DNA from: Pirellulales bacterium
GTDB taxonomy: Bacteria; Planctomycetota; Planctomycetia; Pirellulales; JALHPA01
Reading direction: 5' to 3'
Length of the DNA: 64,000 nt
NCBI GenBank assembly: GCA_033762255.1
Contig: JANRLT010000006.1
Location: 1-64,000, forward strand
Positions 1 through 64,000 of this stretch are shown here, one piece after another (position 1 is the stretch's first letter; the number at the start of each line of letters is the position of its first letter). The translations under genes were made by a program, and so were the position numbers. The notes beneath the pieces were generated by a model, which worked only from the letters and a program-made list of their open reading frames with translations, was not told the origin of the DNA and made no database searches.

Positions 1-80
1 CCTATATCAAGGCCCTGGCCACGGGCCTGGCAGCCAGCGAAGTGCAAGCGACCAAGCTGACGGATTCCGTGGGGAAATAA
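1..80 (+). CDS. 3' end of an unidentified protein (partial)
   Basis: An open frame enters from the left edge with codons starting at base 3 and stops at TAA 78-80. It gives about 25 residues ending TDSVGK. The stretch is too short to assign to a family. It lies 13 bases before the isomerase gene on the same strand, so it may be the preceding gene of the same amino-sugar operon; that is inference only. Confidence 0.55.
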   Translation, partial: YIKALATGLAASEVQATKLTDSVGK

Positions 81-93
81 CACGACAATAACC

Positions 94-834
94 ATGCAGA
101 CACACGTATACCCCACGCCCACGGAGGCCAACAACGCGGCGTCACAACAGCTTTCTGCTTGGCTAACCGATGCCGCCACCCGCACGGTCATGCTGGCCGC
201 CGGGAACACGCCGCTAGAGCTGTATCGACTTATCGCCCAGCGGCAATTATCGTTAAGCCACCTGACACTTTTTGCCCTGGACGAATATGTGGGCGTACCG
301 CTGGACGAGCCGCGCAACTGCGCGAATCTGCTGCGCCGGACCGCCGTCCAGCCGTGGGGCGTGCCAGAAAGCCAGTATCATTATGTTAGCTCTGATCCCG
401 CCGAGGCCGCCTCCAGCGTGAAAGCGCACGAGGAACGGATAGCGGCGGCGGGAGGGTTGGACGTGCTGATCCTGGGCCTGGGTCAAAATGCGCATCTAGG
501 CTTTAATGAGCCGGGGAGCGCCGAGGATGGCCCAGGCAGGCTGTTGGACCTGGATGCTATTTCGATTGAGGCGAATCGGCAGTGGTATGGGGGAGATTAC
601 GCGCCGGCGCAGGGAGCGACGGTAGGGATGAAAGCGATACTCGCAGCGCGCAAGATTTTAATTATGGCGTATGGCCCACACAAGCGCGCAGCGGTGCGGG
701 GGATGCTGCAGGGACCGCGCGGACCAGCGTGTCCGGCGTCGCTCTTGCGGGGGCATCCAGCGGTGCATGTTTATCTGGATGAAGCGGCGGTGAATCAGAC
801 CTCGGTGAATCATACCGCGGAGGGGGAAGCATGA
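94..834 (+). CDS. NagB/AgaI-like amino-sugar-6-phosphate isomerase/deaminase
   Basis: This 246-residue cytoplasmic protein belongs to the glucosamine-6-phosphate deaminase / 6-phosphogluconolactonase fold. It shows the LDEYVG motif near residue 64, which carries the catalytic aspartate of NagB, and GLGQNAHLGFNEPG near residue 128, which carries the catalytic histidine and the glutamate of FNEP. The second catalytic aspartate of NagB, in the usual DGH, is Asn here (NAH). Galactosamine-6-phosphate isomerases may carry a similar change, so the substrate may be galactosamine-6-phosphate rather than glucosamine-6-phosphate. The expected reaction is isomerisation with loss of ammonia to a ketose phosphate. 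The gene overlaps the ROK kinase gene by ATGA, which implies translational coupling and a shared catabolic pathway. There is no strong ribosome-binding site before the start. Confidence 0.85.
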   Translation: MQTHVYPTPTEANNAASQQLSAWLTDAATRTVMLAAGNTPLELYRLIAQRQLSLSHLTLFALDEYVGVPLDEPRNCANLLRRTAVQPWGVPESQYHYVSSDPAEAASSVKAHEERIAAAGGLDVLILGLGQNAHLGFNEPGSAEDGPGRLLDLDAISIEANRQWYGGDYAPAQGATVGMKAILAARKILIMAYGPHKRAAVRGMLQGPRGPACPASLLRGHPAVHVYLDEAAVNQTSVNHTAEGEA

Positions 835-1892
835 ACCCTGGCGACGATTTATTGCGAAAATTCATCTTGGCACAAGGGAACCAGACGTGGACGGAGACGC
901 CGCCTAGCGCCGGGGGAATTTCCAGTAGTCATCAGCCCGGTACAATACCACCTTGCGGGCCGGCGGATCATCAGGGAGAAGCGGCCCAGTTACAGTTGCT
1001 GATCGGGATTGATGTGGGAGGGACCAAGATCGCGGCCGGACTGCTGGAGTATCCCACGGGGCGGATTTTGGGGCGCAAACTCACGCCGACGTTGTATCAA
1101 CGCGGCGGGCGGGCGATTCTGGATGATTGCCTGCGCCTGGCGCGGGAACTTGCGGGCGAGGGAGAGGCCACCGGGATGCCGGTGGCGGGGATCGGCCTGG
1201 GCGTGTGCGAGCTGGTCGATAAGGGGGGAAATTTGGCCAGCGCGAATTGTATACCCTGGCTGGAACTGCCGGTGCGCGAGGAACTGGCGGCGATTGGCCC
1301 CGTGGTGATCGAGGCGGACGTCCGCGCGGCAGCCAAAGCCGAAGCGCTCTGGGGAGCGGGACGCGGGTATGACAATTTTTTATACGTGACGGTTGGGACG
1401 GGGATTAGTTGCTGTTTAATGATTGACGGCCGACCCTACCTGGGGGCGCGGGGGATCACGGGTTCGATGGGCAGCAGCGCGCTGCGGATTCCTTGCCAGC
1501 AATGTGGAGCCATGCAGACGCGCACGCTCGAGGAAATAGCCGCCGGACCCGCGCTGGCGGCGCGGTTTGCCGCTCATGGGGGGATCGCGGCGTCCGGGCA
1601 AGAGGTTTTTGCCGCGGCGGCGGCGGGAGACGCCGAGGCGAAACGAATCTTGCGGACCGCCAGTGAAGCGCTGGAATCACAGATTGGGCTGGTGGTAAAT
1701 GTGGTTGATCCGGCGGCGGTGATCGTCGGCGGGGGGCTGGGGATGAGCGAGGGTCCCTACTGGGAGGGCTTTGTCGCGGCGACGCGGCGGAATTTGTGGG
1801 CGGCCGCGCATGCGAATTTACCGATCTTGCGGGCGGCGACGGGAACGGACGCGGGCTGGCTGGGGGCCGCGGCGTGCGCGGCGCGGCAGTGA
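831..1892 (+). CDS. ROK-family sugar kinase
   Basis: A 353-residue ROK (repressor/ORF/kinase) protein, predicted to phosphorylate a hexose or amino sugar with ATP. The phosphate-1 loop GIDVGGTKIAAG starts near residue 59, an EADVRAAAKAEALWG segment near residue 162 supplies the catalytic Asp, and YVTVGTGIS is the second phosphate loop. The usual ROK zinc motif CxCGxxGCxE is degenerate here: CQQCGAMQTRTLEE keeps two Cys but lacks the third, and the GH that normally precedes it is GS. About 58 residues lie before the domain; a later start would remove them, but ATG 831 overlaps the upstream stop (ATGA), which favours it. With the NagB-like neighbour it probably feeds amino-sugar breakdown. Substrate unknown. 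Confidence 0.82.
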   Translation: MNPGDDLLRKFILAQGNQTWTETPPSAGGISSSHQPGTIPPCGPADHQGEAAQLQLLIGIDVGGTKIAAGLLEYPTGRILGRKLTPTLYQRGGRAILDDCLRLARELAGEGEATGMPVAGIGLGVCELVDKGGNLASANCIPWLELPVREELAAIGPVVIEADVRAAAKAEALWGAGRGYDNFLYVTVGTGISCCLMIDGRPYLGARGITGSMGSSALRIPCQQCGAMQTRTLEEIAAGPALAARFAAHGGIAASGQEVFAAAAAGDAEAKRILRTASEALESQIGLVVNVVDPAAVIVGGGLGMSEGPYWEGFVAATRRNLWAAAHANLPILRAATGTDAGWLGAAACAARQ

Positions 1893-1910
1893 GCGATAGC
1901 AAGTGATTTG

Positions 1911-2298
1911 TTACCACTGCCGCACAATCCCATACGCGTCCAATCGGGCGTCGCAACTGATCAGGGGAACTTGCTCGGCCAGGGATTAGGCAACTAACAT
2001 CCGATCAAACGGGTCGCGGTGGTGATACGGCAGGTGGAGTAGCGCGGCGGTGTGGGCAATGGCGATAGGAAGAATGGAGAATTTGTTGTCTTCTATACCC
2101 CGGGTTATGAACTCTTCAAAAGGGACTTGAATAGGATACTTTTCCCAGACCAGCTTTTATTGCAATTTCCCAGTATGAGGCTGGACTAATGAAAATTTGA
2201 TTCAAAGGATTACAGATCAAAGACATTGCCAGTTGACTCAGCTGCCGATCATTGGTAATGAACCATAAGAAGGCATGGGTGTCGAGTAAATATTTCAT
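1911..2298 (-). pseudogene. Decayed VapC-like PIN-domain toxin
   Basis: The minus strand from ATG 2298 begins with the PIN signature MKYLLDTHAFLWF and continues to IKAGLGK, where the frame hits TGA at 2116-2118. Dropping one A from the AAAA run near 2140 restores a frame reading PFEEFITRG and then LPYHHRDPFDRMLVA, the canonical C-terminal half of VapC. That frame has a second lesion, TAA at 1986-1988, where relatives usually have a Gln codon (MLVAQSL), before ending at 1911. The full span is 388 bases, 129 codons plus one base, so there is a +1 frameshift and a nonsense mutation. The toxin is almost certainly inactive. The intact antitoxin gene lies directly upstream with an ATGA overlap. Confidence 0.85.
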
Positions 2299-2528
2299 GG
2301 CATGTAGTCTTTAAAATCCTGCAAATGTTCATCATCCTCTATTAACAAGGTTATGAGGCCTTGGCAATTTCCAGGTTGCGGAGGTTCGAGTTGGGGCTCA
2401 TTTTGGCCGATCAACTTAGCAATGGTCCGCTGATCGCGCATAATCACAACTTCGTCCCCCGGACCAAGGGAGTCAATCAACTCCGGCAGGCGTTGTTGGG
2501 CTTCGTCGATATTGATGGTGATGGACAT
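2295..2528 (-). CDS. VapB antitoxin, Phd/YefM type
   Basis: A 77-residue protein starting MSITINIDEAQQRLPELI, typical of the DNA-binding Phd/YefM antitoxin fold (a beta strand then helix with DEAQQRLPEL, and VVIMRDQRTIAKL). It has a good ribosome-binding site, AGGAG, eight bases before ATG 2528. Its stop overlaps the vapC start (ATGA), the normal layout of a type II toxin-antitoxin operon. Antitoxins of this class bind their own promoter and neutralise the PIN ribonuclease. The toxin partner is broken, so the gene may be drifting, may cross-neutralise another VapC, or may act only as a regulator. Confidence 0.85.
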   Translation of the reverse strand: MSITINIDEAQQRLPELIDSLGPGDEVVIMRDQRTIAKLIGQNEPQLEPPQPGNCQGLITLLIEDDEHLQDFKDYMP

Positions 2529-2602
2529 GGGTTAATCTCCTGACTTTGCTATCATTAATTATAGTGCATTAAATTGATTTTGAAGAGATAGGAATAATTG
2601 AG

Positions 2603-3628
2603 TTGCCCCCACCCCTGATTCTTTGCCTGGAATCCACCTGCGATGAAACCGCCGCCGCGGTTATTGATGGCGATTTGCGCGTGCTCAGTTCCGTTGTGGC
2701 CTCGCAAGAGCAACTGCACGCGCGGTATGGCGGCGTCGTGCCGGAAATCGCCTCGCGGGCGCATGTGGAGCGGATCTTGCCCGTGATTGACGAGGCCGTC
2801 ACCCGCGCAGGGGTCGCCCTTGCCGACTTGGATGCCATTGCCGTGGCCAATCGGCCGGGTTTGGCGGGTTCTCTCTTGGTTGGGTTGATGGCGGCCAAGG
2901 CCCTCTGCCTCGCGCTGGACAAGCCTTTGATCGCCGTCAATCATTTAGCGGGGCATATCTATGCCGGGCGAGTCGCCGCCGGTCGGGACATTTTTCCCTG
3001 CCTGGGCTTGGTGGTCAGTGGCGGCCATACCAGCCTGTACCGGTGTGATACGGCCCTCGAACAGCGATTTCTGGGTGGAACCATTGATGACGCGGCGGGG
3101 GAGTCATTTGATAAGGTCGCCAGCCTCTTGGGCCTGCCCTATCCTGGGGGGCCGCAACTCGAACGAGTCGCGCGCGGGGGGAATCCGCGGCAATACGCTT
3201 TTCCCCGGTCGTTCATCAGAGAACCAGAGCGGCGGCAGTTTAGTTTTAGCGGGTTGAAAACAGCGGTGCGGTACGCGCTAGCGCCGCAAGGGACGGAACT
3301 ACCCCCACCGCCGTTTCCCGCGCGGCTTACCGCGGACATCGCGGCCAGCTTTCAACAGGCGGTCATTGATTGTTTGGTCATTAAAGCTATTCAAACCGCG
3401 CGGCAAGAGCGCCTGTCAACGATCTGCTTGGCGGGGGGAGTGGCTGCCAATCAGGAACTGCAGCGGCAACTGCGCGCCGCTTGCAATGATGAAAAACTGG
3501 AGCTCATCGTCCCCCCGCGCGAACTCTGCACCGATAACGCCGTCTTGGGGGCGATCGCCATAGAACGCTATCGTGGGGGTTTATTTGAAAAGCTCGATTT
3601 AGAAATTTTTCCCGGGCTAGAACGCTAG
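2603..3628 (+). CDS. tsaD: TsaD, tRNA N6-threonylcarbamoyladenosine (t6A) synthase subunit
   Basis: This 341-residue ASKHA-fold protein transfers the threonylcarbamoyl group from threonylcarbamoyl-AMP to A37 of ANN-decoding tRNAs, working with TsaB and TsaE (not in this window). The N-terminus LILCLESTCDETAAAV is the family signature; the metal-binding histidines lie in NHLAGHIYAG near residue 115; VVSGGHTSL and LAGGVAANQELQ are the nucleotide-binding loops. No ATG exists in frame upstream before a stop at 2570; TTG 2603 puts the protein start where relatives begin and is preceded by AGATAGGA about nine bases away, so a TTG start is chosen. Essential housekeeping gene in most bacteria. Confidence 0.95.
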   Translation: MPPPLILCLESTCDETAAAVIDGDLRVLSSVVASQEQLHARYGGVVPEIASRAHVERILPVIDEAVTRAGVALADLDAIAVANRPGLAGSLLVGLMAAKALCLALDKPLIAVNHLAGHIYAGRVAAGRDIFPCLGLVVSGGHTSLYRCDTALEQRFLGGTIDDAAGESFDKVASLLGLPYPGGPQLERVARGGNPRQYAFPRSFIREPERRQFSFSGLKTAVRYALAPQGTELPPPPFPARLTADIAASFQQAVIDCLVIKAIQTARQERLSTICLAGGVAANQELQRQLRAACNDEKLELIVPPRELCTDNAVLGAIAIERYRGGLFEKLDLEIFPGLER

Positions 3629-4242
3629 CGTATGGCAATGAGATAAGCTTTTTTAGCACGGAGTTGCGAAGGAAATACCGAGCGGCACAGAGTCGAGAAT
3701 TAGGAACGCGGATGAGGCTGATTTAATAGGTTATCACTGATCAGAGTATTGCAATCTGTGTATGACACACTTATCTATATTCTTAACCCTTGAAGTTTTT
3801 CGCACTATGCGCAGATTTTCCTTTAGCCAATTTGTTTGCGGGCCAAAGGCATTTGATCCTTTGCGGGCCAAAGGCCCGACCTATCCCAGCCTAGGGCAAG
3901 CGCAGCGTCGCCCTAGGTAAATGGGAAATGAAAAATGGAAGGGCCAACGGCCCGATTCAACAAAGCTCTCCAATATTGAATCATCCGTAAATTCCCTGAG
4001 TTGCCAGCCAAAGTCCGCACGACTGCATCCGCGTTCAAAATTCTTTTCCGTGCTCCTCCGGTATATCTCCGTCACTCCGTGATTCGCATGCATCTGCTAG
4101 CACCCACGGGTCGGCATAATCGCCCGAATCGGCATTTTTTCTCTAGTGGGCAAAGTCCGCGGCCGATCAAAGAGGTATGCCAATAACCCGGCATTCGTTC
4201 CCAGCGGCATTCGCCGTCGATTTTGTAGCAAGGACATTCGCC
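3629..4242. other. 614-base non-coding gap with hairpin repeats
   Basis: No convincing gene lies between tsaD and the lipoprotein. The centre holds repeats described separately (3838-3962). An AAGGA ribosome-binding site near 4229 serves the lipoprotein start at 4243. The short frames crossing this stretch lack family features. Confidence 0.6.
3838..3962. repeat. Cluster of GCGGGCCAAAGGC repeats and a CCTAGGGC hairpin
   Basis: GCGGGCCAAAGGC occurs at 3838-3850 and again at 3863-3875, the second forming GGGCCAAAGGCCC, and GGGCCAACGGCCCGATTCA follows near 3943. Between them CCTAGGGC (3890-3897) pairs perfectly with GCCCTAGG (3910-3917) around a 12-base loop. A related copy with GATTCAT lies at 29181-29202. 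These are dispersed intergenic hairpin elements; similar ones are familiar from planctomycete genomes. No function is evident. Confidence 0.75.
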
Positions 4243-4776
4243 ATGTGGTTACGCTTTGCGTTGGTACTCGCCATAATCTTGCCGTTTGCCGGCTGCCGGG
4301 TGTGTGATAGTCCCTACGATTACACCGGCCCCGTGGTTCCTTGCGGCGATGCCTGCGGCGGCTGCCACGATGGCAATTGCGGCGGCGGTGGTTGTGCCAC
4401 CTGCCAGCATGGCGGCGATTATCATGATGGCGGCATGCATGGGAGCAACGTGGTCGAAGGGGAAATCATCTACGAGCAGGGGACCACCGTTCCCGGCGAA
4501 CTGCGCGAAGTCCCGCAAAATCCGCAACCGCTGACCCCGCCTAGCCGGCCCACACCCGCGCCGGTTGGACCCATGGCCCGGCGTTCCAGCATGGACACGG
4601 CGATTTATGAGACTCCCGCGCCGGGGATGGCAAAGTCTCGGCCAACGACCCGTCCGGCGGGCTATCGCGGGTCGGGCGGGCAAGCGAGCAACGGGATGCC
4701 AATGTTGCAGCAAATGGGCCGTTCGCTGCCAGGAAGCGGTAATAAGCAAAGTGCCAAGAGTGGCTGGGAATGGTAA
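4243..4776 (+). CDS. Cys/His/Gly-rich predicted lipoprotein
   Basis: A 177-residue protein of no recognised family. The start is set at ATG 4243, preceded by AAGGA, because it yields a clean lipoprotein signal MWLRFALVLAIILPFAGC with lipobox FAGC; a longer frame from 4177 would bury this signal. After the lipid Cys comes CRVCDSPYDY and then a block with about six Cys and several His and Gly (CGDACGGCHDGNCGGGGCATC, then HGGDYHDGGMHG). The remainder is Pro-rich and low in complexity. The block could bind metal or form disulfides outside the cytoplasm. It resembles small Cys-rich lipoproteins common in Pirellulales (recollection, not a search). Confidence 0.75.
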   Translation: MWLRFALVLAIILPFAGCRVCDSPYDYTGPVVPCGDACGGCHDGNCGGGGCATCQHGGDYHDGGMHGSNVVEGEIIYEQGTTVPGELREVPQNPQPLTPPSRPTPAPVGPMARRSSMDTAIYETPAPGMAKSRPTTRPAGYRGSGGQASNGMPMLQQMGRSLPGSGNKQSAKSGWEW

Positions 4777-4900
4777 ACGCGCGGAGGGAGAAAAGGTGCC
4801 AAACTGCATTCCTCTAATCCGGAACTAAAATTCGGATCTAATCTGTCTCAATCTGAAATCCGCGTTAGTATTACCCGATTCTGCATGTGTTGAACCGCTA

Positions 4901-6196
4901 TTAATGGCCCGGCCCGGTAAAGGTAAAGTCCGGTAGATTGCCTGAGTCATCCAGCGGCAACTCGCGCGGCTCGGTCAAAATCTCCAGATCATTACGGGTT
5001 TGGGCCTCGTCCCAATAGGCGGCCGAACATTCCACCTCGTCTAAGTGGAGCGTGTTCTTGATCCATAACAGCCGCGCGTTAGGCGGTTCGGTCAGGCCGA
5101 TCGTCGGCAGGCAAATCTCCAGCAATTCGCGGTCAGTTTCAAAATGGAGCGGATCCATGACGCAACTGGTGTGGCCGCTGGTCAGGGCGTTGATCCAGGT
5201 GATTTTTTTGTCCATTTGACGAATCGCGCGGCTTTTGCAAAATTCGGCAATGCCGATGCCGCTGGCATTGCCGTGTGATTCCGGCGTCAGCGACCGCACG
5301 ATAATCCTCCGCACTTTGGGCCATTCATGTTCGACCGCAGCGTGGTCGTTGTACTTGCGACCGATGATATTGGTGTCCATGCCGGTGCCACTGATGTTTT
5401 TGCCAATCTCATCGACAATCAAGACATCCGCCGTCTTAAATGGCAGTCGCGGCAGATGCGCGGTGGCTAGCTTGAGGTGGGTAATTTCGCTTTGCTCAAA
5501 ATCTTGCGGGTGGACCGCACGGATAAAGGCGGTTTCGTCATAGCCGTTTTCGATAATGGCCAGTCCGGCGGCGATGCGGCATTTTTGCAGGACCTCTCCC
5601 GAGACGCTCCGCACAATCCGGGCAAAATCATAATCATGAATCGCCCGGTGATAGATTTTTGCCCCGTTATGCTTCCCCAGGCCGATGAGCAACATCTTCA
5701 TCAGACCGCTTTGGATATCGCCGGTCATCTCGGTATGGGGCTTGACGCGGCCGCAGACAATCGTGTGATCCGCGTTGTAGGCATACTGGTCAAAATGTAC
5801 GTCGAATCCCTCCGCGGCCTGGCTGACGATTACGGTATCCATGCTAGCGCGAAATTCACACCCCATGCTCTCGGGGGTGATGCCATAATCGGCCAAGATG
5901 CCCAATTGTCCCGCCGCGTTACCGCCGCCGTGGCTCCCCATGGCGGGCACAATAAACGGGATAGCCCCCAACCGTTTGACATAGTCCACGATACCGCGCA
6001 CGATGGTGGCGATATTGGCGATCCCCCGGCTGCCAGCGGTAATGGCGACGGTTTGCCCCGGCCGCACCGTGGCCGAGAGGGACAGTTGGTCAAATTCGGC
6101 GGCGATGGTGGCCGGGATATCGGCCACGCGGGGTCGGTCAAACGTTTGCCGCACCCGAAAAATTCGCGGCAGTTCCAGGGCGACATTCTCGCTCAT
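4901..6196 (-). CDS. LarA-like (lactate racemase N-terminal domain, DUF2088) protein
   Basis: A 431-residue cytoplasmic protein. The N-terminal half matches the domain of nickel-pincer lactate racemases: PGQTVAITAGSRGI near residue 46, VPAMGSHGGG near 83 and GRVKPHTEMTGDIQSGLMK near 148. His in GSHGG, His in KPH, Lys in GLMKM and His in YHRA fall at places resembling the LarA active site, but the alignment was made by eye. The C-terminal half is not typical LarA. The protein could racemise or epimerise a 2-hydroxy acid or sugar acid; the substrate is unknown and no larB/larC/larE maturation genes are in the window. Divergent from the AsmA-like gene. Confidence 0.75.
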   Translation of the reverse strand: MSENVALELPRIFRVRQTFDRPRVADIPATIAAEFDQLSLSATVRPGQTVAITAGSRGIANIATIVRGIVDYVKRLGAIPFIVPAMGSHGGGNAAGQLGILADYGITPESMGCEFRASMDTVIVSQAAEGFDVHFDQYAYNADHTIVCGRVKPHTEMTGDIQSGLMKMLLIGLGKHNGAKIYHRAIHDYDFARIVRSVSGEVLQKCRIAAGLAIIENGYDETAFIRAVHPQDFEQSEITHLKLATAHLPRLPFKTADVLIVDEIGKNISGTGMDTNIIGRKYNDHAAVEHEWPKVRRIIVRSLTPESHGNASGIGIAEFCKSRAIRQMDKKITWINALTSGHTSCVMDPLHFETDRELLEICLPTIGLTEPPNARLLWIKNTLHLDEVECSAAYWDEAQTRNDLEILTEPRELPLDDSGNLPDFTFTGPGH

Positions 6197-6473
6197 GTGT
6201 TGCGGTGTAAAAAGAGTATCACGCTAGCACGATCCGCGGGAAGGCGGGTCCTGGGACTATCAGGGTCGATTACCTCTCACCCACAGACACGGCTGGCTTG
6301 CTAGCAATATTGGTCAACGGACATCAACTAGCATACTCGGAATTGCTCGCTTCGTCGAGGAACCGCAGGCCGTGTCGACTTGTTGCGCCAGCCGGGCGGG
6401 GCGCACCGCTCTAGGTGGAAAAAAGGGGAAGGAGTACAATCGTTTCGCTATTTATTGAGGAAATTATTACCCA

Positions 6474-9400
6474 ATGCCTGCTTGCGCACGGCGCAAAGGA
6501 TGTCGCATGGCACTCGGTCAACGGACGGCGGGAAGTTTTAAAAAGCGGTTGAGCCAGGGTTTGCATCCGGGCGACGAAACCGAATCATTGGCCGACCTGG
6601 CCCCGCGCCGCCGTCGCAGCTGGACGCGGTATTGGCTGTATGCGTTGGCGAGTGGTTTGGCGTTACTGGCAATTGCCCCGCGGGTCATCGGCTACACGAC
6701 GTTGAGAAATTGGCCCCTTCAACAAGGATTAAGCCAACTCAATGGCAGCATCACCAGCCGCGGCGCGACCTTGGGTTGGCTGATCCCGATCCATTATGAG
6801 GGAATTGAACTGCGCGACAACGCGGGGCAACTGGTGCTCGAATTGGAAAGCGTAGAGAGTTCCGCCTCGTTATGGCAGTTAGCGCTGAATCCCGTCGATT
6901 TGGGTACGTTCCGCATTCGCCAGCCACGCGTGAACCTGATTGTCCGCAATGACGGTTCCAATCTCGAAGACCTGCTCGCGCACATTTTAGCCTCCCGGCA
7001 GCCGGCCGCTCCCCGACAGGTACGCATCGAGGTTACCAACGGCACAGTGCAACTGCATGACGTTGCCGCGCAGCGCCAATGGCAAATTCGCAACCTGCAA
7101 TTGGCTCTGACGCAGCGGCCGGATGCCTGGTTGCCGACGGACTGGACCACTTCGGGTGAGATACCGCTGGCGGACCGGGTGGCAAAATTTGTGGTGGGAA
7201 CACCCTCCAGTTCCCCCGCCCCAGGCGTGCCCGCGTTAGTCAACGCCGCAGATCAAGCGGCGCTCTCCACCACCGCGCAAACCATACAAATTCGCACCCA
7301 ACAGTTCCCCTTGGAAATCCTGCGCGCCGCCGTGGCCCGCACGCTGGGGGAGGTGGAATTCGCTGGATTATTCTCCACCGAACTCGAATTGCAAAATCGC
7401 TTTACCGACCAGCGCTTGGAACAAGACGTGCGAGGACGGATTCTTTTGGAAAATGTGTACTTGGCCGGTGGCCGCCTGGCGGGGGATCAATTGCGCTTAA
7501 ACCGCGTGGAATTACCCGTTGATCTGACCAGCACGCCCGAGGCGGTCGATTTTCGCGCGGCAAACCTGATTTGCGACTTTGGCCAGATCCAGGCGGTGGG
7601 CAAGCTTCCTCTGGCGGCTCTTACCACCGGCGATCTGCGTGAATTAAGCCACGCGCCGCTGCAACTGTCCGGCCAGGCGCAATTGGCCCCCCTGGCGGCG
7701 CAATTACCGCGGCTGCTCCAGCTAAATCCCCAGACCCAACTCACGGCGGGGGAATTGAGCTGGAGTTGGAACTGCGCCATGGGACCTCGGGGAAAAGAAT
7801 GGGGAGCCGAGGCTACCTTGGCGAATTTGACGGCAAGCTACCAGGGTAGTCCCGTCGCGCTCCGCGAGCCGGTGCAAATTGTGTTAGCCGCACATGCCGA
7901 ACCCGCCGGGGTGATTGTGGACAAACTAATGGCCACGGCCAAATTTTTGAAGCTTAACGCTGGCGGAAACGCCACGGATCTACAGGCGACGATCGAATGC
8001 GATCTGGATCAATTGGCCGCCGAGTTCGGACAATTTATCAATTTGAAGCCTTACGCGCCGGCGGGAGCTCTCACCGGCGATTTGGCGTACAAATTGCAGC
8101 CCGATGGCAGTCTGGCGGGATCGCTCAATGCCGACTTGACGAACTTTCAGCTCACGTTGCCCGGCCAGGCAACTTTCCGCGAGCCGCAACTGGCATTGCG
8201 GGGACGTCTTGCCGGCACGCACGAAGCCAATGTGCCACGGTTACTCCAAACGGCGGAGTTGCAATTGGCCGCCCCCGCCCCGCCTAACGCCGCTGTGGCC
8301 GATCAATTCTTTGCCCGCATCACCCAACCGCTGGATTTGCGGCAATTGGGCGTGGGGGCTAGTTCCTTGCCATCCGGGTCGGTCGATTATGCCGCGTTGG
8401 CCTGGCCATTGGAATTTGTGCTGCAGGGGGAATTAGCGGCTTGGCAGGCGCGCTTGGGCACGATGTTCCCCTTGGAGGGCGTGCAAGTGGCGGGAACAGC
8501 GGATTTGCGCGGGACGGGATTATTTCAGGCCAGCGCGATCAAGCTGGATCAATTTCAAGGACGCATTCAGAACGCCGATTTGCGGCTACCAGGCGCGCGA
8601 ATCACCGAAGACCAGCTTGATTTAACCACGCAAGGAGAGATCAATTTGGCCGCGCGACAACTGCGCCTAGGCCAGACAAACTTTTTATGCGCGACCGCAA
8701 ATTTACAGGCTACCGAGGTGCAACTGGCCTGGCCGCAAAAGGGGGCTATCACCGGCGGCGGCAAATTGGTTTATGGAGCGGATCTGAGTCGGTTGCAACT
8801 GTGGATCATGGACCGGCAAATGCCGCCGGCCATCCGCTGGTCCGGCAGTCTGCGGGGAGAGGCATTATTGAATACTAGTGGCCAGGATGTGGCGCTGGAT
8901 TGCCGCAACTTCATCGAGAAATTTACGCTGTATGACAGCGCGGCCGCCAATCGGCTGGCGGTTAATGGCCGGCCGGGAGCGACTCAACCGGTCGTGGGGA
9001 ATGCCGGGCGCGATGTGACATTATTAGAGCCCCTGTGGAGCGAACCGCGCTTGAATGTCAACATCCGTGGCGGTTGGAACGCGCCTCGGCGTCAATTTGA
9101 ACTGGAATTGGCGGAACTCCAATCGCAAGCTTTGGCCCTGCAAGCGACCGGTCGGGTGAACGGAGCCAATGCGGATGAACCAATTGTGGAACTGGGGGGA
9201 AAAGTCAATTATGACTGGCAAACCCTGGCCCCGGTGTTGCGAACTTATCTGGGCGAATCAGTGCAAGTGACAGGGCGGGAAACGCGTGAGTTTACCGTCA
9301 AAGGTCCATTACGACTTGCCGCAAACCCGACGGATTTGGCCGCGCGGGGAGCGATTTCTTCCACTCCCGTCATCGCCGATCCGGCGGCCGGAGCAACGGC

Positions 9401-10295
9401 AACAACCCCTGAACCGCTCGCGCTCTTGCAGCCGCTGACGGCCAGTGCCAGCGTGGGCTGGCAATCGTTGGCGGCGTATGGCTTTGAATTAAATCAAGGA
9501 GCCATCGACCTGGCATTAAGCGATGGCCTGGTCACGATGAAGCCGCTAGAGGTGCAGGCGGGCGCGGGTCAGTTGCGCATCGCCCCGCAAGTGCGGCTGA
9601 CCCCGGGAATGCCGGAGTTGCTGCTGCCGCGCGGGACCGCGCTCGAGAACATCCATATCACGCCCCCGATGGCGCAAAGTTGGCTCAAATTTGTGACACC
9701 CGTGCTGGCGGATGCCACGCGGATTGACGGCAAGTTTTCGCTGGATTTGGCGGGGGGCAAGGTTCCCCTCGCCAAACCTCTGGCGGCGGATATTAGCGGG
9801 AGAATCCGGGTGCAGGAATTCGCCGTGACTCCCGGAGAACCGGCCCAGGCATTGGTATTATTGGGTGCGCAAATTACGGCACTGATCGAAAAGAAAATTC
9901 CGCCGACGCAGGTGGATCGCCAAGTGGTATTATTAAAAATGCCGGAACAAAACGTCGACTTTCGGGTGGTGGACGGGCGGGTCTACCACCAGGGGATGAC
10001 GATGCAGGTGGGCAAGGTGGTGCTGCAAACCCAAGGTTGGGTAAACCTCGAGGATGAGAGCCTGGGTCTGTTGGTGGAAGTGCCGTTTCAACCCGACTGG
10101 GTGCAAAAGTTGCCGATACTGGCGAAGATCCCCGAACAAAAGTTTCAGATACCGATGGAGGGGACGCTGCGGCAGCCAAAAGTAAGCAGCGAGGCGATCA
10201 AGCAGATAACCAGCCTGTTATTACAAAACGCGGCGCAGAACGCGATAGAAAACCAACTCAATCGCGGCCTGGACCGGTTGTTGCGGCCGCGATAG
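6474..10295 (+). CDS. Large AsmA/TamB-like envelope protein
   Basis: A 1273-residue protein with one membrane anchor near residues 55-75 (YWLYALASGLALLAIAP), followed by a very long periplasmic part of short alternating strands. The segment after the anchor, with LGWLIPIHYEGIELRD and FRIRQPRVNLIVR, is the classic start of AsmA-type proteins. The C-terminus (MTMQVGKVVLQTQGWVNL, then IPMEGTLRQPKV) is the usual AsmA-like ending. Members bridge inner and outer membranes and are linked to phospholipid transport and outer-membrane assembly, so that is the likely role. ATG 6507 (MALGQRTAG) is an alternative start. It is transcribed away from the LarA-like gene and is followed 16 bases later by the DUF433 gene. 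Confidence 0.75.
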   Translation: MPACARRKGCRMALGQRTAGSFKKRLSQGLHPGDETESLADLAPRRRRSWTRYWLYALASGLALLAIAPRVIGYTTLRNWPLQQGLSQLNGSITSRGATLGWLIPIHYEGIELRDNAGQLVLELESVESSASLWQLALNPVDLGTFRIRQPRVNLIVRNDGSNLEDLLAHILASRQPAAPRQVRIEVTNGTVQLHDVAAQRQWQIRNLQLALTQRPDAWLPTDWTTSGEIPLADRVAKFVVGTPSSSPAPGVPALVNAADQAALSTTAQTIQIRTQQFPLEILRAAVARTLGEVEFAGLFSTELELQNRFTDQRLEQDVRGRILLENVYLAGGRLAGDQLRLNRVELPVDLTSTPEAVDFRAANLICDFGQIQAVGKLPLAALTTGDLRELSHAPLQLSGQAQLAPLAAQLPRLLQLNPQTQLTAGELSWSWNCAMGPRGKEWGAEATLANLTASYQGSPVALREPVQIVLAAHAEPAGVIVDKLMATAKFLKLNAGGNATDLQATIECDLDQLAAEFGQFINLKPYAPAGALTGDLAYKLQPDGSLAGSLNADLTNFQLTLPGQATFREPQLALRGRLAGTHEANVPRLLQTAELQLAAPAPPNAAVADQFFARITQPLDLRQLGVGASSLPSGSVDYAALAWPLEFVLQGELAAWQARLGTMFPLEGVQVAGTADLRGTGLFQASAIKLDQFQGRIQNADLRLPGARITEDQLDLTTQGEINLAARQLRLGQTNFLCATANLQATEVQLAWPQKGAITGGGKLVYGADLSRLQLWIMDRQMPPAIRWSGSLRGEALLNTSGQDVALDCRNFIEKFTLYDSAAANRLAVNGRPGATQPVVGNAGRDVTLLEPLWSEPRLNVNIRGGWNAPRRQFELELAELQSQALALQATGRVNGANADEPIVELGGKVNYDWQTLAPVLRTYLGESVQVTGRETREFTVKGPLRLAANPTDLAARGAISSTPVIADPAAGATATTPEPLALLQPLTASASVGWQSLAAYGFELNQGAIDLALSDGLVTMKPLEVQAGAGQLRIAPQVRLTPGMPELLLPRGTALENIHITPPMAQSWLKFVTPVLADATRIDGKFSLDLAGGKVPLAKPLAADISGRIRVQEFAVTPGEPAQALVLLGAQITALIEKKIPPTQVDRQVVLLKMPEQNVDFRVVDGRVYHQGMTMQVGKVVLQTQGWVNLEDESLGLLVEVPFQPDWVQKLPILAKIPEQKFQIPMEGTLRQPKVSSEAIKQITSLLLQNAAQNAIENQLNRGLDRLLRPR

Positions 10296-10311
10296 ACGTA
10301 AGAATAACTGA

Positions 10312-10563
10312 ATGCAAGTAGTTGCTAAAATTATTAAATGGGGTTATTGGCAATACTTAACTTTAGAAAATTTACCATCCAATTTGACAGAATGTCCTTT
10401 TTTCCCGGCGGTTATGGCGGGTAAGCCCTGTATACGCGGGATGCGTGTCACGATGGGGACAGTTTTGGGGCTTTTGTCCAGTGGTTATTCAAGCGAGCGC
10501 ATTTTACAGGGTTATCCGTTTTTGGAGGCTGAGGATATAGATGGGGTGTTTGGGAATGCATAG
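10312..10563 (+). CDS. DUF433 protein, orphan antitoxin-like, shortened C-terminus
   Basis: 83 residues with the DUF433 core: MAGKPCIRGMRVTMGTVLGLLSSGYS and ILQGYPFLEAEDIDGVF. DUF433 proteins are winged-helix-like antitoxins, usually paired with a downstream DUF5615/PIN-type toxin. No toxin frame follows in the 60 bases before the convergent PP2C gene. Relatives normally continue past the equivalent of EDIDGVFGNA with a YAA-type helix, whereas here TAG follows immediately, so the C-terminus looks clipped. It may be a relic or a free-standing regulator. Confidence 0.65.
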   Translation: MQVVAKIIKWGYWQYLTLENLPSNLTECPFFPAVMAGKPCIRGMRVTMGTVLGLLSSGYSSERILQGYPFLEAEDIDGVFGNA

Positions 10564-10623
10564 TTCTATACACAAACCAAGAAAGACCATCCGCTATACA
10601 CTATCAGCTAGTTACTATGTTCC

Positions 10624-11958
10624 TCACTTTCCCAGCAAATCAACTTCCGAGTCATCCGGTTTGGCCCGCTGACGTTGATTGCGCAGCTCGGCCATCATCG
10701 TCCGCAAGGCACGTCCATATTCCCGCACTGCCGTGGTAAAGTCATCCTGGTCGGCCGCCTCCACTCCCGCTTTGACATAGCCGTTGAATTTCGCCCAATC
10801 GATGGCCCAGCTTCCCTTGGTCGCCGCGTCGCGCAGTTCATGGGCGAGCCTGGCTAAATCATCCGACAGCGCGCCGTCCGGCTGGCATTCGCAGCGGGTA
10901 TGGGGGCCTTTGCCTAGCATTCTGCCAGCGGGCAGGTAGCTGTATTCAGGTTCGGGGACCGTGGATAGCTGCAAAAAACCAAATCCCAAAAACATCGCCG
11001 CCGCCACAAACGCGATCGTCGGGATATACCAGGGAAGCGAGGTGGTGGTTAAGACCAAACCCAAGATTAAAAAGCAAACCGCGGCGGCCCACATCACGAT
11101 GGACATCATTTTCTTGGCTTTTTTTTCTTGCAAATCCTCGCCAATGGGCAACAACCCCGGCTGGTTTTCCGGCAGGGTGGCCAGCGCCGGGTGCGTGATC
11201 CGCACCACGATCACGGTGATGTTGTCCGGACCGCCGCGCAAATTGGCCAAATCCACCAGCACCCGCGCGGACTCCGCCGGGGGAAGGGCCTGGAGAATCG
11301 CGCCAATCTCGCGGTCGGAAAGTTTGCCCGCCATCAGGCCGTCGCTGCACAACAAAAAAATGTCTCCCACCTCGATGGGAAACGGCCCCTCCAAATCGAC
11401 CTGCACATCGGGATGCGGACCGAGCGAGCGGGTGATGACATTCTTGGGCACGATGCTGGGAACGGCGTCCTTGGGGATATGCCCCGCGGCGGACATTTCC
11501 CAGACCAGGCTATGGTCAAACGTCAGTTGCTCAAACTGCCTGCCCCGCAACCGGTAAACGCGACTGTCGCCGACATGCCCCACCAACGCCCCCTGCGGCA
11601 ATAGCACTAGCGTGCTAGCCGTGGTTCCCATCCCCTGAAAATCCAGGTTGCTCTGGCCGCGACGGTGGATGGTGGCGTTGACCTCGCGGATGCTTTTGCG
11701 AATGGCGTTGGGCGGGGGAAGCGTCAGTTTGTGATAAGTATGCGGGATCGTGTCCGCGGCGATCTTGCTAGCCAGTTCGCCAGCCGCGTGCGCTCCCATT
11801 CCATCCGCCACTAAAAACACGTGCCCCCGCTTGCGCCACAAATCGGGGTCGGGGGCCAGCATCACCGCTTTGGAGTCTTGATTATTGGACCGGCGCATAC
11901 CGACGTCGGTGACTTCGGCATAATCCAGAAAACTTTTCCAGTTGACCGTGTGGGGCAT
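10624..11958 (-). CDS. PP2C-type Ser/Thr protein phosphatase with membrane hairpin
   Basis: 444 residues. Residues 10-255 form a PPM/PP2C phosphatase: TDVGMRRSNNQDS, VADGMGAHAAGE (metal-binding Asp), GHVGDSRVYRL, LCSDGLMAGKLSD and GGPDNITVIVV. Two hydrophobic stretches follow near residues 287-333 (MWAAAVCFLILGLVLTTT and IPTIAFVAAAMFLGFGF), then a charged 100-residue C-terminal domain of unknown type. The phosphatase probably faces the cytoplasm and removes phosphate from targets of Hanks-type kinases, which are abundant in Planctomycetes. No kinase gene is adjacent. Divergent from the PEGA lipoprotein gene. Confidence 0.92.
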   Translation of the reverse strand: MPHTVNWKSFLDYAEVTDVGMRRSNNQDSKAVMLAPDPDLWRKRGHVFLVADGMGAHAAGELASKIAADTIPHTYHKLTLPPPNAIRKSIREVNATIHRRGQSNLDFQGMGTTASTLVLLPQGALVGHVGDSRVYRLRGRQFEQLTFDHSLVWEMSAAGHIPKDAVPSIVPKNVITRSLGPHPDVQVDLEGPFPIEVGDIFLLCSDGLMAGKLSDREIGAILQALPPAESARVLVDLANLRGGPDNITVIVVRITHPALATLPENQPGLLPIGEDLQEKKAKKMMSIVMWAAAVCFLILGLVLTTTSLPWYIPTIAFVAAAMFLGFGFLQLSTVPEPEYSYLPAGRMLGKGPHTRCECQPDGALSDDLARLAHELRDAATKGSWAIDWAKFNGYVKAGVEAADQDDFTTAVREYGRALRTMMAELRNQRQRAKPDDSEVDLLGK

Positions 11959-12287
11959 CGAACGATTACAAAAATTAAAAAAGTTTGGCAGCCAGGCCCA
12001 AGCGGCGGTCAGGTTAACTCAACACAAGTGCGCTTGCGGAGTTTCGCTAGCAGAAATTATTCTAATCTGCAATAAATCGCCGGACTAGCTAGGGCGTACC
12101 GGGGAATTTGGGTTTTCCCGGCTCCCCGCTTGCCGTCCTCTGGGGGAAAAAACGCTCTGGCCTGGACACCTGCGCCAAAGTATAGTTGGCCCCCGCTAGT
12201 CTTTCCGTGACCCGAAATCGTCAGCCACCAGCACGGAATTGGCAATTCCTTTCCCCCGATTATCCTGGTTAAACCGCCCAAATACCC
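11959..12287. other. Divergent intergenic region, nothing assignable
   Basis: About 330 bases separate the divergent PP2C and PEGA genes, so it must hold both promoters, but no clear -35/-10 pair or operator was recognised. A 74-codon frame on the minus strand has no family features. Confidence 0.5.
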
Positions 12288-12956
12288 ATGCTATCGCCAA
12301 ATTGGCAGCGTCGCGTCGCGGTACGGAGCCAGAGGGCCTGGGTCCTGGCGGGCATGGTTGCCCTGGGGGGGCTCTTGGTCTTGCAGACCGGGTGCGTCAC
12401 GCGGCGTTTGACCATTCGCAGCAACCCCCCCGGAGCGCGGGTGTACGTGGGTGACGAAGAGTTAGGGACCACGCCAGTCGCGCATGATTTTACGTATTAT
12501 GGCACGCGCAAGATTCGCCTGGTCAAGGATGGTTATGAAACATTGATCGTTAATCAACCTGTCCCGGCCCCGTGGTATCAACTGCCGCCGCTCGATTTTG
12601 TCAGCGAAAACCTGGTGCCGGGTGAAATCCGCGACGAACGCAATGTTACTTATGAACTGCGACCGTTACAGTTGTTGCCGCGCGATCAGCTAATCCAAAA
12701 AGCCAACGGACTGCGCCGCGCTAGCGGAGGCCAACCGGGCATGGCGGTTCCCGCGAATGCGACCACGATACCGCCTAATGGGTTTCCCGCCGGTCCCGAG
12801 GTTGTGCCCCCTGGCACGGCGGTCGGTCCCGCGCCGGGACCAACCACACTCCCTCCTCCGCCGAACACGCCCCAGTGGATCTATCCGGTCCAGCCGTCGG
12901 CGCCCGACCGGGCTTCCCCGGGGACCATTCAACCCCTGACACCCCCCGTCCGCTAG
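12288..12956 (+). CDS. PEGA-domain lipoprotein
   Basis: A 222-residue exported protein. The N-terminal hydrophobic stretch VLAGMVALGGLLVLQTGC ends in a plausible lipobox (LQTGC). It is followed by a PEGA repeat, RRLTIRSNPPGARVYVGDEELGTTP, with a second strand set KIRLVKDGYETLIV. The C-terminal 90 residues are Pro/Gly/Thr-rich and probably unstructured. PEGA domains are found on the surface of many bacteria, often as cell-wall or S-layer-linked modules. ATG 12354 (MVALGG) would give a shorter signal and is an alternative start. Divergent from the PP2C gene. Confidence 0.8.
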   Translation: MLSPNWQRRVAVRSQRAWVLAGMVALGGLLVLQTGCVTRRLTIRSNPPGARVYVGDEELGTTPVAHDFTYYGTRKIRLVKDGYETLIVNQPVPAPWYQLPPLDFVSENLVPGEIRDERNVTYELRPLQLLPRDQLIQKANGLRRASGGQPGMAVPANATTIPPNGFPAGPEVVPPGTAVGPAPGPTTLPPPPNTPQWIYPVQPSAPDRASPGTIQPLTPPVR

Positions 12957-13169
12957 CGGAGCCCCTAACGCTAGCAATCCCGGTATGCTGGCACCCGATC
13001 TGCCCATCCCAAGCGGGGTGGATGTGTTGATCTTGCCCCGAAGCATGGCACATGATACTCATTTGGCCAAACAATTCACGTGGCACCTCCAGCAAGGGAG
13101 TAAACGATACATTGCAGTTGTTCATAGCAAAGTGCCTATCATCCAGAGTTACCACGGTGAGTTCCCCTC

Positions 13170-14090
13170 ATGCCAACTAATTCAATTCTGGCACGGACAC
13201 GGCGGCGCTGGTTAGCCTTGGGGTTGGGATTGGTATTGGCAATTTTCTCCGACGGACGGGCTGGAGTTAACGCAGCCGATACCGAGTTGTTGCCGCCGCC
13301 CGAGACCCTCTCCGCCGAACCTCTCGTCACGCCTCCCAGCGCGCTCCCCGCCGCGGATAAAATCCCCGGCGAACAGGACGCCGAAGCCCCCGAGCTGGTA
13401 ATCAAGCCCGAGCCGGTCATCCATCCCTGGTTTTATTATAAAGCCTGGGCGGGCAGCTTTGACTTGGGGGTGAACGGTTCCGAGGGGAACAGCCAGACGT
13501 TTAACTTGCGCACGGGTTTAAATGCCAAGCGGGAAGTCCCCTGGAGCATCACCACGCTGCGTTTTGATTATGTGAATAACTCGGCCAATTCATTGCAGAC
13601 GGCCGACCGGGCATTCTTTGACGGTCGATATGAGTGGCTATTTGAAGCTTCCCCCTGGAGTTTGTATATTCACGAAACGACCGAATACGACGAGTTCCGC
13701 GCGTTTAACGTGCGCGTCACGGCGGATGCCGGTGTGGGGTATCAATTTTGGAAGAACGACCTGTCCAGCATGAAAGCTCGCATCGGTCCAGGTGCGTCGC
13801 GGGAATTTGGCGGGACCGACGAAAGCTGGACACCGGAATTGGTGTTTGGGCTGTATTTTGATCGGCAGATCAGCAAACTGCAAAAAATCAACTTTTCGGT
13901 CGATTACTTTCCGCAAATCGATGACTTTATGAGTTACCGCCTTAACTCGCAAGTCAATTGGGAAGTAGTCCTGGATCAGGTGAATAACCTGAGCATGAAG
14001 ATCGGCGTGGTGGACCGCTATGACAGCACGCCTCAGGGGAAAAAGCCCAATGACGTCGACTATCGGACGGTGCTCGTGTGGAATTTTTAA
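13170..14090 (+). CDS. DUF481 outer-membrane beta-barrel protein
   Basis: 306 residues: a basic N-terminus and signal (RRRWLALGLGLVLAIFS), an acidic Pro-rich linker to about residue 85, then a DUF481-type barrel with repeated amphipathic strands (GSFDLGVNGSEGNSQTFN, TTLRFDYVNNSAN, ARIGPGASREFG, INFSVDYFPQIDD) and a C-terminal aromatic, YRTVLVWNF, typical of BAM-recognised barrels. The family is thought to be salt-induced or porin-like; cargo is unknown. It starts 213 bases after the PEGA lipoprotein gene on the same strand. Confidence 0.82.
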   Translation: MPTNSILARTRRRWLALGLGLVLAIFSDGRAGVNAADTELLPPPETLSAEPLVTPPSALPAADKIPGEQDAEAPELVIKPEPVIHPWFYYKAWAGSFDLGVNGSEGNSQTFNLRTGLNAKREVPWSITTLRFDYVNNSANSLQTADRAFFDGRYEWLFEASPWSLYIHETTEYDEFRAFNVRVTADAGVGYQFWKNDLSSMKARIGPGASREFGGTDESWTPELVFGLYFDRQISKLQKINFSVDYFPQIDDFMSYRLNSQVNWEVVLDQVNNLSMKIGVVDRYDSTPQGKKPNDVDYRTVLVWNF

Positions 14091-14147
14091 CGTGTCGGGC
14101 AGCTTGCGGTTGTCGAGCCAAAGCCGCACCAGCCATGTTTACAGCGG

Positions 14148-14750
14148 TTAGCGCGCAGGATTGGCTTTTTCCACGGGGGGAGGGTCGTTAGCCGGGGGAG
14201 GAGTGCCGGATTCTAGCTGACCCGCGGTGAATTTGGTCAGTGCCGTGGCTTGTTGCAGCAACAGGTAATTAGCGCCGCGATATTCGGTAATCGTTCCCTG
14301 GACCACCCATTCCAGCGGTTCGCTTTCTTGGACGGTTTTTCCCACGCGTTCGGCCATCAGGTTTTCCATGACCACCAATTGAATTTTTTTGTCATGGCTT
14401 TGAAATTGGATTCGTTCCCCTCCCGCCATCTGAAACGCCCCCCGCAGATTCATCACCCGCGTCCCCTCGCGCCAGCGGCCATTCACCAGATAGCCATCCA
14501 CGACATTGGCCGAGGCCGCCCCTGGACTGGATTTTCCCGGGACAATTCCAGGCTTTTTTTGCAAAGTCGTGGCCGCAGGCGCTGCTAGATTCGCGGTATC
14601 CGGGGAGGCAGGGGAATCGGCGGCCCGTACCGCATCGCTAGAAATCACTAACCCTACGAGGATTGCCGGCCAGAGGCAACGCGAGTTCCCCGGATAAAGA
14701 CGCGCCGCGGCATGGCGACCTGCATCACGACAGTGGCAAACGCGATTCAC
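14148..14750 (-). CDS. Predicted exported protein of unknown function
   Basis: 200 residues with an N-terminal hydrophobic stretch (LWPAILVGLVISSDAVRAAD) that looks like a signal peptide ending in VRA-AD. The mature part begins with a low-complexity Ala/Pro/Ser region and then a compact domain from about residue 85 (VVDGYLVNGRWREGTRVMNLRG to YLLLQQATALTKF). No family was recognised. It follows a two-helix membrane protein on the same strand by about 20 bases, so the two are probably co-transcribed. Confidence 0.65.
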   Translation of the reverse strand: MNRVCHCRDAGRHAAARLYPGNSRCLWPAILVGLVISSDAVRAADSPASPDTANLAAPAATTLQKKPGIVPGKSSPGAASANVVDGYLVNGRWREGTRVMNLRGAFQMAGGERIQFQSHDKKIQLVVMENLMAERVGKTVQESEPLEWVVQGTITEYRGANYLLLQQATALTKFTAGQLESGTPPPANDPPPVEKANPAR

Positions 14751-14770
14751 GCCTCACGTCCTATGCGGGG

Positions 14771-15058
14771 CTAGCCCGCGGGTTTGGGGAGCATGATGCT
14801 ATGCAAAACCAGCACCGAACCGATGGAGATAAGCGAATACCCCAGCCATATCGGGGGACGGACCTCGCGGCGGGGAATACTTGCCCCGCTGTTGAGCACC
14901 AGGGATTCCACGGGACGATTGGCCGAATCCTCCATCCGCGCGGCGATAAACCGCGTGGTCGGTTCGTTTAGGGTAAAGCTTTCGACCGCGCGAAACTGTA
15001 ACCCGACCAAGAGTAACAGCAAGCCGATCATGAACAATTGATTGCGATTAAAATCCAT
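14771..15058 (-). CDS. Small membrane protein with two transmembrane segments
   Basis: 95 residues from ATG 15058 (MDFNRNQLFMIG). The frame extends 12 codons further upstream, but this start places the first helix (LFMIGLLLLLVGLQF) at the N-terminus. A second helix (LGYSLISIGSVLVLHSIML) is near the C-terminus, with a loop of about 45 residues between them that probably lies outside the cytoplasm. Family not recognised. First gene of a likely two-gene operon with the exported protein downstream. Confidence 0.65.
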   Translation of the reverse strand: MDFNRNQLFMIGLLLLLVGLQFRAVESFTLNEPTTRFIAARMEDSANRPVESLVLNSGASIPRREVRPPIWLGYSLISIGSVLVLHSIMLPKPAG

Positions 15059-15315
15059 GGCGGGGCCTTGCTCCCATGCGAATGTGATGGCCACCCTGCC
15101 ATGCCCGGTTCAGTGCCGCTCCCCGGCACCCGATTCCCGTTTACCAGGCCGTTCCATGCGAGACGTCTGGGATGGGGAAATTCCTGCTAATCGTCTATCG
15201 ACCGCGGCGGATAAGATTTTTTAAGCGCGGTTAGCCTTTGCGGGCCGCGCGGGCTGGGCAAACTTAACCGTCTCTCCAGGCAGGCGCGACGCCCGGCCCC
15301 TAGCATGGTCGCGAT

Positions 15316-16713
15316 TTAAGCCGCTTTCGCGGAAGCCGCCTCGCTCTTTTTTTCCAGCATTTCGACCGCTTGCCTCAAATGCGGATCGGGTGAATCCTCT
15401 CCCAGCAAAGCAGGGGAATCGTCCCCGGTATTTTTCCCCTCTACGGAGGCGCTGGGGTTGTCCGCGGCGACTGCCGGCGCTGGTTTAGCGACTTCCCCCC
15501 CTAACGCCCAGCGTTCGTGGCGACTACGCCAATTTTGCCAGGTTCGCCATTGCTCCGCGGTCAATGGCCGTTCACATCCCGGATTGGGCTGGACCCCCCA
15601 TTCGGTGTTATCTTGCGCATTGGGAAAGCGATGGATATTTCTGTGCAAGGGACTGTGGTAATAGGCCACGGTCAGGCGTAACATGGGCGTTTCCCCATTG
15701 GCCCGGGGAGAGAGGGGAATCACATGCTGGGTGGTTCCCTTGCCGTAACTTCGTTCACCAATGATGATTGCCCGCTGATGGTCCTGGAGGGCGGCGGCGA
15801 CAATTTCGCTGGCGCTCGCGCTGCGGTGATTGATCAATATCGCCAGGGGCAGGGTGGTAAATTGCCCCTGTCCGGTGGCATAAGTCGCGGTATTCGATTT
15901 GGGATTGCGCCCCTTGGTGCTTACAATCAACTCTCCTTTATTCAGGAAAAAGTCGCACACCTGCTCGGCGGCGTCCTTATAACCCCCCGGATTATCCCGC
16001 AAATCCATAACCGCCGCCACGCAACCCGCCGCGCGCATCTGCTCGAACGCTGCCCGCACCTCCCTGGGTGTGCGGTCCTGCACAAATTGATTGATGCGCA
16101 AATAGCCAATCCGCGGGGCTTCCTCAATGGCATACGACCATTCTCCGGCCAAGTTCCGCGCATAACCAGTCACGGAGGGCCGCACAATGACCTCCCGGCG
16201 TATCGGTAATTCCCAGAGTTTGGTTGTTCCCGGGCGGTTTATACCCAATGCAACCTCGGTGCCAGGCGTTCCCTGAATTTGCGCAAGAGCCGCCTCCGGT
16301 CCTAGCTGCCCCACCGCATCCCCGTTGACCCGCACGATCTGGTCCCCGGTGCGCAGTCCCGCTTGATGCGCGGGCGTTCCCACCAAGGGGGGAGACAACA
16401 CCACCAATGACTGTTTGTCGGGGGCGGCGGCGGCTTCGATACCGATGCCCACGTATTGATTGTCCAGGTCGTTCTGAAAATCGCGGGCGTCCCGCGGCGG
16501 CACATAACTGGAATTTTCGTCCAACTGTCGCAGCATGGACGAAACCGCCTGGTTGAACAATTCCTCGCTGTCGGTCGGCGCGACATAGTCGGATTCAATA
16601 AAATCCAAAATTTCTCCAAAGGTGCGTTGGTGGGGATTGCGCGGCAAGGTGCGGTAACACGCCACCGAAACCGCCAGACAGATCACAATCCAAAAAAAGT
16701 TTTGGCGAATCAT
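15316..16713 (-). CDS. ctpA: Carboxyl-terminal processing protease (S41, CtpA/Prc type)
   Basis: 465 residues from ATG 16713. An uncleaved N-terminal anchor (FFWIVICLAVSVACY) is followed by a PDZ domain around residues 85-155 (LVGTPAHQAGLRTGDQIVRVNG) and the S41 protease domain. The catalytic serine lies in HRSASASEIVAAALQD and the lysine in ERSYGKGTTQ, the usual Ser-Lys dyad. The role is likely periplasmic trimming of proteins from the C-terminus, often of lipoproteins or peptidoglycan hydrolases. The last ~80 residues are an acidic, Ala-rich extension. A frame extending to 16752 adds 13 residues; ATG 16713 fits the anchor better. Confidence 0.92.
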   Translation of the reverse strand: MIRQNFFWIVICLAVSVACYRTLPRNPHQRTFGEILDFIESDYVAPTDSEELFNQAVSSMLRQLDENSSYVPPRDARDFQNDLDNQYVGIGIEAAAAPDKQSLVVLSPPLVGTPAHQAGLRTGDQIVRVNGDAVGQLGPEAALAQIQGTPGTEVALGINRPGTTKLWELPIRREVIVRPSVTGYARNLAGEWSYAIEEAPRIGYLRINQFVQDRTPREVRAAFEQMRAAGCVAAVMDLRDNPGGYKDAAEQVCDFFLNKGELIVSTKGRNPKSNTATYATGQGQFTTLPLAILINHRSASASEIVAAALQDHQRAIIIGERSYGKGTTQHVIPLSPRANGETPMLRLTVAYYHSPLHRNIHRFPNAQDNTEWGVQPNPGCERPLTAEQWRTWQNWRSRHERWALGGEVAKPAPAVAADNPSASVEGKNTGDDSPALLGEDSPDPHLRQAVEMLEKKSEAASAKAA

Positions 16714-16903
16714 AAAAATTAATAAATAAGTGAATTGGAAAACCGCCGCCACTAGCGACCGTTAAACGCGCTACAACCGCTACAGCTCATAAACGCATTT
16801 TCCCTCCCCATGACGCGGGCGAACAGACCCCGATCAAAAATTTTCGCCGACAAGTCCCCTTAACCTAGATTTCCCTGGGCTAAATTACTAATTCCCTGGA
16901 TTT

Positions 16904-18307
16904 ATGCTGGCTTATTTGACCGCGACATCGTTGCTGTACGTTGGCCTGGGCGTTTGGCTGGGGCTATTGTATACGCGCGCGCGGGGCGCTGATTCGCCAG
17001 CAACAGGTCAGTCACCCGCGAACGGTCATTCACCGAAGGAACCTCACACCGATGCCGCGGTCCCCCCGACCGTGGAAGCGCCAGTGTCGCCCGTCGCTAC
17101 GTCCTTGTCCACCGAACTAACACTGGAATCAGAGGAAAATCTCCTAGCCCCAGAAGATTGGTTTGAATTATTGGCGGACAGTTGCCCTCGCTGTGAAACA
17201 TTTATCGAAGCAGGTGCCCAGATATTAGGCATGCGCGTGGGGAATTATCTGCGTCAGTTAATAGAAATCGAAGCCGGCGTGCGGCTGCAGATGCAAAAAC
17301 TGGCGGTACCCGAGTTGGACACCTCGCCAGACGCGTCTCTCCGACAAGAAACCACCCCTATGGCGGAAGCGCAACCAGCTAACGCGGACGCGTCATTACA
17401 AAGGCAAAAATTGTTGAACGATTTGCTGCGGCAAAATCGCGATTGGCAGCGACATCAAAAGGAGGTACAAGCTGTCTTGCAGCGGTCGGAGGAAGATGAG
17501 GCGGCATTAAAAGTATTAAATGCGGATTTAGAGCGGCTAGTTGCCCGCCAGTTATCGCAGTTGGAAGCAACGGAAAAATCCTGCCAGTTGCTGGGAAGCG
17601 TCGCCAATTCGGCCTATGCCACGCTACGGCTACGACAAGAAGTCTCGCGTTGTATTGTGTGGGCCCATGAGTTTCGCGATATGTTGGAATCTTTTATCGC
17701 GGCCTTTTTTGCCAGGGAAGAACGGTTTGCCGTGCTGGATCAAAAGTATTTGGTTGATAGCATGGGGCTTTACAATCGCGTGGGGATCGAGCAACTCTTG
17801 CAAAGTTGGTGGCGGGATGATTCGCTACGAATTCGCACGCTGTCATGTATCTTGATCAACCTGGATCAATGCGGCCAACTCAATGAACAAGTGGGCGTCT
17901 GGGGTGCCAATCAGATTTTGTCATCCATCGCGGGAATTTTACAGGGTCAGATGCGAAAGTCGCGGGGAAATGATGCCTTAGGACGGTTTGCAGGACAATT
18001 GTTCATGATGTTCCTGCCCGATACCGGTCCCCGGGGGGCCACCAGCGCGGCGGAGCGGCTGCGTCAAACGGTCGAGCGGGCCTCCTTTGAATTGTCCGAT
18101 GCGAATGTAAACTTAACGGTAAGCATCGGCGTCACGGATGTGCGGCATGATGACAATAGCGAATCCCTGCTGGCCAGATTGCGGGCTTGCTTGGATGCGG
18201 GAAAAAAACTGGGACCAAACCAAACCATCTTGGACGAGGGAACCGGCCCCGGCACCGTACAGCCGCCGATCTATGACGTGGCGGCCCTGCGGCATATTAT
18301 TGATTGA
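16904..18307 (+). CDS. Degenerate GGDEF protein with retained I-site (candidate c-di-GMP receptor)
   Basis: 467 residues: an N-terminal membrane helix (LTATSLLYVGLGVWLGLLY), a low-complexity linker, a central helical/coiled-coil part (roughly residues 150-215) and a GGDEF-fold domain from about 285 (DSMGLYNRVGIEQLL). The active-site motif reads RFAGQLF instead of RxGGDEF, so cyclase activity is very unlikely. Five residues upstream the RxxD inhibitory site is intact (RGND), the usual spacing for product binding. Such proteins often act as c-di-GMP receptors. It sits about 11 kb from the flagellar promoter and may link c-di-GMP to motility or envelope functions (inference). Confidence 0.8.
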   Translation: MLAYLTATSLLYVGLGVWLGLLYTRARGADSPATGQSPANGHSPKEPHTDAAVPPTVEAPVSPVATSLSTELTLESEENLLAPEDWFELLADSCPRCETFIEAGAQILGMRVGNYLRQLIEIEAGVRLQMQKLAVPELDTSPDASLRQETTPMAEAQPANADASLQRQKLLNDLLRQNRDWQRHQKEVQAVLQRSEEDEAALKVLNADLERLVARQLSQLEATEKSCQLLGSVANSAYATLRLRQEVSRCIVWAHEFRDMLESFIAAFFAREERFAVLDQKYLVDSMGLYNRVGIEQLLQSWWRDDSLRIRTLSCILINLDQCGQLNEQVGVWGANQILSSIAGILQGQMRKSRGNDALGRFAGQLFMMFLPDTGPRGATSAAERLRQTVERASFELSDANVNLTVSIGVTDVRHDDNSESLLARLRACLDAGKKLGPNQTILDEGTGPGTVQPPIYDVAALRHIID

Positions 18308-18426
18308 TTTGCAAATTACCCCGATTTACCAGCGGGATGCCTTGCCCACGGCCTAACAACCGCTTAATCTGCATAAAGTCCCTATAATACTGGCACACCC
18401 TAAATATTCTTTGTATCTACACGATT

Positions 18427-19323
18427 ATGCTGCCCCAACTGCCACCGCGTAAATTGGACGCCCATAAGGGGGATTTTGGCCGAGCGTTGCTGATAGGGGG
18501 CTCGCGCGGTATGTCAGGCGCGATTACCCTGGCGGGTGTAGCGGCGTTGCGTGGGGGGACGGGGCTGGTCACTTTGGCTGTTCCCAGCGGCATTCAAGCC
18601 GTCACAGCGGCCTACGAACCATCGTACATGACCTGGGGATTGCCCGAGGATCCCGCGGGAAAAATCGCCTGGGAGGCCGACAACCCCGCCCGGGCAGAAC
18701 TCTTTGCCCGTTGCGAAAGTTCCACCGCCGTGGGGGTGGGACCAGGTTTGGGCCAGTCGCCGCAGATTGAGGATTTGGTCGCGGAACTGTACCAGCGAGT
18801 GCGACAACCGTTGGTGGTGGATGCGGATGGACTGAATGCCCTGGCCGCGCGGCCGGCGGCCTTGCGCCAGCCGGGGGGCCCACGCATTTTGACGCCCCAT
18901 CCAGGGGAATTTGGCCGCCTGGCCAGTGCCGCGGGAATACCCGGACATGACCAAATTTCCCAAGCGGTCCGCTTTGCCGAAGCTTGCCGCGCGGTGGTCG
19001 TGCTCAAGGGGCACCGATCGCTCATTACCAATGGCGAACAAAGCGAAATCAACGCCACCGGCAATCCCGGCATGGCCACGGGGGGCATGGGAGACATTTT
19101 GACGGGCGTGATTACCGCGCTGCTTTGTCAGGGCCTCGGACCGTTTGCCGCGGCGCAACTGGGCTGCCACGCGCACGGCCTGGCGGGGGACCTGGCGGTG
19201 GTTGAGTTGGGCCAGGTCTCGTTGATTGCGTCGGATATGCCGAGGTATTTGCCAGCGGCGTTTCGCGCGTTGGAGCGTTCGGCGTCGATCGCCTCGGTCA
19301 CACCGATCGCGGCCGATGTGTGA
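18427..19323 (+). CDS. nnrD: ADP/ATP-dependent NAD(P)H-hydrate dehydratase
   Basis: A 298-residue ribokinase-fold enzyme that repairs hydrated NADH and NADPH using a nucleoside phosphate. Signature segments are DFGRALLIGGSRGMSGA near the N-terminus, VGPGLGQ, TPHPGEFGRL and NATGNPGMATGGMGDILTG with the catalytic region near the C-terminus. The epimerase partner (nnrE), often fused in bacteria, is absent here, so this is a stand-alone dehydratase. A TATAAT hexamer lies at 18383-18388 without a clear -35. The stop overlaps a possible GTG start of the next gene, suggesting an operon. Confidence 0.92.
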   Translation: MLPQLPPRKLDAHKGDFGRALLIGGSRGMSGAITLAGVAALRGGTGLVTLAVPSGIQAVTAAYEPSYMTWGLPEDPAGKIAWEADNPARAELFARCESSTAVGVGPGLGQSPQIEDLVAELYQRVRQPLVVDADGLNALAARPAALRQPGGPRILTPHPGEFGRLASAAGIPGHDQISQAVRFAEACRAVVVLKGHRSLITNGEQSEINATGNPGMATGGMGDILTGVITALLCQGLGPFAAAQLGCHAHGLAGDLAVVELGQVSLIASDMPRYLPAAFRALERSASIASVTPIAADV

Positions 19324-19346
19324 CGGTTTTTCTTGGAATTTCCACG

Positions 19347-20126
19347 ATGTCATTCGTCAAATTAATGCTCCACGACCGCGCGGGGACGATTGTGCTAAAT
19401 CGTCCCGAAAAGCGCAACGCGCTGCATCGCAGCCTGATTGAGGAGCTGTTGCAGGCACTGCGGGATCTGCATGCCGAAAAGCGCGCCCGCGCGGTGATCA
19501 TCACCGGGGCGGGGTCCGCCTTTTGCGCGGGTATGGACCTGGGCGAAATGCGGGACACCGCGCACAGCGAATCCGCGCTTGCCCAATGGCAGGCGGATGC
19601 CGAAATCTATCAAGAACTGCTGCAAACAATGCTGCGCTTTCCCAAGCCGATCATTGCCGCGGTCAATGGTCCCGCCGTGGCGGGAGGGTTGGGTTTGGTT
19701 TTGGCCAGTGATCTGGTGTTGGCCGCGCCAGAGGCCAGCTTTGGCTTGCCGGAGCCAAAGCGGGGCCTGGTCGCAGGTATCGTTAGCCCGCTGTTGGTCT
19801 TTCGGATCGGCGCTGGATATGCCGCCCCTTTGTTACTCACGGGGCAGATGATCGATTCTCCCGCCGCGCATGCGCGCGGTCTGGTCCACGAAGTGGTTGC
19901 CAATGATCTCCTCTGGGCACGGGGCCAGGAATTGGCGGGGGAAATCGCCGTGTGTGCGCCGCAGGCTCTACTACTGACCAAACGGATGCTCAACGAAACA
20001 ATTGGCGAGCAATTATCCACCATGTTGACCGCTGGAGCCGCCGTCAGCGCGGCGGCCCGCACCACGCCCGCGGCGGCCGAGGGCTTGGCCGCATTTCTAG
20101 AAAAACGCCCCCCGGTTTGGCCATAG
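19347..20126 (+). CDS. Enoyl-CoA hydratase/isomerase family protein
   Basis: 259 residues of the crotonase family, acting on acyl-CoA thioesters. It shows GTIVLNRPEKRNALHRSL, the oxyanion-hole segment GAGSAFCAGMDLGEM, AVNGPAVAGGLGL and FGLPEPKRGL (a catalytic-type Glu in PE). The second glutamate of classical hydratases is not obvious at the expected place, so the reaction could be hydration, isomerisation or another crotonase reaction. ATG 19347 (MSFVKLML) begins where relatives begin; GTG 19320, overlapping the nnrD stop, is an alternative. The gene converges with the flagellar operon, leaving 12 bases between stops. Confidence 0.88.
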   Translation: MSFVKLMLHDRAGTIVLNRPEKRNALHRSLIEELLQALRDLHAEKRARAVIITGAGSAFCAGMDLGEMRDTAHSESALAQWQADAEIYQELLQTMLRFPKPIIAAVNGPAVAGGLGLVLASDLVLAAPEASFGLPEPKRGLVAGIVSPLLVFRIGAGYAAPLLLTGQMIDSPAAHARGLVHEVVANDLLWARGQELAGEIAVCAPQALLLTKRMLNETIGEQLSTMLTAGAAVSAAARTTPAAAEGLAAFLEKRPPVWP

Positions 20127-20138
20127 CAACGACTGTTC

Positions 20139-22445
20139 TTATAAAAAATCCAACAGCGTCAGTTTTGCCGTCTGGGAGGTCATTTGGAGCGAAGCTTGAA
20201 AGGCGGCTTGCCGGGCCGCCAAATTCGAAATGGCCTCCGTCAGATCGACGTCAATCTCTTGGGAAAGCGCGCTTTTTAACTCAACTTCTTCATCTTCCAA
20301 CCGTGTCTCCAGCGTGTCCAGACCCTGCTGTCGGGCTCCTAACTCCGCTCGCGAAAAATTGATTTGTTCATTGCTGGCGTCCAACAGTCCAAACGATCGT
20401 ATGATTTGCGCCGGATCGTTAGCCCGCAGCGCATCCCGCAGGCGAATCAGCGAGGTAAACACGCTGGCCACCTCCGCCTGATGGGTGTCCCGTCCCGTAA
20501 GCGTCAGCGTGGGGCCTCCTCCCGAAATCCGCACATCCGTCTGTCCGACGGGAATCAACCCCAAATCCACCGCCGCCTGGCTGCTGTTAACCCTGGCAAT
20601 GGTAAAAGCGTTTGCGCCGGGACTGTTGTCGGTGAGGGTGATCCCCTGGCCATTCTGGTCCAATTGGGCCTGCACCCGCGCGCCGGGAAGCAAGTTTCCC
20701 GGATGGTTGTTGATGGCGTCCAGCACCTCTTGCACGGTCTCCAGGCCATCCACATCGATTTTTAGGATAGTCCCGTCACGGCGCGTGATCTCAAAATCCG
20801 TATTGTGGGGGTTGGCTTGCACGCCCAAGCCATGGTTCAGACTGGATAATTTAGTTTGGGGGACCAGTGTTTTTAGCCCTAGCTGGGCGGCGGTGTTACC
20901 CCCTTGTTCGCCAATGCGAAAGTCCGTGCCACTGAGGCGGGAACGGACGTTGATCCCTGTGCGAGTATCGTTAATTTCGGCTAGGATTTGTGCTGCGGAG
21001 CCATTGAGGATATTTAGCAAATCCTCAACGGTGTTGGCGGCATCCAGGTTGATGGCCGTGGTAACGCCTCCATTGGTAATGTTCAGGCCGGAATTTTGGT
21101 CAAATTCCGTTCCTGTGCCGTTGGCGGTCATTCCGGTGGTGGTCAGGCTGATAATTCCGCCGCCAGTGTTGGGCTCGAATTCCTGGTCGACCGCGACCGA
21201 AAACAACGCGTTGAAGCTGGGATTTGCCGCCAGGGCGGCGGCGACATGGTTGGCCGTGGTAAAACCGCCGTCGATATCCACCGTAAATGTTTGCGTGCCG
21301 GCGTTATAGGCGACAGTCTCGGCACCGGCGTTGACCGTGCCGGAATCCACAAAGTTAAACGTGTAGCCATTGGCGGCGGGGCCGCGGGTAAGCGCGGTAA
21401 TCCGCAGGTCGTTATTGGGTCCTGGCGAAACCAGCGTGACCCCCGCGCGCGAGCCTAACAGATCGGCGAGGGGGGTGGTGGGCAAGATAGCGGGCTGCAG
21501 GTCGCGGCTAGCCAAAGGTCCGGTCCCGAGCGCCTGATTATTTAGCAATTCCAGGTCGGCGGCGGTGGTCCCCTGGCCGACTTCGCCGATGAATAAGTTT
21601 CCGCCTCCCGCCGCGTCCAGCTCGATGGTCAAGCGATTATTGGTAAGATTCACCGTGACCACGCGTCCGGCGGGTGGGTTGGCCTCCAGCAGCTTCTTGA
21701 CATCGCGCAGGTCGTGCGCGGCGCTGAGATCGACATTGGCGGATTGCGCGCCGTCGCTAATTCGCAGGCTTCCCAGGGCGATCCCCCCCCCCAGGTCCAG
21801 CGAACTAAGGGGTGTGTCCCACGTAAGCGCCGGATTCAGATCGACGGTACCTTCGATTGCCGCGCTGAATCCCCCAAAGACCTGACTGCCGGGAATATTC
21901 GTGTCAAACAGAATGTCCGTGTCGGAATAGCTTTGTAAGAATTCTTCATCGCCGTTATACCGCACAAAGTCGCCGTCATAAGTAAACGGTTCGATGCCGG
22001 TTTTAGCTCCGGCAAATAGAAACCGGTCGCGAAATTTTTGATTGGCGGTGCTGACTAGTTGCTCGAGCGCGCGGTCGATTTCTTGCGCGGTGGCCTCGCG
22101 CTGCGCGCTGGTCGCCGCGGTGGAACTGACGGCCTGAGCCGAGCCGCGGGTTTCATTGAGCAGGTTGGAGACACCGGCCAGGGCGGAGTCGGTCGCGCTC
22201 AGATACGACTGATTCGTGGTCAGGTTGATTTTTACCTGATCCTTTTGTTCCAGCAATTTTTGCAGGGATATCGCCCGCAGGGCCGCCGGGGCATCCTCGC
22301 TAGGGAGCAATATCCGTTGTCCCGTCGAAATCTGCTGCTGGATTTTCAGCAGATTTTGCTGGTCGTACTGCAATTGGGTCAGCAGCCGTTGCGAAGCGAA
22401 CGAGTCGCTCACACGGGTCGTCGGGATGGGAGTGATGCGGGGCAT
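20139..22445 (-). CDS. flgL: FlgL, flagellar hook-filament junction protein, unusually long
   Basis: A 768-residue hook-associated protein 3. The ends are flagellin-like and would form the D0/D1 coiled coil: RVSDSFASQRLLTQLQYDQQNLLKIQQQ at the start and LSNLAARQAAFQASLQMTSQ to LLDFL at the end. FlgL is usually about 300-400 residues; the extra ~400 form a central surface-exposed insert with repeats of the flagellin-hook-IN type (for example FEITRRDGTILKIDVDG and LRISDGAQSANVDLS). The last gene of the minus-strand flagellar operon, 29 bases after flgK. Secreted through the flagellar export apparatus and placed between hook and filament. Confidence 0.93.
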   Translation of the reverse strand: MPRITPIPTTRVSDSFASQRLLTQLQYDQQNLLKIQQQISTGQRILLPSEDAPAALRAISLQKLLEQKDQVKINLTTNQSYLSATDSALAGVSNLLNETRGSAQAVSSTAATSAQREATAQEIDRALEQLVSTANQKFRDRFLFAGAKTGIEPFTYDGDFVRYNGDEEFLQSYSDTDILFDTNIPGSQVFGGFSAAIEGTVDLNPALTWDTPLSSLDLGGGIALGSLRISDGAQSANVDLSAAHDLRDVKKLLEANPPAGRVVTVNLTNNRLTIELDAAGGGNLFIGEVGQGTTAADLELLNNQALGTGPLASRDLQPAILPTTPLADLLGSRAGVTLVSPGPNNDLRITALTRGPAANGYTFNFVDSGTVNAGAETVAYNAGTQTFTVDIDGGFTTANHVAAALAANPSFNALFSVAVDQEFEPNTGGGIISLTTTGMTANGTGTEFDQNSGLNITNGGVTTAINLDAANTVEDLLNILNGSAAQILAEINDTRTGINVRSRLSGTDFRIGEQGGNTAAQLGLKTLVPQTKLSSLNHGLGVQANPHNTDFEITRRDGTILKIDVDGLETVQEVLDAINNHPGNLLPGARVQAQLDQNGQGITLTDNSPGANAFTIARVNSSQAAVDLGLIPVGQTDVRISGGGPTLTLTGRDTHQAEVASVFTSLIRLRDALRANDPAQIIRSFGLLDASNEQINFSRAELGARQQGLDTLETRLEDEEVELKSALSQEIDVDLTEAISNLAARQAAFQASLQMTSQTAKLTLLDFL

Positions 22446-22474
22446 ATTATCAAAAGAACCCTGTTAAAGCGCGA

Positions 22475-24172
22475 TTACAACGTCACCAGCAATTGCAGCA
22501 ATTCATCCAGGGTTTGGATAAACTTGGCGGAGGCCTGGTAGACTCGCTGGTAGCGCAGCATATTGATCGCTTCCTCATCCAAGTTAACGCCGCTAATCGC
22601 CAAAGATTGGCCTTGCAGGTTTTCCTTAAATACCAATGCCCCCTCCGCCGCGCTTTGGGCAATCGTGGAATTCTGGGTCAAGTCGGCGGTCATGCGATCA
22701 TACAGGTCCGACAGCGTTGTTCCGGCCTGGCTTTCGAGCGGTCGATCCAAAAAGCCGGCCAGCGCCACGGCGTTTTTGGTGTCTTCCCCTAATCCTCCCA
22801 GGCTAGCCGCGAATTTGCTGGGATCGGCGGAAATGATGCTGTTGATGCCCAGGCTGCTGGCGTCATTTCCCACAAAAAACGTGTTGATTCCCAGCGCGGC
22901 CAGCGCGCCGCTGGTGTCCTGGCCAAAGGTAAACTCTTGATCGGTCGAGTCGCTGGCGATTACCAGCTTGCGCTCCGGGGTGAGCGTGGCCGACACGCCG
23001 TTGATGGCGTCGATTTGCGCTGCCAGGTCCGCCAGGGAGGTATCGCTCTCCAGCCCGTTCAGATCCACGCGAATTTCCGTTGTCTGGGTCAGGCCCGTTC
23101 GCTTGTTATGTACCTGCAGCGCAAAGGAGCCATTCACCGGCGTAAAGTCCAGCCCCGTCGCGTCCAGAGCCGCGGTCACGCTATCGACCGACTCATGGCT
23201 GGTCAGCGTGGAATAGCCGGTCAGACCCTGGCCGGAGCTGAACACTTTATTAAATTCAAACGCCAAGGCGCCGGAAAAATTATCCAATGTCTCCAAAAAA
23301 TTGGCCAATACCTCGTCCCGCGAATGGATCAGTCCGTACAGTTCCCCGCTGCTAATGTTCAAGGGAGAGTCCGTCTCGGCGATGCGCACATCAAACACTC
23401 CCAGGCCATCCTCGGAAGAGGCCTTGGTGGTCAAGGAGCGCGCCAAACCGTCAATGACTAGAAATTCGCCACCGGCAAAGACCGAGACCGCGCCGCTTTC
23501 TTGCTCCTCCACTTGGACGTCGATTAGTTTGGACAATTCGGTCAATGCCTGATTTCGCTGGTCGCGCAGGCCGACCGCGTCGCTGGCCGAAACGTCCCCC
23601 CCTTCCGAATTGCTGATTTGAATATTCAGCGTGCGTATCGACGCCAACAGCCGATTGACGTCATCCACGTTTTGGGCCACGCGATCATTCAAATCGGAAC
23701 GCAAATCCCCCACCCGCCGCGCCAGGCGATTGATGTCCCCGGTCAATGTTTTACCCTTCAGCGCGACCAGGTTGCGCGCGGCGTCGCTTTCAGGTTGATT
23801 CAGGACTTCGGAGATGGTGTTAAAAAAATTGTTTAGCGATGTGCTCAGGTCCGTGCTTCCCAGCTCCCCATAGAACGCCTCCAACTGCAGATAGGTCTCT
23901 TTTTCGACATTCGTGCCGGCCTGCTCGCTATTGGCGGCGCGGAGCCGCTCGTCTAGAAATTTATCACTCTTTTGAATGATGGCCTGCACCCGTGATCCCA
24001 GGCCCAGCAGCAGGTTGCCCAGCCGTTGGGTGGGTCCGGGCGTAAAGACCACTTCCTCGCGGATGTAGCCCGGCGTGTTGGCATTGGCAATATTTTGCCC
24101 CGTCACCTGTAGGCCGATTTGCTGGGCCCGCAGGGTACTTCCCGCCAACTGGATGGAACTAAATAGCGACAT
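22475..24172 (-). CDS. flgK: FlgK, flagellar hook-associated protein 1
   Basis: 565 residues. The N-terminus LRAQQIGLQVTGQNIANANTPGYIREE is the rod/hook/HAP signature, and the C-terminus INMLRYQRVYQASAKFIQTLDELLQ is the matching terminal helix. FlgK forms the first junction zone on the hook, followed by FlgL, and both use the FlgN chaperone, whose gene is directly upstream. Length is close to that of enterobacterial FlgK. Part of the operon running from 30031 to 20139. Confidence 0.95.
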   Translation of the reverse strand: MSLFSSIQLAGSTLRAQQIGLQVTGQNIANANTPGYIREEVVFTPGPTQRLGNLLLGLGSRVQAIIQKSDKFLDERLRAANSEQAGTNVEKETYLQLEAFYGELGSTDLSTSLNNFFNTISEVLNQPESDAARNLVALKGKTLTGDINRLARRVGDLRSDLNDRVAQNVDDVNRLLASIRTLNIQISNSEGGDVSASDAVGLRDQRNQALTELSKLIDVQVEEQESGAVSVFAGGEFLVIDGLARSLTTKASSEDGLGVFDVRIAETDSPLNISSGELYGLIHSRDEVLANFLETLDNFSGALAFEFNKVFSSGQGLTGYSTLTSHESVDSVTAALDATGLDFTPVNGSFALQVHNKRTGLTQTTEIRVDLNGLESDTSLADLAAQIDAINGVSATLTPERKLVIASDSTDQEFTFGQDTSGALAALGINTFFVGNDASSLGINSIISADPSKFAASLGGLGEDTKNAVALAGFLDRPLESQAGTTLSDLYDRMTADLTQNSTIAQSAAEGALVFKENLQGQSLAISGVNLDEEAINMLRYQRVYQASAKFIQTLDELLQLLVTL

Positions 24173-24186
24173 ATCCGCGCCGGGGA

Positions 24187-24675
24187 TTAACCCAGCTCAT
24201 TCAACAACACGCCCCCCGCCACCGAGTGGCTCCCCTGTTGATCATAAGTCGGCCGTGGCTGGCCGCCGGTTGCGATAATTTCTAACATCTGGGAAAGATG
24301 AATCAGGGTTTTTTGTGCTAGCACCCAATTGGTGATCGCCTGATGTTGCAATAAGCGTGCTTGCAATTGAGCCGCCCGCAAGCCCGGCTCCAACGCTTGT
24401 CGCCGCCGGGGGGGAAGTTGGCGGCTCGCCGCGCGCAGCGTTTTTGCCGAATTGCCAGCCGCTTGTGCCTGATCCAACAGGGCCTGGCGGCGATCCTGGC
24501 ATGTTTGCAGTCGCTTGACCAATTCCGTCTCGCGCGGCTGCAACTCATCCAGGGGAGGCAATTCCCGCTGGCCCAGGCGGGTCCGTTTGAGCTGCAGGAC
24601 TTCGAGCAATTCCCCTTGCGTGGCCGAAAGCTCCGCTAGCAAATCGGCGAATTCGGCATCCCAAGTTTCGTCCAT
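24187..24675 (-). CDS. flgN: FlgN-type flagellar export chaperone
   Basis: A 162-residue, almost wholly helical cytoplasmic protein (DLLAELSATQGELLEVLQLKR, LQTCQDRRQALLDQAQAAG). The sequence alone is not diagnostic, but the helical pattern, size and position directly before flgK and flgL are those of FlgN, the chaperone of both hook-associated proteins. It ends 14 bases before the flgK start. A 167-base gap precedes it. Confidence 0.75.
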   Translation of the reverse strand: MDETWDAEFADLLAELSATQGELLEVLQLKRTRLGQRELPPLDELQPRETELVKRLQTCQDRRQALLDQAQAAGNSAKTLRAASRQLPPRRRQALEPGLRAAQLQARLLQHQAITNWVLAQKTLIHLSQMLEIIATGGQPRPTYDQQGSHSVAGGVLLNELG

Positions 24676-24842
24676 GTGGGGCAGGTGCTGTAAAAGTAGG
24701 AAAATTGGAAAAGGTGGGGTATTGCGGTCTTAGGGCAAAAATCGTGGGCTAGCGACAAGTGGCTAATCGGCCCAACCTGAATCGATAGTTGCGGCACAAC
24801 AGTAAGGCTTCAATGGTGGGAAGCGTGGATCGCGAAACCCAG

Positions 24843-25211
24843 TTAATTTCGTTGCAAGGTAAACAGATCGAACAAGCCTTGGCTTAGGCCGCCGCCGGAA
24901 CTTTCCGCTAATTTATCCGCCAAAAGCGAATTCAACTCTGACCGAAACATCTCCTCTGCTTGGCCTCCGTGCAGATACGCTGGCTTGCCGACGGACTTTT
25001 GCAGTTCGCCCAGCATCTGCCGAAAAAACGTGCCGCCGACAAACTTGTCAAATTGTTCCCGTAGCTCGCGGTCCGCGCCGTTGGCGTCGGTTTGTTGAAC
25101 CCCGGCATCGTCCCGCAAGGCCGCGGCGGCGGTTGTGGCCGTGTGGACGTGTCGTTGGGCCAGTTGGTCGGTCGAATATCCGCTGGGAATAGCGGAGAGG
25201 CTGGATTGCAT
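24843..25211 (-). CDS. flgJ: FlgJ-like rod-binding protein, without muramidase domain
   Basis: 122 residues matching the rod-binding domain of FlgJ: LREQFDKFVGGTFFRQMLGELQ, then AEEMFRSELNSLLADKLAE and GLSQGLFDLF. In enterobacteria FlgJ carries a C-terminal glucosaminidase that opens peptidoglycan for the rod; here only the N-terminal scaffold is present, so a separate wall hydrolase must serve the rod. It lies between flgI and flgN in the operon, as in many single-domain flgJ systems. Confidence 0.88.
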   Translation of the reverse strand: MQSSLSAIPSGYSTDQLAQRHVHTATTAAAALRDDAGVQQTDANGADRELREQFDKFVGGTFFRQMLGELQKSVGKPAYLHGGQAEEMFRSELNSLLADKLAESSGGGLSQGLFDLFTLQRN

Positions 25212-25290
25212 GGCACAATACCGATTAGTACGAATTTTTATGAGGGAAACAAATGAACGTCGGGGGGCTGCGCGCGATTGCTAATGGTCG

Positions 25291-26406
25291 TTACTCGATA
25301 ATGAGCGTGCCGTGCAATTTTCCATCCCGTTCAATGATCTTAATAATTGCGATCTGGTCATCGGCGGTAACCTTGAGGGCGTTTAGGGCCTCAACCAGGC
25401 TTTTTAATTTGGCGGTGGGCTTGGCGGCGGTCTCGACCCCCACAATCCGGTTGGCCACGGAGGGGACGCCCGGAGTTTCAATCACCATGTTTTTGTGCGT
25501 GACCGCCACCGCGCCGATCTCGACATCGCCGCTGATGGCAATCGTTCCCACCCGCTCATTGATAATGACCCGGCCCCCCGTTTCGGGTTCCAAGAGCGGA
25601 CGGCTCATCACTTGCGCCACAAAGTCGACCACGTCATCCTTGTATTGCGGGGGGATTTGCACCTCGATGTTGACCTGATCGAGCGCGCGGGCCAGTTGGC
25701 CGCTTTTGGTGTTGAAATTGAGCTGGCTGTTGATTTGCTCGGCCAATTCCTGGGCCACTTGAAAATCGGCATGGCTTTTATTCAACACCAGCGTAATCTT
25801 GTCATCCTTGACAAAATCATGGAAAAAATCCTCTTCTAGGCGGCACCCCTGGCGGATTCGGGCAACGGTTTTAGCGCGGGGATTGTCCAGTTGCAGCGTT
25901 CCCTGCGCAATGCCAAAGACCCGATCCTGCCCCGCTTGGGGGCTTAGCAGCGCCGTGGAAAGCAGGTAGCCATGTTCCAGGCTCTTGGCCGCTCCCACGC
26001 TCGAGACGGTCGCCTCCAGCAGATCCCCCTGACGCGCTCCGGTCGCGGGAATGGTGGCGGTCACCATGACCAGCGCGACATTTTTTGCGTCTTTCAGTTC
26101 CAGCAGTCCCCGCTCGGTGCTGATGGGATTGCCCAGCTTTTGGAGCATGGCGGCCAACCCGCGTATCGCCGGGGCATAACCCGGCCCGTCGCCGGTTCCA
26201 TTCAGACCCACGACCAGGCCCATCCCCTGGATCGTGACTTCTTCTTGCCCCTTCAGCCGGACAATATGCTTGATCAATGTCGCGGCGGGGAGGGGGAGGC
26301 ATGTCAGCGATTGGGCCAGGACCATGACAGCCAGGCAGGGACCTATCCAGCGGCGGCCCAGCGATCCGCAGGGATGGCGATCAGGAGTGGCAGGGGCGTC
26401 ATGCAT
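25291..26406 (-). CDS. flgI: FlgI, flagellar P-ring protein
   Basis: 371 residues from ATG 26406. The signal stretch IGPCLAVMVLAQSLTCLPLPAA is followed by LIKHIVRLKGQEEVTIQGMGLVVGLNGTGDG, the invariant start of mature FlgI, and it ends with LVEALNALKVTADDQIAIIKIIERDGKLHG, the family C-terminus. The frame runs 29 codons further upstream but would then overlap the end of flgH, so 26406 is preferred. It builds the peptidoglycan ring around the rod; its presence with FlgH shows a Gram-negative style envelope with L and P rings. Confidence 0.95.
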   Translation of the reverse strand: MHDAPATPDRHPCGSLGRRWIGPCLAVMVLAQSLTCLPLPAATLIKHIVRLKGQEEVTIQGMGLVVGLNGTGDGPGYAPAIRGLAAMLQKLGNPISTERGLLELKDAKNVALVMVTATIPATGARQGDLLEATVSSVGAAKSLEHGYLLSTALLSPQAGQDRVFGIAQGTLQLDNPRAKTVARIRQGCRLEEDFFHDFVKDDKITLVLNKSHADFQVAQELAEQINSQLNFNTKSGQLARALDQVNIEVQIPPQYKDDVVDFVAQVMSRPLLEPETGGRVIINERVGTIAISGDVEIGAVAVTHKNMVIETPGVPSVANRIVGVETAAKPTAKLKSLVEALNALKVTADDQIAIIKIIERDGKLHGTLIIE

Positions 26407-26468
26407 GGGGGATTCCGTAAAGGTATGGCGGCTGGTAGCAAGGTAATGACGATATGCAAAGCAGCAGT

Positions 26469-27125
26469 TTAGAACGGCGTCACTTGATCCCAAAACTTGG
26501 ACAACCAGCCACGGCGATAAGAGTCCCGGACCTGGCCAACCGTCCGGCGTTGGATGGATAGTTCGGCGATTTTATCGCTGGTGACTAGGTTTTTGGCCCC
26601 CACATCCTCGGGCCGCACGATTCCGGTCAAGGAGTTGTCATAGATTTCATCATCGATCCGCACGGTCTTGTGGGCCTCCAGCACCAATAGGCCGTTTGGC
26701 CGCACATCGACCACTCGTGCGGTGATGTTGAACGCCAGCTCTTCGCTGGTTCTGAGTTCTCCTTGCGATTGGTTTTGCACGTTGTAGCTTCCTCGAGCGC
26801 GGGGCAGATCGGTATTGGGCGAGGAGATCAGGTTTAGGCCGTCCAATTCGATCCAATTCCTCAGCCGCGCGTCAATGTTGGCATTGTTTTGGCGGTTGAT
26901 TCGTCCTCTGGTGGAAAATTCACCTGCCTCAATCACGCGAATTGTCACCAGGTCATTGATTTTGAGCTGGCGGGGCTGCAATAGTTCGCTGTAGATCAGC
27001 GATGCGCTTGCCTGCGGGATGACGCCATTGGTGCTACGCACATACAAGCTGCTGCTTTGGGCCAGAGCCTCGGCCGCCCCTCCGCATAGTCCTAGGGTCA
27101 AGATGAGAAGCGTTTGATAACGCAT
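26469..27125 (-). CDS. flgH: FlgH, flagellar L-ring protein
   Basis: 218 residues from ATG 27125 (MRYQTLLILTLGLCGG). It carries the FlgH features SLYVRSTNG, KINDLVTIRVIEAGEFSTRGRINRQ, ELAFNITARVVDVRPNGLLVLEA and VRPEDVGAKNLVTSDKIAEL. FlgH forms the outer-membrane ring and is usually a lipoprotein; here the only Cys in the signal (LGLCGG) is a poor lipobox and a signal-peptidase I site after ALA is equally likely. A 68-codon upstream extension of the frame (to 27329) overlaps the flgA end and is rejected. Confidence 0.93.
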   Translation of the reverse strand: MRYQTLLILTLGLCGGAAEALAQSSSLYVRSTNGVIPQASASLIYSELLQPRQLKINDLVTIRVIEAGEFSTRGRINRQNNANIDARLRNWIELDGLNLISSPNTDLPRARGSYNVQNQSQGELRTSEELAFNITARVVDVRPNGLLVLEAHKTVRIDDEIYDNSLTGIVRPEDVGAKNLVTSDKIAELSIQRRTVGQVRDSYRRGWLSKFWDQVTPF

Positions 27126-27204
27126 GAAATTGTGCTCCGTTAAAATGAAAACCACATTTGTAAGCCAGCCGCGGCCATCGTCCATGTCGCGGACCCGTTG
27201 AACG

Positions 27205-28263
27205 TTATCGCGCCACACCACCGCTGCCCCCCAATATTTCGACCGCTTGCGGGCCGGCAACGCGGGCCACCACCGCTTGTTTATTTTCCAGAAGGTCCAC
27301 CTGCACCACATCTCCCAATCCCCCATCACTCCGCGCGCGCCCCTTGGTCCGAATTTGCACCCCTCCGGTTAAGACGGATAAATCGACCACTTCCCCCCGT
27401 CGCACGAGGATGGGATTTTGCAAATAGTCCCCGGTGAGGGTCTGTCCCGGAGCAATGGCCAGGGACGCCTCTTTGCCAATGACACTCTCTAGGCTGGTCA
27501 ATGCCCCGGTCAAAGTTCGTTTGGTCATCGGAACCAGGCGCACATCGGCCGCGCTGATCATGGCCCCCCGCGGCACTCCTCGCGTACTTACCACCACCTG
27601 GGGAGCGGGCCGCAGCTCTATCCGCAAGGAGCGGGCGAGAGCCATTTGACCACGAGGGCAAACGCTGATTTCCTGAAAACCAATGTCCGGTTGAATGGGT
27701 GTTAGAATGACGATCCGCGTGGAACTGGCTGAAAGCTGTCGGGCGGTTTCTTGGGTGAGCTGGACTTTTGCCACCAGGGTAGGCGGTGACGGGGCGAGCG
27801 GCGATAAGCGTTCATCGGCGGTAGTGGTGGCTTTTTGCAACTGGGATTCAATGGCGGCCTCGACGGCTTCCTCGATCGCGGCTAACTGCGCGTCGGATAA
27901 CGGTTGTTCCGCGGGGGTCGCCGCGCGGGCGTGTTGTAAAGTGACCTGGGCCGAACCGCCAAAACGATGTTCGGCCAGATTAACCCCCGCCAGGCTCAAA
28001 CGGTCTTGAATCTCGCGGAGACGCCAGATTTGCGATCTTCCCGCCGTCGGAGCGGGACCCAGGGCTAAACCGGACAGTTCGGCGGCCACGACCGGATCGG
28101 GATCCGCCACTTCACACAAATCGCCTAGGGTTAACATTTTTCCCGAGATTAACGCCGTCGGACGAAGGGAAATTTCCGCCGCGGAGGCGGAAAAACAGCC
28201 CACCGCCAGCAGGCCGCAGAGCAAGGTGAAAGATCGCGGGAGTGGAAAAAATGGCATGCGCAT
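27205..28263 (-). CDS. flgA: FlgA, P-ring assembly chaperone (SAF domain)
   Basis: 352 residues with a signal peptide (SFTLLCGLLAVGCFSASAAE). The C-terminal part has the SAF/FlgA pattern: TRGVPRGAMISAADVRLVPM, IGKEASLAIAPGQTLTGDYLQNPILVRRGEVVDL and a final VQVDLLENKQAVVARVAGPQAVE. FlgA helps FlgI polymerise in the periplasm. It is longer than typical FlgA (about 220 residues) because of an extra N-terminal domain that begins LRPTALISGKMLTLGDLCEV. Located between flgG and flgH, 56 bases after flgG. Confidence 0.92.
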   Translation of the reverse strand: MRMPFFPLPRSFTLLCGLLAVGCFSASAAEISLRPTALISGKMLTLGDLCEVADPDPVVAAELSGLALGPAPTAGRSQIWRLREIQDRLSLAGVNLAEHRFGGSAQVTLQHARAATPAEQPLSDAQLAAIEEAVEAAIESQLQKATTTADERLSPLAPSPPTLVAKVQLTQETARQLSASSTRIVILTPIQPDIGFQEISVCPRGQMALARSLRIELRPAPQVVVSTRGVPRGAMISAADVRLVPMTKRTLTGALTSLESVIGKEASLAIAPGQTLTGDYLQNPILVRRGEVVDLSVLTGGVQIRTKGRARSDGGLGDVVQVDLLENKQAVVARVAGPQAVEILGGSGGVAR

Positions 28264-28318
28264 TTGCGTGGAGGGTGTAATTGATTTTTTGCAGGAAACG
28301 GCAAGACTGACGGGAGAC

Positions 28319-29125
28319 CTAGAAGCGGCGTAAATTGCTGACCAATTGCAGGACCTGGTCGCCGGCCTGGACCGCCTGGGAGTTCAGCTCGAACGCGCGT
28401 TGCGTGGTGATCAGATCAATCAACTCGCTGACCGGTTCCACATTGGAAGCTTCCAGGGCGTTTTGGCGGATGATGCCCAACCCTTGCGTGCCGGGATTGG
28501 CGGTAATAGGATCGCCAGAGGCGTCCGTCTGCGAGTACATGTTCTCGCCCAGCTTGAGCAGCCCCTGGGGATTTTGAAAGGTGGCCAGTTGCAGTTGATT
28601 GAGGGCTTGCAATTGAGTTTGGCCAGCTTGTCGGACCGAAACTTGTCCATCCGGACCGATAACGATATCGGTTGCATCCGGGGGAATGGTGATGGCCGGC
28701 TCGAGCTTGCGTCCCACCAGGGCCGAGCCAATCACTAATTCGCCATTCGCATTAATGCTCAGGTTGCCCGCGCGGGTGAACAAAATTTGCTGGGAGGAGG
28801 GATCGATCACTTGCAAGAATCCCGCACCTTCGATGGCGATGTCCAGTTGCCGCGACGTTTGCTGAAAAGCCCCCTGGTTAAAATCGGTTTGCGTGCTTTG
28901 CACGGTGGATCCCAGGCCGATCTCGATCCCCAAGGGGGTGCGGCTCCCCCCCGCGTCGAGGTTGCCGGGAATGACCTCGCGGCGATAGTACAGGTCTTCA
29001 AAGTTTGCCCGGTCGCGCTTAAAACCGGTGGTGTTCACGTTGGCCAGGTTATTGGCAATGACGTCCAGTTTGGTCTGCAACGAGTCCATGCCGGTCGCGG
29101 CGGTGTACAGCGTTTGGATTCCCAT
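28319..29125 (-). CDS. flgG: FlgG, distal rod protein
   Basis: 268 residues: IQTLYTAATGMDSLQTKLDVIANNLANVNTTGFKRDRANFEDL is divided between the N-terminal helix and the rod signature ANNLANVNTTGFK. The C-terminus LIDLITTQRAFELNSQAVQAGDQ pairs with it. Length and the NNLANVNTTG variant match FlgG rather than FlgF. It follows flgF in the operon after a 150-base gap that carries two repeat families (29181-29280). Confidence 0.95.
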   Translation of the reverse strand: MGIQTLYTAATGMDSLQTKLDVIANNLANVNTTGFKRDRANFEDLYYRREVIPGNLDAGGSRTPLGIEIGLGSTVQSTQTDFNQGAFQQTSRQLDIAIEGAGFLQVIDPSSQQILFTRAGNLSINANGELVIGSALVGRKLEPAITIPPDATDIVIGPDGQVSVRQAGQTQLQALNQLQLATFQNPQGLLKLGENMYSQTDASGDPITANPGTQGLGIIRQNALEASNVEPVSELIDLITTQRAFELNSQAVQAGDQVLQLVSNLRRF

Positions 29126-29180
29126 AGTGACTTAGCGGGTTAAATGTGGTTGAAAATAAAGAGTTGGGTGTTTGCCGCTT

Positions 29181-29280
29181 GCGGGCCAAAGGCCTGATTC
29201 ATCGAAATGGATTGCGGGTTGAATGTGTCCCTTGCTGACGCTGCGGGCTGAATAGGTGTCCCTTGCTGATGCTGCGGGCT
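29181..29280. repeat. GCGGGCCAAAGGC repeat plus two GTCCCTTGCTGACGCTGCGGGCT units
   Basis: GCGGGCCAAAGGCCTGATTC at 29181-29200 is the same element as near 3863. Then TGTCCCTTGCTGACGCTGCGGGCT (29226-29249) and TGTCCCTTGCTGATGCTGCGGGCT (29257-29280) repeat with a 31-base period and one difference. The second unit runs into the flgF stop codon (29279-29281). A close relative with G for T in two places forms the exact tandem at 43892. Intergenic repeat family; function unknown. Confidence 0.8.
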
Positions 29281-30031
29281 ACGCCTGTCGTAGGACGCGA
29301 TTGACGAGCGCGCCCAGGAGCGTGTCGTGGTTTTTAATCATGTTGATGTTGGCCTCGAACGCACGCGAGGTTTCGATCAATTCCATCATTTCCAGCGTTG
29401 GTTTGACGCTCGAAAGTTCCAGGTAGTTGTTGCGCACATCGCGCTCTTCCAGGGGAACTGGTTCGGTCGGGGCCAGCGGCAGAAACAGGTTTTCCCCCTG
29501 CTTGCTCAGATCGGCCAGTGACTGGGGGCGTTCCAGGCCCAGGTAAATCTTGTCGGGACCTTGCTGAATTCCACCGTCCGCGGTGGCCTGCCAGGGAAGC
29601 TCCGCGGCAATGACCACCGGCGTTCCCGCATCGCTGAGGACGGTGTGTCCGCCCGGGGTCACCAGCGTCCCCTCGCTATTGAAAAAAAAGTTCCCCGCGC
29701 GGGTGAGAAATTTTTCCCCTTCTTTTTCCACCACAAAAAAGCCGTCGCCATTTACGGCAAAGTCGGTCGGGATGTCGGTCCGTTTGAGCACTCCGGGGCT
29801 AAAATCCGTGGCGGTCCCGCGCAGCCAAATGCCTCCCCCCTGGTCCTGAACGTGACCCTGGCCGTGGGGAACTTGCCCCTGAACGACTTCCTCGGCTAAA
29901 CGCGCTTGAAACAAAGCCAAATCGCGCTTAAAGCCCGGCGTGTCGACATTCGCCAGATTGTTAGAGAGCACCTCTAAACGCTTGGATTGCGCGTGGGCAC
30001 CCTCGGCGGAAATATACAGTCCGTATGGCAT
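29279..30031 (-). CDS. flgF: FlgF, proximal rod protein
   Basis: 250 residues from ATG 30031 (MPYGLYISAEGAHAQ). It has the rod signature LSNNLANVDTPGFKRDLALF near the N-terminus and MMELIETSRAFEANINMIKNHD at the C-terminus. The frame continues 25 codons upstream, but that part contains the sigma-54 promoter, so the internal ATG is the true start. First gene of the operon flgF-flgG-flgA-flgH-flgI-flgJ-flgN-flgK-flgL. The stop lies inside a short intergenic repeat. Confidence 0.93.
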   Translation of the reverse strand: MPYGLYISAEGAHAQSKRLEVLSNNLANVDTPGFKRDLALFQARLAEEVVQGQVPHGQGHVQDQGGGIWLRGTATDFSPGVLKRTDIPTDFAVNGDGFFVVEKEGEKFLTRAGNFFFNSEGTLVTPGGHTVLSDAGTPVVIAAELPWQATADGGIQQGPDKIYLGLERPQSLADLSKQGENLFLPLAPTEPVPLEERDVRNNYLELSSVKPTLEMMELIETSRAFEANINMIKNHDTLLGALVNRVLRQA

Positions 30032-30093
30032 GGCAGCAAAAAGCGATTGCCGGTCATGCCCCCCTGTTGAACATGATAAGTCAGACGGCCTAT

Positions 30094-30111
30094 AAGCAAT
30101 GCCCATGCCAA
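30094..30111 (-). promoter_or_regulatory. Sigma-54 (-24/-12) promoter of the flagellar operon
   Basis: On the minus strand the sequence is TTGGCATGGGCATTGCTT, against the RpoN consensus TTGGCACGNNNNTTGCWW. The GG (30108-30109) and GC (30096-30097) are separated by exactly 10 bases, the obligatory spacing. Transcription would begin near 30084, leaving a leader of about 53 bases before the flgF ATG at 30031. Sigma-54 control of rod, ring and hook genes is well established in polar flagellates and needs an NtrC-type activator, which is not in this window. Confidence 0.8.
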
Positions 30112-30331
30112 ATCACCGGGCACGCTAGATTCACATCTTTGATGGCGACTTGCTAGCGTGGGAATCGCCGCAAATAGAGTATCAGAGCACGATTAAAAAA
30201 TTTTCCCTTCCCGTAGCCAAAGCAATTTTTTGATCGGACACTTTCTTGCTAGCGGCAGAATTCGCGGGGTGGGTTGGTATTCACCTTCAGGTCACATCGG
30301 CAATTCTCGCCGCTAGCAAAACCTCTGGCGG

Positions 30332-30558
30332 TTAATTGGTTGAGGCCGCTTTAGCGGGAAATTGGCTGACGCTTTCGTGGTCAAATAGTGTCGGGGCGCC
30401 ATTCGCGGCAATAAATACCGCCACCCCCCCACGTACGACCAGCGCCTCGGGATGATCGACTTGGACCCGATCACCATTGACTAAAGCAACTGTAAATGAG
30501 CGAAAGGGAGCTCGTTTTTGAAACGCTCGTAGAGATTGTTCAATGCCACAATTTCCAT
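30332..30558 (-). pseudogene. Frameshifted small planctomycete-type protein gene
   Basis: ATG 30558 opens MEIVALNNLYERFK in one frame; the adjacent frame continues RAPFRSFTVALVNGDRVQVDHPEALVV and ends at 30332. They join across a run of five A (minus strand; T5 at 30515-30519): one more A would give a single 75-residue protein. The joined sequence resembles small proteins common in Planctomycetes, of the pattern MxIEQLRxLYEAxPFRPFxxHLADGR (recollection). The span is 227 bases, one short of 76 codons. It lies 27 bases after the toroid-protein gene on the same strand. Recent inactivation, a slippery frameshift, or a sequencing error could explain it. Confidence 0.65.
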
Positions 30559-30585
30559 GGTAGAAATCCAGTTTTTTTGGCTGTA

Positions 30586-31764
30586 TTACTTGCTGGCTGG
30601 CTTTTCCGCATATGCCAGGCACATGAGCCCATACGCCGTAACCAAATTGGGGTCGGTTTCCATCCATCGCTTGCTATCACCCACCCAAGAGCCGTCGGCT
30701 TGCTGGCGTTTGGCCAGTTGGGCGACTAATTCGGCCCGCCAGTCATGTTTGACCCCTTGGGCGTCGGTTACGGTGTCCATTTCGAGGGCATGGAGGGTTT
30801 TGGCAAAGGTGTGGTAGTAATAAAACAGTCCATCGGGACCCATGCCGGGATTGCTGTCGAGGTCGTAATGCTTCTCGATCCAGGCGAGCGCCGCCTTGAC
30901 ACGGGGATCGTCCTTGGTAAGGCCGGCATACACCATGCTTTTTAGCCCGGCGTAGGTCATGGAGGCATAACTGCGCAGGCCTCCTTCGGGAGTGGAACCG
31001 GCGGCAAAACTTTCACCGCCGTTAGCCACGGTGTAATAAAAACCGCCATCGTTAATCTTGGCGGCAAACGGCGTGGTGTTGTGTTCACTTTCCAAATTTT
31101 GGCAGCGGCTGACAAAGATCAACGCTTTTTGGATGTTCTCATCCTCGGGACCATTTCCGGCCGCCCGGAGGGCATCGATCAAAAACGAGGTGTTGGACAG
31201 ATCAGGGCGATTTTTGCGGCCGTAACCCGCGCCGCCGTAATTGACATTGGCCTGGTCGGCGTTTTCCGTCTCATCCCATTGCAACCCCTTGAGAAATTTA
31301 TCCGCTGCGGCAATTTGCGATTTATAACGTCCGTCGGAATTTGCGGCGGCCAGGGCCATCACCGCCAGGGCGGTTTCGTAGTTTTTATTGAGGGAGTCCG
31401 CGACATAAATCCCGCCATCGGGCTGGATGTTTGATTCCAAAAATTTCAGGCTCTTGGCCACGGTGGGGTCATCGGCCGATAACCCGGAACGCAACATGGC
31501 CGCCGTGCAGAATGATGTTACGCCTGATCCCGCCGCTTTACTAAAGCTGCCATCCGGGGCTTGCCCCTTAGTCCGCAAATATTCCAATGCCTTGCCCCGC
31601 AGTTCGGTGATTTGCGGTTGCACAGCAGTCGCATTGGCCACGGCGGGAATGGTCCCCGTGCCTGTCGGATCCGCGGCCAGCAATTGGCAAACCCCCGGAA
31701 AGAGCGCCCAACCCAGGCTCATGGTTCCGACACAGAGGACAATCGACGGGAAATTGCGTTTCAT
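30586..31764 (-). CDS. Secreted alpha-toroid protein (prenyltransferase/squalene-oxidase repeats)
   Basis: 392 residues from ATG 31764 (MKRNFPSIVLCVGTMSLGWALF, a signal peptide ending near LAAD). The mature protein is built of repeats like those of squalene-hopene cyclases: LRTKGQAPDGSFSKA, LESNIQPDGGIYVAD, KINDGGFYYTVANGG and LAKRQQADGSWVGDS. The Asp-rich DXDD motif of true cyclases is not evident and the protein is exported, so cyclisation of squalene is unlikely. Such secreted toroid proteins are common in Planctomycetes, with unknown function. Two upstream ATG codons are less likely starts because they lengthen the signal. Confidence 0.82.
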   Translation of the reverse strand: MKRNFPSIVLCVGTMSLGWALFPGVCQLLAADPTGTGTIPAVANATAVQPQITELRGKALEYLRTKGQAPDGSFSKAAGSGVTSFCTAAMLRSGLSADDPTVAKSLKFLESNIQPDGGIYVADSLNKNYETALAVMALAAANSDGRYKSQIAAADKFLKGLQWDETENADQANVNYGGAGYGRKNRPDLSNTSFLIDALRAAGNGPEDENIQKALIFVSRCQNLESEHNTTPFAAKINDGGFYYTVANGGESFAAGSTPEGGLRSYASMTYAGLKSMVYAGLTKDDPRVKAALAWIEKHYDLDSNPGMGPDGLFYYYHTFAKTLHALEMDTVTDAQGVKHDWRAELVAQLAKRQQADGSWVGDSKRWMETDPNLVTAYGLMCLAYAEKPASK

Positions 31765-32185
31765 CATGGTTTTTGTGGTTGGAATGTCAAGTGTCATCAA
31801 TCGTCATGCGTTCCATTGCGGGGGAAAGCATTTCCGGCTTGACGCTATGGGCCAGATCCTGCTGATCGCGGATTTAAATCATTCTATTCATTCGCCCGGC
31901 CGTAGCAACTTATTCCCCGTCCGGTGCGTCCCCGTTCGAAACGGGAAAATGTTGCCAAAGCGCGACACTTAGGCGGAAATTTGCCCCGGGATGTTGCCAA
32001 TTTGCCACTTCAACCTGCGTTAAGAAAAAAAGTTCCGGCAATTGTTACAAAATGCCAGCTTTTTTGTGGTCAACACGGTGCCGTTAATATTTTTAGCGTA
32101 AGTTTGCATAGGCGCATCACAGCTCTTAAATATTCGCGGGATCCCGCGATTTCAGGTTCCCGCCGGATTGGTTGTACAAAGAATT
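31765..32185. other. Divergent region of about 420 bases
   Basis: The region separates divergent genes and must carry two promoters. The only element that stands out is the 16-base palindrome at 32134-32149, listed separately. No RNA gene was recognised. Confidence 0.5.
32134..32149. promoter_or_regulatory. 16-base perfect palindrome before the diguanylate cyclase gene
   Basis: TCGCGGGATCCCGCGA is a perfect palindrome ending 36 bases before ATG 32186. It could be an operator for a dimeric regulator or a 5' leader hairpin. The same core, GCGCGGGATCCCGCGC, occurs inside the carboxyltransferase gene near 40531-40546, where it encodes RDPAR-type residues. Confidence 0.4.
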
Positions 32186-33397
32186 ATGTTTGACGCAACG
32201 TGGCAATTTGGACAGTTTTTTTTGCCCGCCCCCGTGGCATTGGGCGTGGTGGCGGTGATTGGCTATTTTGTGGGGCGCTGGCGGCGGGAATACCCCCAGC
32301 AAGTGGACGCCCAAATGCGGCGGGAACTCAAGCGGGCGCAGGTGGTGGTGCGTGAGCTGGAAAATGTCTCCCGTTTATCGCATCATGGCTTGGCCGAACT
32401 GGAAAATCATATTGGCCGCTTTAAGATTCGACTACAAAAGTTGTCCTCGGCCAATCCGGGCGAGGCGATGTGGCAAGAGCTATGCGGCGAGGCGGAGGTG
32501 CTGTTGCGGCCCACGTTGCGAATGGCTTCGCAACTGGCGGCGGCCTATGACGAGTTGCGACAGCAATGCGCTCAGCTCATGAGTTTTACCGAGGTGCGCA
32601 CCGATCCCCTGACAGGCGTAAGCAATCGCCGGGCGCTGGATGAGGCGCTGGCGGGTCTGATATCGCTGCTCAACCGCTATGAAAGCGGCTTTGCGATTGT
32701 CATTTTGGACATCGACCACTTTAAAAAGCTCAATGACGAGCAAGGGCACTTGTATGGGGATGAAATATTAACCGGAGTCGCCCGCCTGATGGATGAAAAC
32801 GTGCGCGACACCGATCAAGTGGCGCGGTACGGAGGAGAGGAATTTGTGATCCTCATGCCTTATACGAATTTGGCGGGCGCGGCGCAGTTTGCCAATCGGT
32901 TGCGCGAAAGGCTGGCCGCGGCCCTGCCGGTTACCATTAGCGCGGGCGTGGCGGTTGCCGCCTCAGGCGATACGCCGCAAACGCTGGTCGCGCGGGCCGA
33001 TGCCGCTTTGTATCTGGCCAAGCAACAAGGCCGCAACCGCAGTTGCGTGCATGATGGGCAACGGATCGCGTCATTTGCTGAATTCGCCCATTTTGCCATT
33101 AATCTACCCGAACATCAGCCGATCCGTCCCGCACCGCGCGGCACGGAAAAAGTAGCGGTGCAGGATCACCCCGCGGCCATGCTGGAACAGCGCGAGGCCA
33201 AAACGCCCGAGGCGCCGCGTCATTCCGAAATGCCAGTAAGCCAGCATTCCCCCGGCCGGGATTTGCGCCCCACCGCGGAAACCCAAAGGGAACAATCGAC
33301 AGAGCGTTCCCCCGCGGAAATAAATTTATTAGAACTAGGGGGCAAACCGACTCCCCCGCCGGAGACGCCTATCTTAGAAAGTGAAACCCGCAGTTAA
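32186..33397 (+). CDS. Membrane-anchored diguanylate cyclase (GGEEF)
   Basis: 403 residues from ATG 32186; a TTG 18 bases upstream is possible. One N-terminal helix (LPAPVALGVVAVIGYFVGRW), a helical region to about residue 140, then a complete GGDEF domain: TDPLTGVSNRRALDE, ILDIDHFKKLNDEQGHLYGDEIL and the active site RYGGEEF. The inhibitory site RDTD lies five residues before GGEEF, so product feedback is expected. It should make c-di-GMP from two GTP at the inner membrane. The last 110 residues are Pro/Glu-rich and probably disordered. It lies 2 kb from the flagellar promoter, on the opposite strand. Confidence 0.93.
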   Translation: MFDATWQFGQFFLPAPVALGVVAVIGYFVGRWRREYPQQVDAQMRRELKRAQVVVRELENVSRLSHHGLAELENHIGRFKIRLQKLSSANPGEAMWQELCGEAEVLLRPTLRMASQLAAAYDELRQQCAQLMSFTEVRTDPLTGVSNRRALDEALAGLISLLNRYESGFAIVILDIDHFKKLNDEQGHLYGDEILTGVARLMDENVRDTDQVARYGGEEFVILMPYTNLAGAAQFANRLRERLAAALPVTISAGVAVAASGDTPQTLVARADAALYLAKQQGRNRSCVHDGQRIASFAEFAHFAINLPEHQPIRPAPRGTEKVAVQDHPAAMLEQREAKTPEAPRHSEMPVSQHSPGRDLRPTAETQREQSTERSPAEINLLELGGKPTPPPETPILESETRS

Positions 33398-33513
33398 GGC
33401 GTCCCGCCGAATATCCAGTACTTGGTGGCGAAAGCCCGCAGGAAGGGGCGTCCGTAACCAGTAGAATAAACACCAGTAGTATTAACAGTCGAGGGAGATG
33501 CCTCGGCAGGCGC

Positions 33514-33831
33514 TTAGGCGGTGATCTTTTCGATGAGCACCGTGGTAAAAATTTGGCGATGGCCAGTTTTACGCTTGCTGTTTTTACGACGGCGAAACTT
33601 TTGGATGACTAGTTTTTCACCCTTGAATTCACCTTGGACGGTGGCGCTCACCCGAGCGCCCGCCAGCACCGGCGAGCCAATCCGCAGGGATTCTCCTTCG
33701 CCCGCGGCCAAGACCCGGTCAAAGACGATCTCGGTACCGACGGCGATGTCTTCTCCCCGGTAATCGATTTGCAGTTCCTGGCCTTCGGTCACTTTGAATT
33801 GACGGCCACCGTCACTGATAATTGCGTACAT
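33514..33831 (-). CDS. rplU: 50S ribosomal protein bL21
   Basis: 105 residues from ATG 33831 (MYAIISDGGRQFKV). The sequence has all the bL21 landmarks: DGGRQFKVTEGQ, VFDRVLAAGEG, GSPVLAGARVSATV and KFRRRKNSKRKTGHRQ, the rRNA-binding C-terminal loop. It follows the RNase E/G gene on the same strand with a 9-bp hairpin in the leader. The usual next gene, rpmA for bL27, is absent: the following gene on the other side is the cyclase on the opposite strand. Confidence 0.96.
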   Translation of the reverse strand: MYAIISDGGRQFKVTEGQELQIDYRGEDIAVGTEIVFDRVLAAGEGESLRIGSPVLAGARVSATVQGEFKGEKLVIQKFRRRKNSKRKTGHRQIFTTVLIEKITA

Positions 33832-33876
33832 AGCACGACCACTTCCCACAAAAATTCAATTATTACCCAGTTTGCT

Positions 33877-33903
33877 GCTTGTCAGCTTGCAAATCTGACA
33901 AGC
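33877..33903 (-). promoter_or_regulatory. Stem-loop in the rplU leader
   Basis: GCTTGTCAG (33877-33885) pairs perfectly with CTGACAAGC (33895-33903) around a 9-base loop. It lies between the rng stop (33925) and the rplU start (33831), ending 45 bases before the ATG. There is no T-run after it, so it is not a standard terminator. Ribosomal-protein leader autoregulation is known for bL21 in some bacteria, and processing by the neighbouring RNase E/G is an alternative. Confidence 0.5.
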
Positions 33904-33924
33904 CCCATAATATATCAGCCGCCG

Positions 33925-35571
33925 TTAGACCCGTCGAGGGGGGGTCGGGGGGGCTTCCGGCAGGGCGGCAAACCGAATTTCCCGCCCGGTCGCGTCGTAA
34001 CATTCCATCACCAGGTGTTCGGGGGAAACCCCTTCCTTGCTCAAAATTTGCACCTGTTTGCCAGAGTTTTCCTCCATTTTGGCAATTTCCCGCCGCTTTT
34101 TGTTGTTCAGGTACGTCCCCACCTCAAATTGGACGGTCACCGCCATCCGGGAAATGTCTTCTTGTTGGGCGGCTAGCAGCAACAGCCGCACCACCTCGAT
34201 CGCCATGCTTTCGGCGGTTTTGACCAAGCCCATGCCGCGGCAGCAATCGCAGTCCTTATAAACGCTGCGCTTGAGGCTGGGGCGGATGCGTTGGCGGGTC
34301 ATTTCGATCAGGCCAAAGGGGCTGGTGCGTAAAATTTTGGTGCGGGCCCGGTCGCGGCGGACGGCGTCGCGCAGGGCGCGTTCGACGTTACGGCGGTGTT
34401 TTTCCTTGCGCATGTCGATAAAGTCATTCACGATCACTCCACCCAGGTCGCGCAGCCGCAATTGCCGGGCGATTTCCTTGGCGGCGGCCAGATTCATCTG
34501 GTAGGCGGTTTCCTCCGCCGAGTCATCCGCGCGAAAATTCCCGCTGTTCACGTCGATTGCCACCAGCGCTTCGGTCTGGTCGATGACAATGGAGCCCCCT
34601 TGTTTGAGGGGGACTTTACGCTGCTGAATCTTGGCGATTTCGTGGTCCAGCGAATAGCGGTGAAACAGCGGTTCTTTGCCCTCGTACAGTTGCAGGCGGC
34701 TGACATACCGCGGCATGGTGATTTGCAAAAATTCCTTGGCCCGCTCGTATGCTCCCGGCTCGTCAATGATGATGCTATCCACGTCGCCGGTAAAAATGTC
34801 CCGGATCGTGCGGATGATCATGTCGCTTTCCTCGTATATGTCGATCGGCGCGGGATGCTTTTTCATCCGGCGGACGATGACTTTCCATAATCGGCACAAA
34901 TACGCCAAATCCCGCGACAACTCTTTCTTGGTCCGGTCCACGCCCGCCGTCCGCACAATAAAGCCCAGTCCCTTGGGCGGGGCCAGTTCATGCATATAGT
35001 CGCGCAATTTGCGGCGGGCTTCCTCGTCCTCGATCTTGCGCGACACACCCACGCGCCCCAGGGCGGGCATCAGGACCAGATATCGCCCGGGAATGCTAAT
35101 GTAGGTGGACAGGGTGGGGCCTTTGGTGCCGATGCCTTCCTTGATCACCTGGACCAGTAATTCGTCGCCGCGGCGCAGGACATCCTGGATGGGGGGTTTG
35201 ACGCGGGGGCGTGCCCCGGGTCGCAGTGTGCGGCGGGTACGGGTGGGGCGGGGGCTATCGTCAAAATCGTCGGCGTCGCCCCCCCAGTCGCGCCCCTCGT
35301 CCAGCGGCTTGGCCGGGTCGTAACCCCCCTGGCGAAAGTACTCGGGCTCTAGATCGCTAATATGCAAAAAGCCGTTTCGGCCTACTCCAAAATCGATAAA
35401 CGCGGCCTGAATGCTGGCTTCGATATTGACCACGCGCCCCTTGTAGATGTTTCCCACGTAGTTGTCCTGGCTGCTCCGTTCGATATACAGTTCTTCCAGG
35501 ATTCCATTTTCGACAATCGCAATCCGGCATTCCTCGGGTTGCGATACATTGATCAGCATTTCCTGCTTCAT
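33925..35571 (-). CDS. rng: Ribonuclease E/G
   Basis: 548 residues. An S1-type RNA-binding domain comes first (GNIYKGRVVNIEASIQAAFIDFGVGRNGFLHISDLE is split by normal S1 landmarks, with an inserted Arg-rich, disordered loop around residues 85-125), followed by the catalytic region. EALVAIDVNSGNF and GGVIVNDFIDMR carry the metal-binding aspartates; CDCCRGMGLVKT is the zinc-link motif (CxxC). The enzyme cleaves single-stranded A/U-rich RNA in mRNA decay and rRNA maturation. Without the long RNase E tail it is nearer RNase G, but the assignment between the two is by length only. Precedes rplU, a conserved pairing. Confidence 0.93.
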   Translation of the reverse strand: MKQEMLINVSQPEECRIAIVENGILEELYIERSSQDNYVGNIYKGRVVNIEASIQAAFIDFGVGRNGFLHISDLEPEYFRQGGYDPAKPLDEGRDWGGDADDFDDSPRPTRTRRTLRPGARPRVKPPIQDVLRRGDELLVQVIKEGIGTKGPTLSTYISIPGRYLVLMPALGRVGVSRKIEDEEARRKLRDYMHELAPPKGLGFIVRTAGVDRTKKELSRDLAYLCRLWKVIVRRMKKHPAPIDIYEESDMIIRTIRDIFTGDVDSIIIDEPGAYERAKEFLQITMPRYVSRLQLYEGKEPLFHRYSLDHEIAKIQQRKVPLKQGGSIVIDQTEALVAIDVNSGNFRADDSAEETAYQMNLAAAKEIARQLRLRDLGGVIVNDFIDMRKEKHRRNVERALRDAVRRDRARTKILRTSPFGLIEMTRQRIRPSLKRSVYKDCDCCRGMGLVKTAESMAIEVVRLLLLAAQQEDISRMAVTVQFEVGTYLNNKKRREIAKMEENSGKQVQILSKEGVSPEHLVMECYDATGREIRFAALPEAPPTPPRRV

Positions 35572-35672
35572 GACTTGATTTTCCTGACGGTTAAATGTGT
35601 GGTCCGTATGTCGGTTGTCCCGCCGGTCGGGGGCCCGGAGCGACGCCGCGCCAGGCCGGAAAGGGCGGGGTG

Positions 35673-37415
35673 TTAATTGGCAAATTCAGGCGCGACTTTC
35701 TTCAGTTCCTCGCGCAAATAGTTCTTGATGTCGCGGGCATGCTCCATTTGCATGGCCCGCTGGGCAATCGCCTGACAATGGTCCAGCCGCGTCACGCGGC
35801 AAATCTTTTTTACTTCGGGAATAGCGCTGGGTGATACGCTAAAGCTGCGCAGCCCCAGCCCCAGCAGCAATTGCGTGTAGGTGATGCTGGTGCTCATTTG
35901 CCCGCACAGCGTCACTGGAACGTCGGCCCGTTGGGCCGCGGCCAGGGTTTGCTGGATGAGCCGCAACACGGCCGGATCGGCGGAGTTGTACAGGGAAGCG
36001 ACTTCTTTGTTTCCCCGATCCACGGCCAGCGCGTACTGGATCAGGTCATTAGTCCCCAGGCTTAAAAAATCGACCTCCTCCACGAACGAGTCGATCATGA
36101 TCACCGCCGCTGGCACCTCGACCATCATCCCGACGGGAATATCCCGCCGAAAGGAAATACCCCGCTCTTCCAGGTCCTCCATGACATCCGCCAGGACCAT
36201 CTTGGCCTGGCGCAGCTCCATCAGCGTGGTAATCAGGGGAAACATGATGCGCACATTTCCCAGCACGCTGGCCCGCAGGATCGCGCGCAACTGCGTCCGA
36301 AACAGCGGCAAATCCCGCAGCGACAGGCGGATGCTGCGCAGGCCCAGGCAGGGATTGCGTTCTTCCTCCGGGCTGCTCAGGCGATTGAGTTTGTCGGCCC
36401 CCAGGTCGAGCGTGCGGATCGTGACCGGTTGCTGCCCCAGGGTTTGAATCACCTGCGAGTAAGCCTGATAGTGGTCATCCTCGGTCGGTTCCCGCTCGCT
36501 GGTCAGGTAGAGAAACTCGGTGCGATACAGGCCGACGCCGTCGCTTCCCCGGTCCCGGCAATGATCCACCTCGTAGGGAAATTCGATATTTCCCAAAAGC
36601 TGGATTCGCTGGCCGCAGGCGGTCTCGGCCGGCATGTCGCGCAGTTCGACCAGTTGCTCGGCGATGGTTTGCTGTTGTTCGGCCTCGTGCCGGTAACGGG
36701 CAATGGTTTCCTCGTCCGGCTGCAAAACCACCAGCCCGTTGTCGCCATCAATGATCACCAGGTCGCCGCCGCTGACATCGGTGAGAAAGGGGCCAGTCCC
36801 CACCACGGCGGGAATTTCCATCGCTTCGGCGACAATCGCCGTGTGGCTCCCCGCCCCTCCCACCTCGGTCACAAAACCACGCACCAGCTTGCGGTCTAAA
36901 TTCGCGGTCTCGCTGGGGGTCAGGTTGTGCGCCAGCACCACCACGGGAGAGGTGATCTTGGAAAGTTCTTCCCGCCGCATGCCCAGCAAATTGCGCAGCA
37001 GGCGTTTTTCGATGTCGATGATGTCGTTAGCGCGTTCGGCCAGGTAGCTGCTTTGGACTTCCTGAAAGACCTTGGCATAGCGGCGGAGCGTGCGGCTGAC
37101 GGCGTATTCCGGCGAATAATGCCGGTCGCGGATCATGGCGTCCAGTTCGCTGCGCAGGCGGGGATCGCGCAGCATTTCCAGATGGGCGGAAAAAATGGCC
37201 GCGTATTGCTGGCCCAATTCGCGGTGAATGGCGTCGCGGTTGGTGGCGATTTCCTCGCCAGCGGCGGCAATGGCGGCATCGAGGCGTTCGAGTTCGGTCT
37301 CGACCGCGTCGCGTGCGACAAATCGCCGGGGAATGCGAAATCCCTCGGTGTCCATGACCAGGGCCTCGCCAATGGCGACGCCCGGTGATACGGCTATCCC
37401 CTGAAGTCTCTGCAT
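35673..37415 (-). CDS. ptsI: PTS enzyme I (phosphoenolpyruvate-protein phosphotransferase)
   Basis: 580 residues from ATG 37415 (MQRLQGIAVSPGVAIG). It autophosphorylates from PEP and passes phosphate to HPr. The active His is in TEVGGAGSHTAIVAEAM, and the PEP-binding region has GVGLYRTEFLYL, LRSIRLSL, VGMMVEVPAA, FLSLGTNDLIQYAL. The usual GE-AGD segment after the C-terminal catalytic Cys reads CGQMSTS, which keeps the Cys but changes the Glu and AGD positions. A 22-codon upstream extension is possible. Followed by rng on the same strand, separated from ptsH by 566 bases of non-coding DNA. Confidence 0.95.
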   Translation of the reverse strand: MQRLQGIAVSPGVAIGEALVMDTEGFRIPRRFVARDAVETELERLDAAIAAAGEEIATNRDAIHRELGQQYAAIFSAHLEMLRDPRLRSELDAMIRDRHYSPEYAVSRTLRRYAKVFQEVQSSYLAERANDIIDIEKRLLRNLLGMRREELSKITSPVVVLAHNLTPSETANLDRKLVRGFVTEVGGAGSHTAIVAEAMEIPAVVGTGPFLTDVSGGDLVIIDGDNGLVVLQPDEETIARYRHEAEQQQTIAEQLVELRDMPAETACGQRIQLLGNIEFPYEVDHCRDRGSDGVGLYRTEFLYLTSEREPTEDDHYQAYSQVIQTLGQQPVTIRTLDLGADKLNRLSSPEEERNPCLGLRSIRLSLRDLPLFRTQLRAILRASVLGNVRIMFPLITTLMELRQAKMVLADVMEDLEERGISFRRDIPVGMMVEVPAAVIMIDSFVEEVDFLSLGTNDLIQYALAVDRGNKEVASLYNSADPAVLRLIQQTLAAAQRADVPVTLCGQMSTSITYTQLLLGLGLRSFSVSPSAIPEVKKICRVTRLDHCQAIAQRAMQMEHARDIKNYLREELKKVAPEFAN

Positions 37416-37981
37416 GTATAAATGATCCGCGCGTCCGGCGGGCAAAAACTGGCCTAACATTTCCCTCGCCGGCCCATCCACCCCCGGATGGTAAAAATCA
37501 TCATCCAGACCAAAAATGGGGGTCGGGATGGGAATTCACACCCTAGGCTGGCGCGCTGGCGGGAAAATGAGCGGGGAGCTTGTCATGGGACAAGCGCCGC
37601 GCGTGACGGCAAATTCCGCCGACCAAACAGGGCCGGACCAACCCCGTGGGGTGGCCAGGCCGGGCTGGGACCTACCACGGCGGCGAGCGCATCTTTTCCG
37701 GGGAGCCGGGGAAAATCATGCGTGCGCCGCATTCGCTGGCAAGTCCTCTCGAACGACTGGCAAAATGAATAAACACCATAGCTTGACAGTACCGCGCGGC
37801 GGCACCGAGTGGCCGCGAACGTTTGCCCCTCCTGGGGCTCCCCGGAGGTGGCGCGCGGTAGGCATGGCAATGGGCATTTCAGGCGAACCGCGCCTCGCGG
37901 GGGGTTCGTGTGTGAAACGCCGTTGCCACTGTTACCTGCAACAAAAAATCTGTGACCGACATCAAAAAAATCCAATGCGGG
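37416..37981. other. 566-base gap between ptsH and ptsI
   Basis: No convincing gene lies here; the open frames on both strands have no family features. CGAACCGCG at 37884 pairs with CGCGGGGGGTTCG ending 37908 to form a bulged hairpin without a T-run. The length is unusual for a pts operon, so ptsI may have its own promoter, though none was recognised. Confidence 0.5.
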
Positions 37982-38257
37982 TCACTCGCCAAAATTGGAG
38001 GCAAACAACCCGCCTATCGCATCCAGGGCCACTTCCGCGTCTGGTCCGGTGGCCTCAAACCGTAGTTCCGTTCCCTCGACCGCGCCCAGGGTAAGCATAT
38101 TGATAATACTGCGGGCGTCGATCCGCTCGGAACCATGAATGATCTCTATCCGGCAAGGATATTGCTGGGCTAATTTAGCCAACAAATCCGCCGGCCGGGC
38201 ATGCAACCCTTGCGGGTTGGTAACGACAAAGGTACGCGTGGCTGCGGGTGGGGTCAT
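37982..38257 (-). CDS. ptsH: HPr phosphocarrier protein
   Basis: 91 residues from ATG 38257 (MTPPAATRTFVVTN). The phospho-His is in NPQGLHARPADLLAKLA. The serine equivalent to Ser46 is present in DARSIINMLTLGA, so regulation by HPr kinase/phosphorylase is possible, though hprK is not in the window. HPr passes phosphate from enzyme I to EIIA-type proteins; the only one nearby is PtsN. The frame could begin 34 codons earlier, but the chosen start gives the standard HPr length. Confidence 0.95.
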   Translation of the reverse strand: MTPPAATRTFVVTNPQGLHARPADLLAKLAQQYPCRIEIIHGSERIDARSIINMLTLGAVEGTELRFEATGPDAEVALDAIGGLFASNFGE

Positions 38258-38425
38258 TACAACGACTGTACCATTGAAGGGGAAAACTGAACGGTATTTT
38301 CCCAGCGAATCCGAAGGCATTTTTCTGTGGTGCGAACGTCCCGCCGATCCGTCAAACATGTATTGAGGGACTGAACCGCAATCCCGCGGCGGCGAAGGCT
38401 TTTCCGTACTAATGGTGTCACCGTG

Positions 38426-38899
38426 CTAATGGTGCCCCTGCGCGTCCGCTTTTTCCAATAATTCCTGAATCTCCGCCTGGGATTTGGCGTTTTTTAGGGC
38501 GGTGCAAAAAGTATCATCCCGCAACAAGCGGGAGATGTTTTCCAGCGCCCGCAAGTGGTCCCCCGGACGATCCGGAGGCGAAACGAGCAAAAAAAGCAAC
38601 TGCACTTTTTCGCCGTCCAGGCTTTCAAAATCTATCCCGGAGGGGCTAAGAGCCACGGTTCCCACCAGCTTGGCAACGCTGGGATGCTTACTGTGGGGGA
38701 CGGCCACCCCCCGGCCAATTCCCGTGCTCCCCAACTCTTCCCGTTTCATGATGGCTTTATTTATGCTATCCAACTCTCCCAAGGGGAATTTTCCCGCGGC
38801 TTGCAAGGCTGAGGACATCTCACGGATGACGCTTTCCTTGGTGTTGGCGGAAAGTTTGGGGATAATCGCCGGATAACAAATGAAATCGGCAAACTTCAT
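38426..38899 (-). CDS. ptsN: PTS IIA-Ntr / PtsN-like regulatory protein
   Basis: 157 residues of the fructose/mannitol EIIA fold. The phosphoacceptor histidine is in GRGVAVPHSKHPSV, and the segment LLFLLVSPPDRPGDHLRALENISRLL is the family core. IIA-Ntr proteins receive phosphate from the PTS but carry no sugar; they regulate potassium transport, stress responses or nitrogen metabolism. Together with hpf upstream and ptsH-ptsI downstream it forms a regulatory phosphorelay. No EIIB or EIIC gene is present. Confidence 0.92.
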   Translation of the reverse strand: MKFADFICYPAIIPKLSANTKESVIREMSSALQAAGKFPLGELDSINKAIMKREELGSTGIGRGVAVPHSKHPSVAKLVGTVALSPSGIDFESLDGEKVQLLFLLVSPPDRPGDHLRALENISRLLRDDTFCTALKNAKSQAEIQELLEKADAQGHH

Positions 38900-39015
38900 T
38901 GCCTACTTCCTTTCTGACGGACAAATTCAAAGGTGGCTGCTCGATATGGATGCGCACCGGTAAACGGCCAAAGTCGGCCCCTCGGCTCCGGTGTTGATAA
39001 CAATGGGAAGCGGCC

Positions 39016-39315
39016 TTAACCGCGGGAATCCTGCAATTTTTCCTTGTATTTCCGGAGTTGCTGCTCCATTTTGTGCATGACCGCGTCCAGGGCCTTCGTG
39101 AGTTCCCCGGCCCGTTCCGTGGCCACAAACTCGTGCGAAGGCTCGACCGAAACCAGCAACTCCACCCCTACGGTTGCTTGCTGTTCCAAATCGACGATCG
39201 CCTGGATCATGGTGATCCGGTCGTAATAATGGGTCAAGTGCTCCGCTTTTTCGCGGATTTTTGCTTGATTGGCCTCGCTTAAATGGCCATGTCGTGCGGA
39301 AACTTTTACCTGCAC
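39016..39315 (-). CDS. hpf: Ribosome hibernation-promoting factor (short HPF/RaiA type)
   Basis: 99 residues from GTG 39315. The start is decided by AGGAG seven bases upstream and by homology: VQVKVSARHGHLSEANQAKI is the usual beginning of the family. The beta-alpha-beta-beta-beta-alpha pattern and KALDAVMHKMEQQLRKYKEKL at the end are typical. The long-HPF C-terminal dimerisation domain is absent. HPF binds the 30S decoding centre in slow growth and inactivates ribosomes. It heads the cluster hpf-ptsN-ptsH-ptsI-rng-rplU, linking translation silencing to PTS signalling. Confidence 0.93.
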   Translation of the reverse strand: MQVKVSARHGHLSEANQAKIREKAEHLTHYYDRITMIQAIVDLEQQATVGVELLVSVEPSHEFVATERAGELTKALDAVMHKMEQQLRKYKEKLQDSRG

Positions 39316-39448
39316 CAGTGAAACTCCTGCAATAAAGTATTCCGTGTGGCGGCGGAAAATCCCGATGGGGATGATATCAACCACCGCTCCACGTGATTAT
39401 CGTGCTCATTCAGCTATTCCCGCCCATCAACTACAAATGTGTCAGCGG

Positions 39449-39490
39449 AAAAAACCGCCTAGTCCCGATTTTAGCGTTTAGAGGCGGTTT
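39449..39490 (-). terminator. Hairpin with T-run ahead of hpf (attenuator-like)
   Basis: AAACCGCCT (39452-39460) and AGGCGGTTT (39482-39490) are perfect 9-base inverted repeats with a 21-base loop. Read on the minus strand, the hairpin is followed by T through 39449, giving a six-T tail that overlaps the stem: the layout of an intrinsic terminator. It lies about 135 bases upstream of the hpf GTG on the same strand, with no minus-strand gene before it, so it could be a leader attenuator. A plus-strand function is possible too. Confidence 0.45.
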
Positions 39491-39731
39491 GCTCAAATGG
39501 CTCTCGTTTTATCTCTTCATTTTGGCAAAAATCATACGCAGAAGGGGGCCAACCCGTTGGATCAAGTTTTTTTGCCCTACTGGGGCTATCCTGGCGATTC
39601 ATCACTGTTTTACGGGTAAAATTGAAGCGGGGTGGGTGTGGTAGTTCCCCTTTTGGGGGGCGATATTCGTGCCAGCGGCCCGTCCGGTTATTTTCTTCAA
39701 ATTTTATTCCCGTTTTTTTGCGATCACGTGT

Positions 39732-41354
39732 ATGGCGGAAATTTCCAAATTGCAAGAACGAATTGCCGACTTGACCGAGCAAGAGCGGTTGCTCCGGCAA
39801 GGAGGCGGGGCCGCCGCCATCGCCAAACAACATGCCAAACAACGCGGCACCCCCCGCGAACGCATCAATCAATTGCTCGATCCCGGTTCCCCCGTGCTGG
39901 AGCTTGGTCTTTGGGCGGGGTGGCAAATGTACGACCAATGGGGGGGCGCACCGGCGGCCGGAGTGGTCACCTTGATCGGCATGGTGGCCGGGCGGCGACA
40001 AATGATCATTGCCAATGATGCCACGGTCAAGGCGGGGGCTTTTTTTCCGGCCACGGCTAAAAAAGTCTTGCGCGCCCAAAAGATCGCCTTTCAAAATCGC
40101 TTGCCATTGATATACCTGGTCGACTCGGCCGGGGTATTTTTGCCCTTGCAAGAAGATGTCTTTCCCGATGAAGACGACTTTGGGCGGATTTTTCGCAATA
40201 ACGCCGTTTTGAGCGCGGCGGGAATTCCCCAACTGGCCGCGATCATGGGGAACTGCGTCGCGGGTGGGGGATATCTGCCGGTGCTCTGCGACCAGTTACT
40301 CATGGTCGAGGGCAGCGGCCTCTATCTGGCGGGACCCGCGCTGGTCAAAAGCGCGATCGGTCAAGAGACCGATCATGAAACCCTCGGCGGGGCGGGCATG
40401 CACGCCCGCATGAGCGGAACCATTGACGCCCGTTTCCCCGATGAAGCCAGTTGCTTACAGGCCCTGAGGGATCTGTGCGGCATGGCACGGGAAGATGCGC
40501 CAGATCCGGCGGCACCGTTTACCCGCGGCCCCGCGCGGGATCCCGCGCGCGACCCCGCTACCCTGGAAACCTTTTTGACCGGGGAAAACCAAGGGGAATA
40601 CGACATCCGCGCGGTCCTGCGGGGAGTTGTGGATGCCGAGTCCTGGGCGGAATATAAGCCAGAGTATGGACAGACGGTGGTCTGCGGCATGGCCCGCATT
40701 GGCGGGTATCCGGTGGGAATCGTGGCGAATCAAAAACAGCGGGTCAAAAATGCCGAGGGTCGATACGAGTTTGGCGGCGTGCTGTACGTCGAAAGCGCGG
40801 AAAAAGCCGCGCGGTTTGTCATGCTGTGCAATCAGCAATGGCTGCCGCTGGTTTTTTTGCAGGATGTCAATGGCTTTATGGTGGGTAAAGAGAGCGAGCA
40901 AGCGGGCATCATTAAGGCCGGGGCCAAGCTGGTCAACGCCATTTCCAATAGTCGCGTCCCCAAAGTGACGGTGATTACTGGCGGTTCCTTTGGCGCGGGA
41001 AACTACGCCCTCTGCGGCAAGGCCTTTGATCCGCGGTTTATTTTTGGCTGGCCCCTTGCCAAATGCGCGGTCATGGGGGGAGCGCAAGCCACCAACACCC
41101 TGACCGAGGTCATGCAAAAAAGCCTTACCACGACAGGCCAAGCGCCTCCTGACAAGGAAGCAATCGAATTGCTCCGTGCCCAAGTCCAGGCCGATTACCA
41201 ACGCCAAATGGACGTCCGCTATGCCGCCGCGCATGGTTGGGTGGATGCGATCATCACTCCCGTGGAAACCCGGGGCGTGCTCATTCAGGTGCTGGATATT
41301 GTCACCCGGTCCGTCAGCACCGAGCCTAGCCGCTGGGGGGTGTTTCAAGTGTGA
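39732..41354 (+). CDS. Acyl-CoA carboxylase carboxyltransferase (beta) subunit
   Basis: 540 residues from ATG 39732 (MAEISKLQERIADL). Both carboxyltransferase halves are present: GMVAGRRQMIIANDATVKAG and IYLVDSAGVFLPLQED in the N-terminal half, GNCVAGGGYLPVLCD near the middle, and FLQDVNGFMVGKESEQAGIIKAGAKL and VITGGSFGAGNYALCG in the second. The family moves CO2 from biotin to methylcrotonyl-, propionyl-, geranyl- or acetyl-CoA. The biotin carboxylase/carrier subunit is not in this window. A short insert around residue 270 (PARDPARDP) is encoded by a GC palindrome. The next gene, mobA, overlaps its stop by GTGA. Confidence 0.93.
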   Translation: MAEISKLQERIADLTEQERLLRQGGGAAAIAKQHAKQRGTPRERINQLLDPGSPVLELGLWAGWQMYDQWGGAPAAGVVTLIGMVAGRRQMIIANDATVKAGAFFPATAKKVLRAQKIAFQNRLPLIYLVDSAGVFLPLQEDVFPDEDDFGRIFRNNAVLSAAGIPQLAAIMGNCVAGGGYLPVLCDQLLMVEGSGLYLAGPALVKSAIGQETDHETLGGAGMHARMSGTIDARFPDEASCLQALRDLCGMAREDAPDPAAPFTRGPARDPARDPATLETFLTGENQGEYDIRAVLRGVVDAESWAEYKPEYGQTVVCGMARIGGYPVGIVANQKQRVKNAEGRYEFGGVLYVESAEKAARFVMLCNQQWLPLVFLQDVNGFMVGKESEQAGIIKAGAKLVNAISNSRVPKVTVITGGSFGAGNYALCGKAFDPRFIFGWPLAKCAVMGGAQATNTLTEVMQKSLTTTGQAPPDKEAIELLRAQVQADYQRQMDVRYAAAHGWVDAIITPVETRGVLIQVLDIVTRSVSTEPSRWGVFQV

Positions 41355-42004
41355 GTGAACTAGCGCCCATTGCTGATTTGGGGGGGGTGGTTCTCTGTGG
41401 AGGGGAAAGCACCCGCATGGGCCAGCCGAAGGAATGGCTTTTGCTGGGGGAGGAACCGCTGTTAACGCGAGTTTGCCGCTTGCTCAGTAACTGCGTCGAT
41501 CCCTTGGTGGTGGTGGCCGCGCCCGGGCAACGGTTGCCGCCACTCCCCGCCCAAGTGCGGATTCTACGCGATCCCCAACCTCAGGCTGGACCGTTGGCGG
41601 CGGTGGCGGCGGGACTAAAGCATCTTCAAGGGAATGTGAGCGCGGCTTTTGTCACGGCCTGTGATATGCCGTTTCCCCAGCGGGGGGTCATCAGCCACCT
41701 TTTCGCCAAATTAACGCGGTACGCGGTGGTAGTGCCCGTGGCAGACGGGTATCACCAGCCGTTAATGGCTGTCTACCGGACCGATTTAGCGGAAACTTTT
41801 GCTGGAATGGCCCAGCATGGAGAAAAAAGCCTGTGGCGCGCCCTGCGGACGGTTGCGGGGGACGGCACGCCCCCCGCGGAGGGATGGGGGATCAAGCACG
41901 TTTCAGTGGCGGAAATTTGCCAGCATGACCCCGAGTTGCGTTCGTTGCTAAATATCAATACGCCGCGGGATTGGGAGCATATTCAACAGATGTTTCATCC
42001 TTAA
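41351..42004 (+). CDS. mobA: MobA-like molybdenum cofactor guanylyltransferase
   Basis: 217 residues from GTG 41351, overlapping the carboxyltransferase stop (GTGA). Nucleotidyltransferase motifs are GGVVLCGGESTRMGQPKEWLLLG at the N-terminus (split glycine loop and Lys), DPQPQAGPLAAVAAGL and the metal-binding Asp in VTACDMPFPQ; KSLWRALRTV fits the family. It attaches GMP to molybdopterin to make the bis-MGD cofactor, or possibly CMP or another nucleotide in MocA-like relatives. Another cofactor gene, moeA, lies at 55.4-56.7 kb on the other strand. Confidence 0.85.
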   Translation: MSELAPIADLGGVVLCGGESTRMGQPKEWLLLGEEPLLTRVCRLLSNCVDPLVVVAAPGQRLPPLPAQVRILRDPQPQAGPLAAVAAGLKHLQGNVSAAFVTACDMPFPQRGVISHLFAKLTRYAVVVPVADGYHQPLMAVYRTDLAETFAGMAQHGEKSLWRALRTVAGDGTPPAEGWGIKHVSVAEICQHDPELRSLLNINTPRDWEHIQQMFHP

Positions 42005-42323
42005 AGGGGAGCGGACAGATTTTGAACACCGTGGTGTGTCCACTGCAAGGACTTTTTCCACGCCGAAAAATCGATCCAGGGCCGCCCCGTTGGTGGGGAA
42101 GGGGGGGTTATGCCGCCCGGGAGGATTGTTAAGGGGAGATTTTGGGGCCACTTTGTCGTAAACCGCAAGGAATCTCCTGTATTTTGGGGGTGGCGGCGGG
42201 GAAATAACCTACACTTGGTCAGTTTCCGCGGTGGCGGTGCCATCCCGCGCTGCGCAATGCCCTGGCTTTGAGATCTTTGAGCGGCACACCACGAATTTTC
42301 ATTTTGTCGTCAGGATTGTGACC

Positions 42324-43892
42324 ATGTCCCTGTCCAAATGTTCCATCTTGCTGGTCGATGACGATCCCACCGTGCTGCGGATCTTGCAAATGTATTTGAA
42401 TGCGGACGAATATGAAGTCAACTCGGCCGAGGATGGCCTTGCCGCCTGGGAACAAATCAATCAGCGCTGTCCCGATATTTTGATTACCGATTGGAATATG
42501 CCCCGCATGGATGGCCTGGAATTGTTGCGGCGGGTGCAACAGGCCAAGCTGCCGCATTTTGTTTATTCCATTTTATTGACAGCGCGGAATAGTTCAGAGG
42601 ATATCGCCACGGGGCTAGAGGCCGGATCCAACGACTACGTGTCCAAGCCTGTCTCTCCGGTGGAGTTAAAGGCCCGCTTGCGGGCGGCGCAGCGAATCGT
42701 GCAATTAGAGCGCAACTTGCGACAGTTGTCCGAATCGGACTCGCTGACCGGAGCCATGAACCGGCGCACTTTTCACACCCAGCTTACGCGGGAATGGTCC
42801 CGCGCCGAACGTTTTGAAAGCGATCTAAGCGTGGTGGTTTTGGATGTGGATTTTTTTAAGAAAGTCAACGACGAACATGGCCACCACGCGGGGGATATGG
42901 TGCTGGTCGCCGTGGCAAATTTACTAAGGGAATGCTGCCGACCCAGTGATTATGTCTGCCGGTTCGGGGGAGAGGAATTTGTCGTCCTGTTAACCCAAAC
43001 CGACGAAGCCGGAGCCGCGACTTGGGCGGATCGGTTTCGCCTGCGCCTGGCGCAAACATTGGTATTTAGCGGCGAAAAAACCTTGCAAATCACGGCCAGC
43101 TTTGGCGTGGCCCAAAAGTTGGAGGACACGCCAGATCCCGACAAATTGATCGATCAGGCGGACCAGGGACTGTTAGTGGCCAAGCGCACCGGCCGCAACC
43201 GGGTGATTCGCTATTCCCAACTGAATGATCCCATGCTGGATCCCTTTGGCAATGCCGAATTAGAGGACCACCCGCTGGCGCGGATTCCCGCGCGCGATGT
43301 GATGACCACGCTGGTCATGTGCCTCAACCAGCACGACAGCATCATGCAAGCGGTCGAATTAGTCCTGCAATTGCGGATTGCCAGCGTTCCCGTCGTGGAT
43401 GACGATGGCAAACTGGTCGGCATCGTCAGTGAAAAGGACATCATGCTGTTGGATGTGGGACTGGACGGTTGGCGCAAGACCGTCGGCGATATCATGGTCA
43501 CCAATGTCGTGGCTTATGACGAGCAAACCCCGGCCAAGGAAATATTTGAATTTTTGTGCCGCGTCTCCATCCGCCGCGTGGTCGTCGTCCGCGGGGGGCA
43601 ACCGGTGGGAATTATCAGTCGCGATTCCTTCTTGCGATGGTTTTCCAACTGGATCCAAGCCAACAAAACAATAGATTCATTCGATGCCGATACGGACGGC
43701 GGTAGACGTCCCTTGCGCAGCATGGAGGCCACCATCTCCACCCTCATGCGTCAAAGCCAATATTTGTTGGACCAACTGCAGACCACAGAATCTGTTGAAG
43801 ATGTGGTCCCCTATGTAGTCGGCGGAGCCACCTGCATGCAGGATCTGGTGAACGATCTGTTGGGCCACTGCCAACAGGTCTTTCAGCCTTAA
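42324..43892 (+). CDS. REC-GGDEF-CBS-CBS hybrid diguanylate cyclase
   Basis: 522 residues from ATG 42324. Domains in order: a response-regulator receiver (residues 7-125; DDD pocket in LLVDDDP, phosphoacceptor Asp in LITDWNMPRMDG, Thr in LLTARN, Lys in SKPVSP), a GGDEF domain (SDSLTGAMNRRTF, VLDVDFFKKVNDEHGHHAGD, active site RFGGEEF with I-site RPSD five residues before), two CBS domains (ARDVMTTLVMCLNQHDS, VPVVDDDGKLVGIVSEKD; VGDIMVTNVVAYDEQ, PVGIISRDSFLRW) and a helical C-terminal tail. CBS pairs bind adenine nucleotides, so c-di-GMP output may answer both a phosphorelay and energy state (inference). No histidine kinase is adjacent. Confidence 0.93.
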   Translation: MSLSKCSILLVDDDPTVLRILQMYLNADEYEVNSAEDGLAAWEQINQRCPDILITDWNMPRMDGLELLRRVQQAKLPHFVYSILLTARNSSEDIATGLEAGSNDYVSKPVSPVELKARLRAAQRIVQLERNLRQLSESDSLTGAMNRRTFHTQLTREWSRAERFESDLSVVVLDVDFFKKVNDEHGHHAGDMVLVAVANLLRECCRPSDYVCRFGGEEFVVLLTQTDEAGAATWADRFRLRLAQTLVFSGEKTLQITASFGVAQKLEDTPDPDKLIDQADQGLLVAKRTGRNRVIRYSQLNDPMLDPFGNAELEDHPLARIPARDVMTTLVMCLNQHDSIMQAVELVLQLRIASVPVVDDDGKLVGIVSEKDIMLLDVGLDGWRKTVGDIMVTNVVAYDEQTPAKEIFEFLCRVSIRRVVVVRGGQPVGIISRDSFLRWFSNWIQANKTIDSFDADTDGGRRPLRSMEATISTLMRQSQYLLDQLQTTESVEDVVPYVVGGATCMQDLVNDLLGHCQQVFQP

Positions 43893-43955
43893 GTTGTCCC
43901 TGGCTGACGCGGCGGGCTGAGATAGTTGTCCCTGGCTGACGCGGCGGGCTGAGAT
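43892..43955. repeat. Exact 32-base tandem repeat (two units)
   Basis: AGTTGTCCCTGGCTGACGCG, continuing GCGGGCTGAGAT, occupies 43892-43923 and is repeated without change at 43924-43955. The first unit starts at the last base of the stop codon of the REC-GGDEF gene. It belongs to the same family as the two units at 29226-29280. No Y-rich or T-rich terminator follows. Confidence 0.85.
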
Positions 43956-44102
43956 TTCTTGCGCCGCCCACCCTCTCCCTGCCTGCCAAGTGCTGTCTAT
44001 GATAATGTTTTGACCCGGAAATTCTTTCCGGGCAATGACTCCTGCGGGCATTCAACATCCGGGCAACAGCATTTTTTCCGGCTAAATTGTGGTACAGTGG
44101 CC

Positions 44103-52783: not shown

Positions 52784-53206
52784 TCACTCCCCGATCACCT
52801 TCACCAGCACCCGTTTGTCGCGCCGACCGTCGAATTCGCCGTAAAAAATCTGCTCCCACGGGCCAAAATCCAGCTTGCCGCGCGTCACCGCCACAACCAC
52901 CTCCCGGCCCATGATCTGCCGCTTTAAGTGCGCGTCGGCGTTGTCCTCCCCCGTCCGGTTGTGCGCGTAGCGCGCGGGGGACGCGTCAAAGGGGGCTAGT
53001 TGCTCCAGCCAGCGTTCGTAATCGGCATGCAGGCCGCGCTCGTCGTCGTTAATAAATACGCTGGCCGTGATGTGCATGGCATTGACCAGGCATAGCCCCT
53101 CCTGGATGCCGCTGCGCGCGACCAGTTGGGCCACCGTGTCGGTAATGTTCAGAAATCCCCTCCGCGCGGGGATGTGAAACGTCAGGTATTCGGTGAGGGA
53201 TTTCAT
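52784..53206 (-). CDS. yjbQ: YjbQ/UPF0047 family protein (secondary thiamine-phosphate synthase)
   Basis: 140 residues with the family pattern: [88 protein letters not shown] split between conserved His, Asp and WEQI segments. Members weakly complement thiamine-phosphate synthase in E. coli; the true role is unclear. Cytoplasmic, with a conserved metal-type cluster ([14 protein letters not shown]). Stands alone between a hypothetical gene and the lnt gene. Confidence 0.92.
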
Positions 53207-53230
53207 GGAATCATTATTTTATCCGGAGTC

Positions 53231-53274
53231 GTAGGGCGGAACGAGTTCCGCCAAAAATCGTAGTTCCGCCGTAG
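53231..53274. repeat. GTAG-headed hairpin repeat
   Basis: GTAG (53231-53234) is followed by GGCGGAA-CGAG-TTCCGCC (53235-53252), a perfect 7-bp stem with a tetraloop. A half copy, GTAGTTCCGCCGTAG, follows at 53260-53274. The layout (GTAG head then hairpin) is that of REP sequences; it lies 2.6 kb from the RAYT gene. Confidence 0.75.
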
Positions 53275-53348
53275 TCAAAGGTGTTTTCACACATCGGATT
53301 CCGGTTTGAAAGTATTCTCATACACGTCAGATCACGATCCTCCCTACA

Positions 53349-55268
53349 TTAAGTGTTGAATTGTGAACGGTGCCAGAAACGATAAATTGCGGTTGATACC
53401 ACGCCCAAGCATAACCCCAGACCCAGCATGCCCGCCAACTCCCCGTACCGCACATAAAAGCTCAGCCAGTCGCGCGGGGGGTCCGCGAAAATTTGTGCCC
53501 GCACGATTAAGATATCCGGGGCGTGCCGTTTTCCCTGGGCGGTAATTCTACCCAAGGGGTCGATCGCCGCGGAAAAGCCGGTGTTCGCCGCAATGAGCAT
53601 TGGCCGCCGCGTCTCCACTGCGCGAAACACCCCGCACACCAAATGCAAATCCAACTCGCTACTGCCAAAGAACCAGCCGTCGTTGCTCAGATTCACCAGC
53701 ACATCCGGCGTTTCGCCAGCGGCGTGCAGTTCCAGCATTTGCCTGCGGATCACTTGGGGCAGCACGTTTTCATAACAAATACTAGGGGAGATGCGGACTG
53801 GCGGGCTAGCAGCGGGGGGCGGGGCGATTTGTGGCGAAATCCCCGTGACGGGACCGGCGACTGGCACTGGTAGACTACGGGCCGCGATTCCCGGATTGAG
53901 ACCCCTCCCCACCGGTGTTAATTCATAAATCCAAGGAAAGTAGTAACCCAGCGGCATATATTCGCCGCACAGGACCAGATGCCGTTTGTCATAAAAGTCA
54001 AGACTTGTTGAATTACCGCTCGGCGCAGGCATTCCCGCAAACAAAGCGGCCGAGTTATAACGCTCGAATCGCGGTTTGTTATTTGCCAGTTCCTCCAAAG
54101 TGCTTTTTAAAAAGTGGACGCGTTCCGCACCGATCAAAAAACTACCAATCGTGGCCTGGGGAGCTACCTCCCCCTGGGAGACGCGGGGTAGAAAAACCGT
54201 CCGCGACCAAAGAAAATCTTGTAACTGCCGGGCAACCTTGTCGGCAAATTCCGCTGGTGGCATTTTCAGCTCGGGCGGCGGCAAAAAGTCTTCCGCAAAC
54301 GACGAAAGGGGATAGCGATAGATTGATTCCGGCCAGACTAGTAAATCGAGTTGCCGCACTGGTTGTGGCAGCATGGATAACTGTTGTTCCACGCGAGTGA
54401 CATGAGCGGCCAGCTCTGGCGGGATGAAAACTTTCGGGTCGCTCTGACGCCGGACGGCCAACCCGACCGCTTGGGTCAAATCGCCATACTCCCGCATGAC
54501 GGGCGTGGTTTTGTCGGTGTCGGGATCAAAAGTCGTGTCGTAGTTTCCCTGGATCAGCGCCGCGGTCATGACAGGTTGAAGAGATTGTCGCAGGGCAAAG
54601 TGCCCATAAATCAAAACCGCGGCCAAAACTCCTCCGCCGATCACTCCCTCGCCGATCATTTGGCGTCGGCAGATGCGCTCATGCCAGAGGGCGCTGGCCA
54701 GCCAGGCCGCCGGTAGCAGCACCACCCCGCTGACCAGCGTCGTACCCCCAAGCTCGGCCACTTGGATAAGCGTTAGCCAGCGATGCTGTGTATGCGCCAG
54801 GCAGGCCATGCTAAAACCGCTCAGAAACCACTGCCGCGCAAATTCCAGTCCCATCCAAACCAAGGGTGCCGCCAGCGGTAGCGACCACCGCCAGCGGTGG
54901 ACCGCCACGCGTGAGATTGCCACCAACAAGGGTAAGTACACCGCCAAGTACGCGCATAAGAGCACGCCCGCGATAGCCGTCATCCAATGTGGCAATCGCA
55001 GCCAATGTAACACCAGCAGCCAATGGACCATCCCGGCTAGATAAAGCGATAAATACGGCCGCCAACCGGGAAGTCGCGGCAATGCGATTAAGCGCAGCCA
55101 GGGAAGCGTGGCCACCCATGCCAATGGCCACAAATCGATGGGAGGAAAGCTCAGCGCCAGCAGGACACTCCCCAGCATGGCGGAGAACAGCGTGCCATGT
55201 AAAACCTCTTGCCACGGGGAGCCGGGGCGAGCGGCTGGCGGTAGCGTGGTGATTGATGCATCTTCCAT
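53349..55268 (-). CDS. lnt: Apolipoprotein N-acyltransferase
   Basis: 639 residues, longer than typical Lnt (about 510). About six N-terminal membrane helices (for example LLALSFPPIDLWPLAWVATLPWL, MTAIAGVLLCAYLAVYLPLLVA) are followed by a nitrilase domain and a final helix. The triad Glu-Lys-Cys is visible in LLVWPESIYRYP, YDKRHLVLCGEYMP and ISPSICYENVLPQ. It adds the third fatty acid to the N-terminal Cys of lipoproteins in the inner membrane, which agrees with the several lipoproteins predicted here. The extra length comes from inserts in the nitrilase domain near residues 290-330 and 440-470. Confidence 0.93.
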   Translation of the reverse strand: MEDASITTLPPAARPGSPWQEVLHGTLFSAMLGSVLLALSFPPIDLWPLAWVATLPWLRLIALPRLPGWRPYLSLYLAGMVHWLLVLHWLRLPHWMTAIAGVLLCAYLAVYLPLLVAISRVAVHRWRWSLPLAAPLVWMGLEFARQWFLSGFSMACLAHTQHRWLTLIQVAELGGTTLVSGVVLLPAAWLASALWHERICRRQMIGEGVIGGGVLAAVLIYGHFALRQSLQPVMTAALIQGNYDTTFDPDTDKTTPVMREYGDLTQAVGLAVRRQSDPKVFIPPELAAHVTRVEQQLSMLPQPVRQLDLLVWPESIYRYPLSSFAEDFLPPPELKMPPAEFADKVARQLQDFLWSRTVFLPRVSQGEVAPQATIGSFLIGAERVHFLKSTLEELANNKPRFERYNSAALFAGMPAPSGNSTSLDFYDKRHLVLCGEYMPLGYYFPWIYELTPVGRGLNPGIAARSLPVPVAGPVTGISPQIAPPPAASPPVRISPSICYENVLPQVIRRQMLELHAAGETPDVLVNLSNDGWFFGSSELDLHLVCGVFRAVETRRPMLIAANTGFSAAIDPLGRITAQGKRHAPDILIVRAQIFADPPRDWLSFYVRYGELAGMLGLGLCLGVVSTAIYRFWHRSQFNT

Positions 55269-55360
55269 GACAGTTGGCTTTCTTTGAATATATTTGCGCT
55301 ATGTCCACGCGGCAAAATATGATTTTACACAGCGCAATCAGGGCGCGTTGATTTTGCGTT

Positions 55361-56653
55361 TTAAAATAAAGGTAAAACCTCTACGTTATCCCCGGGAAAA
55401 TACTCCTTATCGCCCGCGGGAAAGGCAATCAGCCCCTCCGCCAAGGCGTACGCCAGCAAATCCGCCGAGCCAGCGCTCTTGAGTGGCATCGCCCAGATGT
55501 GCGCGCCCCGTTTTTCCAATCGCGCGGGAAAATACGTGGGCCGGTCGCCACGATGGATAAAATCGTTGGCCAATAGCGCTGGCTGGGTGGAAATAGCCTT
55601 TTCCACATACAGGCCGCGTAGGGCGGCAATCGCCAGTTTGACAAATAGTTCGCAGCAGACACCGCTACTGACGGGATTTCCTGGCAGGCCAAAGACCAGC
55701 GTGCGTGTTCGTGTGATTTCCGGCGCGATTTGGTTTTCCGGCTCATACACGCCAAACCACAGCGGTTTACCTGGTTTGAGACGAATTTTATGAAAGACTT
55801 TGCGGACTCCTAATTCTTGTAACACTTGGGGGACCAGGTCGAGCAGTCCCGCCGATACGCCGCCGGACAACAGCAAAATATCCGCATTTAAGCCCAGCGT
55901 AATTTTTTGCCGTAATTCTGGCAAATTGTCCCGGGCAATGCCAATGACCCGCGGTTCGCCCCCTGCGATGTGAATAGCCGCTTGCAACAAATGGCTGTTG
56001 CTATTGCGTATTTGCGCCCCCACGGGTTCTTGCCCAATCGGCACCAATTCATCCCCCGTGCTTAGTATAGCCACGGTCGGACGGGGATGGACCGCCACAG
56101 TGGTGATTCCTTGATCAGCCAAAAGTCCAATGCACGCGGGAGAGAGAGGTTGTCCAGGCTGCAACAAGCTTTGCCCCGCCGAGATGGCTGCCCCTTTTTT
56201 TAAGATATTTTGACCAGCTTTTGTGCTTTCCAAAAGTTGGATCGTATGGGGTTGGTCGCCACTGAATGAAGCATTTGCCAACTTTTCCGCGTTAGCGGTC
56301 AGATCAACCGGACGTGTCCGTTCGTGCATGACCACGGCGGCGGTGCCCGTGGGGATAGGTGCTCCGGTCATAATCCGCGCGCACTGACCCGCCAGCAGGG
56401 GGGTGTGCGAAACCGCTCCAGCAAAAATTTCCTGAGTGACCTGCAGGATTTCTCCCTCGCCTAGATTGGCGTCACCGACGGCATAGCCGTCAACCATAGC
56501 TTTGCTAAATGGAGGGGAGTCCCCGGTACTATGGATCTCCTCCGCCAAGACCAGATGGATAGACTTATCTAGGGGCAAAGTCGTTGCCGTCAAAGGCTTT
56601 ACGACAGAAAGTACCGTTTCCCGGGCGGCGGCAACGCTAAGTAAATCTGGCAT
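55361..56653 (-). CDS. moeA: Molybdopterin molybdenumtransferase
   Basis: 430 residues with the MoeA pattern: DSPPFSKAMVDGYAV near residue 45, IMTGAPIPTGTAAVVMHE, GQSLLQPGQPLSPACIGLLADQG, VAILSTGDELVPIGQ (the MoCF nucleotide-type loop), LLSGGVSAG and GLPGNPVSSGVCCELFV, then a C-terminal beta domain. It inserts molybdate into adenylated molybdopterin. A distant mobA at 41.4 kb suggests that the cell makes bis-MGD enzymes. Divergent from the FAAL fusion gene, with about 600 bases between them. Confidence 0.94.
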   Translation of the reverse strand: MPDLLSVAAARETVLSVVKPLTATTLPLDKSIHLVLAEEIHSTGDSPPFSKAMVDGYAVGDANLGEGEILQVTQEIFAGAVSHTPLLAGQCARIMTGAPIPTGTAAVVMHERTRPVDLTANAEKLANASFSGDQPHTIQLLESTKAGQNILKKGAAISAGQSLLQPGQPLSPACIGLLADQGITTVAVHPRPTVAILSTGDELVPIGQEPVGAQIRNSNSHLLQAAIHIAGGEPRVIGIARDNLPELRQKITLGLNADILLLSGGVSAGLLDLVPQVLQELGVRKVFHKIRLKPGKPLWFGVYEPENQIAPEITRTRTLVFGLPGNPVSSGVCCELFVKLAIAALRGLYVEKAISTQPALLANDFIHRGDRPTYFPARLEKRGAHIWAMPLKSAGSADLLAYALAEGLIAFPAGDKEYFPGDNVEVLPLF

Positions 56654-57251
56654 ATATCAACGCTGAGCGGATTCTTTGGGGAAGGGAAACATGCCCCAAT
56701 TGAGCTGGGGCAATAGCATTAAGTCTTTTAGCAGTATTATGTTATGTTTCGTGGAAGGATGGCAATGGGGAAAAGTTATACCCGGTGAGCAAAAACTCCT
56801 ACGGCACGGGGGAACAAAACGGGCGGGTTACAGGAAAACTATGTTTTTGGTAGATTTGTACATGGAAAACGCCAGTATTATCGTCGGCGGGAGCAGCAGG
56901 GCAAAAAGTGTTAGCGGATGGAAGTTGATGTGGCACGAAGGATTGCCAAACATCATGCCGGGCGATTTGTGCCATAAAAACGAGTTGCAGGAAAGGATGA
57001 GCCAGGGGGGCTGGATGGATTAGGGAAGTTATCGGATCGGCTAAGCCAGCCTCAGGGAGTTTTCCACACCAATCGCCAGAATTCCGCCGATATTTGAGAT
57101 TGCTAGATTATTTTGACCGACGGACCCTTTGCACCATGCCAGCTTCATTGTCCATGATTTTTTGGCCGGGCAAAAAGTAATTCTATTTGAATTACGTTTC
57201 CAAACCGCAAATTCACCAGCTTTCCCGCGTTGATCGGGCAATCGAGCTGAA
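56654..57251. other. 598-base region upstream of the FAAL fusion gene
   Basis: No convincing gene: the plus-strand frame at 56676-57023 and the minus-strand frame at 57041-57313 have no family features and unusual residue content. The region should hold promoters for moeA and for the lipid-type cluster. A sigma-54-like match at 56931 fails on spacing. Complex regulation of the downstream gene is a possible reason for the length. Confidence 0.5.
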
Positions 57252-60200
57252 ATGAGCATTACAACGGAAATGCATCGCGACTTACTGCCAGGCTCTTTTT
57301 TTGGTCCCTCCAACCTGGTGGATTTGCTTCAACACCGGGCGATGCACCAGGGGCATGATCGGGCCTATACGTTTTTAGTCGATGGTGAAAACGAAGAGTT
57401 ACATTTGACCTATCGCGAGTTGGACCGCCAGGCTCGTGCGATAGGGGCCAGATTGCAGGCGGAAGGCTACACGGGAGAGCGGGCGATCCTGTTGTATCCC
57501 GCCGGGTTGGATTTTATCGCGGCATTTTTTGGCTGTTTGTATGCGGGGGTGGTGGCTGTTCCAGCCTATCCCCCGCGGCGTAATCGCAATCTCCAGCGTA
57601 TCCAGGGAATTAGCGTCGATGCCCAGGCCCGCGTAGCCCTGACTAACCAGGAAACCCTGAACCGCACGTTGGATATTTTGGATGAAACGCCCCACCTGCG
57701 GCAAATGAAATGGCTGGCCACCGATCAATTGGAACCCAATGGTGAAAAGTCATGGCAAAAGCCCCTCGTTAATGGGCAAAGCCTGGCTTTTTTGCAGTAT
57801 ACCAGCGGCTCGACGGGATCGCCCAAGGGGGTGGTGCTGACGCATTCAAATTTGCTGCATAATTCGGCGTTGATTAGCTATGCCTTTGAACATACCCGCA
57901 GCGAGGTGGGGATGTTTTGGCTGCCATGTTATCACGACATGGGCTTGATTGGCGGAATATTGCAACCGCTGTACGCGGGCCAACCGAATGTGTTGATGTC
58001 GCCGGTTCATTTCTTGACAAAGCCCTTTCGTTGGTTGCAGGCTATCTCGCGTTATCGGGCCACCATTAGCGGAGGACCGAATTTTGCGTATGACCTCTGC
58101 CTCAAAAAAGTCTCGCCGCAGCAGCGGGACACGCTGGATTTAAGTTATTGGCGATTGGCCTTTAATGGCGCCGAACCGGTTCGCGAAAACACGCTGGAGG
58201 CCTTTGCCCGGTTTTTTGGGCCTTGTGGTTTTCGGCGGGAGGCGTTTTATCCCTGCTATGGCATGGCCGAGAACACGCTGATCGTCAGCGGTGGATTTCG
58301 GGCCAAGCCCCCCGTGGTCCGTTATTATGACACCAAGGGGCTTGAGCGGCATCAAATCATCGAAGCCGCGCAGGATGATCCCCATAGCCGCCCCCTGGTG
58401 GGCTGTGGTGGACACCTGCTCGATGAAGAGATTGTCATTGCCAATCCGCAGACCTTGGCCCGCTGCCAGCCGGATGAAGTGGGGGAGGTTTGGGTGGCGG
58501 GGCCTAGCGTCGCGCAGGGGTATTGGAATCAACCAGAGTTATCGCGGCAGATCTTTCAAGCGCGACTCAGCGATTCGGGCCGAGGGCCGTATTTGCGCAC
58601 GGGGGACATGGGATTTTTGCGCGATGGCGAGCTGTTCATTACCGGGCGGCTTAAGGACATGCTGATTTTTAATGGCGTCAATCATTATCCCCAGGATATC
58701 GAAGAGACATTGGAAATCTGCCATCCCGATTTAAAGGCGGGGGCTTGCGCCGCTTTTGCCATGGAACGTGACGGCCGGGAAGCGCTGATGATCGTCGTGG
58801 AAATCGAACGAGGCAAGCATCGCGGCGTGGAGACATTTCAGCCCTTATACGCCGCCATGCAAAGCGCGATCGCGGTCAAACACGAACTACCCGTCAGCGG
58901 AATTATTTTGATCAAGGCGGGGAGCATCCCCAAGACCAGCAGCGGTAAAATTCAACGCCATGCCTGCAAGGGCGCGCTGGTCGAAGGATCGCTGGAAATC
59001 ATCGATCAATGGTGGTCCGGACAGTCGCACGCTCCACAGAATCGCGACGATGGGCAATTCCGCGCGCTTCCCTCTGAAGCCGGGGATTTGGTGTTGGATG
59101 CCTGCGGATTTCAAATGAATGGCCAGCATAGCTTTGGCCAGCAAGCCCCGACCCCCCCGCACGCGCAGAATCATCGGGACGAATCCGCGGGGCGGGACCA
59201 TTTGGGCATGGCACGGGGTCATTCATCCGCCGCAAAGAGCGGCGCCGCCGCGGCGGCATCCGCCGGCGGGGACTATACCGAAAATGTCGCTAAAATCGTT
59301 TTTGAACAAGTTCGCCGCGTCGCCAAGGAACGGGCCGGGGCGTTGACCCTGGATACCAATATCTTGGAATTGGGATTGGATTCCATTGAACGGATGGAAA
59401 TTGTCTCTTCGTTGGAGGATATCTTTGGCGGACGCTTTCCCGAGGCGGTCCTTACCCAAATGGAAACCTGCGGCGAAGTGGTCCGCGGCATCGAACAATA
59501 TCTGGGAAAAACACCCCGCCAAAAAGGGGCGGCCGCCGCCGAAATTCCCCCCGAAGCTTACAATTTTGAACTCTACCCCGAATACCTGGCCCTTAAGCAG
59601 AACATGGCCAATATCGCCGCCGCCGGGGTGATGAATCCCTATTTTAAACAGCATGAACGGATCACCAACGACACCACGCTGATCAATGGCCGCGAGCTGA
59701 TCAATTGGTCCAGCTACAATTATTTGGGCATGTCCGGTGATCCCGTCGTGCGGCAGGCCGCCCAAGCCGCCATCGACCAATATGGGACCAGCGTGTCGGC
59801 CAGCCGGTTGGTATCGGGTGAAAAACCCCTTCACCGGGAGTTGGAACAATTTATCGCCCGCTTTGTGGGGGTGGAAGACGCGATCGTATATGTGGGGGGG
59901 CATTCGACCAACGAGACCACCATTGGCCATTTGCTGGGTCCGGGGGACTTGGTCCTGCATGATTCGCTGGCGCACAACAGCATTATCCAGGGTTGCCTGC
60001 TTAGCGGCGCGCGGCGTAGGCCTTTTCCCCATAATGACTGGCAGGCGTTGGCCCGGTTGCTCGCGGATTTGCGGGGGGATTACCGCCGGGTGCTGATTGT
60101 GATCGAGGGAGTGTATAGCATGGATGGCGATTACCCGGCCTTGCCCGAGTTTGTCCGCCTCAAGCAACAACACAAATGCTTTTTGATGGTGGATGAGGCC

Positions 60201-60833
60201 CACTCCGCCGGCACGATGGGCTCACAGGGACGCGGGATCGCACAGCATTTCGGGCTGGATCCACGGGAAATCGATATTTGGATGGGGACCCTCAGCAAGT
60301 CCTACGGCAGTTGTGGCGGTTATATCGCGGGATCGCGGGCGTTGGTGGAGTATCTGAAGTACACATCACCGGGATTTGTGTACAGCGTGGGTATTTCGCC
60401 GCCGAATGCCGCCGCGGCGCTGGCCGCGATGCGGCTGCTGACCGCCGAACCCCAACGGGTGGCCCGCTTGCATGCCAATGCGCGGCTCTTTTTGCACTTG
60501 GCCCAGGCGGCGGGGTTGAATACCGGTTCCAGCCAGGATTCGCCGGTGGTGCCGGTGATCCTGGGCAATTCGTTGCATTGTCTGCGGTTGTCGCAGGCGC
60601 TGTTTCAACAAGGGATCAATGTGCAGCCGATCTTGTACCCCGCTGTCGAAGAAAGCGCGGCGCGGCTGCGGTTTTTTATCACGTCGCTGCATAGCGAGGC
60701 CCAAATTCGCCGCACCGTGCAGGCGGTGGGTGAGACTTTAGGGCAAATCGATCCCCGCCATCTCCACCAGGCCCCCACCCGCTTGCCCGCCACCCGTGGT
60801 CCCCAGGTGGCCGTGGGAGGGAAAGACGCCTAA
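57252..60833 (+). CDS. Fusion: fatty acyl-AMP ligase - acyl carrier protein - alpha-oxoamine synthase
   Basis: 1193 residues, three enzymes in one chain. Residues 1-588 form a fatty acyl-AMP ligase: FLQYTSGSTGSPKGVVLTHS, the FAAL-type WLPCYHDMGLIGGILQPLY, YGMAENTLI, YLRTGDMGFL, KTSSGKIQR. A 90-residue Ala/Gly/His-rich linker precedes a carrier domain (about 675-755) with the phosphopantetheine serine in LGLDSIERME (Ser711). Residues 770-1175 are a PLP enzyme of the KBL/SPT/BioF group: NWSSYNYLGMSGD, VDEAHSAGTMGSQG and the Schiff-base Lys1016 in GTLSKSYGSCGGY. The chain should activate a fatty acid, load its own carrier and condense it with an amino acid, losing CO2, to a 2-amino ketone. Product unknown. 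Confidence 0.92.
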   Translation: MSITTEMHRDLLPGSFFGPSNLVDLLQHRAMHQGHDRAYTFLVDGENEELHLTYRELDRQARAIGARLQAEGYTGERAILLYPAGLDFIAAFFGCLYAGVVAVPAYPPRRNRNLQRIQGISVDAQARVALTNQETLNRTLDILDETPHLRQMKWLATDQLEPNGEKSWQKPLVNGQSLAFLQYTSGSTGSPKGVVLTHSNLLHNSALISYAFEHTRSEVGMFWLPCYHDMGLIGGILQPLYAGQPNVLMSPVHFLTKPFRWLQAISRYRATISGGPNFAYDLCLKKVSPQQRDTLDLSYWRLAFNGAEPVRENTLEAFARFFGPCGFRREAFYPCYGMAENTLIVSGGFRAKPPVVRYYDTKGLERHQIIEAAQDDPHSRPLVGCGGHLLDEEIVIANPQTLARCQPDEVGEVWVAGPSVAQGYWNQPELSRQIFQARLSDSGRGPYLRTGDMGFLRDGELFITGRLKDMLIFNGVNHYPQDIEETLEICHPDLKAGACAAFAMERDGREALMIVVEIERGKHRGVETFQPLYAAMQSAIAVKHELPVSGIILIKAGSIPKTSSGKIQRHACKGALVEGSLEIIDQWWSGQSHAPQNRDDGQFRALPSEAGDLVLDACGFQMNGQHSFGQQAPTPPHAQNHRDESAGRDHLGMARGHSSAAKSGAAAAASAGGDYTENVAKIVFEQVRRVAKERAGALTLDTNILELGLDSIERMEIVSSLEDIFGGRFPEAVLTQMETCGEVVRGIEQYLGKTPRQKGAAAAEIPPEAYNFELYPEYLALKQNMANIAAAGVMNPYFKQHERITNDTTLINGRELINWSSYNYLGMSGDPVVRQAAQAAIDQYGTSVSASRLVSGEKPLHRELEQFIARFVGVEDAIVYVGGHSTNETTIGHLLGPGDLVLHDSLAHNSIIQGCLLSGARRRPFPHNDWQALARLLADLRGDYRRVLIVIEGVYSMDGDYPALPEFVRLKQQHKCFLMVDEAHSAGTMGSQGRGIAQHFGLDPREIDIWMGTLSKSYGSCGGYIAGSRALVEYLKYTSPGFVYSVGISPPNAAAALAAMRLLTAEPQRVARLHANARLFLHLAQAAGLNTGSSQDSPVVPVILGNSLHCLRLSQALFQQGINVQPILYPAVEESAARLRFFITSLHSEAQIRRTVQAVGETLGQIDPRHLHQAPTRLPATRGPQVAVGGKDA

Positions 60834-60972
60834 GTGGACGCCGTGGTACAAAAGTGCCCGGGCAGGCCCGGAAAAAACACTTCTTGTCCGGCTTTGTTTT
60901 CAGCGGTGGTTCACTTATGATACCTGTTGGTTAAACTGGACGGTTGTTTGATAATATTTTCCCTCTTTTTTA

Positions 60973-61458
60973 TTGGCGAATGTTCCCGTGTCCGCCGTTA
61001 CTAGTTCGCATCGCTTGATCCTGCCGGCGGATGCCAATCATCATGGCACGCTGTACGCCGGATCGTTATTGCGGCTGGCATTGGAGTCGGCCTATGCCAC
61101 CTCCGCCCGGGCCGTGGGGCAGGGGGCTAACTTGCTGTTAAGGCGAGTGCTAAATCTGGAGTGTTATCGCCCGGTCAATGTGGGGGAGATTGTCGAAATC
61201 CGGGGCCTCCCCCTGCATATCGCCCGCGCGTATATGGTGGTAGGTCTGATCGGCGCGCCGGGGGCCCACCATAACAGCCCCTGGATGGATGGCCTGATGG
61301 GTTTTGTGCAAGTGGACGCCGAGGGTCGACTGTGCGAATTTCCGCAGGAATTATCATTGCCCAAGGCAGGTGCCGAATGGCAGCCGCTGCAAGAGCGCAT
61401 GCAGCGACTCTTAAAAATTCGTGTACGCAACGGTAAAAAAGTGAGCGGCGAGTGGTGA
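60973..61458 (+). CDS. Hotdog-fold acyl-CoA thioesterase
   Basis: 161 residues with TTG 60973, or 156 with GTG 60988; neither has a good ribosome-binding site. The hotdog signature is clear: RLILPADANHHGTLYAGSLLRLALESAYATSARAVG, spread over the helix and the Asn-His active-site turn, then LECYRPVNVGEIVEIRG and a final WMDGLMGFVQVD. Relatives hydrolyse acyl-CoA or acyl-ACP. It lies 139 bases after the FAAL fusion, with a poor -35 and TATGAT at 60916-60921. It may release stalled acyl groups from the fusion's carrier or recycle CoA esters (inference). The next gene overlaps its stop by GTGA. Confidence 0.8.
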   Translation: MANVPVSAVTSSHRLILPADANHHGTLYAGSLLRLALESAYATSARAVGQGANLLLRRVLNLECYRPVNVGEIVEIRGLPLHIARAYMVVGLIGAPGAHHNSPWMDGLMGFVQVDAEGRLCEFPQELSLPKAGAEWQPLQERMQRLLKIRVRNGKKVSGEW

Positions 61459-63632
61459 AAAAAGTTTCCAGGGCGTGCGGGATTGCAGGCACCGCGGGGC
61501 TGGTCTGCGCGGTGTTGATGGGCCTAGGTCCGCATTCCGTCGGCAGGGGACAGCCAGAGAAGGCTCCACCATCCTCCGCCAACGCCCCGCCCGCCAATCC
61601 GCCGGCCTCCCGCGCGCAGCCAGCCCTGCCCGCCGCGGTGACACCCGCGCAAAACTTGTTTGGCTGGTTGGCGGAGTTGGAGCGACTGTTAGTCACGCGT
61701 CCCGCGGGAGTCCGAGGACTGACCGGTGTGGATCTGCCCGCGGTCGTAAAGGTTGCCAACAGCATCGAACAATGGTCGGTGGAGGTGGCCCGCATGGGGA
61801 CGGCGCAGATTCCCGCGGAGGGCGCGCTCTCTCCCGTTCAGGCGACGGAACTGCTCAAGCAGACGGGATATCTGCTGATTGCCAAACAAAAAGTTGATCG
61901 CCAGTTGGCCGGTATGTTGGAGCTGCGCGTCCAATTCGCGGATTGGCCCGTCCCGGACGAGGCGGCCCGGTCCGTTCGGCAGGCAGCCCTGATCACCTGG
62001 CTGCAAATCAACACCACGCTAATCGACCTGGCGGGCCGGTTGCGGTATTTGCAACGGGACGCGGTGGAGGGGGCGGCTAACGCCCTGGCCGAACAGCCGG
62101 CGGATTACGAACAGTTGCTGGATATTTGCGCGCGGTATGAGTCATCTATCGCGGCGATTGTGCTGGCGGATGCGGTGATTGACCCCGTTCCGCGAGAGGG
62201 AGAACAGCTAGCCCCGCTCGATCCCCGGATCAAACTGAAAATATTGCGCATGGCGGCCGCCACCCGGGCGGTCGATCTGTTCCCCACGCTGGTGGAAGTG
62301 CTAAAAACCCCGGCGCAGCCTCCCGCCGTCCGCCTGGCCGCGGTCCAGGCGATTCGCGCGGTCGGATTGCCCCAACCTCCCCGGGCTGACGATGAAGAGT
62401 ATCTGCCGGCCATCACTCCGGCCCAGTGCTACGAACAACTCTCCCGCATTCCCCGTGATCAACTTTCCGCCGCCGAACAGGCCGAATTTGCCGATCTACG
62501 CGCCTGGCTGGACCAGCGTATGCGCCGGGGAGTTACCGAACCCGCCTTTCGCTATGGACCGGTCGAGGTCATGCCCGGCGATTGGCTCCTCATGCGCAAC
62601 CCCTCTCCCTATAATATGCTGACCGAGCTATCGCCGGGGCTGTTCACGCATGTGGGCGTGGTCGCGGAAGAAAAAGACGCGGATGGCCAGCGGCGCATGG
62701 TGATCGTGGATCTGCCGGAACGGGGTTCCAGCATTCCCGCGACCAATGTGGATAGTTACCTTTCGCGGACGTTGCATTATTGCTTTTTGCGGCACGAGGA
62801 TCCCCGCTTGGCGGCTAAAATTGGCAGCGCCGCGGCCGAATGCATCGGCAATCCCAGTTCGTTTGATCTAAATTTTCGCACGGATCGCGTCTATGAACTG
62901 CGGGATAAGCCGCTGCGGGGAACCCGGATCCACACGTACTGCGCGGGATTTTTGCTGCTCTGTTCGCAGACCACCGGCCGACCCCGCGAGGAATTTTTTC
63001 CCATTAGCGAATCCGGCTCGATCGGCCTGACACAAAAAAACTTTGCCCAGTTGGGCCTGGCGTTTGGCGAGGACTTTATTAGTCCCACGGGCGCGCTGTT
63101 GGCTCCGCGCATGCAATGGGTGGGGCAGCGCGAACCGATGTATGATCCCCGGCGCGAGGTGGAAGAAGCGATTTTTGACCACTTTGCCATGCGCTGCCGG
63201 ACAGTGCCGCTGAATGAATCTCCCGACGCGCTGCAGTCCCTGCGAACCAAATTGGCCCAGGCTTCCACGGGCAATCCCCTGTTAGCGCAGGCCCTGGCCA
63301 ATACGGCGAACGTGTCCGCGCAGATGGATTTGGTGGCGGCCGCAAAGACCGGAGCCGTGGTGGAAACGCTGGATGAGATCGCCTTTGGCAATAGCCGGGA
63401 TTATGCCAACGCGCGGCTAGCGATTCTGGAAGGGCCCAATCCCCCGTCGGTGGCGGGGCGCACCCGGGAGCAAGTGGCCGCGCTGGCCGCCGCGCGGACC
63501 ACGCACGCGGCCCTGGCCGCGCGCTGGGATGCGGAGCAACTCTCTCCACGGGCGTTGCGTTTAGAGTTGGTCGCGTATTACATCGCCCGGGGACAGCGGC
63601 AACTGGATGAGCGATTTTTTCAAGAAAAGTGA
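61455..63632 (+). CDS. Exported YiiX-like permuted-papain (NlpC/P60-type) enzyme
   Basis: 725 residues from GTG 61455, which overlaps the thioesterase stop (GTGA); GTG 61452 is equally possible. An N-terminal hydrophobic stretch (IAGTAGLVCAVLMGLGPHSV) looks like a signal. Residues 60-350 are helical and of unknown type. A permuted-papain domain follows: VMPGDWLLMRNPS, SPGLFTHVGVVAEE (active His), then SSFDLNFRTDRVYEL and IHTYCAGFLLLCSQTTG (active Cys), the order His-Cys being that of YiiX/YaeF and LRAT relatives. Such enzymes hydrolyse amides or transfer acyl groups. With the FAAL fusion and thioesterase it may act on an acyl-amine lipid, which is inference. Confidence 0.8.
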   Translation: MKKVSRACGIAGTAGLVCAVLMGLGPHSVGRGQPEKAPPSSANAPPANPPASRAQPALPAAVTPAQNLFGWLAELERLLVTRPAGVRGLTGVDLPAVVKVANSIEQWSVEVARMGTAQIPAEGALSPVQATELLKQTGYLLIAKQKVDRQLAGMLELRVQFADWPVPDEAARSVRQAALITWLQINTTLIDLAGRLRYLQRDAVEGAANALAEQPADYEQLLDICARYESSIAAIVLADAVIDPVPREGEQLAPLDPRIKLKILRMAAATRAVDLFPTLVEVLKTPAQPPAVRLAAVQAIRAVGLPQPPRADDEEYLPAITPAQCYEQLSRIPRDQLSAAEQAEFADLRAWLDQRMRRGVTEPAFRYGPVEVMPGDWLLMRNPSPYNMLTELSPGLFTHVGVVAEEKDADGQRRMVIVDLPERGSSIPATNVDSYLSRTLHYCFLRHEDPRLAAKIGSAAAECIGNPSSFDLNFRTDRVYELRDKPLRGTRIHTYCAGFLLLCSQTTGRPREEFFPISESGSIGLTQKNFAQLGLAFGEDFISPTGALLAPRMQWVGQREPMYDPRREVEEAIFDHFAMRCRTVPLNESPDALQSLRTKLAQASTGNPLLAQALANTANVSAQMDLVAAAKTGAVVETLDEIAFGNSRDYANARLAILEGPNPPSVAGRTREQVAALAAARTTHAALAARWDAEQLSPRALRLELVAYYIARGQRQLDERFFQEK

Positions 63633-63688
63633 AGTTTACAGATGCTCTATTCAAAAGATGCTCTGGAATTAAATACTTCTTTAAACAG

Positions 63689-64000
63689 CTATTTTGCCCG
63701 GGTCAAATTCCATTCCCCATCAAAGTAAACTTTGCCCGCCGTGTCCGTGACCCGTACATACCATGTTTGATGATCGGCATCCTGGATCTCTCCCGTGCTA
63801 GCGGATGTGAGGCCGTTTGGCAATTTGGCTGCAAATGTGAATTTGCGGGCTTTATCGTCCCAGTCTCCGTAAGACGTGTTGTGATGCCCCGCATCGCTAA
63901 ACCACCAGCTGCGGTAACGTTTGGACTGGGGATCAAAAGAGAACAGCGATAATCCAGAGAGCTTCTCTGTGGAGATCGTGGTATCCTGCACAAACCACCC
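63689..64000 (-). CDS. DUF1579-like protein, C-terminal part (partial)
   Basis: The minus-strand frame is open to the window edge, so the N-terminus is missing. The visible 103 residues, including LFSFDPQSKRYRSWWFSD and GDWDDKARKFTF, fit the beta-barrel repeats of DUF1579 or related lipocalin-like proteins often found beside sigma factors or in secreted planctomycete proteins. It ends FDGEWNLTRAK at 63689, 57 bases from the end of the convergent YiiX-like gene. Confidence 0.6.
   Translation of the reverse strand, partial: GWFVQDTTISTEKLSGLSLFSFDPQSKRYRSWWFSDAGHHNTSYGDWDDKARKFTFAAKLPNGLTSASTGEIQDADHQTWYVRVTDTAGKVYFDGEWNLTRAK

Follow-up and report, generated by a model that had tools for sequence, protein, structure and literature searches.

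Sphingolipids are lipids known chiefly from animals and plants. Eukaryotic serine palmitoyltransferase (SPT) is a membrane heterodimer of LCB2 and LCB1 and uses acyl-CoA. In E. coli BL21(DE3), a fatty acyl-AMP ligase (FAAL), an epimerase, an acyl carrier protein (ACP) and spt are encoded by four adjacent genes, and acyl-AcpR is described as the preferred SPT substrate in the AasR-AcpR-Spt system known from Caulobacter and E. coli B (PMC9386255). Another described system is the pair of a polyketide synthase (PKS) and an alpha-oxoamine synthase (AOS), SgaA/SgaB, of Pseudomonas fluorescens MYb115. There PfSgaB is reported to be an SPT with a near-exclusive preference for L-serine, and the SgaA/SgaB sphingolipids are described as secondary metabolites (PMC12134224). 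Additionally, Milano and co-workers catalogued a domain layout, A-CP-PLP2, in 2013 for A3ZWL3 of Blastopirellula marina and A1ZVW4 of Microscilla marina; as tabulated there, the entries carry no function, product, cluster type or link to ceramides (PMC3870968, Table 2).

The window analyzed here, a stretch of 64,000 nucleotides, contains an unbroken reading frame with an ATG start that is real, chance being excluded (Table 1). Its predicted product combines the three activities of the published AasR-AcpR-Spt system in one chain instead of separate genes, and a homologue of YghO (aca) co-occurs here as well. An earlier note on this DNA had claimed a FAAL, a carrier with Ser711 and a PLP enzyme with Lys1016 in a single chain, which the frame, Pfam and motifs confirm. 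The contrast that it drew with separate genes elsewhere was right, as the E. coli BL21(DE3) cluster illustrates. It overstated the novelty of the architecture, since the layout is that of the proteins tabulated in 2013; by taxon and layout, A3ZWL3 is probably an orthologue of the window protein.

Table 1. Predicted features of the one-chain gene and its product.
Feature	Nucleotides	Strand	Residues	Basis or remark
Gene, one-chain FAAL-ACP-alpha-oxoamine synthase (predicted serine palmitoyltransferase)	57252..60833	+	1193 aa	
Fatty acyl-AMP ligase domain	57330..59009	+	27-586	Pfam, best solved FAAL 7r7e
FAAL motifs		+	WLPCYHDMGLIGG 223-235; RTGD 449-452; TSSGKIQR 562-569	motif positions
Linker, ligase to carrier	59013..59303	+	588-684	inter-domain span
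Acyl carrier domain	59304..59486	+	685-745	PF00550 (PP-binding), 6.1e-09
Ser711, predicted phosphopantetheine site	59382..59384	+	in GLDSIERM 708-715	alignment
Alpha-oxoamine synthase (SPT-type PLP) domain	59694..60725	+	815-1158	PF00155, trees, model
His908, aligned with SpSPT His159	59973..59975	+	908	alignment
DEAHS; Asp981 = SpSPT Asp231, His984 = SpSPT His234	60192..60206	+	981-985	alignment
Lys1016, PLP Schiff-base lysine, = SpSPT Lys265	60297..60299	+	in GTLSKSYG 1012-1019	alignment
Arg1140, = SpSPT Arg390	60669..60671	+	1140	Arg in 68/68 aligned rows

Each of the three parts is recognized by Pfam above curated cut-offs. The ligase part matches AMP-binding (residues 27-425, 5.7e-68) and AMP-dom_DIP2-like (469-586), the carrier has the PP-binding fold and a DS motif (36.5 bits against a cut-off of 20.8), and the PLP part matches Aminotran_1_2 (6.9e-52). 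Among the 46 one-chain homologues aligned, residue 711 is Ser in all, with Asp710-Ser711 kept, and residue 1016 is Lys in 44. A structure model of the PLP domain (59550-60770) reached a mean pLDDT of 89.4; a fold search with the AOS model confirmed the family and did not discriminate SPT from KBL (Z 50.7 vs 49.7).

FAAL activity is predicted from kinship with characterized FAALs (7r7e, 2.7e-197; 3kxw, 3.1e-146; FadD32, 5.8e-97); among the matches listed, named FAAL models did not reach their cut-offs. The domain is up to 58% identical to cyanobacterial PKS/NRPS-type FAALs versus 33% to E. coli AasR, and the AOS domain is 36% identical to that of E. coli B, which lies on a different branch of the SPT superclade. 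Because the FAAL is nearer to the cyanobacterial PKS/NRPS FAALs and the AOS sits on another branch, an origin by direct fusion of the rhodobacterial aasR-acpR-spt operon is unsupported. The FAAL identities, together with the occurrence of such FAAL and AOS domains in PKS/NRPS lines and the labelling of the SgaA/SgaB products as secondary metabolites, would fit an acyl aminoketone that serves as a natural-product intermediate or a CAI-1-like signal and not as a membrane lipid. We consider this improbable, as the gene is found in most genomes of the order (Pirellulales) and is tied to YghO (see below). Furthermore, the most widespread neighbor family occurs at 17 of the 38 order loci compared, and none of the annotated families is of PKS/NRPS type. 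The model for CqsA/LqsA-type autoinducer synthases (alpha-hydroxyketone synthase, NF005526) scores 159.7 bits against a cut-off of 428, which leaves a signal of that kind, suggested in the earlier note, unsupported.

To place the PLP domain, we relied on trees, solved structures, profile scores and individual residues. In the trees it falls within the SPT superclade, apart from KBL, BioF and ALAS (support 98/96, and 100/98 in another tree), on its own branch outside the bacterial SPTs proper. The nearest known branch to its clade is eukaryotic LCB2 (support 99/97), represented by two rows only in trees from which LCB1 and cysteate acyltransferases are absent. Some rows of tree 1 were removed from trees 2 and 3 for speed or because of long branches, including one BioF and the sequences of genomes G042 and G053; in tree 1 the latter two stay within the clade. 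Among solved structures, the best kin by sequence is human SPTLC2 (3.1e-71), above bacterial SPT and KBL; unlike the window protein, eukaryotic LCB2/SPTLC2 has no fused FAAL or ACP. Catalytic SPTs score 191-244 bits (SPTLC2, 244) versus 178 and 168 for the two cysteate acyltransferases among the matches listed, 7u7h and 28eh, and the sulfonolipid product that had also been proposed is not favored.

The top-scoring NCBIfam model for the PLP domain is bioF (356.3 bits), below its cut-off of 426.45, which raises the question of a BioF- or KBL-type enzyme of biotin or threonine metabolism in disguise. This is largely refuted and in our judgment very improbable. Grouping the PLP domain with BioF is rejected by the AU test (p-AU 0.00444), the domain is fused to a FAAL and a carrier, and models for KBL and glycine C-acetyltransferase remain below cut-off (PRK06939, 308.9/460; TIGR01822, 254.4/493). 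Both jobs are already taken, because the genome's own BioF (contig C23) and KBL (contig C14) pass NCBIfam cut-offs; on the tree test and the separate BioF gene, we reject the biotin reading. The earlier note had pointed to a PLP domain within BioF and a biotin operon nearby as evidence that would count against it. Neither was found: kin of E. coli bioA, bioB, bioC or bioD were absent at 1e-3 from the window and from three loci of the same genome, in a search without a positive control that found none beside the genome's own BioF either.

The catalytic residue set of SPT is present, with the PLP lysine (Lys1016), the stacking His (His908), the Asp and His of the PLP site (Asp981 and His984) and the conserved Arg (Arg1140) aligned to their SpSPT counterparts. 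At positions 985 and 1131, the Ser and Ala found here are also what most LCB2 and bacterial SPT sequences carry; KBL, BioF and ALAS have Ala or Gly at the first position, and Ala is not their majority residue at the second. Against an SPT, the position of SpSPT Arg378 is Leu here, as in E. coli B SPT, and Gly in LCB2. Scores for the NCBIfam SPT equivalogs also speak against it, being far from cut-off for NF047600 (314.8/640) and NF047599 (279.3/500) and below it for NF047603 (220.4/670, whole protein). SPT likeness alone may mislead, since Npun_R3567, a cyanobacterial AOS chosen for that likeness, is reported to have yielded no 3-ketosphinganine in E. coli (PMC8895605).

The missed equivalog cut-offs and the separate branch would suit a one-chain AOS of the same mechanism that takes glycine, alanine or another amino acid and makes a 1-deoxy base, an aminoketone or a lipid that is not N-acylated. 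We think this unlikely. Ser985 and Ala1131 argue against it, as does PfSgaB, the nearest characterized kin by gene arrangement, with its reported almost exclusive use of L-serine. AOS genes that adjoin a type I PKS or lie one gene from it (Pseudomonas, Paraburkholderia and Caballeronia plasmids) belong to the same clade with 52-57% identity; the tie to PfSgaB is by gene arrangement and taxon, not by PfSgaB sequence. In both systems, a PLP-dependent AOS would be supplied by a carrier-bound acyl chain. The PKS builds that chain in the system of PMC12134224, whereas here the FAAL of the same polypeptide would activate a ready-made fatty acid.

We propose that the window protein is probably a one-chain SPT that acts within a full pathway including N-acylation, a new variant of SPT even if the domain layout itself was printed in 2013. 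The proposal draws on features read from sequence: the domain trio with its catalytic residues, a phylogenetic position on the SPT side, conservation across most of the order, and the co-occurrence and partial synteny with YghO. The FAAL domain would convert a free, putatively long-chain fatty acid and ATP to acyl-AMP and pass the acyl group to the in-cis carrier, onto the phosphopantetheine arm at Ser711, so that the intermediate would be channelled covalently. The PLP domain, which probably acts as a dimer as related enzymes do, would form an external aldimine between PLP on Lys1016 and L-serine, and condensation with the carrier-bound acyl chain would release CO2 and a predicted 3-ketosphinganine-type long-chain base. 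A YghO/bCerS-like N-acyltransferase would then N-acylate the base to a ceramide-type lipid. For the 2-amino ketone route of the earlier note, the sequence supports fatty acid activation, in-cis loading and a decarboxylative condensation of the acyl chain with an amino acid. Among the product options of that note, the sphingoid base is singled out by the SPT superclade tree, the SPT-type residues and the co-occurrence of a homologue of a ceramide-type N-acyltransferase.

In E. coli B, YghO serves as the N-acyltransferase within the ceramide cluster, a function that its planctomycete homologues presumably share. We scored homologues across 57 genomes of the order, where the one-chain gene is whole in 46 and a fragment in two more (G028 and G039, the latter holding a ligase fragment only), and YghO is found in 49. 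Both genes are present in 48 genomes, the one-chain gene alone in none, YghO alone in one (G002) and neither in eight (Fisher p 5.4e-9, counting the fragment genomes as present; p 7.4e-9 without them). The patterns thus agree in 56 of 57 genomes. G002 has a stand-alone SPT-like AOS adjoining its YghO, and accepting that gene as equivalent raises the agreement to 57 of 57. The eight absences were unchanged when the window genome's own YghO was the query (1e-6). A control lipid gene, cyclopropane synthase, showed no positive link to either the one-chain gene (odds ratio 0.25, p 0.07) or YghO (odds ratio 0.16, p 0.045). At genus level, the co-occurrence (hand-tallied, p 4e-5) depends on four genera that have neither gene, and the class-wide agreement is mostly shared ancestry. 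Many genomes have several YghO copies (up to 6 matches). A reductase is presumed for the pathway, but a search at 1e-30 for homologues of the ceramide reductase of E. coli (epi), run without a positive control, gave matches in 0 of 57 genomes.

This co-occurrence inside the order further argues against an amino acid other than serine. Some observations outside it speak for that alternative, as one-chain relatives in a family beyond the class (f51) have YghO in 0 of 4 genomes (59-85% complete), and carriers of the clade AOS outside the order lack it, save for a weak partial match in G423. Also against an SPT, the one-chain gene occurs without YghO in G145, within the order, and in G256, from another family of the class, while the PLP domains of G042 and G053 lack Lys1016 and His908, yet these genomes retain YghO. 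A contig scan gave 32 loci that included kin of the AOS and of the FAAL, none of them with a complete one-chain protein; because the scan requires exact short peptide patterns, this is not evidence of absence.

The proposed SPT is also partly linked to YghO by position. In G029, YghO directly adjoins the one-chain gene. In the window genome, YghO lies away from it on contigs C34 and C7 and precedes TraB-like and AP-endonuclease-like genes. Kin of one or both of these lie near the one-chain gene at 11 of 38 loci, downstream in 10 and upstream in one (L097); the comparison covered 38 of 41 order loci, several of which end at contig ends.

If the SPT assignment is true, a widespread planctomycete group makes sphingolipids through a one-chain enzyme. 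It seems that a large bacterial group begins sphingolipid synthesis with one protein that fuses three enzymes separate in the best-studied bacteria, which points to sphingolipid production in most of that group; among the literature matches listed, there were no isolate lipid data on planctomycete sphingolipids from such an enzyme. A Black Sea screen inferred the sphingolipid potential of 138 Planctomycetota MAGs by SPT similarity at E <= 1e-70 (PMC11334938). The E. coli B SPT matches the one-chain kind with 194 bits, an estimated E of about 1e-48 at the size of that database; therefore this query, at least, would miss the one-chain kind at 1e-70, although closer queries might reach it. Kinship with LCB2 bears upon the origin of eukaryotic SPT, and a three-in-one SPT, if soluble, would be a convenient protein for studies of acyl hand-over. 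A bolder and rather doubtful possibility is that almost all of Pirellulales makes sphingolipids as a regular cell component, through a free-fatty-acid-fed single-polypeptide SPT that cut-offs as strict as that of the published screen may miss, and that the closest bacterial relatives of the eukaryotic catalytic subunit belong to this FAAL- or PKS-fed lineage instead of to the well-studied bacterial SPTs.

Within the window, the one-chain gene has no clear operon partner, and the upstream Lnt and MoeA-like genes lie on the opposite strand. No RNA families reached gathering score in the window, and promoter-like sites are no more frequent than expected by chance (3 versus 3.3). Terminator-like sites number 14 versus 6.7 in shuffles (sd 2.4) and fall mostly within the coding region.

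The one-chain gene encodes 1193 residues in an unbroken frame, and the window is the first 64 kb of a contig 134 kb long in an assembly of 5.47 Mb (completeness 96.6%, contamination 0.14%). An earlier note had read the gene as a fatty acyl-AMP ligase (FAAL), a carrier and an alpha-oxoamine synthase (AOS) on one polypeptide. That observation is right; Pfam places four domains along the chain, and every motif and residue cited was found in place. The domain layout is already published and is not new: A3ZWL3 of Blastopirellula marina was catalogued in 2013 by Milano and co-workers as A-CP-PLP2, an entry that gives product and cluster as unknown, and they name serine palmitoyltransferase (SPT) as the nearest enzyme of that domain group (PMC3870968). 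We aligned 46 one-chain proteins: 41 of the order, one from elsewhere in the class (L169) and four from a family outside the class (f51). All 46 share Asp710-Ser711 and, in the ligase, the A8 and A10 lysines; the four f51 proteins diverge at several ligase motif positions. Lys1016 and His908 are present in 44 of the 46. Behind the gene lies a 161-aa ORF with a TTG start and no Pfam or NCBIfam match, relatives of which also follow the one-chain gene at L075 and L094.

Coordinates of the features discussed
Feature	Sequence	Position	Strand	Source
One-chain gene	window	57252-60833	+	
AMP-binding	one-chain protein	aa 27-425		Pfam
DIP2-like AMP C-terminal domain	one-chain protein	aa 469-586		Pfam
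PP-binding	one-chain protein	aa 685-745		Pfam
Aminotran_1_2	one-chain protein	aa 815-1158		Pfam
161-aa ORF	window	60973-61458	+	
FAD amine oxidase-like, DUF1365, cyclopropane synthase-like genes	window	43959-48004	+	
One-chain gene, G042	L098	254-3961		
One-chain gene, G053	L100	8015-11782		
Cytochrome P450 gene near YghO	L181 (contig C34)	6321-9540		
Long polypeptide ending in AOS	L160	3419-11083		
Long polypeptide ending in AOS	L173	1790-9547		
FAAL, ACP, SPT-like genes	L207	1919-5176		

The chemistry proposed in that note, a 2-amino ketone made from a free fatty acid and an amino acid, is probably right as judged from sequence, and the PLP domain points to SPT. When the AOS domain was compared by sequence with solved structures, human SPTLC2 was the best match (3.1e-71) together with Arabidopsis LCB2a, followed by a thermostable AOS (8s1y, 7poa) and then by bacterial SPT and KBL. 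Among NCBIfam models bioF scored highest yet below its cut-off, and two SPT equivalogs fell far below theirs. Three concordant trees of AOS domains (68, 55 and 47 rows) unite the one-chain, polyketide synthase (PKS)-borne and rhizobial domains in a single clade (98/98, 100/99, 100/99). The nearest known neighbour of this clade is eukaryotic LCB2, represented by two rows (100/97 in the first tree, 99/97 in the other two), and bacterial SPTs join next, separate from KBL, BioF and ALAS (99/97, 100/98, 98/96). Forcing the one-chain clade together with BioF was rejected (p-AU 0.00444). Additionally, Tyr822, Ser985 of DEAHS, Met1011 and Ala1131 are shared with LCB2, bacterial SPT or both, and differ in most KBL, BioF and ALAS rows. 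An AlphaFold model of the domain (19 sequences, mean pLDDT 89.4) fits the whole AOS family without singling out a member, with Z 50.7 for S. multivorum SPT versus 49.7 for KBL.

In G042 and G053, two genomes of one genus, the protein keeps its ligase and carrier, but the PLP domain has lost Lys1016, which forms the Schiff base, and the stacking residue His908. A homologue of YghO, the N-acyltransferase of the E. coli B ceramide cluster, is retained in both despite this loss. In these genomes the one-chain protein may serve solely for loading, or be an inactive partner subunit like LCB1.

An exact match to the target of the Planctomycetes 16S probe Pla46 is present in 8 of 10 genomes tried, that of the window included; this, the family make-up and the Blastopirellula protein of like layout make Pirellulales the probable order. 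Among 57 genomes of this order, the one-chain protein was found in 46, fragments in 2 (G028, G039) and nothing in 9. Of 297 genomes drawn across the class, 79 had an ACP-AOS match at 1e-110; by our tally of the match listing these were 75 of 82 same-order genomes versus 4 of 215 others. A phylum draw of 294 genomes gave 13 matches, five of them from the order and four further ones being the f51 proteins (L156, L157, L158, L159), distant relatives with 43-48% identity over the ACP-AOS part and altered ligase motifs. L169 (G256, 5.8-kb contig C205) carries a one-chain gene in another family of the class and no YghO; the gene falls within the order's clade and may reflect contamination or transfer.

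In E. coli BL21(DE3), yghO is clustered with FAAL, epimerase, ACP and spt genes, the set being named aca, aasR, epi, acpR and spt (PMC9386255). Searching the 57 genomes with YghO at 1e-6, we obtained a match in 49, in nearly every case including one over the full length (31-39% identity), and none in 8 (G003, G006, G013, G038, G041, G050, G055, G056), an absence upheld with the window genome's own YghO as query. The one-chain gene is missing from the same eight genomes and from G002 (Fisher p 5.4e-9; 7.4e-9 with G028 and G039 excluded, 3.9e-7 in the 51 better genomes, 4e-5 at genus level). Same-lineage genomes are not independent, and the co-absences fall in four genera. In G002, a stand-alone SPT-like AOS adjoins YghO. 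Counting either SPT type, agreement with YghO is 57/57 (p 6e-10), a count devised after G002 had been seen. Such stand-alone genes, whose grouping with bacterial SPTs is weak (88/67, 80/58), also occur in G020, G030, G036, G037 and G045; they sit right beside YghO in 6 of the 57 genomes (L182, L191, L194, L195, L196, L197). As a control, the cyclopropane synthase of the window, present in 22 of 57, showed no positive link and if anything a weakly negative one (p 0.07, 0.045). That gene stands in a row with FAD amine oxidase-like and DUF1365 genes, likely a fatty-acid modification cluster.

All 77 genomes of the class draw that carry YghO belong to the order, whose 82 genomes comprise 74 with both matches, 1 with ACP-AOS only (G145), 3 with YghO only (G002, G039, G053) and 4 with neither. 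The pairing fails outside the order: the four f51 genomes and G256 gave no YghO match, nor did six of seven other carriers of the AOS clade tried, the seventh (G423) giving a weak, partial one. The best single reading is a one-chain SPT that would initiate sphingolipid synthesis across most of the order. In the literature searched we did not find the function, order-wide spread or ceramide link of this protein in print. A term search of a 2025 FAAL review found no aminotransferase, oxoamine or pyridoxal (PMC11837247), and a search of titles and abstract openings, incomplete in coverage, turned up no study of sphingolipids in isolates of Pirellulales. A Black Sea study inferred sphingolipid potential for 138 Planctomycetota MAGs from SPT similarity (PMC11334938).

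The neighbourhood of the one-chain gene varies between loci, and in G029 YghO directly adjoins it. In the window genome YghO lies on contig C34, ahead of BBP7 porin-like, TraB-like and AP-endonuclease-like genes. Because relatives of the TraB-like or AP-endonuclease-like genes occur near the one-chain gene at 11 of 38 loci, gene order points to a locus that YghO and the one-chain gene formerly had in common. On C34 a cytochrome P450 gene near YghO, on the same strand, is a possible lipid hydroxylase. At four of four loci in family f16 (L185, L186, L193, L199), YghO stands behind three recurring genes, two of which at L185 encode an FtsX-type permease and an HlyD-type adaptor; these are perhaps a lipid exporter.

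Named relatives from a search of named-organism contigs are mostly stand-alone or PKS-borne AOS genes (Rhizobiaceae and others). On plasmids of Pseudomonas, Paraburkholderia and Caballeronia, same-clade AOS genes (52-57% identity) adjoin a type I PKS or lie one gene from it, and one rhizobial AOS sits behind a 2513-aa type I PKS. By gene arrangement these resemble PfSgaAB, the PKS and AOS pair of P. fluorescens MYb115, whose AOS is a proven SPT that makes 3-ketodihydrosphinganine with a strong L-serine preference (PMC12134224). At two f16 loci (L160, L173) a same-clade AOS ends a polypeptide of about 2550-2590 aa, with PKS domains confirmed at L160; the genomes concerned additionally carry the one-chain FAAL version. 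An AOS of the one-chain clade also lies within a 2056-aa frame of L040 (CAMAXZ010000009.1), titled Klebsiella pneumoniae, a species label that looks wrong; the GC content is 71.5%. Lastly, FAAL, ACP and SPT-like genes are consecutive on the conjugative IncP plasmid pDCB2 of Diaphorobacter sp. JS3051 (L207). The AOS clusters with the E. coli B SPT (97/90), and this mobile plasmid would carry an operon for starting sphingolipid synthesis.
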